A stretch of DNA of 41,904 nucleotides from Opitutaceae bacterium (GTDB lineage: Bacteria > Verrucomicrobiota > Verrucomicrobiia > Opitutales > Opitutaceae), in contig JAPKDW010000007.1 in the NCBI GenBank assembly GCA_028822375.1, positions 1 through 41,904 on the forward strand, given 5' to 3'. This document shows, piece after piece, positions 1 to 41,904 of this stretch. The position numbers and the translations under genes were made by a program. A model generated the notes under the pieces. The model did no database searches. It was not told where the DNA came from and was given only the letters and a program-made list of their open reading frames with translations. Numbering within the stretch: position 1 is the stretch's first letter; every line of letters starts with the position of its first letter.

Positions 1-767
1 TTCATTTTCTGCCAGCCAGCGGAGGGTCCGAACTTCCCCCAGTTAGCGAGATGAGTTTCCAGATCGGGCCCACTGGTGAAGTAACGCAGATGAGGCAGGT
101 TTGGCCCGGAAAGGGCTTGGCCGTATGCGACAGGGTTCATGCCAAGCTCCCTCATTAATTCGGTTTCACCTTCGTCGAACATAGCCATCTTAACGAGGGC
201 TTTCGTTTCACTGTGACTCTCGTAATCGCGCATCTCGAAAACCCGCGTCGGTATCCGGTCACGTGAAAAGGCGGGTATTTCCATCTGGGGCATGCCGGCG
301 AACGCAAGCAGCAACCAACTGTCAACCCGCTCGAAAGCCGGCGACTGTTTGGGAACCTGCAAGTAGGCGGCCCCCGCTTTCTGGACCTTTGAGTTGGCGT
401 TGAGCGAAGCGCTTACGCGCACGAAGGAATCGAGAGAAGCATGTGTCATCAGCACCCAGACAGGAGAATTAGAGATCGGCTTGCGGGTACCGGCCTTCTT
501 ATCAACGTCGAGTTCAGTGAAGACGCCGGTATTCTTCAGGCCAAGACGGCGGACTGCTGGTAGAAAAGCATCTTCGAGGTAATCGTCGAGCAATGCGGGA
601 TCCGCGTTAGCCTTAAGACGGCTCCCCGCTTTCAAATGATAACAGCGAAGTTCGTAGTACTCTCGAGGAGCGTCTGAATGGCCAGCGGCAGACAGCTTCG
701 AGGACAAGGCTGCTACTGCCGTAGCGGTGGTGGTGGTTTTTAAAAAATCGCGGCGTTTCAGGTCCAT
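1..767 (-). CDS. NIPSNAP-like family protein with Tat-type signal (C-terminus truncated by window edge)
   Basis: Own reading of minus strand from ATG at 767: MDLKRRDFLKTTTTATAVAALSSKLSAAGHSDAPREYYELRCYHLKAGSRLKANADPALLDDYLEDAFLPAVRRLGLKNTGVF... open to window edge. RRDFLK twin-arginine signal; YYELRCYHLK / PAVRRLGLKNTGVF resemble NIPSNAP. Absent from ORF track because it runs off the edge. Confidence 0.75.
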   Translation of the reverse strand, partial: MDLKRRDFLKTTTTATAVAALSSKLSAAGHSDAPREYYELRCYHLKAGSRLKANADPALLDDYLEDAFLPAVRRLGLKNTGVFTELDVDKKAGTRKPISNSPVWVLMTHASLDSFVRVSASLNANSKVQKAGAAYLQVPKQSPAFERVDSWLLLAFAGMPQMEIPAFSRDRIPTRVFEMRDYESHSETKALVKMAMFDEGETELMRELGMNPVAYGQALSGPNLPHLRYFTSGPDLETHLANWGKFGPSAGWQKM

Positions 768-1072
768 GGTATTCTTATTTTCAGGGTGGAAGTTAACGAA
801 ACAAAGCTGTCGGTTTTTCCTAGAGAGATCAACTACAACATCTCAGGGAGCTCGAAAGGAGTCAGCCCTTTGGCGTAAAGCTAAGCCCACGAGGTCAATC
901 GTGCAGGTTCCACGCGAGTCCCCCTCGTACCCCCCGATTTCCGGGAGCAACCAAATGGGTCAGTGCTTGATTCTTGAAAAAATGACCCGCATGGCGACTC
1001 CCACTTCATCATCTTGTCCTGCAAAAAACAAATCAGAGAACGAGCAATTTCAGGATTGCTTCGCCATCTCCG

Positions 1073-1189
1073 CTACGCTCCGTCAGGCTTAATCCCCCAA
1101 AACTGCTTGGCATCGTTTTCCGCGACCATCTTGAGGTAGTGGCGACGGACGATCGCTTCGGAGTTGCTCCCCTGCCGGCCATCGTTCGA
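1073..1189 (-). pseudogene. C-terminal remnant of a tyrosine recombinase/integrase
   Basis: Minus-strand open frame SNDGRQGSNSEAIVRRHYLKMVAENDAKQFWGIKPDGA*, preceded in frame by TAG; resembles the G-N/H-S-x-x-I-V-x-x-H-Y-L catalytic-Tyr tail of site-specific integrases. Confidence 0.6.
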
Positions 1190-1251
1190 CTAAGGAATAC
1201 GGGATTCTCTACTAATGAGATATTCTAAGCTATGCCTAAGAAGAACCGCGC

Positions 1252-2154
1252 TCAAGCGTTTCGCGGATCATCGAGGTGCCTCCGCCAGCTATTCTCTGGC
1301 TGGAACCCCAGCATCCGCTTGGCCTTGGCGTTGGAATAGAACGTCTCTTGAATCCCATGGCCCTCAGCCAAAGGGACTCCGGCATAGAACGCGGCGCGAA
1401 GCTCGTCGCTTGTCCGGTTCACCGAATGGTCGTCGTTCGAGACGTTGAAGACCTCGAACCCCAGACCATTGGTCTTCAGGCACAAATCCACCATCTGCCC
1501 TAAATCGCGGGCGTCGATATAGGCGAAGATATTTCTCAAGCGAAGCCGCGGTTCGTCCAGGTAAGCCGGAAACTTCTCGCGGTACTCGTGCGGCTCGATC
1601 ACATTGTTGATGCGCAGCCCATAGATGTCCGCGCCCGAACGCCGTTGAAACGAGCGCGCTGTAGCTTCGTTAACCACCTTCGACATTGCGTAGCTATCCA
1701 TCGGCACGGTAGAGTGCTTCTCGTCGATGGGCAGGTAATCAGGCTTAACTTCGCCATCGGCAAAACAAATCCCGTAGGTCGTTTCGGACGAGGCGAAAAC
1801 GATCTTCCGGACCCCCATCTTCAAGGCTGCGTCGATGACGTTGTAGGTACCCAGCGCGTTGACACGGTAGCATTCATTGTCCGAGGTGAGCAGCATCCGC
1901 GGCACGGCCGCGAAGTGGACCACTGCATCGAATTTCGGCACGCCGGTTCCCGGCAGCATCTCGTCGCTGCCAGCATAGGAAGCCATTACGTCGTACATCT
2001 GGCCGGCATCGGTAATATCGGCTATCCGGTTGTCGACGCCATCGACCTCCAGCGGTACCTTATCAACATTCAGCACGCGGTGTCCCTGCTCGATAAGGTA
2101 CGACACAGCATGCCGCCCTGCCTTGCCGCTTCCGCCCGTAAACAGAACTCTCAT
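1252..2154 (-). CDS. NAD-dependent epimerase/dehydratase (extended SDR)
   Basis: MRVLFTGGSGKAGRHAVSYLIEQGHRVLNVDK Rossmann GxxGxxG; Y-x3-K (SYAMSKVVNE). Confidence 0.9.
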   Translation of the reverse strand: MRVLFTGGSGKAGRHAVSYLIEQGHRVLNVDKVPLEVDGVDNRIADITDAGQMYDVMASYAGSDEMLPGTGVPKFDAVVHFAAVPRMLLTSDNECYRVNALGTYNVIDAALKMGVRKIVFASSETTYGICFADGEVKPDYLPIDEKHSTVPMDSYAMSKVVNEATARSFQRRSGADIYGLRINNVIEPHEYREKFPAYLDEPRLRLRNIFAYIDARDLGQMVDLCLKTNGLGFEVFNVSNDDHSVNRTSDELRAAFYAGVPLAEGHGIQETFYSNAKAKRMLGFQPENSWRRHLDDPRNA

Positions 2155-2315
2155 CGCGATCCTCCCGATTTGACGCCAACGAAATCAATCAGGCAAGTCC
2201 GACCGATATAATGGCCAGACCCGACATCGAACAGATCGTAGTAACTCGCCCCGCTGGACAAGCGATATTCCAGAAAGGCGGCGTGCAGCGACTTCGAGTT
2301 GGACAAATTGTTCAT
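2151..2315 (-). CDS. Small ORF (54 aa) overlapping the epimerase start by ATGA
   Basis: Minus-strand ATG at 2315: MNNLSNSKSLHAAFLEYRLSSGASYYDLFDVGSGHYIGRTCLIDFVGVKSGGSR*; stop overlaps epimerase ATG. No clear Shine-Dalgarno. Confidence 0.35.
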   Translation of the reverse strand: MNNLSNSKSLHAAFLEYRLSSGASYYDLFDVGSGHYIGRTCLIDFVGVKSGGSR

Positions 2316-2498
2316 GGGCTATTCAATTCTTTCAATTAGGTTTACGTCATAAATCAAAGATTGGACTCAGCCTACTCAAATTTGAAATCGCGTGTCCTCG
2401 CTGCACTCTGGGCTCCGCCCCAACCTTCGGTTGCCCTTCTCCGCTTCGCTTCGTCAAACCCCCTCCGGGGCTTCTCATCCCTTTTCTCATTCCGACAC

Positions 2499-2538
2499 AA
2501 AAAAGCCTCCTACCTATCTAAGGGATTGGAGGCTGTTT
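2499..2538 (-). terminator. Rho-independent terminator downstream of tRNA-Ser
   Basis: Minus-strand hairpin GCCTCC...GGAGGC followed by TTTTTT directly after the tRNA 3' end. Confidence 0.6.
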
Positions 2539-2540
2539 TA

Positions 2541-2629
<89 letters not shown>

Positions 2630-2746
2630 GTAGTCAAATTAGGATCCGAAAGGCATATGCGCCTAATCAGGCGTGTCAATGTTCGGTTTCAGCAAATCCG
2701 ACTCTTCTGCATGACCGCCACTGATTAGCGCCTCTTTCACGCAAAA

Positions 2747-2770
2747 AGCCCCTGGATTGCTCTAGAGGCT
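2747..2770 (-). terminator. Possible terminator of the porin-like gene
   Basis: AGCC(C)CT...AGAGGCT hairpin followed on the minus strand by TTTTTGC. Confidence 0.45.
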
Positions 2771-2800
2771 TTCGCTAACCAGACTAAACTAACCCCTATA

Positions 2801-3727
2801 CTAAAAAGAAAAGATCGTCTCGAATGCGAGCGAGGTCGCTGAGCCCATCGTGTCGAAATCGGTTTCGCTGATCTCAACGAGCATTCCGATATTCTCGCCT
2901 AAGGTCCAACCGGGGCTAAGCGTGTACTTCATCGCCGAATCACCGCCGTCAATTGCATCATCGCTCACACGAGCAGTGATACCGAACGTATCGCTCAATG
3001 CCCAATTGCCCATCACGAGCCACTGCTCGCCTTCGACAGATCCGAAATCATAAGTGTTGTACTCAACGGCGTAGGTTGCATCGCCGACTTCGTAAGACGC
3101 CCAAAAGTTAATCAGATCCATATCCGGTCCCGTATCCATAGCATCCTTCGCGTATCCAAAATAAAGCGTCAACCCGTCAACAGGAGTGAAAACAGCCTTA
3201 GCTTCAATTCCGTATTCGCTGTCTTGAATCGAACCATCAGCGGTATACACAGAATCCAAAAGACCAAGGCCAAGCGTCACCATATCATCGCTGTAATCAT
3301 ACGTTATACCATTGTGGTAACCAGGGATCGTGCCGACGAGATCGTAAGCGTATGAGTACTGGTACAGACCAGTCGGCTCCGCAGTTTCCCAACCATGATA
3401 GCTGAGGAACTTACCGGCGCTAACGCTTGATCCTTCGCCTAGATCATATGTGATGAACGCTTGCTCCAGGTCGAAAGCACCCGTGGAGTTGTCGCCCAAG
3501 TAATTTAAATCGACCTGTCCGGTAACATCCTCGAAGGAGAGGATGAAATCAATTTCAGCCTGATCGAAATTGTAGGAAGACGAGCTTCCGCTATCGTCGT
3601 CCGTACTTGTGGCAGACATATCGAAAAATCCCGTTACGGTGAGGTTTTCGTTAATCTCAATTTGAGCCTGCATCGAACCAGCAACCAATAGTGCTGAAGC
3701 GAATAATCCAATTAGTAGTTTGTTCAT
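2801..3727 (-). CDS. Putative porin / outer-membrane beta-barrel protein
   Basis: Signal peptide MNKLLIGLFASALLVAGSMQAQ; alternating aromatic/acidic beta-strand pattern; C-terminal Phe (AFETIFSF). ORF extends to 3766 but the signal-peptide Met is at 3727. Confidence 0.75.
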   Translation of the reverse strand: MNKLLIGLFASALLVAGSMQAQIEINENLTVTGFFDMSATSTDDDSGSSSSYNFDQAEIDFILSFEDVTGQVDLNYLGDNSTGAFDLEQAFITYDLGEGSSVSAGKFLSYHGWETAEPTGLYQYSYAYDLVGTIPGYHNGITYDYSDDMVTLGLGLLDSVYTADGSIQDSEYGIEAKAVFTPVDGLTLYFGYAKDAMDTGPDMDLINFWASYEVGDATYAVEYNTYDFGSVEGEQWLVMGNWALSDTFGITARVSDDAIDGGDSAMKYTLSPGWTLGENIGMLVEISETDFDTMGSATSLAFETIFSF

Positions 3728-3837
3728 TATAATATATTCAGTGAGTTTATTTTTCATGCGGATCAAGAAATCGAACCACAGACCCTCTTTAGCAAATCGC
3801 TTGCCAACTCTTCACAGTCATTTGAATACAACTCATT

Positions 3838-3925
3838 TTGATCAATCTTGATCCCATCGTCTCAAAATTGAGCTAAAACGAGCACCCTATTGATCACTTT
3901 CGTAGCCCCCTTAATCTTCTTGATC
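3838..3925. promoter_or_regulatory. Phased TTGATC repeats in divergent porin/cyclase intergenic region
   Basis: TTGATC at 3838, 3848, 3890, 3920 on + and an inverted GATCAA at 3763-3768; spacings 10, 42, 30 bp. Confidence 0.4.
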
Positions 3926-3971
3926 TCTAACCCAGCACAGAGATGCTAAGAACCCCTCTTCCCCATAAAGC

Positions 3972-4607
3972 ATGCCTAGAATCATAGATCTCACCCTATC
4001 CTTCCGACCAGGAATGCGCGGATTCAAATCCAAAGTCGCCAAGACAAAAACGCGCGACGGTTGGAACGCCCGTACCTTGACTCTCTACTCCCACGCCGGC
4101 ACCCACATGGATGCTCCCTTTCATTTCGTAGAGAACGGCGGTACCATAGATCAACTCGACCTCAACAAATGCGTCGGCCCATGCCACGTAATTGCCATCG
4201 AGGGTCTGGAACCCAAAGCGCTCATAAACATCGAACACCTCGGCTCAGTTGCCGACACAATCCGTCCCGGAGACCGCATTATACTCAAGACCGGATGGTC
4301 CCAATACGTCGACAACTCCCTCACCTACCGAGACGGACTGCCACGGATCTCCGAAGCTCTCGCCCGTTGGTTCGTCGAGAAGCAAGTTGTTTTCATCGGC
4401 GTCGAACCACCGTCCATCGCTGACGTAAACAATATTCATGAAGTCACTCTTATTCACGAAATCCTGCTTTCTGCCGAAATCGTGATCGCAGAGGGCCTCT
4501 GCAACTTGGATCAATTAAGCCAAGACATCGTCGAGCTCGTAGCCCTTCCGCTAAAACCGGAAGGTGGCGACGGTTGCCCCGCCCGAATAATCGCCATCGA
4601 GCGCTAG
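3972..4607 (+). CDS. Cyclase family protein (kynurenine formamidase-like)
   Basis: MPRIIDLTLSFRPGMRG...SHAGTHMDAPFHF: the HxGTHxDxPxHF metal motif of the cyclase family. Confidence 0.9.
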   Translation: MPRIIDLTLSFRPGMRGFKSKVAKTKTRDGWNARTLTLYSHAGTHMDAPFHFVENGGTIDQLDLNKCVGPCHVIAIEGLEPKALINIEHLGSVADTIRPGDRIILKTGWSQYVDNSLTYRDGLPRISEALARWFVEKQVVFIGVEPPSIADVNNIHEVTLIHEILLSAEIVIAEGLCNLDQLSQDIVELVALPLKPEGGDGCPARIIAIER

Positions 4608-4614
4608 ACCGCGC

Positions 4615-5796
4615 TCACTCCCCTTTTCGAAGCAACCATACCCCTGCTACGCCAACTGCAGCCACAGCCGGCAAACAGGCCCAAATAAGCACCGACCAGC
4701 CGAACTCGAAAAGAAACCACCCTGCTCCCAACGATGCAATCGCTTGCACGCCAAAGACCGCGAAATCATTAGAAGCCTGAGCCTTAAAGCGCTCCGAGTT
4801 ACGATAAGTCTTTGGCAACAAGGCCGTTCCTCCTAGAAAGAGGAAATTCCAACCAACGCCTAGCAAGATTAAAGAACCCAAAAAATGCATCAGCTCCTGC
4901 CCCGCCAACCCAACCGCCATCATAGATCCATAGACAACCGACCCCGCAAGCAACACACGACCAATTCCCAAGTTCTTAATAAGCCACCCGCCAAACAAGC
5001 TCGGCAAGAACATCGAAGCAATGTGTATTTGAATTACGCGTTTTGTACTCGAAAGATCAATACCGCATATTTCATGCATGTTTAGCGGGGTGGCGGTCAT
5101 AACGAAACTCATAACTCCAAAACTGACCCCACTGGCTAAGATCGCTATTACGAAAAGCGGATTCCGAGCGATCTCCAATACGGATCGAGCAGGGGCCTCG
5201 TCTTTCTCAATTGAAACAGTCGGTTCTTTGAACAGAGAGAACACCGCCATCGAAACTAAAATCAACCCCGCTAAAAGCAAAAACGATCCCGCATATCCAT
5301 GCGGCGAATCAATCAAATCCTTACCCAACAGACCAATCTCCGGTCCTATAAAAGCCGATACGATTCCTCCAAGCATCATCACCGAAAATGCCATGGGAAA
5401 ATCATCCGGATCTTTTAAACTCTCAAGCGCTGCAAAACGAAACTGCTGAGCAAACGCCAAATTAACTCCAAGCAGAAACGCGCTCGATAAAAACAATCCG
5501 AAACTCGCGTTCAAAGCCGCCTGTATCGCCAAGAACGATCCAAGCAAGGCAAACCCATACCCCACATAAGAGCCGCGCTTGCGCCCAACCCGCTTCATCA
5601 ACATTGCCGCCGGAATCGTCGCTACCGCCGTACCCAAGATTAAGGCCGTAAAAGGCAACGTCGCCAATTTTGGTGACGGAGCCAAATGCTTTCCCAACAG
5701 TCCACCCACGAACACCATCAAGGGAGCGCTCGACATCGCCAAAAACTGGCAAACCGTAAGCACCCAAACATTTCGCGGAAGACGTCCAATCGACAT
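4615..5796 (-). CDS. MFS transporter
   Basis: 393 aa, about 12 hydrophobic segments, loop motif AMLMKRVGRKRGSYVGYG. Confidence 0.88.
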   Translation of the reverse strand: MSIGRLPRNVWVLTVCQFLAMSSAPLMVFVGGLLGKHLAPSPKLATLPFTALILGTAVATIPAAMLMKRVGRKRGSYVGYGFALLGSFLAIQAALNASFGLFLSSAFLLGVNLAFAQQFRFAALESLKDPDDFPMAFSVMMLGGIVSAFIGPEIGLLGKDLIDSPHGYAGSFLLLAGLILVSMAVFSLFKEPTVSIEKDEAPARSVLEIARNPLFVIAILASGVSFGVMSFVMTATPLNMHEICGIDLSSTKRVIQIHIASMFLPSLFGGWLIKNLGIGRVLLAGSVVYGSMMAVGLAGQELMHFLGSLILLGVGWNFLFLGGTALLPKTYRNSERFKAQASNDFAVFGVQAIASLGAGWFLFEFGWSVLIWACLPAVAAVGVAGVWLLRKGE

Positions 5797-5913
5797 ATCT
5801 CCAATGTAATGCTCACCGGACCCTTTCTAAGCGAACAAATAATCCATTGCCAAATATACTCGATAATCCAACATTCCGCTAACCAATCCTTTAACCCAAA
5901 ACCCTCCAAAACC

Positions 5914-7662
5914 ATGAGGCTTTCTCGTCTACTCCTGATTCCATTCATTCTTTGCTCTCTCAAACTCTCTGCCCAAGATTCCGAGCAGTTCCCACTCGGA
6001 GCCGACTCGCTGCCACAAGCAGGCGTTCCTAAAGGCGAGCTCGTCGAATACACCTTCGAAGAAAGCTCTATTTTCCCCGGTACCTTTCGCGAGTACTGGG
6101 TGTATGTGCCTCAACAATACGACGGAACGAAACCCGCCTGCCTCTATGTTTGCCAGGATAGAGTCATGTACGAGGCGCCTACCGTATTCGACAACTTGAT
6201 CCACAAAGGCGAAATGCCTGTGACCATCGGCGTCTTCATTCGCCATGGACGTGTCCAAGCGCTTGACCAGCCGAATTCTCTTGATCGCTACAACCGAGCT
6301 CATGAATACGACGGATTAGGCGATAACTACGCTCGTTTCCTCATCGACGAGCTTCTGCCCGAAGTAGAAAAGAAAACAACCTCGGACGGTCGAGCAATCC
6401 GAATCTCGAAAGATCCCAACGACCGAATGATCGCCGGCAATAGCAGCGGCGGCATCGCTGCGTTCACTGCAGCCTGGGAACGCCCCGATTCCTTCCGACG
6501 CGTATTCACTGGCGTTGGCACCTACGTCGATCAAATGGGGGGCGATCTATACCCGTCCCTCATTCGAAAAGTCGAACACAAGCCACTTCGCGTTTTTCTC
6601 CAAGACGGCAGCAACGACAACAATCTTCAAGGCGGCGATTGGTGGATGGCTAATCAAACGATGCTCAGCGCGTTTCAATTTTCCGGATACGACGTAAATT
6701 ACGCCTTCAGCGACGGCGGCCACAATCAAAAACATGCCAGCCAGGTATTCCCCGACGCCATGCGTTGGCTCTGGCGCGATTGGCCCAAGCCACTAAAAGC
6801 GAATCCCAACGACAGCTCGCGTGCTCCTATCGCAAAACTCCTCGGACCCGAAAGCGAATGGCAGCTCGTTAGCGATGGGCATTCCTTTACCGAGGGGCCA
6901 GCAGTCAACGCTCAAGGCGAACTCTTTTTCACCGACTTGAGAACCGGCGAACTTTTCAAGTCCAATCCTGATAGATCCGCAAGCGTCTTCGACAAGGACT
7001 CCGGCTCCAACGGACTCCAATTTGGTCCCGACGGCAAACTCTACGCATGCGCCAACGCATACCAGCAAATCGTCGCCTACGAGACCAATGGCAGCAAGAC
7101 GATCATCGCCGAAGGCCTCGGTTCCAACGACATCGCAATCTCCCACAACGGCAACATCTACGTCACCGACCCGAAAGCGAAGAAAGTGTGGCTCATTTCT
7201 CCTAACGGCGAAAAACGCGTGGTCGACGAAGGGATCGAATTTCCGAACGGAGTCCAATTCTCTCCTGATCAGAGTCTCCTCTACGTATCTGACACTCGGG
7301 GCCAGTTCGTATACAGCTACCAAATACAAGCCAACGGATCGCTCGCCCACAAGCAACGCTTCTACCATCTTCGCATCGAAGATGGGGCTATTCAAACCAG
7401 CGCTGACGGCATGACGGTCGATAACGAGGGAACGCTCTACGTAACTACCGAGATGGGTATCCAATTCTGCGATCAAGCAGGTCGCGTCAAGGGCATCATA
7501 AATCGCCCCCAAAACGCTTGGCTATCCAATGTAGTAATCGGAGGCCCCAACTTCGATCAACTCTACGCCACCTGCAAAGACAAGGTCTACGTTCGCTCAA
7601 TCAATGCGAAGGCGTCTCTCTCCTACCAAGCTCCCATCACCCCAGCCAAGCCAAGACTGTAG
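5914..7662 (+). CDS. Secreted esterase (enterochelin-esterase-like) fused to SMP-30/gluconolactonase-like beta-propeller
   Basis: Signal peptide MRLSRLLLIPFILCSLKLSAQ at 5914; esterase GNSSGG nucleophile motif; C-terminal LVSDGHSFTEGPAVNAQGELFFTDLRTGELFK and FPNGVQFSPDQSLLYVSDT typical of SMP-30. Confidence 0.88.
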   Translation: MRLSRLLLIPFILCSLKLSAQDSEQFPLGADSLPQAGVPKGELVEYTFEESSIFPGTFREYWVYVPQQYDGTKPACLYVCQDRVMYEAPTVFDNLIHKGEMPVTIGVFIRHGRVQALDQPNSLDRYNRAHEYDGLGDNYARFLIDELLPEVEKKTTSDGRAIRISKDPNDRMIAGNSSGGIAAFTAAWERPDSFRRVFTGVGTYVDQMGGDLYPSLIRKVEHKPLRVFLQDGSNDNNLQGGDWWMANQTMLSAFQFSGYDVNYAFSDGGHNQKHASQVFPDAMRWLWRDWPKPLKANPNDSSRAPIAKLLGPESEWQLVSDGHSFTEGPAVNAQGELFFTDLRTGELFKSNPDRSASVFDKDSGSNGLQFGPDGKLYACANAYQQIVAYETNGSKTIIAEGLGSNDIAISHNGNIYVTDPKAKKVWLISPNGEKRVVDEGIEFPNGVQFSPDQSLLYVSDTRGQFVYSYQIQANGSLAHKQRFYHLRIEDGAIQTSADGMTVDNEGTLYVTTEMGIQFCDQAGRVKGIINRPQNAWLSNVVIGGPNFDQLYATCKDKVYVRSINAKASLSYQAPITPAKPRL

Positions 7663-7720
7663 TTTCTCAAAGAAGATCTAATCGACTAGCAAACAGACTA
7701 TCTGAACAAACCGCCTCTTT

Positions 7721-7927
7721 TCAGCAAGCTGCCATGAACATGCGATTGTCGGTACCCTTTTCGCCAATACGGGCTTGATAAAGTTTACCACACCGAGGGC
7801 AGCTTCCGACATACGCTGTACCTTCGTCGTTCTGGTACAATCGACCGTAACAAGCGCAATTGACAAAGCGAACGCCCAGAAAGCGTTTTCCTTTGTTAGA
7901 CACTTTTCGAGAAAGCTGCGAACGCAT
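7721..7927 (-). CDS. Small zinc-ribbon-like protein
   Basis: MRSQLSRKVSNKGKRFLGVRFVNCACYGRLYQNDEGTAYVGSCPRCGKLYQARIGEKGTDNRMFMAAC; CxC...CPRC cysteine pairs; A/G-rich RBS upstream. Confidence 0.6.
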   Translation of the reverse strand: MRSQLSRKVSNKGKRFLGVRFVNCACYGRLYQNDEGTAYVGSCPRCGKLYQARIGEKGTDNRMFMAAC

Positions 7928-7951
7928 GCTTCGAACCTTTCCTTTTCCCTT

Positions 7952-8458
7952 TCAAGACGCAGTTGCCGCGTACTCAAACTGACTAGCTAGAACTTCCATT
8001 GAACCGACTAGCGACATCCAATGGAAATCGTCTCGTCCATAGGGTTCCCAGCTTTCGACTACAGAAGCATGACCATCTTTCTGCCACATAAGCATGTAGT
8101 AGTCCATACCCTGTTCGCCATCGCTATGGTCCTGGCATTCGAGCAAAAATGGAAGATCCAAGAAACTGAATACCGGATGGTCTTTCTCGATATTCGTTTG
8201 AAGTACGTTTACTTCCGGCGACCGATCCTCGGAACCAACCAATTCGCAATCTTCCAAAAACTCCCATACAGTTTCACAATATCGAGCGAGCGTTAGCACG
8301 TTCGAATCATCATTGAAAACCACTGAATACACCTGCTCCGGACCATTTGCCGGAACATGAATCAAACTAACGTAATCACCGCTAAAGCGGTGATTTCCCT
8401 TATGACAAGGGGTAAATGAAAGTAACATGGAAAGGTACTGATCAATATCGTTTGTCAT
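7952..8458 (-). CDS. Hypothetical protein (168 aa)
   Basis: AGGAGG Shine-Dalgarno upstream of ATG; complete ORF between flagellin and zinc-ribbon ORF. Confidence 0.7.
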   Translation of the reverse strand: MTNDIDQYLSMLLSFTPCHKGNHRFSGDYVSLIHVPANGPEQVYSVVFNDDSNVLTLARYCETVWEFLEDCELVGSEDRSPEVNVLQTNIEKDHPVFSFLDLPFLLECQDHSDGEQGMDYYMLMWQKDGHASVVESWEPYGRDDFHWMSLVGSMEVLASQFEYAATAS

Positions 8459-8478
8459 TAAATGCCTCCTATTTTGGA

Positions 8479-9372
8479 TTAACCGAGCAAACGAAGTACG
8501 ATCTGCGGCAAGCCGTTGGCTTTATGCAGCATCGAAACACTCGCTTCCGTTAGTATCTGGTTTTTAGCCAAACGAGTCGATTCAACCGCAACATCCACGT
8601 CACGGATACGAGAATTCGCCGCCATCAAATTTTCCTGCTGCACCTGCAGCTGCGTTCCCACAATATTCAAGCGCGACTGCTCCGCACCAATGTTCGCTCG
8701 TTCCTGAGCTACCTGCGCCACTGCGGCGTCTAGTGCTTCTAAAACATTAGCGCTGTCTACGTTCACATCAGCTTGGGTTCCGTCCACCGAGTTATCCCAA
8801 ATCAAATTGGATATGCCCGATCCGATTTCACGGAGGTTCACTTGGCCCACGGTCATCGACTGCGAACCCGAAGCTCCTATGACGACTATCATGTCAGCCC
8901 GCGCTCCAAAAAGCTCAATGCCATTAAACGACCCAATAGGCGTGGAGCTAGAAGCATCCCAATTCGGATCGCTATCAGTCCCATTATCCCCTACGCCAAT
9001 TGTATCGCGCAATTGGTTTTTCATATGCTCGTATTCAGAACCATACAACGTGCGATCTTCAGGAGTTTTCGTTCCATCCGAAGCGAGTACCGCTAGTTCA
9101 TTCATACGATTGAGCACCTCGCCCATCGACTCCAGAAATCCATCGAGCGTCTGCGAAAGCGAGACCGCATTCTGTATGTTCGTCTGCGCGGCTTCGATCC
9201 GTGAATTTTGAGCCTGAATTTTCTCCGAAATCGATAACCCTGCCGCGTCATCCGACGGTTTAACGATTTTGTTGCCCGTACTGAGTCGAGCCATCGAGCG
9301 GTTCATCGCCGCTTGGCTTCGCTGTAATGCAGAAGATGCTTCTATTGCATTTTGATTAGTATTTATAACCAT
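8479..9372 (-). CDS. Flagellin
   Basis: N-term MVINTNQNAIEASSALQRSQAAMNRSMARLSTGNKIVKPSDDAAGLSISEKI and C-term ESTRLAKNQILTEASVSMLHKANGLPQIVLRLLG are canonical D0/D1 flagellin. Confidence 0.97.
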   Translation of the reverse strand: MVINTNQNAIEASSALQRSQAAMNRSMARLSTGNKIVKPSDDAAGLSISEKIQAQNSRIEAAQTNIQNAVSLSQTLDGFLESMGEVLNRMNELAVLASDGTKTPEDRTLYGSEYEHMKNQLRDTIGVGDNGTDSDPNWDASSSTPIGSFNGIELFGARADMIVVIGASGSQSMTVGQVNLREIGSGISNLIWDNSVDGTQADVNVDSANVLEALDAAVAQVAQERANIGAEQSRLNIVGTQLQVQQENLMAANSRIRDVDVAVESTRLAKNQILTEASVSMLHKANGLPQIVLRLLG

Positions 9373-9378
9373 ATTATG

Positions 9379-9390
9379 ACCTCATCCCTT
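9379..9390 (-). promoter_or_regulatory. Putative CsrA-binding (AGGGA) site overlapping flagellin Shine-Dalgarno
   Basis: Minus-strand leader AAGGGATGAGGTcataatATG contains ANGGA immediately upstream of the flagellin start. Confidence 0.4.
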
Positions 9391-9418
9391 AGGTTTTAGC
9401 GAACAGTCTCGAACCTTA

Positions 9419-9703
9419 CTACGATTCTGCTCTATCTTTATCTTGCTTCCTGCTTGCCAAGCGTTTTGCCAGCCCAGAGAGCTGTGGCTTAGTGGCAGAT
9501 TCTCCTGTCGCGACCACCGGAGCGGCAACCGCTTCACGATTAGTCGCGGAAACTTCTTCCACGAGTTCTTTACGTACAATCGGTATCGAACGCGGCGCGT
9601 CGATTCCCAGCTTTACGACATCGCCATCGATGCGCGTAATGCGAATTTCTATGTTGTCGGCAATGACTATTGCCTCGTTTACCTTCCTGGATAAAATGAG
9701 CAT
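9419..9703 (-). CDS. csrA: Carbon storage/translational regulator CsrA (C-terminally extended)
   Basis: [51 protein letters not shown]. Confidence 0.97.
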
Positions 9704-9721
9704 GGCTGTTTCCTTCCTGGG

Positions 9722-10171
9722 TTAGCCGTTAACAGAATCTGATAATATCGAATGCTTGGTTGAAAACCTCATATGGTTCGAAACGATCACTTGCTTTCCA
9801 AGCAACGAATTACGATTCAATATAATTGGGGCGACAAGATTGACGGTAGCAGACTCAATATCCCCACCATCACGGATAGTTACTATATTTAAAATGAGAG
9901 CGTCACCGGCATTTTCAATCCCCAGAGCCTTAGCGTCGTCGTCCGAAACCTCTATCTCGTAGTCGCATAAAATCTCTGACGGTTCGATCACGATAAATCC
10001 AAGTTCGTGATTTCGCTTCGAGCGGATCCACATAAAGGGAAGCTCCTCGCCGTTAACCAACAATTCAAACTCAAGATCGTCAGGAAAGCCTAGCATCCCT
10101 TTCGTCATACGAAACTCGATCGGTTTTACCCAAATTTCTTTATCCTCTAGCGATTCAGTTGCCAATTTCAT
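9722..10171 (-). CDS. fliW: Flagellar assembly factor FliW
   Basis: ...ATVNLVAPIILNRNSLLGKQVIVSN motif; adjacent to csrA. Confidence 0.93.
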   Translation of the reverse strand: MKLATESLEDKEIWVKPIEFRMTKGMLGFPDDLEFELLVNGEELPFMWIRSKRNHELGFIVIEPSEILCDYEIEVSDDDAKALGIENAGDALILNIVTIRDGGDIESATVNLVAPIILNRNSLLGKQVIVSNHMRFSTKHSILSDSVNG

Positions 10172-10202
10172 GACTTATAAAAGTTCAATAGTTCTCTACG
10201 CT

Positions 10203-11156
10203 TTATATATAATTAAGCAGAGATGAGTTGAGTACCTTGCCAGCGCTTTGCAGCGATGCTTGATACGAATTCTGTATTTGCGTTAAACGAACGATCGTCT
10301 GGGAGAGATCCGCATCCGCTTCCGTTGAAATATTTTCCTCGAGATCCATGAATCGTTGCTGACTCAAATTTTGGTCGAATTCGATTCGCAACTGGACCGA
10401 ACCTTGACGACTCAACGAGAAGATTAAATCGTCCTCAGAAGCTTCAAGGTCTTCTCGAATTGTTGAAGTCACCGCGTTTTGGTCACCGCTCTCCAATGCA
10501 TCGCGAAGTTTCACCATTCGATTAATGAAATCGCCGAACTGCTCATTCGTGGTTCCATTGGTAAATGGCGACACCTTACCTGATTCGGATAAATGAAACT
10601 CAGGACCCTTGGCTGCACCCTGATAAGTGATCGCCGATCCGGCACCCAATCCATCAGGATCTTGAATTTTTCCATCAATATCCAGATTAACCGCGAACGG
10701 CTCGGTCCCACTAGCGGTACCGCCAAAAATATACTCGCCATTGAATTTGGCGTTTGCGCTCTGCAAAGCATGCTCGATCAACTCATCGACCTCTTCCGCA
10801 TAAGCATGCAACCCTTCCTTACCCGTCAAATCATTGGCCAAGGTTGATATCTCACCTACTCGGTCCGATATTCTTAAAAAATTTTGTAGCTGGGAAATCG
10901 TCGTGTTGTTTATATTTTTAGCGCGATCACCGTTTCTCGAATACTGAGTAAGCTTACCCTTTTCCTCTTGCATATCGAGGATACGATTTCCTGCTGCCGA
11001 ATCATCGGATATATCCGTAATTCTCTGCCCATTCGCCGCCTGCTCTTGCAATGAATTCATCTGCTTTGTAATACGCTGCAAATGACGCAAAAGCGTATCG
11101 GGATAGGGGAAGCGAGTACTAACGAAATCTTCTGATTGACGCCTAGTGGCTGCCAA
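10203..11156 (-). CDS. flgL: Flagellar hook-associated protein 3 (FlgL); native start apparently lost at a deletion junction
   Basis: VSTRFPYPDTLLRHLQRITKQMNSLQEQAANGQRITDISDDSAAGNRILD ... IQNSYQASLQSAGKVLNSSLLNYI. The listed start is TTG within fliF-like sequence. Confidence 0.85.
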   Translation of the reverse strand: MAATRRQSEDFVSTRFPYPDTLLRHLQRITKQMNSLQEQAANGQRITDISDDSAAGNRILDMQEEKGKLTQYSRNGDRAKNINNTTISQLQNFLRISDRVGEISTLANDLTGKEGLHAYAEEVDELIEHALQSANAKFNGEYIFGGTASGTEPFAVNLDIDGKIQDPDGLGAGSAITYQGAAKGPEFHLSESGKVSPFTNGTTNEQFGDFINRMVKLRDALESGDQNAVTSTIREDLEASEDDLIFSLSRQGSVQLRIEFDQNLSQQRFMDLEENISTEADADLSQTIVRLTQIQNSYQASLQSAGKVLNSSLLNYI

Positions 11157-11185
11157 AGGTCTCTAAATTGATTAATCAGTCCCAT
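11112..11185 (-). pseudogene. fliF: 5' remnant of fliF (MS-ring protein) fused to flgL
   Basis: Minus ATG at 11185, 22 nt after fliE stop, with GGAG RBS: MGLINQFRDLWQPLGVNQKISLVLA, then FlgL coding sequence in another frame. Confidence 0.7.
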
Positions 11186-11207
11186 TCAAATTGTCTCCAA
11201 AAATTGG

Positions 11208-11552
11208 TTAAACCGGCATCCTCATCAGTTCCTGATAGGACTGAACCAGCTTATTGCGCACTTCCACCAGCATCGTGAACGCGAGTCCCGATTCCTGCAT
11301 AGCAATCATCGATTGGTGAATATTGTCCGTTTCTCCAAGAAGGAGTTTATTCGTCTCCGCCGCAGCGACCTTACCCTTGTCATCGACCTCCTTCACAAGG
11401 TTGCCAATCATATTTCCGAAAGATTCGCCTGAATCGCTACTCGGCAGTCCTTGCAACTCTTGAGGCTGCAAAGCGTCCTTCCCTTTCAATTGGGAAAGCA
11501 TAGATTGGCTAAACGCTTGTTGAGCCGCTATATTGGAATTCGCTTCAATCAT
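11208..11552 (-). CDS. fliE: Flagellar hook-basal body complex protein FliE
   Basis: ETNKLLLGETDNIHQSMIAMQESGLAFTMLVEVRNKLVQSYQELMRMPV. Confidence 0.95.
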   Translation of the reverse strand: MIEANSNIAAQQAFSQSMLSQLKGKDALQPQELQGLPSSDSGESFGNMIGNLVKEVDDKGKVAAAETNKLLLGETDNIHQSMIAMQESGLAFTMLVEVRNKLVQSYQELMRMPV

Positions 11553-11586
11553 GATCGCTCTATAATAGGATAAACTTCTCGATTAG

Positions 11587-12014
11587 TTATTTCCCGATTC
11601 GCAACGCTTGCTGCGCCATTTGTTTCGCGGTTCTCACTACTTGCAGATTAGCTTCATAGCTCCGCGAAGCCGCGATCATATCCACCATTTCGTGTGTCAA
11701 ATTCACATTGGGCAGTCGAACATACCCTTTTTCATCAGCATCAGGATGAGTCGGATTGTAGACCAAAGCACCAACGGTCTTATCGCTTTCTATAGACTTC
11801 ACCTGAACGCCTATAGTCATAATCTTCGACCCATCTTCTTTTACACCGACTTCCATGAGCTTCGATTCGAAGCTGACCATCTGGCGGGCATACGGCTTTC
11901 CATCGAGTCCGCGGGTAGTGTGGCGTTTGCGATATTCTGGCCGATGATGTCCAATCTCACCTTTTCCGCGGCTAAGGCGGAAGATGTGCTTTCAATTCCA
12001 GGTAGAATATTCAT
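11587..12014 (-). pseudogene. flgC: Flagellar basal-body rod protein FlgC, frameshifted
   Basis: Frame 1 from ATG 12014: MNILPGIESTSSALAAEKVRLDIIGQNIANAT; continues in another frame as TRGLDGKPYARQMVSFESKLMEVG...EMVDMIAASRSYEANLQVVRTAKQMAQQALRIGK*. Single-base loss near 11917-11921. Confidence 0.88.
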
Positions 12015-12041
12015 AATGATTCGTTCTTAATTAGAGTAGAT

Positions 12042-12423
12042 CTACACTTGGCCGGTAATCGCCGTCTTGATTCGGTTAAGGGAATTCGACGCGTACTGAG
12101 CAAGAAATTCGAATTGCATCGAATTCTGATTCATCTTCAAAAGTTCCGAATCGAGCTGAACGTTGTTTCCGTCAGGCCTCACGCTCGGCGAGTTCAGGTC
12201 CACTCCAACCGGAGCTTCGAATTTGGAAATGCTCGCGCATGTCGTTGCCCGAGGCTAGTTTTTGCAATTCCTGAGCAAAGTCCGCTTTGATGTCGCTCCG
12301 CTTATACCCTGGAGTCTCGGCATTCGCCAAATTTCCTGCCAAGGCCTGATGGCGAGCATGAGACACATCTAGCAGCTTTTTCGCTAGGACGTAATTCTCG
12401 CGCTCTAAGATTTGATCAATCAT
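12042..12423 (-). pseudogene. flgB: Flagellar basal-body rod protein FlgB, frameshifted
   Basis: Frame 1: MIDQILERENYVLAKKLLDVSHARHQALAGNLANAETPGYKRSDIKADFAQELQKLASGNDMREHFQ; frame 2: FEAPVGVDLNSPSVRPDGNNVQLDSELLKMNQNSMQFEFLAQYASNSLNRIKTAITGQV*. Extra base near 12222-12224 (A-run on minus strand). Confidence 0.9.
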
Positions 12424-12626
12424 GCCATGCGCTTAGCAAAGCGCGTGCACATATCCAATTAGGATATCATAAGTACCTTATAAGCAATGAATTAAAATCT
12501 TAAAATAATCCATCCCCGATACGCAAATCGCAGCGCTGGCAATTATTGCCTACCTTCGAGGCCCACCGTCATACACGAAGAAATCGCTGTTCAAACGAGG
12601 TGCTGCCACATTTCGAAATTTGAAAC

Positions 12627-13133
12627 CTAAGCAGGTTCTTCACTCTTTCGCTCCATCGCGTAACGATCGAGAAAAAGCAGCGAGTCCGGATTTCCTTCAG
12701 CCATTTTTAACTTATCGATCATATCGGAAACCGACTTCTCCTCCTCGACCTGCTCGTCTACAAACCATTTTAAAAATGAAACTGTCGCGAAATCGGACTC
12801 ATCCTGCGCCAGCTTGTACAAACGATAAATATTCTCCGTAACCGAGTGCTCTTGCTCAAGACTTGCCTCGAAAACTTCCCGCACAGAACCGTATTCCCAA
12901 CGCGGAGCCTCGATTGCAGGTAGCCGAGCCACGCCCCCTCGATCGTTCAAATACTGGTAGAATTTCATCGCGTGCTGATGCTCTTCAGAGCTCTGCAAAT
13001 GCATCCATTGAGCAAAACCATCGAACGCTTTACGCTCGAAGTAAGCCGCCATCGAAAGATAGGATTGCGAAGCTGAAAATTCTATCCCGATCTGTTCGTT
13101 GAGTGCAGTTTCCAATTCTTTGCTGATGTTCAT
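12627..13133 (-). CDS. Ferritin
   Basis: MNISKELETALNEQIGIEFSASQSYLSMAAYFE...SSEEHQHAMKFYQYLNDRGG ferritin ligands. Confidence 0.96.
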   Translation of the reverse strand: MNISKELETALNEQIGIEFSASQSYLSMAAYFERKAFDGFAQWMHLQSSEEHQHAMKFYQYLNDRGGVARLPAIEAPRWEYGSVREVFEASLEQEHSVTENIYRLYKLAQDESDFATVSFLKWFVDEQVEEEKSVSDMIDKLKMAEGNPDSLLFLDRYAMERKSEEPA

Positions 13134-13156
13134 ATCCAGAACCTAGAGGCTCATTC

Positions 13157-14359
13157 TTAATGGTCGAGCGCGAAACTATCGCCATTCGCGGTTTCCACCG
13201 TCGTCTTGCCAATCGTCCTGCGTCCTTGCCAAACATACGGACATTGCTTCTCGAAAGGCGGAACGCTTGGCATCGATATCGACTGAAATTCCGGCCCAAT
13301 TGCTTCCAAACGAATCGCTGAAGACCAGTCTCTCCCACGCTCATCACCAGCCTCCCAAGAGCTCGATTTCTCTAAAGCCAGACCCAAGAGAGAAGGACCA
13401 AGATCGAGCAAGCTCACTAGCAAGGGATCACGGCGAGCCCCGCCCAAACCGCTCGGCCAAGACATTAACAGCGGAACCCTTATCGCCTCTTCATAAGGCC
13501 AACCCTTTCGAAACACTCCATGCGATCCATGCATATCCCCATGAGCCGATGTAAAAACGAACAAAGTATTCTCCCATTCGCCATTCTGTTTCAAGCAATC
13601 AATCAAACGCCCAATAGATCGATCTGTAGCTTCGATATGCGCGTAATAGCCACCCAGTTCAGTCCGAGCTGTCGCACGGACAGAACCCTTCTCGGGTACA
13701 TTCTCATCAAGTAAAATTGTCTCCGGAACTCGGGTCGGAACTCCCGCAGCATCTTCGGCATAGGGCGGGTGCGGAGCATCCAAACTCAAGAAAGCAAAGA
13801 ATGGATTCTCCGGGCCGCGCGTATCCAAGAAATCGATGGCACGGTCTACGATCACATCCGATTGATACCCTTTCAATTGCTTAGGAGCGCCTAGGTTCGA
13901 CCCATGATAAAAGCCGTCATTTAGCAAAAAACCCGACTCGAATCCTTCCCAAAACTCAAAGCCGACTCGACGATCAACCGGAACCTTGATCTTCGCATGG
14001 GCCTCTCCGACTACCGCGTCATTCGGATTTCGTTTGTAAAGCTGCCATTTCCCGAAAAACGCAGTGTCGTATCCTTGCTGGCCAAAACAGTGCGCTATCG
14101 TTCGAGAATCCTTGGAAAGCGAATCGTAGTAGTCTCGAATTCCATTACTCGGACAAGCCGTTCCGGTTAAAAACGCCGCCCGAGCGAAAACGCCAAATGG
14201 ATGAGGCGTTACTGCCTGGAAAAAATCGATCGCCTCCTCTGCCAACGCATCCAAACAAGGCGTCACCGCATTGCCATCGCCCGCAAAACCCGTCGATTGA
14301 GCCCTCCATTGCGTGGTCATCACAACAACTACGTTCGGACTCTTTTCAACAGCGCTCAT
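13157..14359 (-). CDS. Sulfatase-family protein with degenerate active site (probable pseudosulfatase)
   Basis: Overall sulfatase architecture (PNVVVVMTTQWRAQ...TPCLDALAEEAIDFFQAV...ARAAFLTG...GKWQL...FTSAHGDMHGSHGVFRKGWPYEEAIRVPLLMSWP), but no CxPSR. Confidence 0.88.
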   Translation of the reverse strand: MSAVEKSPNVVVVMTTQWRAQSTGFAGDGNAVTPCLDALAEEAIDFFQAVTPHPFGVFARAAFLTGTACPSNGIRDYYDSLSKDSRTIAHCFGQQGYDTAFFGKWQLYKRNPNDAVVGEAHAKIKVPVDRRVGFEFWEGFESGFLLNDGFYHGSNLGAPKQLKGYQSDVIVDRAIDFLDTRGPENPFFAFLSLDAPHPPYAEDAAGVPTRVPETILLDENVPEKGSVRATARTELGGYYAHIEATDRSIGRLIDCLKQNGEWENTLFVFTSAHGDMHGSHGVFRKGWPYEEAIRVPLLMSWPSGLGGARRDPLLVSLLDLGPSLLGLALEKSSSWEAGDERGRDWSSAIRLEAIGPEFQSISMPSVPPFEKQCPYVWQGRRTIGKTTVETANGDSFALDH

Positions 14360-14420
14360 TCCAAACGAACCCCAGCGCTCGGAGGTTGATATCGCAAGCG
14401 TATTTGCTCAGCGTCCCAAA

Positions 14421-14903
14421 ATGAAAATTCGTCCTGCCATACCAGAAGACGTCCCTAACATCATATCGATGACACGCGGGATTGCCGCCTACGAAAAGCT
14501 CAGCCACCAGCTCGAAATCGACGAGCCATCCCTACAAGAAAGCCTTTTCGGGAAGAACCACGTGCCGAGAGCGCTTGTCGCTCTTTCCGAAAACAAAATC
14601 GTTGGTTACGCAATCTACTTCTACAATTGCTCAACGTTCGTCGGTCGTCCAGGAATATACCTCGAAGACTTGTATGTAAATTCCAACTACCGTGTAAAAG
14701 AATTTTACGACACGCTTTTTAAGTGCGCAGCGCAAATAGCTTACGATGAAAACTGTGGCCGCATGGAATGGATCGCGCTCGAATGGAATGAACCTGCATT
14801 GAACTTCTACCGATCACGCGGAGCCAAGCTACTGGATGATTGGAGACTTCTCCGTTTCAACCGAGAAGATCTGCGGAATCTTGCGACTATCGAAAAAGCT
14901 TAA
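14421..14903 (+). CDS. GNAT family N-acetyltransferase
   Basis: MKIRPAIPEDVPNIISMTRGIAAYEKLSHQ...YLEDLYVNSNYRVKEFYDTLFKCAAQIAYDENCGRMEWIALEWNEPALNFYRSRGAK. Start moved downstream from ORF-track 14313. Confidence 0.92.
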   Translation: MKIRPAIPEDVPNIISMTRGIAAYEKLSHQLEIDEPSLQESLFGKNHVPRALVALSENKIVGYAIYFYNCSTFVGRPGIYLEDLYVNSNYRVKEFYDTLFKCAAQIAYDENCGRMEWIALEWNEPALNFYRSRGAKLLDDWRLLRFNREDLRNLATIEKA

Positions 14904-14927
14904 CTCATTCTGAAATCGTATCCACAA

Positions 14928-15716
14928 ATGAGATATAGAACGGGAATCACCTGGATCACCTGCCTTTCTCTTGACGCCCCTCTCGTCGCGATAGTTTGGC
15001 AAAATGCCGTATCAACGAGTTTTTCACTCCAGATCAACTGGCATCATCGCGTACTCGTTTTCCTCTCAGTATGGCTTGGCTACTCCGCAGATCGATGGTT
15101 TGATGCTTGGCGACACAAAGAAAACATTTCCCAAAGACATCTATTTTTCTCACACTACCGTTGGCCGCTTCTCGCTATTTGGACAACCACATTAGTCAGT
15201 TCGTTTACCTTAGCGATCAATTCTCTCAATACCACAGAATTGATATTTGGAATGGCACTAACAATCTCCTCTATAGCGATCACCCTAGTCGTTCAATTCA
15301 TCACTCTTCAACATCTCCGAACTCTCGTAAAATCGCTTTTAACCGCTTCTCTCGTAACTGCTAGCGTTTTGCTTTTCGCCATTCCCGAAAGCGCGGATAA
15401 TCGATTGTCATCCGCATCCTTGTTACTCGCAATTTTCACTCTCAATTGCTCTTTTATCCATAATTGGGATCGAGAAATCGACCAGATCCAAGAGCAACTC
15501 CCCATCGACTCTACGCAAAGCAAAAGCCTCATGCTCGCCTTTTCTTTGGCGGTCGTCGTTTTGACTATACAATATTCAAATCCACTTTTCGCCTATACTC
15601 TCTCATCCACTCTCTTATTAACAACGATCCATCTTCTTCGCAATAGACTGCATCCAGAAACAAGACGAGCACTTGCCGACCTGAGCCTTCTAACGCCCCT
15701 GGCAATCCTCCTTTAA
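14928..15716 (+). CDS. Polytopic membrane protein, possibly UbiA-like
   Basis: Seven to nine hydrophobic segments; DRWFDAWRHKE resembles a UbiA Asp-rich region; INWHHRVLVFLSVWLGYSADRWFDAW. Confidence 0.6.
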   Translation: MRYRTGITWITCLSLDAPLVAIVWQNAVSTSFSLQINWHHRVLVFLSVWLGYSADRWFDAWRHKENISQRHLFFSHYRWPLLAIWTTTLVSSFTLAINSLNTTELIFGMALTISSIAITLVVQFITLQHLRTLVKSLLTASLVTASVLLFAIPESADNRLSSASLLLAIFTLNCSFIHNWDREIDQIQEQLPIDSTQSKSLMLAFSLAVVVLTIQYSNPLFAYTLSSTLLLTTIHLLRNRLHPETRRALADLSLLTPLAILL

Positions 15717-15717
15717 G

Positions 15718-16362
15718 ATGAAGCGCTCCTTCGACAATATAGCCAATAGCTATGCTCGATTAGAATCTCTAATGTTTGGCAACAGCCTCCAACACGCCCG
15801 TGAATATGCGCTTTCCGCGTTCGATGTTACCGGCGCTCAAAAAGCGCTGCTTTTGGGCGATGGCGACGGCCGGTTTGCATGCCGTGCATTGCAAGACAAT
15901 CCTCTTCTCCAAATCGACTCGATAGACATCAGTCCCTCAATGCTTCATTGCGCGAAAACTCGGATCCAAACCTCAAACCCAAAACTCCTAGCGCGCTACA
16001 ACCCAATCAATGCAAACGCCCTTGATCACGAGTACCCGCTATCCCATTACGATATAGTCGTCACTCAATTTTTTATGGATTGTTTCAAATCGAATCAAGC
16101 AAACCAGTTAATCGCCCAGCTCGAAACGACAATCAAGCCAAACGGAAGATTCGCCTACGCCGATTTCTCCATCCCCCAAAGACGTGCATGGAATTTCACA
16201 AGCCGCTTTCTTGTCGCGATACTCTATCATTGTTTCAGGCTAACAACCGACATTAGAGCGCGTCGCCTTCCTACGCTAACATGGCCCGAATCGCTCGAAT
16301 CAGAAACAAAAACCGAATTCCTTAAGGGACTTCTAACCTGCGAAAACCGAATCAAACGATGA
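15718..16362 (+). CDS. Class I SAM-dependent methyltransferase
   Basis: ALLLGDGDGRFACRAL...IDSIDISPSMLHCAKTRI; YDIVVTQFFMDCF. Confidence 0.85.
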   Translation: MKRSFDNIANSYARLESLMFGNSLQHAREYALSAFDVTGAQKALLLGDGDGRFACRALQDNPLLQIDSIDISPSMLHCAKTRIQTSNPKLLARYNPINANALDHEYPLSHYDIVVTQFFMDCFKSNQANQLIAQLETTIKPNGRFAYADFSIPQRRAWNFTSRFLVAILYHCFRLTTDIRARRLPTLTWPESLESETKTEFLKGLLTCENRIKR

Positions 16363-16384
16363 TCTTCAAACTCTTAATGTAAGA

Positions 16385-17842
16385 TCAACGCAACTCATTC
16401 GGGAGTTGTTCATATCTATATCTTAGAGACTCCAGGACCTTTTTAAATTCGTCCCTATCGAACTGCTTTCCCATCGGAAGGGATTCCTCGCTCAACAGGT
16501 TATTAATCAATGCGCAATATCGACTATCGACCATCAGTCCAAGCAGCTCTCCAGTCTTCGAGAAGACTAAGTCACCTTTGGTAGGAGAAAAGTCGCCGAA
16601 AATACGACTGAATACCTTGGACTGCATCCGAACGTAACCGGGAGTATTCGCGGTCAGTTTAAATTCAACTTCGCCATAATAATCCCCCTTTTCATCGATC
16701 AAAATCGCTTCGGAAAACTTGAATGGCTTCAGTGCCGTATAGAATAATTCACCTCCAAGAGATTCTGCTTCTTCTTTTGAGACCCGCGTCGCAGCGATCC
16801 TCGGGTCTAACGCCAAAAACTCCAGAACCGGTGGGACCAAACGAGCATCTCCTCGAACGAGTTCAGAGCTTACTCGGCGGTAACCCAAGGAACTCTTCCC
16901 GAGGCCCAATGGTGTCGAACTCAGATGAGAAAGCGCATAAATAGACTCTCCATCCGAAACAAGAATGGTCATCGCCTGCTCGTCATCCTTCAACTTTTGA
17001 CCGCGATAGTAACGATCAGAAGTAAACGTGGTCACGATTCGGCTCTGATTGAATTTTGAGAACAAAGTATTAGCATTAACCGGTAAGCTCGATCGAAACT
17101 CCTCCGTAAGATCCTGCGAACGCTCAGCTAATTCAGTTATCCCTTCAGCCATCTGAGTGGTTTGCGCTTGCAGCTCTTTGCGCTCAGCTCGCTCGGCAAC
17201 AACTTCGCCTTTAAGCGTATCGACATTCTCCTGAAGCATTCTTTTCTGCTCATCAGAAACACGTACTTGTATATTTAATTCTTGAATACGCGATTCCGCT
17301 TCTTTCTTCGCCACTTGCTCCTGCTTTAAAGCTTCCTCTTTCCGTTTAATCTGTTCCAACTTATCGTCTAATTCTTCTTGTAGCAAACGGGCCTGAGCCT
17401 CGGTTTGCTTCGCTTTCGATTCCAGCGATTGGTATCTCAACTCCAAATCGACAATCGATTCCTTGGCTTGTTTCGCGCTCTCCTGAAGAGTCTCCTTCTC
17501 TACTGCCAGTTCATCCTCACGAGCGCTAGCCAACTCCAAGTCGCCACGCAGGTCCTGGATTGACGCGTCTCTTTCATCAATACGCTTCTCAGCATCGTCC
17601 AACTCCTTCTGCGAACGCTGCGTTTCGTCCTGCAATTGCTCTTGAGCCACCTGCTCCTCTTCCAAGGAAGCTTTCAATGTATCCAACAAATCCTGCTCCA
17701 TCATCGCCATAGAGGAAACGCTCTGTTCTCCCGAGTCGGCGGGCAGTGTGTCCTCCGACTTCGTTTCCTCCTCCCAATCGACAAGCGACAAAAGGGTGAG
17801 AAGCAGAAAATCGCAGATGATTAATAACAACGTCTTATTCAT
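16385..17842 (-). CDS. N-terminally anchored coiled-coil protein with C-terminal trypsin-like-fold (degenerate) region; ExbD/MotB-like anchor candidate
   Basis: N-term TM with Asp: MNKTLLLIICDFLLLTLLSLVDWEEE; about 200 aa heptad-rich Glu/Lys/Gln region; C-term ...SPTKGDLVFSKTGELLGLMVDSRYCALI. Confidence 0.7.
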   Translation of the reverse strand: MNKTLLLIICDFLLLTLLSLVDWEEETKSEDTLPADSGEQSVSSMAMMEQDLLDTLKASLEEEQVAQEQLQDETQRSQKELDDAEKRIDERDASIQDLRGDLELASAREDELAVEKETLQESAKQAKESIVDLELRYQSLESKAKQTEAQARLLQEELDDKLEQIKRKEEALKQEQVAKKEAESRIQELNIQVRVSDEQKRMLQENVDTLKGEVVAERAERKELQAQTTQMAEGITELAERSQDLTEEFRSSLPVNANTLFSKFNQSRIVTTFTSDRYYRGQKLKDDEQAMTILVSDGESIYALSHLSSTPLGLGKSSLGYRRVSSELVRGDARLVPPVLEFLALDPRIAATRVSKEEAESLGGELFYTALKPFKFSEAILIDEKGDYYGEVEFKLTANTPGYVRMQSKVFSRIFGDFSPTKGDLVFSKTGELLGLMVDSRYCALINNLLSEESLPMGKQFDRDEFKKVLESLRYRYEQLPNELR

Positions 17843-17847
17843 CGTCG

Positions 17848-19548
17848 TTAGGCAGACTTCACCTTCGTACTCGTACTCAAGGTAGCGAGCTCTTCCTGGC
17901 TCGCGAGAATCAACTTGTTTTTAAACGGCCTCACCAACTGAATTTTTACGATCGCCACTCCTAAAATCCCGAAAAGGTTAGAGCTGTAGGCAGCGATCAA
18001 ATTCGCTTCAATTAGTCCCAATACTTGAAGAACCAAAGAAATACAGGTCCCAGCGATTCCAACGTAAAGCCCAGAGTCGAAAAGGTTTTCCTCGTTCTCC
18101 ATCAGCTTTAATTTGATAAGATTATCGTAATCGCTTCGATCGACTTGACGCACTTTTAAGAGACAGATCATAAAGACCAGTATCTGGAGCGTAAAAAAGA
18201 AGGAAACGGATAGCAGTGTTGCGGGTTCCATAGATGCAGTAGGTTCGGTTTCTACGATAACGGTTTCGCCATCTACTTGAGCAAGTACCGGCATTACAAA
18301 TTTAAATGAGTATCCTTGAATCTCGTCGCTGCCAGCCAGGTGAGGTTCACTCAGAATGACAAGGACGATAACGGAGGCGAGCGAAACGAACAGCCTCTGA
18401 GCGCTCGCGAGTAATTTCGGGTTTGATTCACGATATGAACGATTAAATCCACCCAAGCCCCAAAAGACTAAAAACGCTCCTAGAAAATAGGCCAAGTATT
18501 TTACTGCGAGAGACGACTTTGGATTCTGAAGACTATAGCTAACGAGATATGCCTCGAACGAAGAGACCTCTACCGAACCCGCATCTGCTTCCAAAGGAAG
18601 TTGCTCCCTCACAAGCATCTTTATCGCGTCCACGCCATACCCCGCCGCAACGCGCAAGGCATCTATCCCATCGTCGCCGAATAGTCCGAGAAACTGCATC
18701 ACGCGGGCTGGATCATCCACCACCATCGCAGACGCGTAAACCAATGGAGCCACATCCGCTCTCCGATGAAACGCATAACGCAGTTTCTTCACCGTATCCA
18801 AATCTTCGATCCTCCCGAAAAGCGCTTCAAGCTGCCCCCAATTCAACGAGCGAGACAACGAAAGCGCATCGAGATAGAAATTTTCCAAGACCGCCACATC
18901 GCCTGACGCCAACGCATCCGCAATGCGACTCCTTAATTCTCGCTTTAGCGTCGGCCGCAGCCGATCCCCCTGAACGAGAAGCCCGAGAGTTAGTAACGTT
19001 CCTTCCAACGGCCGGCCAGAAACGCTTTGAACAGGAAACAGTCGCTTGTAAGTTGATAGCCTACCGGTTTCCATCAAGTCGCGAACCATCGGGTCACGCG
19101 AATTCTCAAGTAGCCCTCGAATAGCATCGCGGCAAGGCTTCGAAAGAGCGACTCCAAGAATTCCCGGCTGATCCGAATAGTCGGCGAGTGGCACCTCATC
19201 AAGAGCCGCTTCAAGAAACGGATCCCATGCTCCCCAGCGGCTCAGCACCGGATTCAGATCTTCCCACTTTGTCAATTGATCCTCGAGAGCCTCTACGCCA
19301 TCTAAGCCCGCGATCTGATTTGCCTCTAGGTACTGACGAGCCAATCCCGCCTCTTCCTCCTCCACTGCCATTTCCGCCAAGTCCACCATTGATGCCGAAC
19401 GAACGCCCGCTTCATGGAGGATTGCTCTTGGTATCGATTTAAAACGCGACGGAATAAGCCAACCAAAACCCACCAGAACAACCCCCAGGACCAACAGGAC
19501 CAAGGGGCCAACGATTCGGCTAAGATTGTTATTCTTGAGAGACGTCAT
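17848..19548 (-). CDS. Multi-pass membrane protein with C-terminal ExbB/MotA-like TM pair (candidate)
   Basis: TM1 at N-terminus, about 300 aa soluble helical region, then several TMs; C-term LFDSGLYVGIAGTCISLVLQVLGLIEANLIAAYSSNLFGILGVAIVKIQLVRPFKNKLI. Confidence 0.65.
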   Translation of the reverse strand: MTSLKNNNLSRIVGPLVLLVLGVVLVGFGWLIPSRFKSIPRAILHEAGVRSASMVDLAEMAVEEEEAGLARQYLEANQIAGLDGVEALEDQLTKWEDLNPVLSRWGAWDPFLEAALDEVPLADYSDQPGILGVALSKPCRDAIRGLLENSRDPMVRDLMETGRLSTYKRLFPVQSVSGRPLEGTLLTLGLLVQGDRLRPTLKRELRSRIADALASGDVAVLENFYLDALSLSRSLNWGQLEALFGRIEDLDTVKKLRYAFHRRADVAPLVYASAMVVDDPARVMQFLGLFGDDGIDALRVAAGYGVDAIKMLVREQLPLEADAGSVEVSSFEAYLVSYSLQNPKSSLAVKYLAYFLGAFLVFWGLGGFNRSYRESNPKLLASAQRLFVSLASVIVLVILSEPHLAGSDEIQGYSFKFVMPVLAQVDGETVIVETEPTASMEPATLLSVSFFFTLQILVFMICLLKVRQVDRSDYDNLIKLKLMENEENLFDSGLYVGIAGTCISLVLQVLGLIEANLIAAYSSNLFGILGVAIVKIQLVRPFKNKLILASQEELATLSTSTKVKSA

Positions 19549-19628
19549 GTATTAGATACCAATTCTTCCATCGAAAGAATTTGCCCTAACCTGAGCGGGA
19601 GTTTTGCTTAGGTCAAAATCGAAGACCT

Positions 19629-20195
19629 ATGACTTTGGAAATTGTTCATTATGGAGAAGACGTCCTCCATCAAAAAGGCGAAAAAATAACACGCTTCAAC
19701 GGCGAGCTGAAAAGCATGTTCGAAAATATGGTCGATACCTGCATCGAAGCTGAAGGCATTGGGCTCGCCTCTCAGCAAATCGGCAAGGCATTAATGTTTT
19801 GCGTAGTAGACCTGCGAGATATCGAAGCCGATTTCGAATACAAACTGGACGGAACATCGCCACCGCTGGATCTCTTCAATCCAATAGGAATGTGTAATCC
19901 AACCGTCACGTTCATCGAATCGGAAAAAACGACCTACGAAGAAGGCTGCCTGTCTTTTCCCGATATTCGAGGCGATGTGGATCGCCCCGACTGGATCCGC
20001 TGCGAATATCAAGATATCGAAGGCAATCCTCACGTAATAGAATGTAACGGCTTACTAAGTCGCTGCATTCAGCACGAAGTCGATCACCTAAACGGAATCC
20101 TCTTCACCGAGCGAATGAAGAAAAAGACCTTCAAACGCATCCAATCAGCCGTAAACGAGCTGAAAACGAAAACCTTGATTCGCCTGTCGAAATAG
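19629..20195 (+). CDS. def: Peptide deformylase
   Basis: GIGLASQQIG, EEGCLSFP, QHEVDHLNGILF motifs. Confidence 0.97.
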   Translation: MTLEIVHYGEDVLHQKGEKITRFNGELKSMFENMVDTCIEAEGIGLASQQIGKALMFCVVDLRDIEADFEYKLDGTSPPLDLFNPIGMCNPTVTFIESEKTTYEEGCLSFPDIRGDVDRPDWIRCEYQDIEGNPHVIECNGLLSRCIQHEVDHLNGILFTERMKKKTFKRIQSAVNELKTKTLIRLSK

Positions 20196-20346
20196 ACCCC
20201 GATTCGCTCAATCTTAATTTGCGCCTACCGACGCAAGACGAATCCATTCAAAGATATAGCACTACAAATGGCCGATATGTCTGCCTGATTTCCCACGAAA
20301 TTCTACGAATTTAGAAAAGCGGAAGGTCAATCCCAGAAAAGAAGAT

Positions 20347-20390
20347 GGCGGACTGTCTACCCCTAAACAGTCCGCCTTGGTTTTCTTCTT
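20347..20390 (+). terminator. Rho-independent terminator downstream of def
   Basis: GGCGGACTGT-ctacccctaa-ACAGTCCGCC followed by TTGGTTTTCTTCTTT. Confidence 0.85.
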
Positions 20391-20648
20391 TACCCCAAAA
20401 TCCCGCTAAGCGGGAAATCGTTGTTCATAATAAGTACGGTCTATCTGTTTCGAAATCAAGCAAAAGTTTAGATTTTTTCATATATATATATTTTACAAGT
20501 AGATTCACTAATAGGGTAAAGTGAATGCTTATCGTTTTCGGCAACGAAACCTGCCCTTTGCGCCCCCGATGCCAGATTCGAAGAATCCCTCATTTCAAAA
20601 GCAACCTTTTGGTATTCAGAAACAAACCTTCGCTCTTCGAGTTTCAAA

Positions 20649-21092
20649 TCAACCCTCGAAACCATACTCTGCTAAGAACCCAGACACGCCTTCTTCGAAC
20701 GAGAATGGCGATCCGGAGCTTGAAAGATATTCTCCGGAACAAGCTAAAAAGCCCAATTGTACTTCGAGTTTAGACGATCGATTTTCTCGAATCAGAAATT
20801 GAAGGAGCGTTTCCAAAGCTCGAACCCAGTCACTCGTCGAATAATTTGAATTATTCGCGCGAGTTTCGATTTTTCGCAGTACAGTGTCTCCGGCAATCTC
20901 TCCTTCAAGAGCTACTGATTCGCATAACTTGACGAAGCTCGCTGGGCGTTCCAAATTCTCCCCTATACCCACAACGGTCTCGGCCGACCATCCAGCGCTC
21001 TCAGCAACCAAAATGGCCCGCTCCCAAGCGATCTGCATCGAGCGAATACCACCTGAGCGTTCTAAAATCCATTCCTGCAAATCAGTCGCCAT
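20649..21092 (-). CDS. Hypothetical protein (147 aa)
   Basis: Complete ORF MATDLQEWILERSGGIRSMQIAWERAILVAES... downstream of the 712-aa membrane protein. Confidence 0.6.
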   Translation of the reverse strand: MATDLQEWILERSGGIRSMQIAWERAILVAESAGWSAETVVGIGENLERPASFVKLCESVALEGEIAGDTVLRKIETRANNSNYSTSDWVRALETLLQFLIRENRSSKLEVQLGFLACSGEYLSSSGSPFSFEEGVSGFLAEYGFEG

Positions 21093-21156
21093 TTATAGCA
21101 ACAGGCAATTAACCAGCCTTTCTCGCCAGTCAACAGTCGAAATACATTCCACTAAG

Positions 21157-23295
21157 CTACATGCTGCGAATCAACCTGATCGATATCTCAGCCCCGTCGC
21201 CTTCCATACGATATCCATCCGTCTTCAATGCGAGTCGAGTAACCGTACTAGGTCTGAAAAACTCAGGAGCGTCGCCTCCCGGTTGATCTTCGAACGCGAC
21301 CGTCGTTAAATTTAACAAAGCCTGAGTATCTCCTCCTTTCCCCTCTATGATATCCAGGATTCCTGTAAAATGCTTCGAGTGCGTCTGGTCAGAGTCGAGT
21401 TTGAGTATTCCCTTTATCAGGCCTCCTTCGTTTCGAGTTTCCGTTATAATCATGGAGATTTCTCGAGCATCCGCTCCATCCACGCCAGCGATCGCCATAC
21501 CTTTGAAATACGAGCCTTTAGACAAAGATGTGGCCAAACGGTTTCGCCGCTCCATCCGTTGACGTTTCCGTTCGTTTTCTACCGCTACATACTGATTATC
21601 AAGGTGTTTTACCTCCTCAAGATAACTTTTTCCTGCTAGTTTGTAGGTTCTAATTAGGTATTCAAATTCTTTGGTGCCCACTTCCAAGGAAGCCTCATCA
21701 TCCAGGTCTACAACTTTACCTTGGCCCCAAATCAAATTCGAGTTTCCTCCCTCCACATGCAAATTCGAGAAAGTCCATCCCTTCTCCACAGTTTCTCTCG
21801 AAAGTCTAAAGTTCGCCGTCAACGGGAAGCTCTCACCCTTATGAGCCGACAATTGGTACAGTTTCTTCCATGGCTGCTCAGGCGGCATCAACGCCATCTC
21901 TGGATACTCCTCGGATACGAATAACGCCGCAGCCTCAATATCGCTTCGCTCGAATTCAATCTGCGGATATACGAGCGCATTTTCGACGGGCAAATAAAGA
22001 TCGCTCGTCAAATGCGCCTCCATTTTCACTTCGATCAAGACTTCCGTGTCCGAGGCCTGACGAATTTCAGTACTAAAACCTTTCGCATGATAGTGACGCG
22101 CCTCTTCCAATTCATCGAAAACTTGCTTAGCGATCGTCGCAACATGCCAACTTAGGGTCGCCCCTTCGAGACCTCCACCATGGAGATATCCGTACAACTC
22201 TTCTTTTACGAAGGCTAGAGTGAGCCCAAGTCCAACAAACAATAGTCCTGCTGCCAAAGCCGTCGATTGCAGTACTCTTCCAACGATTCCTCTAGATGGA
22301 CCCGATTTTAAATGACTCTCATTCCCTGCCACCAACTCCGCGTTAGCCGCCAAACCTTCTTCTCCTTCCGCTTCAGCAAAGCCAATATTGAATCCATCCA
22401 GAGACGAGCTTTCTGCGAGAAGATTATCGTCATCCATCAAAAATGAAACATCGTCGAACGACTCCGGTTCCGACTGTTCTTCAGATTCCTCTTCTATCGT
22501 GGCCGGAGGCGGCTTTTCAGCGACAAGTTCCTTAGCTACTTCTGGCTCTTTAGACTCGACGACCTCTTCCTCTACGTAAATTTCGGCATCATCTAGGCAA
22601 ACAGGAGCTGGCGGTGGCGGTGGCGAATCCCCAGCTCGATCTGCAATATTAGAACCGACTACCCGTCTCGGCTGGTCAGGGGGTTCACCTGGGCTATCGC
22701 TGGCTGCCGTCATAAAAGTTTGAGGATCAGGCATCGCCATCAGCTCATTCTCTTCCACGTCGACAGGAACTTCATCTAAAACCTCCTCCTCCGCTTTTTC
22801 AACCGGAAGCTGAAAATCTCCGCCGCTCAAAATGCTACCCGCCTGAGCCAGAAGCTCTTCTGAAGTCGGCAATGAAGAAGCGCCCTCCCCCGAAGCGTCA
22901 ACACTATCAACTTCCTCTTCTTCCGCAAATGCATTAGCAACTTCATTGCGAATATCAACTGCTGCCGAGTCATCGATCTCCAAATCTATTTCGGCGGTCG
23001 ATTCCACCAAATCAGGAGACGACTCTTCGATTTCAGTATTATCCTCAATCTCAAGTCCCAAAAGATCGGAACCAATATCGATCCCTCCAAGTAACCCCTC
23101 TACGTCACCGCCAAAAGACTCTACCGAAGGTTCATCAAAGTTCGCCGGCTGCGGTTCATCGATTTTGGCAGGCTCAGGCGCTTCCCCGCCGTTATCGGCA
23201 GGAACTACTGAATCGAGATTTGAAGAATCAGGTTCTTCAAACTCGGAACGTTGAGAATCGGACTGAGCCATATAAGGTTTTGCCAATCCCGCCAA
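21157..23295 (-). CDS. Single-pass membrane protein with long acidic low-complexity N-terminal region
   Basis: 712 aa; acidic repeats (EEEEVDSVDAS, EVVESKEPEVAKEL), PPPPPAP, TM GIVGRVLQSTALAAGLLFVGLGLTLAFV, then a folded C-terminal domain. Confidence 0.75.
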   Translation of the reverse strand: MAGLAKPYMAQSDSQRSEFEEPDSSNLDSVVPADNGGEAPEPAKIDEPQPANFDEPSVESFGGDVEGLLGGIDIGSDLLGLEIEDNTEIEESSPDLVESTAEIDLEIDDSAAVDIRNEVANAFAEEEEVDSVDASGEGASSLPTSEELLAQAGSILSGGDFQLPVEKAEEEVLDEVPVDVEENELMAMPDPQTFMTAASDSPGEPPDQPRRVVGSNIADRAGDSPPPPPAPVCLDDAEIYVEEEVVESKEPEVAKELVAEKPPPATIEEESEEQSEPESFDDVSFLMDDDNLLAESSSLDGFNIGFAEAEGEEGLAANAELVAGNESHLKSGPSRGIVGRVLQSTALAAGLLFVGLGLTLAFVKEELYGYLHGGGLEGATLSWHVATIAKQVFDELEEARHYHAKGFSTEIRQASDTEVLIEVKMEAHLTSDLYLPVENALVYPQIEFERSDIEAAALFVSEEYPEMALMPPEQPWKKLYQLSAHKGESFPLTANFRLSRETVEKGWTFSNLHVEGGNSNLIWGQGKVVDLDDEASLEVGTKEFEYLIRTYKLAGKSYLEEVKHLDNQYVAVENERKRQRMERRNRLATSLSKGSYFKGMAIAGVDGADAREISMIITETRNEGGLIKGILKLDSDQTHSKHFTGILDIIEGKGGDTQALLNLTTVAFEDQPGGDAPEFFRPSTVTRLALKTDGYRMEGDGAEISIRLIRSM

Positions 23296-23439
23296 ATCGC
23301 GATTGAACGGGAAATCTAATAAGCTTATCGGTTTAATTCCAACAGGTCTTTAGGATCGGACTGCAATTGAGATTTCTTCTCCAACTGCAAAACAAGCTTC
23401 GCATTAGCCATTCCAGCAATTTCCGACAACAAATCCACT

Positions 23440-23640
23440 ATGAATACCGAATCATTCCAAGAGCTTGAAACGAAAATCGCATTTCTCGAACGGCACATCG
23501 AGGAGCAAGACCGCGTGATAATGAAGCTCCACCAAAAGGTCGAAACCATCGTACAAGAAATTGGCCAACTGAAGACCACTCTTCAGCAGTCCTCATCCTC
23601 ATCCTCCGAGATTCCAGACGAAAGACCCCCTCATTACTAA
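23440..23640 (+). CDS. slyX: SlyX family protein
   Basis: MNTESFQELETKIAFLERHIEEQDRVIMKLHQKVETIVQEIGQLKTTLQQ...DERPPHY: length, LExxIAFxExxIEELxxVI pattern and terminal PPHY. Confidence 0.85.
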   Translation: MNTESFQELETKIAFLERHIEEQDRVIMKLHQKVETIVQEIGQLKTTLQQSSSSSSEIPDERPPHY

Positions 23641-23751
23641 ATCGAAGCCCCAGAAGACCCATTTTCCTATAGACCCAATCCACAAGAGGCATTACCCAGT
23701 ACCGATACTAAATACAGCTCTCCCTAAGGGGGGCCGCTTCACCTCTGCCGA

Positions 23752-25737
23752 ATGACCATCAATAAAGATCGAATAGACTCCCTGGGAAAGGACCTAGCAA
23801 CCGCTCGATCCCAACGAACCGAAGAACGCGAACGGACCAATCGAATGAGCAATTCCCTATCGTGGCGACTAACCCTCCCTTTCCGCGCTCTGCGTCGAGT
23901 GATCATAGACCCCTTCACTTGCCCCAAGCGAAACAATCAATCAATAACTGCCTCGACGCCTATCGTAGACGAGTCTCTCCAACCGTTAGCTCCCACGGAA
24001 CCCGTTGCCGAACCAAAAGGACCTCCCCAAGCCTACCGCGACTATACAGACTTCTGCAAACGTATGGAGCCCTTGGTTGCGAACTACTCGAACAATTTTG
24101 CCCAACGCCTGGATCGACTCGAACTCCAACCCCTCATTTCCATCGTTCTACCGGTTTACAACCCCGATCCCAAATGGCTTCGAGAGGCGATCGATTCAGT
24201 GCTCCAGCAAATCTATCCCTATTGGCAATTGTGCATTGCCGATGACGCTTCGACCAAACCCGGCGTTAGAGAAACTCTCCTTGAATACTCCGAATCCCAC
24301 AAAAACATCAAAATCGCTTTTCGCGAACAAAACGGCCATATCAGCCAGGCCAGCAACACAGCGCTAGAGCTAGCCACAGGTGAATTCGTAGCCCTGCTCG
24401 ATCACGACGATATTCTCCCTGCTCACGCCCTGGCCCGTGTCGTCGACTGCATAAACGAACACCCAGACGCTTGTGTAATCTACTCTGACGAAGACAAAAT
24501 CGACGAAGCTGGCCAACGCTCCCAACCTCACTTCAAATCCGACTGGAACCCAGACCTCCTAATCGGTCAAAACTTCATAAGTCACCTTGGCGTGTACCGA
24601 AAATCAAAAGTAGAACGAGTCGGAGGATTTCGCGAAGGCGTAGAAGGCGCCCAAGACTGGGACCTAGTTCTGCGCGTTTCCGAACAATGCAATCCTGAGC
24701 AAATTCGCCATATCCCAGAAATCCTTTATCATTGGCGATCGATTGCCGGATCTACCGCAATGGATATCGGTGAAAAAAACTATGCCCATAAGGCAGCCGG
24801 CAAGGCGCTCGAAGAGCATCTCGCCCGTATCGGAAAAACCGCAACCCTGGAACCCGTCGATCGCTACTATTGGCGTCCCCGATACTCGATGCCCAAGCCA
24901 GCGCCATCGATCGCCATCATCATACCAACCAAAGACCACATAAATCTGCTCAAAACCTGCATCGATTCGATTCAATCGAAAACGAGCTATCCGCATTTTC
25001 AAATTATCGTCGCCGACAACGGGTCCGAAGAACCAGCATCAATCGAGTACTTTGAAGCGATCCAGAAACTCGGAATCGAAATAATCAAAACTCCTGGCGA
25101 TTTCAATTTTTCGAAAATCAACAACACGATTATCCGCGATCGCTCTGAATCGCTTATTTGTCTCCTAAATAACGATACGACTGTAATAAACCAAAACTGG
25201 CTCGATGAGATGGCGATGCACGCTTGCCGAGAAGAAATCGGGATCGTCGGAGCCAAGCTCCTTTTCCCCCACGACCACGTGCAACACGCAGGCATCGTGC
25301 TAGGCATTGGAGGAATCGGAAGCGAGGCATTTAAATACATCCACAAAACCGATGACGGATACATTCACCGAGCCTTCCTGATCGGCAATTACTCTGCAGT
25401 AACTGGAGCATGCATGCTTTTTCGAAAGTCAGTCTGGGAGGAGCTAGACGGGCTCAATCAAAACGATACGCCAAACGCATACAGCGACGTCGATTTCTGT
25501 TTAAGGTGCCAAGAAAAAGGATACCGAATTCTATTCACCCCATTCGCCCAACTATACCACCACGAATCCGCCTCCCGCGGGCCAGAGAATAGTGAAGCCT
25601 TCCAAACGGCGATGGACTATATGCGCCATCGCTGGGCAAACCGCATCCAGCGCGACCCTTACTACAATCCTAATCTTACCTTGGAACGAGAGGACTTCAC
25701 CCTCGCTTTTCCTCCCCGAAATTATTCGACGAAATGA
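23752..25737 (+). CDS. Glycosyltransferase, two GT2 domains
   Basis: ISIVLPVYNPDPKWLREAIDSVLQQIYPYWQLCIADDAS and second domain PSIAIIIPTKDHINLLKTCIDSIQSKTSYPHFQIIVADNGS; N-terminal LSWRLTLPFR motif. Confidence 0.93.
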   Translation: MTINKDRIDSLGKDLATARSQRTEERERTNRMSNSLSWRLTLPFRALRRVIIDPFTCPKRNNQSITASTPIVDESLQPLAPTEPVAEPKGPPQAYRDYTDFCKRMEPLVANYSNNFAQRLDRLELQPLISIVLPVYNPDPKWLREAIDSVLQQIYPYWQLCIADDASTKPGVRETLLEYSESHKNIKIAFREQNGHISQASNTALELATGEFVALLDHDDILPAHALARVVDCINEHPDACVIYSDEDKIDEAGQRSQPHFKSDWNPDLLIGQNFISHLGVYRKSKVERVGGFREGVEGAQDWDLVLRVSEQCNPEQIRHIPEILYHWRSIAGSTAMDIGEKNYAHKAAGKALEEHLARIGKTATLEPVDRYYWRPRYSMPKPAPSIAIIIPTKDHINLLKTCIDSIQSKTSYPHFQIIVADNGSEEPASIEYFEAIQKLGIEIIKTPGDFNFSKINNTIIRDRSESLICLLNNDTTVINQNWLDEMAMHACREEIGIVGAKLLFPHDHVQHAGIVLGIGGIGSEAFKYIHKTDDGYIHRAFLIGNYSAVTGACMLFRKSVWEELDGLNQNDTPNAYSDVDFCLRCQEKGYRILFTPFAQLYHHESASRGPENSEAFQTAMDYMRHRWANRIQRDPYYNPNLTLEREDFTLAFPPRNYSTK

Positions 25738-28334
25738 AGGTCTCGTTCATAATCCCGGTTTACAACCAAATCGCGCTAACGTTGCGATGCATAGAGACGC
25801 TTCAAGAAACGGTGCAATCCTACGGCTACGAAATAATCATCATAGACGATTGTAGCGATTCTGAGACAAGCGATAAATTGGAAACGCTGCAGAACGATCG
25901 TATCAAACTCATCGTCAATCCATCGAATCTTGGGTACGCAAAGTCCAACAATATAGGAGCGCAGAATGCTCAAGGGGAGCTTCTAGTACTTGCCAACAAT
26001 GATTTGGAATTCCCCAAAGGCTGGCTCGAGCCCGTCTTGAAAGGCCTGGATAAGGAAGGCATTGGCATAGTCGGCAATATCCAGACTGACGCCACAACAG
26101 GCAAGGTCGACCACGCTGGATTTCTCTTCGATGGGAAAGGTACGCTTCGCCACAAGCGAGAGCTCAATTCACGCCGATTCCTAAACAAGCAATTCACCAA
26201 TTTTCACGCAGTAACCGGGGCCTGCCTAGCCATGCGCCGTGATCTATTTGTTAAAGTCGGTGGCCTAGATGAAGTATTTGAAAACGGATGCGAAGACATC
26301 GATCTTTGTTTCAAAGTTAGAGACTCAGGGCTAACTGTAGTAGTCGCCAACCAAAGCGTTATAAAGCACCACGTCAGTTCAACCCGAGGTCCCAACAATA
26401 TTCGCGATGAGCGCAACATGCGGCGATTTCAACAAAAATGGCGATCCCGCATTGCAGAAATAATGATCGCGGATTGGCCCAAGACCTACCTAAAGGAAAT
26501 CCGAAACGACAAAGGCGTTTTCGATTGGAATCGATTCAAAGAAGCGCTCAAGCATTGGCTTCCCAACTCAACCCTTTCGAAAACCAGCGCCCTTATTGTC
26601 GAAGCAAAATTGAAACGCAACGAACGCCATTGGCTCTCTATCTTAGATGGGAAATCAGATGAAATGATCAAAGCAACTTATCAATCAGACGCGAAGCAAT
26701 GGCTTCACAAACATTTCGCCTACGAAGGCTTCGAAGGAAGTCAGTCCCTCGAAAAAGGACGTTGGATAAAAGACAAAGCGACGCTAAAGATGAAGTCGGG
26801 GCTCTTCGTATCAAGCGTACAAATATCCGGTACGATTCTTCCTCCTGGCGACAATATAGAATCGCAAGGGCAACTTGGATTACGCGTCACTACAAATGCA
26901 GCCGAGTCCAAGACCTACTATCCGCTCGATGAAGGTGGTTTTGAAATCAATATCGAAGACCTCCCCGATATCCCCGAAATGGATACGGTGTTAGAATTCG
27001 AACTCGCCGACGTCTGGCGAACCAATGCATATGCCTATCTAGGACGCGTTACACGGGGGTGGTTCTTTCTCCCACGCAAACTTCGTCAATTCTGGAAGAC
27101 CCATAAAGAGCAGCGGAAAAACCAACGACTACTCATCAAGCGTATCTCCCTCAATCATGAGAAAATACTAGATTTCGAGTTCCAACCCAGTTCGCCAGTC
27201 AACTTCGATTTCCTGAGACGATATCGAAATATCGGGATCAATTTAGTGGGTTGGTTCGATGCTGAGCTTGGGATCGGCGAGTCAGTTCGACTGGCCGCAA
27301 AGGCCCTTGATGCTACTACAATCGAAACGAACCTGGTCCCGCTTAAAGTCAATTGCCTGGCAAGTCGCGAAGATAAAACCTACGCAGATCGACTCGTCCA
27401 ACGAAACACCTACCCCATCAATGTCTTCCACATCGATGCGCCCCAGTGCGGAGACATAGACCATCACCACGGCGAGCATTTCCGAAAGGAGAAACGAAAC
27501 ATCGCCTATTGGGCCTGGGAACTCCCTGAGTTTCCAGATCACTGGATTCAATACTTCGACTACTTCGATGAAATCTGGACGCCATCCAATTTCGTCCGCG
27601 ACGCAATTGCTATCAAGTCCCCTCTGCCAGTCTTAACGATTCCGCATTGCATCGAGTTTGAAATTCCAACGCACACCGAGAGAGCAAAATTCGGACTACC
27701 GGAAGATCGGTTTCTTTTTCTTTTTGCCTATGACTTGAATAGCTATCAAGAACGCAAGAATCCGATGGCAATTATCAGAGCGTTTAAGAAAGCCTTTGCT
27801 GGAGCTACCGGCAAAGATGTTGGCCTGGTTATTAAGACCCATTCAATACAACAAAACTTAGAGTCTTTCAAATTGCTAAAGCAAGATCTCGCTGGGATCG
27901 ACAACGTTTATTTAATAGACAAACGCCTATCTAGAAAGGACGTCTACTCTTTGATGAATTCGGTGGACTCCTATGTTTCTCTCCACAGATCAGAGGGGTT
28001 TGGGCTCACAGTTGCGGAATCTATGTTTCTCGAGAAACCGGTAATATCAACCGATTGGTCGGCTACATCGGAATTCCTAAACCACTCGAATGGTTGTCCT
28101 GTCACTTTCGAACTAATTAAGATCAAGCAAGATTTCGGCCCCTATTCTCAAGGGCAATTCTGGGCTGAGGCTCACACCGATCACGCCGCTTCTCAAATGA
28201 TCAAATTAGTCAATGATTCCGATTTCGCCAAACAAATTGGGAAGAATGCTGGAATTACTATTCGCGAACGATTCTCGCCCGAAGCGATCGGCAAGATCTA
28301 CGAGAAACGCCTCAAATCACTCGCATTGTGGTAG
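25734..28334 (+). CDS. Fused glycosyltransferase: GT2 + beta-sandwich-like linker + GT4
   Basis: VSFIIPVYNQIALTLRCIETLQE...; C-term LHRSEGFGLTVAESMFLEKPVISTDWSATSEFL; ATGA overlap with upstream GT. Confidence 0.92.
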   Translation: MKVSFIIPVYNQIALTLRCIETLQETVQSYGYEIIIIDDCSDSETSDKLETLQNDRIKLIVNPSNLGYAKSNNIGAQNAQGELLVLANNDLEFPKGWLEPVLKGLDKEGIGIVGNIQTDATTGKVDHAGFLFDGKGTLRHKRELNSRRFLNKQFTNFHAVTGACLAMRRDLFVKVGGLDEVFENGCEDIDLCFKVRDSGLTVVVANQSVIKHHVSSTRGPNNIRDERNMRRFQQKWRSRIAEIMIADWPKTYLKEIRNDKGVFDWNRFKEALKHWLPNSTLSKTSALIVEAKLKRNERHWLSILDGKSDEMIKATYQSDAKQWLHKHFAYEGFEGSQSLEKGRWIKDKATLKMKSGLFVSSVQISGTILPPGDNIESQGQLGLRVTTNAAESKTYYPLDEGGFEINIEDLPDIPEMDTVLEFELADVWRTNAYAYLGRVTRGWFFLPRKLRQFWKTHKEQRKNQRLLIKRISLNHEKILDFEFQPSSPVNFDFLRRYRNIGINLVGWFDAELGIGESVRLAAKALDATTIETNLVPLKVNCLASREDKTYADRLVQRNTYPINVFHIDAPQCGDIDHHHGEHFRKEKRNIAYWAWELPEFPDHWIQYFDYFDEIWTPSNFVRDAIAIKSPLPVLTIPHCIEFEIPTHTERAKFGLPEDRFLFLFAYDLNSYQERKNPMAIIRAFKKAFAGATGKDVGLVIKTHSIQQNLESFKLLKQDLAGIDNVYLIDKRLSRKDVYSLMNSVDSYVSLHRSEGFGLTVAESMFLEKPVISTDWSATSEFLNHSNGCPVTFELIKIKQDFGPYSQGQFWAEAHTDHAASQMIKLVNDSDFAKQIGKNAGITIRERFSPEAIGKIYEKRLKSLALW

Positions 28335-28423
28335 TCCAAACAACCAAAGAAGAAGTCCATTGAAAACAATTCTCCTCTTAGTAAATCGATAGGAAAGCGA
28401 GCCAGATCTAAAAAATCTAGCTC

Positions 28424-29173
28424 TCAGGAATGGATGAACAAAGTCGCTTTCACTTTGCGAAAAGCGTTGGTACCACACTGGTCAATAAGATCCGCAACAT
28501 AACGCCAATCTCCCTCGTAAGTATTATCATTCCATCCCGCTGCTAAAGCAGTCTCGCGACGCGCCATCACGCATCCACAGTCAATAAACGAATATTCGAG
28601 CCGTGTATCAAAGTTGCGCCAGCTGTAATACTCGTGAACCATATCGCAATAAACCGCATGGGTTTCATCGTCGAAATGCTCTAGCATTTTTTCAGTAAAC
28701 CCTGGCACGTGAAAGTTGTCCGAATTCGTAACGACAATAAAGTCTGCTTCAATTTGTTTTGCCACCTCTCGAAATCCCCACTGCCTAGGAGTATGCCCCC
28801 AATCGTTTGCTCGCTTTTCAGTATCTATTAAACGAATACGCTTATCTCCCTCGATTATCGCTCGCGCTGCCTGAGTCAAATGATCCGAAGGTCCATCATG
28901 AACGAACAGCAGTTCCCAGTTTTCATAGGTCTGATCAATTAACGATACAGCCAGTAAGGGAAAGTCATTAAAAATCGGAGAAACAAATAGGACTTTTAAA
29001 TTCCGATTTTCGATCTGCTCTTGATAGGCAGGATTGGTGACAAGATCCGCCGTTCTTCGAACGATTTCGAGATGCCTCAGCTTGTTCCGGAGATTTACGA
29101 GAGGCGGACGATCTTTCAGTCGAGGAGGCAGCAGCTCCGTAAGTTTGTAAAGGAATTCGGTTATCGGTTTCAT
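28424..29173 (-). CDS. Glycosyltransferase family 2
   Basis: LKVLFVSPIFNDFPLLAVSLIDQTYENWELLFVHDGPSD...FIVVTNSDNFHVPGF. Confidence 0.85.
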   Translation of the reverse strand: MKPITEFLYKLTELLPPRLKDRPPLVNLRNKLRHLEIVRRTADLVTNPAYQEQIENRNLKVLFVSPIFNDFPLLAVSLIDQTYENWELLFVHDGPSDHLTQAARAIIEGDKRIRLIDTEKRANDWGHTPRQWGFREVAKQIEADFIVVTNSDNFHVPGFTEKMLEHFDDETHAVYCDMVHEYYSWRNFDTRLEYSFIDCGCVMARRETALAAGWNDNTYEGDWRYVADLIDQCGTNAFRKVKATLFIHS

Positions 29174-29253
29174 TTCGAATCGCTAGACAAACAGGATCCG
29201 CTTCGCAGTCAAAGCGACTCTTCAAAATCGATCCTCAACACCCAGTGATTCGG

Positions 29254-29946
29254 TCACAAGCCTCGAATCCCATATTTCACGATAACATACAGAGCGCGTA
29301 CGCCGTCTATGGGCCGGATCTTCTTTCCTTCATCGAAATCTCTTCGAGCATAAGAGATAGGAACTTCTATCACTTTCAACCCAGCAGCCGCCGCTTTTGC
29401 CGTTAGTTCTGGTTCGATTCCGAAATGCTTCTCTTCGAATTCAATGGATTGAAGAAATTCTCGAGGGAACAGTTTGTAACAAGTCTCCATATCCGTGAGC
29501 CGATAGCTCGTGAAGGAATTCGAAACCAGCGTAAGCAATCCATTCACCATGCGGTGCCAAAACGGACTCACTTCAGAAAATCCGCGATCGAGAAAACGCG
29601 AGCCGTAGGCGGCATCCGCTCCAGTCCGCTCGATCCCATCAATAAGCTTCCTGTATTCCCGTGGATCGTATTCCAAATCCGCGTCCTGAAAGATGATATG
29701 AGAACCCTTCGCCTCCTGAATCCCAGTCTTGAGAGCGGCGCCTTTCCCTTGGTTTACCTTGTGATGCACGATCGTATCAATCTCAGAGCCCAAGGGACCC
29801 CTAAGTAAATCGGCCGTACCGTCAGATGATGCGTCGTCCACGACTATGATTTGTAAGTCAGGCACATCGCAGTTTCGGACCGCATTGATCAGCGAAGACA
29901 ATGTGTCTACTTCATTATAAGCAGGAACAACAACAGAAAGCTTCAT
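29254..29946 (-). CDS. Glycosyltransferase family 2 (dolichyl-phosphate mannosyltransferase-like)
   Basis: [23 protein letters not shown]...[16 protein letters not shown]...[32 protein letters not shown]. Confidence 0.95.
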
Positions 29947-30078
29947 TCAAAGGACCTATTCAAAATGTCTCTGCAGGAGATCTATTTCCTCAGCTGGACA
30001 GTAAATTAACTAACGATCGAATGCTCGTACTAAGTTTTTGGTCAAGCGAAATGGTCGATCACACAAGATTCCGATTCT

Positions 30079-30110
30079 AAAAAAGCCCAGCTGGGACAGC
30101 TGGGCTTTTC
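30079..30110. terminator. Bidirectional terminator hairpin
   Basis: AAAAGCCCAGCT-GGGAC-AGCTGGGCTTTT perfect stem flanked by A/T runs. Confidence 0.85.
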
Positions 30111-30130
30111 AAAATCAATCCTGAAAATGG

Positions 30131-31840
30131 TTAATCAGCTAAAAACACTTCGACTAGGCCAATGCCAGTGGTCTCACCAACGCCTTCCATCACAAAAGAA
30201 TACAATCCGGGTACAGCATCCACTAAGAGGATCGCATCCTTACTTCCTGTTGCCAAGACTGCTGCTCCCACTTCCTGCGAAACAGTGACGACCTCATTCG
30301 AATTCGCCGCATCTTCCCAGTTATCATTCACTGCAACTTCTATTTGAGGAAACCCAGGGGTAGTAAAATCGGTTCGAAAGAGCGTTATTTTTGGATCTAC
30401 AATGGTACCACCTATGCCTATAGAAGGTCCCAAGCCTCTAAGCAATAATTTTGAATCCACCTCTCCACTTACGATAAAACCAGCAATCAGGCGTTCATCT
30501 CCCGTTCCCACAAATCCTCGAGTAGCCACGTTAACGAGCCTATTTTGAAGGTCATTCGGTGCCGATTGCCTGCTCTTATCGAAAACTTCTACAATCGCCA
30601 ATCCGTTCGCATCGCCTTTATCGTTTACAACAACAGTGAAAAGACGTGTGCCATCCAGATTGAGGGCCAGCCCTGCATCGAGAGAATTGTCGTCACTATT
30701 AGGTTGCGCGAAGGTCTCCGGATCAAACAGCGTCTTGATTTCGGCCAATTGCGTGTCGCCCCAATTGTCATTGGAGTCTCTTTCTATATTAACTCCAGTA
30801 CCCGAAGAGTAATCCGTTTCAACTAAAGTCATTTCGGGATCTATCGCGGTAGTAAGGCTCGGTGCCACTTTGGCCAATTCTGGGCCTTGAGCTCGCGTCA
30901 AAATATCAATGGGCCCCGTTCCTTTTATCACAAAGCCAAGGATCAAAGCTTGGTCTCCCGATCCCAGAACCCCGCGAGTCGCGATATTCGCCAAGGTTGA
31001 ACGAAGCGTTTCAATGCTCTGGGCCGCAGTCATTTCCTCACCGAAACCATTGACCGCAACTAAGCGATATTCGTAATTCTTACCTCTCCCTATATCAGAG
31101 TCGTCAAACGATACGACATCGCCTCCGACAGACCCTAATACAGTCCAATCAACTCCGCCTTGCAAGCGGCGTTCGACGCTGTAGGCTCCTCCTAGCGCGG
31201 TCGTACCATTCCATCCAAAAGTTACTGTCCCTGGGGCCGGTTCGGCCGTTGAAAGACCAGCAAGGTTGATAACCGGTGGTCCAGCATCTTCCCCTGCTGC
31301 AAATGCAGCTGCAGCTAGGAACGGCGATACATCGCTCTGATTTACGAGAGGGCTGGGACCAGCGAAAAATTTCAAACTGTGAAGTAATGTACCATCAGTT
31401 GGAATCGCCCATGAATCGCCTCCGCTGCCATCAGCGCTGCGATAAAACCCATAAGCTTCACTCGCGGCTGGTACTTGGTTCGCTTCCGTCAAATTGGGAA
31501 ACCACAAGATCGCCAACGATTGACCTTCGACTAGCCCGGCAAATGAAACTTCGCCAGAACCTATAATGTATTCGCCACCCGCAGAAACCTCGGATGTTAA
31601 ATCCCAAGACTCGACAATCGCGTCATCGCTTCCCGCTCCAACGATTCCACCGGCTTCCGGAAGCGAAAACTCTCCATCAACTCCACCCGAAACGAGATAG
31701 AGCATTCCCTTTTGAACAAGATCTACTCCACCTTCATCTTGTAAACTTCCAACATCAATAGTGACACCGAAAGAACCAAATGCTCCCGAAGCGAAAATCG
31801 ACGCGACGGCCCCAAAACTAATAATATTTTTCATTTTCAT
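30131..31840 (-). CDS. Secreted protein with fibronectin-III-like segment and two tandem C-terminal repeats
   Basis: Signal peptide MKMKNIISFGAVASIFASGAFG; repeats LANIATRGVLGSGDQALILGFVIKGTGPIDILTRAQGPEL and LVNVATRGFVGTGDERLIAGFIVSGEVDSKLLLRGLGPSI. Confidence 0.8.
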   Translation of the reverse strand: MKMKNIISFGAVASIFASGAFGSFGVTIDVGSLQDEGGVDLVQKGMLYLVSGGVDGEFSLPEAGGIVGAGSDDAIVESWDLTSEVSAGGEYIIGSGEVSFAGLVEGQSLAILWFPNLTEANQVPAASEAYGFYRSADGSGGDSWAIPTDGTLLHSLKFFAGPSPLVNQSDVSPFLAAAAFAAGEDAGPPVINLAGLSTAEPAPGTVTFGWNGTTALGGAYSVERRLQGGVDWTVLGSVGGDVVSFDDSDIGRGKNYEYRLVAVNGFGEEMTAAQSIETLRSTLANIATRGVLGSGDQALILGFVIKGTGPIDILTRAQGPELAKVAPSLTTAIDPEMTLVETDYSSGTGVNIERDSNDNWGDTQLAEIKTLFDPETFAQPNSDDNSLDAGLALNLDGTRLFTVVVNDKGDANGLAIVEVFDKSRQSAPNDLQNRLVNVATRGFVGTGDERLIAGFIVSGEVDSKLLLRGLGPSIGIGGTIVDPKITLFRTDFTTPGFPQIEVAVNDNWEDAANSNEVVTVSQEVGAAVLATGSKDAILLVDAVPGLYSFVMEGVGETTGIGLVEVFLAD

Positions 31841-32925
31841 AGTGGTGGTGTTGTTGGTAGAACCCATTCATTTACCCAGTTAGAATTTTGTGGATTGGAA
31901 TCCACCTTAAATTTTCGAATTGCTACGCCCATCCCAGGGTCGATTACATCCGCTCCCTTATCAGTAGCGTCTCCTGTCGCAAGCTCTCTCCAAGCGCCAT
32001 TGAAGTAATAATAGGTACCCGCTGGCGTCAGGTGTTTATTCTTACCCGCTCCAGACGAATAAACAAGCAACCTATCCTTCTTGTTGCCTGGATCTGTGGT
32101 TTCTTCAAACACTCCTCCAATCGTGAGGCCCAAATCCTTGACCGCGATACCCAGAGGGCGATTTAAACCTACGAAATTATCCGCTGTGAAAACATCCGAC
32201 TCAGATACTGAAATCGCAATTGGCGCATCAATCACTTCGCCATAAACAAGCGCCTTTTTGGCAGCAGTATCGTTATTTCGAATAACGAAAGCTCGGTTCG
32301 GCTCAAGTACCTCAGAATCGAGATTCGTATCGAGTCCGGCGCCAACTCCGCGCCAGGCGCCATCGTAAAAATAAAAGACGCCTTCAGGAATCATATTGCC
32401 TTCAGGAGAAACGCCTTCGGGTACGATCACTTCGACTTTTCTCAAGCCCGGCTCGGTTTCCTCATGATTAGCAACCCCGTTAGGAAATGCTGAACCTAGC
32501 GTCCAGTGCGGATAAACTGCTATTTCATCTCCATTCTGAAGGCCTGCTGAGTTTCCGTCAATAAGTGAGATTTGCGAGCCTGTGTTCAAGCCAATCCCCA
32601 CATGCGTGCCCATTTGCGTCCCCGTTTCGATAACCACGTAATGCGTTGGAACGCTTCCATTGGCATCGAAAGCAGCGCTTATCAGAGAATCGGTCGCCAC
32701 AACGAGGTGAACCGTTCCGTCATCGGAGACGGATTCAATAGTCCCTCGAAACTCCGCCGACTGCTTAAACGGGAACGACACGATAATATCGCTCTCCGCT
32801 GGCGAATCGATAGCAATTGCTCCTACGATTTGCGAATACACCTCTTGGCCTTTAACAATCATTCCACTCGAAGATAAGAGCAAAATCGTAGCATAAAGCC
32901 ATCTACACAAACACACGCTTTTCAT
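31837..32925 (-). CDS. Exported protein, TIGR02597-like
   Basis: Signal peptide; QEVYSQIVGAIAIDSPAESDIIVSFPFKQSAEFRGTIESV and paired 'YYFYDGAWR/YYYFNGAWRELATG' segments; overlaps the next ORF. Confidence 0.65.
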   Translation of the reverse strand: MKSVCLCRWLYATILLLSSSGMIVKGQEVYSQIVGAIAIDSPAESDIIVSFPFKQSAEFRGTIESVSDDGTVHLVVATDSLISAAFDANGSVPTHYVVIETGTQMGTHVGIGLNTGSQISLIDGNSAGLQNGDEIAVYPHWTLGSAFPNGVANHEETEPGLRKVEVIVPEGVSPEGNMIPEGVFYFYDGAWRGVGAGLDTNLDSEVLEPNRAFVIRNNDTAAKKALVYGEVIDAPIAISVSESDVFTADNFVGLNRPLGIAVKDLGLTIGGVFEETTDPGNKKDRLLVYSSGAGKNKHLTPAGTYYYFNGAWRELATGDATDKGADVIDPGMGVAIRKFKVDSNPQNSNWVNEWVLPTTPPL

Positions 32926-33115
32926 AATTCAGAAGACACTAAGGTAATTTCAGATTGAAACATGATTATTTTAAAATCCTCATCATGTGAGGATAGGTAA
33001 TTCGACTAATTTGATTTGGCGGATGCCATTTTAAGACACTCTTTTTCCCAATGGGCGGAATTACGCTGTTTTACTTTCGGTCAATAAATCGTATCTCCCC
33101 AAAGCAGTAAAGCAT

Positions 33116-33685
33116 TTATTCGCTTTTTAGAAGCCTCCAGAACTTCGCAACATCGGGTCCGGAAAAATGAGGGATCGGATAAGGTGCCTCGGCATTTTCG
33201 ACGTTCACCCAATCCTTGAGATTTCCGGAATTCTGCAAAACTCCGCTTTCCGACCAACTTAATTCGAATTGATTCGATACAGAACTAAAACTCGCGCGAA
33301 GCCCAGGGCCCGCAGCGACCAGCACGATGGTCGCGCCGGGATAGGACGCGCCCGAGATGTTTGCTTCCTGTTCGCTTTGCGTGTCGGGGTTAGTGACGAG
33401 CTTGTAGGAGATGGTCGGTTCCTCCAAATCTCTACGCAGAAGGACTGCATCGCGGAGGAGCTGGACATCGACTTGATCGACATCTCCGTCCTGGTCCATG
33501 TCGGCGGTGAGCTGCCCTACGCCATTGAGCGGTGGATTGCCATTGATGTGGGCAATCAGTCTTGTGAGATCAAAGACGGTTGCTTGCCCATCGCCATCAA
33601 GATCGCCGAGTTGGCTGGGAGCTCCAAATCCGGCTAGACCAAATGTAACATTTCTTAGATATGTTACGGCGCAAGCTTCCAGAGC
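33116..33685 (-). pseudogene. C-terminal fragment of a secreted protein with a dockerin-like EF-hand pair
   Basis: Open frame upstream of the listed Met reads ...NVTFGLAGFGAPSQLGDLDGDGQATVFDLTRLIAHINGNPPLNGVGQLTADMDQDGDVDQVDVQLLRDAVLLRRDLEE...ESGVLQNSGNLKDWVNVENAEAPYPIPHFSGPDVAKFWRLLKSE*; no upstream signal peptide or clear start. Confidence 0.65.
33645..33667. repeat. Inverted repeat GTAACAT-N9-ATGTTAC
   Basis: gtaacatttcttagatatgttac; 7-bp perfect arms. Confidence 0.6.
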
Positions 33686-33730
33686 TTAAACACAAACAAA
33701 GGTAGGTAGCCTGCCCCACTAAACACAACA

Positions 33731-33745
33731 CCCCCCCCGGGGGGG
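33731..33745. repeat. C8G7 homopolymer palindrome
   Basis: acaCCCCCCCCGGGGGGGcga. Confidence 0.9.
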
Positions 33746-33849
33746 CGAAAGATAATCAAGGTGCCTAAAAACAAGCATTTCTCACTAAAGCCACACCCGT
33801 AAAAAGTTCAAATGTTTTGCGGGATTGGAAAAACTGAGCTAAGAAAAAA

Positions 33850-36800
33850 TCAGCGCCCGCAGCACTGTTTGTGCTTTTTGCCGCTGCCGCATGGACATAA
33901 TTCATTTCGACCAACCTTCGGAACAGCCCGTTTCATGGCAATCTTCGGCAAGGCGATTTCTTTCGGCGGGCGTCCTACAGGACCTCCGCTTGCCTGTGCA
34001 GCGTCGCCAGGCCCCACTGCAACCGCTTGTCGAGCGAGCATAGTCTTCACGTTTTCGATAGCCACCATATTGGTTGCCGTGCGGAACAACCGGGAACACA
34101 ACTGCGTCCTGATCATTCCAACCAATTCCTCAAAATACGTGTAGGCTTCGTTTTTGTATTCACTGAGTGGATCTTTCTGACCATAGCTACGCAATGAAAC
34201 GCTGCGACGCAGCTCTTCCATTTCCGTCAAGTGCTCTTGCCAGCGTCCATCGATCGAGTTCAACAAAATGAAACGTTCCAGATGCAGAAGAGCTGCCTCG
34301 TTTTCCGCCGTCTTCTTGATCCGATAAGCCTCTTTTACTTTTACGAGAATCGCGTCAAGGACCGCCTCAGACTCTAAGCCTTTCAATTGCTCCTCCTTCA
34401 AGCCAATCGGAAAATGAGAATTCACCCACGTCACGAACGCCGTGATGTCCGATTCCGATGAGGTAAATGCTTTGTCCAAACGCTCTTCAAGCTCTTCTTC
34501 AATTAACTCGAAAATCGTCTTGCTTGGCTCTTCGCCTTGCAGAGCTTCGTTTCGAAGACCGTAGATGATCTCACGCTGCTTATTCAGCACGTCATCATAC
34601 TGGAGCAATCGCTTACGGATCGAGTAATTCTGGGACTCGACTTTCTTCTGAGCGGTTTCGATCGAGCGATTGAGCAACCGATGCTCCAACGGCTCACCTT
34701 CCTCCATCGAGTTTTGCAAGATCTTCGCCATTGGACCTGAGTTCGCGAACAAGCGCATCAAGTCATCTTCAAGCGAGATGAAGAATTTCGAACGTCCCGG
34801 ATCGCCCTGACGCGAACAACGTCCACGCAACTGACGATCGATACGACGAGATTCGTGACGCTCGGTTCCCACGACAAGCAAGCCGCCGACCTCCTTCACG
34901 CCTTCGCCAAGCTTAATATCGGTACCGCGACCCGCCATATTCGTTGCGATTGTTACCGCTCCGCGAGCGCCGGCCCGCGCTACAATCTCAGCTTCCTGCT
35001 GGTGATACTTCGCATTGAGAACGTTATGCGGGATATTACGGCGACGAAGCATGCGTCCGAGCAATTCGGAAGCTTCAACCGAAACCGTACCAACCAAAAC
35101 CGGCTGCCCCTTTTTATGAGCTTCTTCAATGTCGTCGATCGCCGCATTGTACTTTTCACGACGCGACTTGAAAATCAGATCGTTCTCGTCAATACGAATA
35201 CACGGTTCATTCGTCGGAGTGATCACTACGTTCAAGCCATAAATGTCATGAAACTCCGTGGCTTCGGTTTCCGCCGTACCAGTCATGCCGCCCAACTTAT
35301 CGTACATGCGAAAGTAATTCTGCACCGTAATGGTAGCATAAGTACGCGACTCGCGTTCGATGGTAACGTTCTCTTTTGCTTCAACCGCTTGATGCAATCC
35401 ATCGCCCCAGCGCCGACCCGGCATGATACGACCCGTATTCTCGTCGACGATAACCACTTTGCCTTCTTGGAGGACGTATTCTACATCCTTCTCGTAGAGC
35501 GAGTACGCCCGGAGCAATTGGCTGATCGCGTGAATGTCCTCACCTACGACTTCTAGCTTTTCCTGCTCCTCCAACTTGATCGCGTCCTTATCTTCCTGAG
35601 ACAACGACGTGTCCTTATCGAGCTCGCTAAAACGGGTTGCCAAATCTGGCAACATAAACGCATCAGGATCGTCCGGCCTCAGTTCTTCACGTCCATTTTC
35701 GGTCAAATCCGCCTGGCGTTGTTTCTCGTCTATCACGTAGTAGAGGCGTTCCTTTAGGTGATACATGCGCTCCTTGTTCATATCGCCATGCATCTCCGTA
35801 TCGAATCCATCGAATTCCTTGCGGTTGTCTCCATTTTCCATGAGCCGCAATAACGTCTTGTTCTTCGGAGAGCCCAATTTCACGAGCAGCAAATCCGCGA
35901 ACGGATTCGGCGCTTCAGAAAGTGGATGCGGCGCAACACCATCGGCCTCGCGCTTTTTGTTTTCCTTTGAAAGTCGAGCAATTTCCGCATCATACTCCTT
36001 CGCTTCTTTCTCGCGTTGATCGTCAGGTTTTCCTAGTTCCGCCTTGGCCCCGTTGGCGAGGCTGTTGCAAAGCGAGACTTGCCTTGAAACCAACCGATGA
36101 ATACCTGACTTCATCTTAGTGTACGGTTGCTCGCGCTGGATTGGAGCGGGTCCAGAGATGATCAAAGGCGTACGCGCTTCGTCGACGAGAATAGAGTCAA
36201 CTTCGTCGATAATCACGAAAAAGTGATCACGCTGCACCTGCTCCTCTTTGCTATGCGCCATCCCATTGTCGCGCAAGTAGTCGAAACCGAACTCTGAAGA
36301 CGTACCGTACGTTATATCGCAGCCATACATCTCGCGTTTCTCCGGTGGCGGCATTTGATTCTTAATACAACCGATCGTCAATCCGAGGTAGCCAAGCAAG
36401 TGACCCATCCATTCCGAGTCACGCTGCGCCAAATATTCATTGACGGTTACCAACTGCACGTTGCGACCTGAAAGAGCATTGAGGTAAAGCGGCAAGGTCG
36501 AGACGAGCGTTTTGCCTTCCCCCGTAGCCATTTCCGCGATCCTTCCCTGATGCAAGGCCATACCGCCAATCAGCTGCACGTCGTAGTGCACCATTTCCCA
36601 GGGCAATTCGATCCCCATGACGAGGCTCTGGGTTCCCATCAATCGACGAGACGCATTCTTTACCGTAGCGAAAGCCTCAGGCAGCAGATCATCCAACGAT
36701 TCGCCATTGCGAAAACGTTCCCGAAATTGATCGGTTTGAGCCTTCAGTTCGCTCTCGCTGAGCATCTGGTAGGACTGCTCTAGCTCGTTGATCTTATCGA

Positions 36801-36873
36801 CGATCGGCTGACAGGATTTAAGCCACTTTTTGTTGGAGCGGCCGGCGAATTTTTTGAAAAGTGATGAGAACAT
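33850..36873 (-). CDS. secA: Preprotein translocase subunit SecA
   Basis: [45 protein letters not shown]-terminal [14 protein letters not shown] zinc motif. Confidence 0.99.
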
Positions 36874-37154
36874 GGTTGCTCTATATAAATGAAGCCTGTC
36901 CGCGTATCGAAATGCCGACCAGCTTGCAATGAAAAGGTTCTAATTTTGCTTCGAGTTCACGTCATTCATTACGGACACGGCAGGCTTTGGTTGAGTTATT
37001 AAGGCACTCTGTCTCAGTTGGAATAACATGATTTCGTGAAGTTCTGTCTTAAATCAGCGCCTATTTGCGCATTTGATCCACTCGATATGCACAAACTCGG
37101 CCAATGGGGTCAAGAACTGGAAGGTTTTCGAATACTCAAAACACTCAGCTTCGA

Positions 37155-37937
37155 TCAAGCCAAGTTCTTGTTGGTAAACGCCAGCCACACTGCCGGTCCG
37201 TGCACGTGATCGGCTTCGAGTTTTTCTTCCGCAATCTCAAAACCGAAATACTCGAACGCGCGAAGCATCTCCGGTTTCTCCATCCAATTGCAAGACTCAC
37301 TCCCGCCGCCGCAAAAACCCTTCCAGCTCAACGCGTCCCCGTAACCATAAGCGTGAAGACAATGCTCGAAGCCCTTATGAGAAGCCGTCCAAGAACCCGA
37401 AAATTTGCAGCGAACATGTTCTTTGGCCTCGACCAATTCCGCATCGTAGTAATGCGTCCAAACAAACAAGGACTTCACCCGACGCGAGAGCAGCTCAATC
37501 AGCTCGACTGGATTTTTCATGTGATAGAGCACTCCCGAAGCGACTCCGATATCGAACACTTCGTCGCCCTCTCGCAAAAAATCGACGAAGTTACCCAATT
37601 CAAATCGAGCGGCCTTCAGATTCAAAAGTTCCTTAACAACGAGGCACCGCAGATAAGCATCCGCGTTTCCTTCAATTCCTCGAATCAACTTTGCCCCTTT
37701 CGACTCCATCATCGCCGTGTGACAAGCCTCGAGAGGACCGAGCTCCAAAACCGTCTTATCCTGAAATCCTCCGAAAGCCTCGGACGCCCAATGAATTCGG
37801 GCATCGTCATGCAACTTGCCAATTCCTTTGGAATCGACGCCCATTTCGTCAGGCATGATGGAAAACCACTGCCCTTCGAAGAGATCGATCGCGTTCTGGT
37901 TACAAGGACTCCGATCGAAGTAGTTATCTTTTCTCAT
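37155..37937 (-). CDS. Class I SAM-dependent methyltransferase
   Basis: KTVLELGPLEACHTAMMESKGA ... VFDIGVASGVLYHMKNPVELIELLSR. Confidence 0.85.
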   Translation of the reverse strand: MRKDNYFDRSPCNQNAIDLFEGQWFSIMPDEMGVDSKGIGKLHDDARIHWASEAFGGFQDKTVLELGPLEACHTAMMESKGAKLIRGIEGNADAYLRCLVVKELLNLKAARFELGNFVDFLREGDEVFDIGVASGVLYHMKNPVELIELLSRRVKSLFVWTHYYDAELVEAKEHVRCKFSGSWTASHKGFEHCLHAYGYGDALSWKGFCGGGSESCNWMEKPEMLRAFEYFGFEIAEEKLEADHVHGPAVWLAFTNKNLA

Positions 37938-37961
37938 GCTATCGCTTACTGAAATCCGAAG

Positions 37962-38900
37962 CTATTTCTCACCCTCCAAATAGTCGCGAAAATAAGCGAT
38001 GGTATCCTTCAAGCCTTCTGCCAATGGCACCTTCGGCTCCCAGCCAAGATACTTTTTAGCGAGCATAATGTCCGGCTTCCGCTGCTTCGGATCATCTGAC
38101 GACAGCTCTTCGTGAATGATCTTCGATTTCGTGCCGGTCAACTTAATCACATTCTCTGCAAGCTCTAGCATAGTGAATTCAACCGGATTTCCAATATTGA
38201 CTGGCCCAACCGTTTCCTCCTGCTCCATCAAGCGGACGAAACCATCAATCAAATCGCTGAAATAGCAAAACGATCGAGTCTGGGTGCCATCTCCGTAAAT
38301 CGTGATATCTTCGCCTCTCAATGCCTGAACGATAAAATTCGAGAACACCCGTCCGTCTTCAGGCGACATCCGAGGGCCGTAAGTATTAAAGATACGGGCA
38401 ACGCGAATATCCACGCCATTCTGACGATGATAATCGAAAAACAGCGTTTCCGCGCAACGCTTCCCCTCGTCATAACACGAGCGAATGCCGATCGGGTTCA
38501 CATTCCCCCAATACGACTCCGGTTGCGGATGCACATCGGGATCGCCATAAACCTCTGAAGTGGAAGCCTGAAAGATGCGCGCGTTCACGCGTTTGGCTAA
38601 CCCGAGACAATTAATCGCTCCCATTACCGACGTTTTGACTGTCTTGATTGCGTTGTGCTGGTAATGCACGGGCGAGGCGGGACAGGCCAAATTGTAAATG
38701 CGATCCACTTCGAACTTAAACGGATCCGTCACATCATGACGGATAAATTCGAAGTTCGGATGTCCAAGCAAATGAGCGATATTCCGTTTCGCTCCCGTGA
38801 AGAGATTATCCATACAGATCACTTCATTTCCTTCACTGAGCAATCGATCACTCAAATGGCTCCCCAAGAAACCCGCTCCTCCAGTTATCAATACTCTCAT
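37962..38900 (-). CDS. UDP-glucuronic acid decarboxylase-like SDR epimerase
   Basis: [21 protein letters not shown]...[35 protein letters not shown]...STSEVYGDP. Confidence 0.93.
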
Positions 38901-39064
38901 AATTCTAATTCGCTACACGTTTCGACCCGATTGGTACCGCCGATACGACATCCCTTAATCATTCATCCAACTGATGAATTTTCCCTTGTCAAACGACGCC
39001 TCCATTTTATTCTAAAACCCTCAGAGCAATATTAGTAAAACGTACATCTACCGTAGACCGGGCA

Positions 39065-40213
39065 TCAACCCTCTTCCTTATCCTTATCGCCTGACTCATA
39101 CCGTTCGATCCACGTCCGACTCCATGAAGCAAAATCTCCTGCTTCGATATGCTGTCTCGCTTGAGCCATTAAATCCAAATAGAAATGCAAATTGTGGATC
39201 GTCAGTAAGGTACAACTGAGCATCTCTTTCGCCATCGTCAAATGACGTATATACGCTCGGCTAAAATGAGCGTTCGTATAATTATCCAACCCTTCGACCA
39301 AAGGCGCAGGATCACTCGTGAAGCGCGCATTCCGAATATTCATCATCCCCTCAGGCGTGAAAAACGCCCCATTGCGAGCAACCCGCGACGGCAAAACGCA
39401 ATCAAACATATCCACCCCAAGAGCGATCATCTTCAACATCTGAGGCGGCGTCCCCAAGCCCATCGTGTACCTGGGCTTTTCCTCCGGTAAAAAAGGAATC
39501 GTCACGCCCACCTGATGGAGCATCTCCGGCTCCGGCTCGCCAACGCTCACTCCGCCAATCGCGTATCCCGGTAAATCCAGAGCAGCCAATTCCTCGGCCG
39601 ATTGGCGACGCAGATCCTCGAACGTCGATCCCTGAGCAATTGCAAACACGTGATGCCCCGCATCCAAGAAGCCCAAATCCTCAGCGATACCCTTACAAGC
39701 CTTCGCCCACCGAGTCGTACGCTCGACAGCCTTTACGCAGGCATCCTTCTCGCACGGCCAAGGAGGACACTCGTCTATCACCATCGCGATATCCGACCCG
39801 AGATTCGCCTGAATGGTCATCACTTCTTTCGGGCCCAAGAAAACCTTTGATCCATCCAAGTGCGACTGAAAGGCGATTCCCTCTTCGCTCAGCTTGCTCA
39901 ATTTCGCCAAGCTAAACGCCTGAAACCCCCCGCTGTCGGTCAAGATAGGACCATCCCAGCCCATAAACGAATGCAAGCCGCCAAAGTCCCGGATCAACTC
40001 CGACCCAGGACGCAAGTTCAAGTGATACGTATTCCCCAAAATAACCTGAGCTCCAATATCCTTCACTTGGGCAGGCGTCATCCCCTTCACCGTACCTTGC
40101 GTTCCAACCGGCATAAATATCGGCGTTTCGATATCGCCATGCAAGCTGCGTAACCGCCCTCGACGGGCCGCCGTGTTCTCGTCTTTCGCCAAAATTTGGA
40201 AGTGATCGCTCAT
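39065..40213 (-). CDS. tgt: tRNA-guanine transglycosylase (queuine tRNA-ribosyltransferase)
   Basis: IETPIFMPVGTQGTVKGMTP, LTDSGGFQAFSL, IAQGS, GYAIGGVSVGEP motifs. Confidence 0.98.
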   Translation of the reverse strand: MSDHFQILAKDENTAARRGRLRSLHGDIETPIFMPVGTQGTVKGMTPAQVKDIGAQVILGNTYHLNLRPGSELIRDFGGLHSFMGWDGPILTDSGGFQAFSLAKLSKLSEEGIAFQSHLDGSKVFLGPKEVMTIQANLGSDIAMVIDECPPWPCEKDACVKAVERTTRWAKACKGIAEDLGFLDAGHHVFAIAQGSTFEDLRRQSAEELAALDLPGYAIGGVSVGEPEPEMLHQVGVTIPFLPEEKPRYTMGLGTPPQMLKMIALGVDMFDCVLPSRVARNGAFFTPEGMMNIRNARFTSDPAPLVEGLDNYTNAHFSRAYIRHLTMAKEMLSCTLLTIHNLHFYLDLMAQARQHIEAGDFASWSRTWIERYESGDKDKEEG

Positions 40214-40348
40214 GAAATTCAATCTAAAGGGCCACCACGAAGCGCTTCCAACGGGTTTTCAATCCTTCGTTATCCAAATTCATAAAAACTAATCTTTCAT
40301 CGCCCTTGACCCCACCCTTTGTGGCCTATTTAAACTGCGCCCCAAGCC

Positions 40349-40912
40349 ATGCTGCTCGTCATCGACAACTACGACTCCTTCACCTACAACCTCGTGCAAT
40401 ACTTCGGCGCGTTGGGAATCGAGCAACGAGTCTACCGTAACGACAAAATCACCGTCGAAGAAGCCCAGGCTCTCAACCCAAGCCGCATCCTGATTTCACC
40501 CGGCCCATGTACGCCCAATGAAGCAGGTATCAGCATTCCTATGATCGAAGCATTCGCCGGCAAAGCGCCCATTCTAGGCGTATGCCTTGGCCATCAATCG
40601 ATCGGTCAGCATTTCGGCGGCAAAGTTGTCCGAGCCGGCCGACTCATGCACGGTAAAACGTCAAAGCTAAAGCACAACGCCCAAGGACTTTTCGAAGGTA
40701 TTCCGCAAAACATCGAAATCGCTCGCTACCACTCCCTGCTTCTCGAACGCGAAACATTCCCCGACTGCTTGGAAATCTCCGCCGAAACCGAAGCAGGTGA
40801 AATCATGGCCTGCCACCACAAAGAACTTCCAGTCTGGGGGCTCCAATTTCATCCAGAATCCATTGCCACTCAAAACGGGATGGATCTTTTGAAAAACTTC
40901 CTTACCTTATAG
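40349..40912 (+). CDS. Aminodeoxychorismate/anthranilate synthase glutaminase subunit
   Basis: [51 protein letters not shown] (pabA/trpG type). Confidence 0.96.
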
Positions 40913-40917
40913 CGACC

Positions 40918-41379
40918 ATGAGGTGCCCAAAGTGCGCATCAACGCTCGACAAAGTAATCGATTCTCGAATCAGCAAGGATGGTTCGACTATTAGACGTCG
41001 TCGCGAATGCATGGACTGCAACCATCGTTATTCGACCGCCGAGCAAATCCTTCGCGAGAATCTCTACGTTACCAAACGTGACGGACGGCGCGAAGATTTC
41101 GACAAAGTTAAGATCGTCAATAGCTTAAGAAGAGCTTGCCAAAAACGGCCCGTCGATGCCGAACAGATCAACATTCTCGTTGAGGATATGATCGATCATT
41201 TGGAAAACGAATTCGGCATGGAAATTCCATCGACCGCTATTGGAGGGAAAGTACTCGAGAACCTAAAGAACATCGACTCCATCGCCTACATTCGCTTCGC
41301 AAGCGTCTACAAAGATTTTCGGAATCTCGAAGAGCTTCTCGACGAGATCGGCACGCTTTCCAAACAACCGATTCTATGA
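40918..41379 (+). CDS. nrdR: Transcriptional repressor NrdR
   Basis: MRCPKCASTLDKVIDSRISKDGSTIRRRRECMDCNHRYSTAEQI zinc ribbon + ATP-cone. Confidence 0.98.
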   Translation: MRCPKCASTLDKVIDSRISKDGSTIRRRRECMDCNHRYSTAEQILRENLYVTKRDGRREDFDKVKIVNSLRRACQKRPVDAEQINILVEDMIDHLENEFGMEIPSTAIGGKVLENLKNIDSIAYIRFASVYKDFRNLEELLDEIGTLSKQPIL

Positions 41380-41852
41380 AGACGAAAACCGCAGAAGACC
41401 TATCGAAGCTGCAAGTCATCTGCTCGCTGTTTTCGAAAACCATCTGCGACGATCTCTACTTCGCCCAGCAGATCAAAGAATCGATCGAGGCTTCGCTGCC
41501 GGAAGATCAAGCCGAGCGCACCCAGGCCTTCATTCTTCGAGCTCAAGAACTGGTCGCGAATATAGAAGCAGAACCTTCCGACACCGGTATCGAGATGATC
41601 GAAGCCGAAAATGCCACCAGCCCCTTCTCCATGCTCGATCTCAGAGCCAATCTACTTGAAGCCCTAAAGCGAACTTGTCGCTTCGACACTGGCCTCGTCG
41701 TCCTAACCGGACTCAAAGACGCGATCTGCCCCAAAGGCAAACGCTGGTCCAAAAGCCGAAAACAAGAATACGAAGACGCCATAGCATTCGCCCGCGAATT
41801 TTGCCACCAGCGCTCCCGTCCTTCTTCCACGCTCTCGCTGATCATCTTCTGA
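41376..41852 (+). CDS. Hypothetical protein (158 aa), translationally coupled to nrdR
   Basis: ATGA overlap with nrdR stop; complete ORF. Confidence 0.7.
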   Translation: MKTKTAEDLSKLQVICSLFSKTICDDLYFAQQIKESIEASLPEDQAERTQAFILRAQELVANIEAEPSDTGIEMIEAENATSPFSMLDLRANLLEALKRTCRFDTGLVVLTGLKDAICPKGKRWSKSRKQEYEDAIAFAREFCHQRSRPSSTLSLIIF

Positions 41853-41904
41853 ACCACAGATTTCATCGAACAGCGAAGCCGACCATTCGAGAGCCTCAGG
41901 GCTT

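Follow-up and report, generated by a model that had tools for sequence, protein, structure and literature searches.

A probable recent loss of the flagellum recorded at a fliF–flgL deletion junction in an Opitutaceae genome

Results

Remnants of a flagellar gene cluster

The window analysed here, a stretch of 41,904 nucleotides, is the entire contig 265 of the genome of an uncultured bacterium of the order Opitutales, family Opitutaceae (G000; 4.56 Mb in 457 contigs, 93.4% complete), which was compared with a set of genomes of the same genus that includes G001–G005 and G007–G010. On its minus strand, the window carries flagellar genes in the order flgB-flgC-fliE-(fliF stump)-flgL-fliW-csrA-fliC (table 1), next to non-flagellar genes whose names, ferritin-like and sulfatase-like, were assigned from sequence only.

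Table 1. Features of the flagellar locus and its flank in the window.
Feature	Position	Strand	Description
ferritin-like and sulfatase-like flanking genes (non-flagellar)	12627..14359	−	intact; collinear with G002, G007, G009 and G010
flgB	12042..12423	−	one base inserted near 12238, which shifts the frame at about codon 64
flgC	11587..12014	−	one base deleted near 11922, which shifts the frame after codon 31
fliE	11208..11552	−	intact, 114 aa, 92% identity to G002
fliF stump	11057..11185	−	26 native codons plus out-of-frame tail; 42-aa frame, ends with TGA
deletion breakpoint	11107..11109	−	fliF-derived to 11109, flgL-derived from 11107; G002 has 28,126 bp more here
flgL remnant	10203..11107	−	codons 8–307 in frame; without start codon, ribosome site and first 7 codons
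fliW	9722..10171	−	intact
csrA	9419..9703	−	intact
fliC (flagellin)	8479..9372	−	intact, 297 aa

A tRNA-Ser(TGA) gene lies near the flagellar locus, at 2542–2629. Elsewhere in the window, at 20338–20415, there is a 78-nt non-coding stretch with a hairpin (ggcggactgt...acagtccgcc), whose counterparts in G007 and G010 show 97% and 80% identity, respectively, the surrounding DNA being far less alike; it may be a terminator or else a small repeat element. In an Rfam scan, a tRNA was the sole match, with no family found for the hairpin stretch.

The junction between fliF and flgL

The fliF stump stands where fliF usually stands, i.e. after flgB-flgC-fliE. From its ATG at 11185 it reads MGLINQFRDLWQPLGVNQKISLVLAS and then leaves the fliF frame, to stop after 42 codons; the peptide MGLINQFRDLWQPLGVNQKISLVLAS shares 63–82% identity with the N-terminal end of FliF in seven members of the genus (E values of 1e-10 to 3e-12). 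The open frame that follows (10203–11156) is FlgL-like (Flagellin_N, E value 7e-11), and its flgL-derived part is 89% identical to codons 8–307 of the FlgL of G002. In four relatives flgL begins with MRVTNNTYPDT; the ATG and the first seven codons (MRVTNNT) are missing in the window, which leaves only a distant TTG in frame. A base-by-base comparison with G002 places the switch from fliF to flgL at 11107–11109, the C at 11108 matching neither gene of G002. A preliminary description of this DNA, made from its sequence, had proposed just such an arrangement, i.e. a credible FliF N-terminus after fliE that runs in another frame into a flgL gene deprived of its expected ATG, with most of the flagellar operon excised in between, and the comparison with the relatives bears this out.

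The same description considered the deletion consistent with recombination between short direct repeats, on the grounds that about 12 nt near the junction could be read both as FliF and as FlgL. This part is not supported. The 12 nt, GTTAGTACTCGC (11123–11112), are plain fliF sequence: 10 of 12 positions agree with the fliF of G002 without a gap and 5 of 12 with its flgL. Within 40 bp of both ends, the longest strings shared in four undeleted relatives are 4–6 nt in length, which shuffled sequence gives as well, and none is located at the breakpoint, so that these relatives do not have identical short repeats at the two ends. No insertion sequence was seen at the junction, and neither a recombinase gene, with most of the G002 genes in the absent 28 kb scanned, nor the ends of a mobile element were seen at the breakpoints. 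As inferred from these comparisons with relatives, the join thus looks homology-free, although in the undeleted parent of the G000 species the two ends may have had one to three repeated bases.

A block of 28 kb is missing relative to close relatives

The closest relative, G002, has 80–82% identical DNA and is collinear with the window on both flanks of the junction: window positions 7721–11107 correspond to 5331–8718 of G002 and positions 11109–14285 to 36845–39997. Between the two flanks, G002 has 28,126 bp which carry the rest of the flagellar cluster from fliF to flgK, i.e. flgK, flgN, flgI, flgH, flgA, flgG, flgF, motB, motA, a gene for a FliA-like sigma factor, flhA, flhB, fliR, fliQ, fliP, fliO, fliN, fliM, fliL, flgE, flgD, fliK, fliJ, fliI, fliH, fliG and fliF together with a few unnamed frames. 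The layout is just as intact in G007, G009 and G010, where the two points are about 28–29 kb apart and the genes on both sides of the G000 junction are in collinear order. The full cluster is therefore found at the same place in relatives with collinear flanks, and no relative was found that combines the order fliE-flgL with a normal flgL start.

The removed genes were also searched for in the rest of G000. No match to FliF, FlhA, MotA or FliD was found in this 457-contig, 93% complete genome; all seven genus members with fliE have FliF, FlhA and MotA, and six of them have FliD. G002 DNA from the missing 28 kb, used as a query against G000, gave no match beyond its adjoining stretch 16845–18000, from the fliF stump to flgB, which served as a built-in positive control. 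Relocation of the flagellar genes within G000 can thus be rejected as far as 93% completeness allows, their absence not being absolute because the genome is fragmented and incomplete.

A second deletion at the fliD locus

In the relatives fliD belongs to a separate locus, and this has been lost from G000 as well. On contig C356 of G000, mobA, a MOSC-like gene, a small frame and glnS adjoin one another, without the approximately 6.5 kb that hold fliD, a lipoprotein-like frame, fliS, an FlgN/FliT-like frame and a sigma-54 response regulator gene in G002. The same block is present in G010 by DNA match, and G003 likewise has the stretch from fliD to the regulator. That a second locus is missing with its flanks joined makes a one-off misassembly unlikely.

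Two further observations concern these genomes. On contig C105 of G002 (L060:2046-2609), two frames that stand apart in G003 and G009 appear to be fused into the one that precedes fliD, which suggests a small deletion at this point in G002. G000 has kept one chemoreceptor-like (MCP) gene (C268:8039-8506, L061) despite the flagellar loss, and neither G002 nor G010, both with flagellar genes, has a match to that MCP family.

Frameshifts and age of the loss

Compared with G002, a single base has been inserted in flgB and a single base is missing from flgC. All other window genes comparable with relatives are in a single frame, and general sequencing frameshifts are rejected because only these two genes are affected. 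Disabling mutations are thus found in flgL, which has no start, as well as in flgB and flgC.

The remnants have otherwise hardly changed. Synonymous divergence between G000 and G002 is high (dS mostly 0.6–1.6; 0.32 for csrA), and dN/dS of the remnants against G002 is 0.01–0.07. With G010 as outgroup, or G007 for fliC, the unique amino-acid changes on the G000 and G002 branches number 9 and 11 in fliC, 0 and 2 in csrA, 4 and 8 in fliW, 9 and 11 in flgL, 1 and 2 in fliE, 4 and 3 in flgC and 2 and 1 in flgB, or about 29 against 38 in total, without any excess on the G000 branch. It follows that flagellar loss is recent on the scale of G000–G002 divergence; by a rough calculation, constraint on the remnants can have been lifted only during roughly the last one or two percent of the G000 branch.

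Flagellar losses elsewhere in the genus

None of G001, G005 and G008 has a match to FliE, FliF, FlhA, MotA or FliD. At the same locus (contig C164, L077:2643-3908), G001 has the first 50–60 codons of flgB, an intact fliA of about 270 aa and the end of fliW, and, by our reading of the sequence, probably also the last residues of flagellin. The sigma-28 gene fliA, placed between the flgB and fliW/flagellin stumps, is the only whole flagellar gene there, and its product is 93–96% identical to FliA of three flagellated relatives. A special retention of fliA was considered; the fliW remnant, too, is without excess decay, and the loss in G001 may therefore simply be young.

In G008 the only fragment (L079:6237-6350) matches fliE codons 15–52, is too short and diverged to be detected by the family search, and lies between the sulfatase gene and tRNA-Ser at a contig end. 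The sequence from the sulfatase gene to tRNA-Ser in G005 has no flagellar match. In both G005 and G008, tRNA-Ser almost directly adjoins the sulfatase gene after the loss of the flagellar genes.

In an rpoB tree, G000 is sister to flagellated G002, G005 groups with flagellated G003, G004 and G010, and G001 and G008 form a pair, which requires at least three flagellar losses in the genus. The remnants in G001 and G008 differ, so that even in this pair the losses were at least completed separately.

Discussion

Our data indicate that the window very probably records a recent loss of the flagellum. The absence of the genes, the junction and the frameshifts are features of the assembly itself, and the missing genes entail a loss of motility. 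As to the order of events, we infer that an ancestor had the full cluster flgB-flgC-fliE-fliF-...-flgK-flgL-fliW-csrA-fliC, from which a single deletion of about 28 kb, extending from fliF codon 26 to flgL codon 7/8, would have removed some 30 genes, including those for the MS ring, the C ring, the export gate, the hook, the stators and sigma-28. A second deletion elsewhere would have taken fliD, fliS and the sigma-54 regulator, and flgB and flgC were frameshifted either earlier or later. The resulting cell would be unable to build a flagellum. fliE, fliW, csrA and fliC would still be there since too little time has elapsed, with csrA perhaps persisting for other work.

The little decay seen in the near-normal flagellin, FliW, CsrA and FliE is in keeping with a young loss, but equally with an artefact of assembly or of strain mixture at this locus. 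In a mixed population, the deletion would be present in some cells and the full operon in others, i.e. the loss would be strain variation and not fixed. The barely decayed remnants are compatible with this, as is a fragmented and probably metagenomic assembly, the named near relatives (Opitutales/Opitutaceae) being metagenome-assembled; the assembly, however, holds no second version of either the junction locus or the fliD locus, and we regard such a mixture as unlikely. Even less probable is a chimeric assembly or binning artefact, in which the flagellar block would still be in the cell, the contig misjoined and the block left out of the bin. The genome is indeed fragmented, and a junction without homology is something that amplification chimeras can have. 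Yet no string shared at the junction is long enough to mislead an assembler, on another contig the separate flagellar locus has gone as well and its flanks adjoin, fliF, flhA, motA and fliD are all absent, and frameshifts are confined to flgB and flgC. Programmed or mobile-element excision, with a recombinase cutting out the flagellar block at specific sites, might be suspected from the nearby tRNA-Ser and from the repeated losses that the genus shows at this one locus, but it is hardly credible given that remnants and breakpoints vary between lineages, that the ends have no repeats and that a scan of all but a few small G002 genes in the 28 kb brought up no recombinase family.

We tentatively suggest that the genus may discard its flagellum repeatedly and quickly, flagellar genes having been lost independently from this one locus at least three times and G001 keeping sigma-28 alone whole there. 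If so, this would imply ongoing selection against flagella in part of the range of the genus and perhaps a non-flagellar job for sigma-28. In G000, flagellar loss has been caught early, and comparison with a close relative in which the cluster survives locates the breakpoints with a precision of one or two bases. With its several flagellar losses, the genus could offer a natural series for studying when and why swimming is given up. Taken alone, the window is one further case of a common evolutionary event.

No account of flagellar loss in this group came up in our literature searches. In Shigella and other host-restricted bacteria, recently non-motile lineages have flagellar gene deletions and frameshifts, and such losses are often tied to insertion sequences and host restriction. 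G000 shares the deletions and frameshifts, but its junction has no visible insertion sequence and nothing points to a host. The closest published parallel found is the Flag-2 cluster of Escherichia coli, which in strains K-12 and B is, as outlined in PMC3032704 (citing Ren et al. 2005), reduced to the end genes fhiA and mbhA as pseudogenes, and whose flgC homologue lfgC is frameshifted in strain 042 (PMC3032704). On that account, a whole flagellar cluster is missing with remnants left behind in K-12 and B as in G000, and the lfgC frameshift resembles that in flgC of G000; in contrast, E. coli lost a secondary flagellar system, G000 the only one found in it, and both the phylum and the breakpoints, which in G000 lie in fliF and flgL, are different. 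The G000 case is a well-documented new example of a known event, the reductive loss of a flagellar cluster by deletion; it is ordinary in kind, and its early stage together with the repeated losses within one genus place it above the routine.

Follow-up and report, generated by a model that had tools for sequence, protein, structure and literature searches.

Two adjacent genes, here called A and B, form a conserved pair encoding a predicted six-helix membrane protein and a single-helix coiled-coil partner. The pair matches no described family, though in layout it is similar to the ion-driven motors that serve flagella and iron uptake. We lean towards the interpretation that A and B form an ion-driven energiser working like the 5:2 motors MotAB, ExbBD, TolQR, ZorAB and GldLM, with B as a shaft that carries a non-catalytic HtrA-fold tip. 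The genes lie in a 41,904-nucleotide stretch of DNA from an Opitutaceae bacterium, the whole of which we call the window, at the positions and sizes (566 and 485 aa) given to them in an earlier sequence-only reading. The features discussed below are as follows.

17848..19548, minus strand: gene A, 566-aa membrane protein with six predicted TM helices, candidate outer ring subunit (open reading frame, homologs, AF2 model)
18526..19455, minus strand: helical soluble domain of A, residues ~32-341, ~300 aa, between TM1 and TM2 (AF2 helices)
17920..18420, minus strand: core of A, residues ~377-543, four predicted TM helices in a MotA-like order (short homologs, hhalign, conservation)
18046..18048, minus strand: Thr501 of A, in GxxGT, first candidate polar residue of a pore ring (conservation)
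17977..17982, minus strand: Ser523-Asn524 of A, second candidate ring residues (conservation)
16385..17842, minus strand: gene B, 485-aa single-TM coiled-coil partner, candidate axle or shaft (open reading frame directly downstream of A)
17783..17842, minus strand: predicted N-terminal TM helix of B, MNKTLLLIICDFLLLTLLSL, residues 1-20 (AF2 helix 2-20, conservation)
17810..17812, minus strand: Asp11 of B, mid-membrane acidic residue (68 of 68 aligned proteins)
17093..17701, minus strand: coiled coil of B, residues 48-250 (AF2, heptad periodicity)
16388..17074, minus strand: tip of B, residues 257-485, predicted HtrA/Deg trypsin-fold domain (Foldseek on the AF2 model, residue columns)

Co-occurrence and genomic setting of A and B

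The gap between A and B is 5 bp in the window, and the two genes overlap by 4 bp in several relatives, which suggests translational coupling. Homologs of A occur in 41 of 57 relatives. In a sample of 289 genomes from the window's phylum, A is present in 97 and the C-terminal domain of B, detected with two profiles, is also present in 97; both are found in 96 genomes, A alone in one, B alone in one and neither in 191. In all 96, the two genes share a contig and strand and B follows A, with no more than 1.7 kb between the matched parts; B is directly 3' of A in every sampled locus whose contig continues. The association is essentially complete across these 289 genomes, which are related to one another, and the pair is no chance arrangement of open reading frames. 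The sequence-only reading had proposed a conserved two-gene membrane module, and the near-complete co-occurrence and adjacency bear this out. It had also named a failure of the genes to co-occur in other genomes as grounds for giving up the module; this is clearly not what we find, since 96 of the 97 A-bearing genomes carry B.

Apart from coiled-coil noise in B, neither protein is matched in Pfam, NCBIfam or PDB, and PDB sequence searches with A and B returned coiled-coil or chance matches at most. Conservation peaks in the C-terminal TM pair of A and the N-terminal helix of B. One genome of the same genus has a remnant of gene A with several in-frame stops (G005:C12:288445-289282), indicating that genomes can lose the system.

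A divergent peptide deformylase gene faces A in the window, and a methyltransferase gene follows B on the opposite strand. Adjoining the methyltransferase gene is a 262-aa hydrophobic protein (14928-15716), and a 712-aa open reading frame lies on the minus strand at 21157-23295; neither has a Pfam match. At loci with the short form of A (described below), genes of one cluster lie downstream of B in 6 of 20 cases (L157, L159, L160, L162, L168 and L174), and the two members scanned (L157 and L168) are eukaryote-like Ser/Thr protein kinases.

A is normally present in one copy per genome. Searches of plasmids with long A and of phages with short A gave no matches, and thus there is no sign of mobile defence. 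The absence from the searched plasmids and phages, together with the stable single copy, points to a housekeeping envelope role for A-B rather than one in mobile defence.

Predicted architecture of the two proteins

The AF2 model of A (mean pLDDT 88) places TM helices at residues 8-31, 343-369, 378-400, 442-471, 492-509 and from 517 onward, six in all, with the helical soluble domain at 41-341. The charges of the loops would fit an N terminus on the inside and a 300-residue domain on the outside; we suspect that this is the topology and that the domain is probably periplasmic. The C-terminal TM pair and the ~300-aa soluble domain described in the sequence-only reading both correspond to modeled helices (492-509 and 517 onward; 41-341). 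Its count of TM helices was right in adding one at the N terminus (8-31) and overlooked three more (343-369, 378-400 and 442-471).

A is ~550-570 aa long within Opitutales. Outside that order, matches mostly span just the last ~110-180 residues, and the gene encodes a standalone protein of ~180 aa that lacks the ~300-aa domain and in other families again has B next downstream; forms of ~560-600 aa occur in 3 of the 20 loci fetched from outside Opitutales. Short-form and long-form A are homologous by hhalign (probability 97.7%), and the short form has four hydrophobic helices. These four helices, the TM placement in the AF2 model and the loop charges argue for a MotA-like four-helix order in the core of A, with a much shorter cytoplasmic loop. 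The core contains the motifs NEENLFDxGLYxGIxGT and AAYSSNLFGI. The Thr501 position is invariably T in long-form A and is T or S in short-form A. At Ser523-Asn524 the serine is invariant, and the second position is N in long forms and T in short forms.

The model of B (mean pLDDT 83) contains helices at 2-20, 48-201 and 215-250, followed by a beta domain at 257-456 and a final helix. The TM helix is the best-conserved part of the N-terminus of B. Asp11 within it is invariant in 68 of 68 aligned long-form B proteins and is also found in 20 of 20 distant B proteins; Asp22 is not conserved, its column in the long-form alignment holding R, K, N, D or S. At some short-form loci the membrane helix of B reads MLDVMVLSVLAL, which is close to ExbD/TolR signatures. 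Hydrophobic periodicity in B peaks at 3.50, as expected for a coiled-coil heptad, and helix 48-201 (154 residues) alone would extend ~23 nm. This is about the usual quoted width of the Gram-negative periplasm. Thus, the single N-terminal TM helix with a buried Asp, the long coiled coil (helix 48-201) and the C-terminal domain (257-456) that had been read from the sequence are all recovered in the model.

A long coiled coil ending in a binding-type domain could also belong to a passive, static linker between the inner membrane and the outer membrane or wall, with the Asp serving in helix-helix packing. We consider a tether of this kind quite unlikely. Keeping an invariant Asp halfway along a TM helix carries a cost and would be uncommon in a simple anchor, and the best-conserved part of A is a TM pair with polar residues in its helices.

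The tip of B is predicted to have an HtrA/trypsin fold. A Foldseek search with the AF2 model of B gave 59 matches at E<=1e-3, and among the matches listed all are HtrA/Deg or trypsin-like; the best is Deg2 (E 4.9e-6, probability 1.00), and DegS and HtrA1 also appear. An hhalign comparison of the tip with local HtrA proteins was below significance, so sequence profiles give no support for the fold. In a weak alignment that pairs GELLGLM of the tip with the HtrA strand GRLIGIN, the catalytic Ser position is R, T or K in 65 of 68 proteins and S in 2 of 68, and the catalytic Asp column is hydrophobic in nearly all. The residue aligned with the catalytic His (H306) is kept within Opitutales only and is lost in distant forms. 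By these residue columns, which come from the same weak alignment, the tip lacks the His-Asp-Ser triad, and R, T or K at the position of the catalytic Ser indicates that it is probably a pseudoprotease. The tips of long-form and short-form B are homologous (96.7%).

Resemblance to stators and to KwaA

A has a GLxGTV-type motif at the start of its penultimate TM helix and a polar residue in its last. The latter is a second polar residue, at the position of the pore threonine of ExbB (T-x-x-G): Ser523-Asn524 lie three to four residues before a Gly, as in ExbB. The strict motif, P-x(2,3)-G-L-[FL]-G-[TS]-V, is found in short-form A, and long forms, including A of the window, have a relaxed GxxGT. 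The pattern P-x(2,3)-G[LI][LFM]G[TS][VI], written down after both families had been seen and thus post hoc, has 41 matches in 1.7 million residues of open reading frames, 20 in ExbB, 21 in the A family and none elsewhere. A profile of the A core ranks 14 ExbB proteins above 128 other membrane open reading frames of the fetched loci, possibly with shadow frames among them, with an AUC of 0.90 (0.56 for the reversed profile). In the known motors ZorAB and ExbBD, a ring of Ser/Thr surrounds the Asp (PMC11890865, PMC12215075).

Formal tests of membership gave a different answer. In 12 genomes the Pfam model PF01618 does not match the A family at a threshold as loose as E 10, and neither A nor B has a significant match to MotA/ExbB or ExbD/MotB models at any threshold tried. 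The NCBIfam model exbB2 matches one A-family member, at E 0.46 only. An hhalign comparison of A with ExbB of its own genome gave a probability of ~10% over short colinear pieces only, and Foldseek with the full-length model of A returned no stator and no usable match. By Pfam, B has neither an ExbD periplasmic domain nor an OmpA-like peptidoglycan-binding domain; its tip is predicted to be HtrA-like instead. Because every formal model-based test fails, we liken A-B to a 5:2 motor, with moderate confidence that it works like one, and stop short of assigning it to those families. The resemblance of A to MotA/TolQ/ExbB that was noted from sequence therefore stands for the motif, the order of TM helices and the paired polar residues, and is not supported for membership in PF01618; a profile comparison of the kind suggested at that time gave ~10% by hhalign, beside the AUC of 0.90 in the ranking of ExbB proteins. 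The proposed placement of B with ExbD/MotB did not hold up by Pfam, and the single TM helix with its Asp is a point of agreement.

ExbB-ExbD and TolQ-TolR share with A-B the GL[LF]GTV motif, the second polar residue, the order of TM helices and an adjacent single-TM partner with an Asp. This similarity of motif and topology could mean that A-B is a diverged but true TolQ/ExbB-ExbD pair on ordinary Ton/Tol duty. We think this very improbable: the same genome has 12 PF01618 and 10 PF02472 matches elsewhere, so the Ton/Tol jobs are covered, and B has no ExbD domain, with A and B matching neither model. A-B also differs from these pairs in its short cytoplasmic loop and, in Opitutales, the extra 300-aa domain of A, and B, a coiled-coil protein of 485-630 aa, differs from ExbD/TolR. 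We rejected assignment to ordinary TolQR/ExbBD, as A and B fall outside those models and the genome has other copies.

The core of A also shows a weak sequence affinity to KwaA of the Kiwa defense system, which the sequence-only reading did not foresee. Among short-form A proteins, L168:2908-3447 is matched by PADLOC's model of KwaA at E 8.4e-7, and in all the model matches 5 of 16 A-family members; it does not match A of the window. Four of its six matches in the 289 phylum genomes are A-family genes, which could be a hint of a remote link to Kiwa or a source of false positives in Kiwa annotation. Full copies of KwaA are ~180-197 aa, similar to the A core in size and TM layout, and share an E-x-x-N..F.P.Y.G.F-like motif before TM3 (acidic-Asn...Pro-x-Tyr-x-Gly). 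Like A-B, Kiwa has its partner gene next to the four-TM gene. Rather than a motor, KwaA is a sensor that forms tetramers (PMC12904381), and A might likewise be a tetrameric four-TM scaffold or sensor, with B as a periplasmic sensing rod, that detects perturbation of the membrane or envelope without transducing ion flow. We regard a sensor of this type as rather unlikely. An hhalign comparison of the A profile with KwaA gave a probability of just 1.4%. In KwaA sequences the polar residues of GxxG[TS] and T-x-x-G are absent, and with them a polar ring; KwaA also has no Asp-bearing TM partner. KwaB is a cytosolic DNA-binding protein, and no relative of it was found at the A loci: across the 289 genomes PF16162 gives a single weak match, which falls outside the genomes listed with A, and the PADLOC KwaB model does not match B. 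A sensor would also leave the invariant Asp in the membrane helix of B unexplained, and the lack of phage or plasmid matches described above does not favor it. The likeness of A and KwaA could reflect either a common ancestor or convergence. A separate locus in the same phylum (L207:988-2411) carries a KwaA-like gene with a 276-aa gene after it and is likely a Kiwa locus, at which the curated KwaB model is silent.

A possible envelope motor and its nearest relatives

Returning to the energiser that we favor, we infer a function, an oligomeric state and stoichiometry, ion coupling, rotation and a target for A-B as follows. The last four TM helices of A would form a ring in the inner membrane, and a dimer of B would be seated in it through its N-terminal helix. 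Asp11 would bind the ion through its carboxylate, opposite a ring of Thr/Ser (and Asn) contributed by A. The flow of ions would turn or pull the coiled-coil shaft of B, which may be long enough to span the periplasm, so that the tip, a non-catalytic HtrA-fold domain, could engage a target close to the wall or outer membrane. In Opitutales, the extra ~300-aa domain of A and its two additional TM helices might form a periplasmic collar round the shaft. Two further observations argue against a motor: the core of A is without the large cytoplasmic region of MotA/ExbB, and the KwaA model fits it better than the stator models do.

The nearest published idea is the TolQ-like/TPH-vWA family, reported also in Verrucomicrobia, in which an Asp-bearing axle helix is fused to a vWA tip (Mol Biol Evol 2025, PMC12204202); it provides a precedent for Asp-helix axles bearing other tips. 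As proposed for A-B, these motors have two parts, with an axle that combines a conserved Asp in its TM helix with an unusual periplasmic tip, and neither system has TolR/ExbD. The TPH-vWA ring is a recognizable TolQ homolog, and the pairs are mostly heterologous (PMC12204202). In contrast, the ring of A-B is not recognizable, its shaft is predicted to end in an HtrA-fold pseudoprotease and a single gene encodes the axle. The TPH-vWA paper (PMC12204202) has no mention of protease, trypsin, HtrA or coiled coil, and in the open-access literature we came across no axle described as carrying an HtrA-fold tip.

Other two-part motors share some of this layout. MotAB, ExbBD, GldLM and their relatives were covered in a 2022 review (PMC9389320). 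GldL-GldM, the motor of T9SS and gliding, resembles A-B in combining a ring with a long periplasm-spanning shaft (PMC9389320); beyond this no similarity was found, the tip of GldM differs and B has an invariant Asp, a comparison based on the review's description and general knowledge. Zorya also has a two-gene motor, ZorAB, with 5:2 stoichiometry and a Ser/Thr ring with an Asp (PMC11890865). However, the tail of ZorA is cytoplasmic, ZorB binds peptidoglycan and A-B matches no Zor model. We rejected Zorya on the lack of a PADLOC Zor match, and the earlier remark that no Zorya effectors are adjacent agrees with our finding no ZorC or ZorD by Pfam among eight nearby genes of the window, and no PADLOC match.

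We speculate, as a possible though doubtful extension, that A-B represents an unrecognized class of ion-driven motors of the envelope that is widespread within a single phylum, and in which the ring links the MotA/ExbB and KwaA folds and a pseudoprotease-tipped shaft acts at the outer membrane. If confirmed, A-B would be a ring-and-axle system that standard family models have missed, present in about a third of the sampled genomes of the phylum, and a natural experiment in what force-transmitting shafts can carry at their end. A shared origin of KwaA-type defense membrane proteins and ion-driven stators would then become testable.
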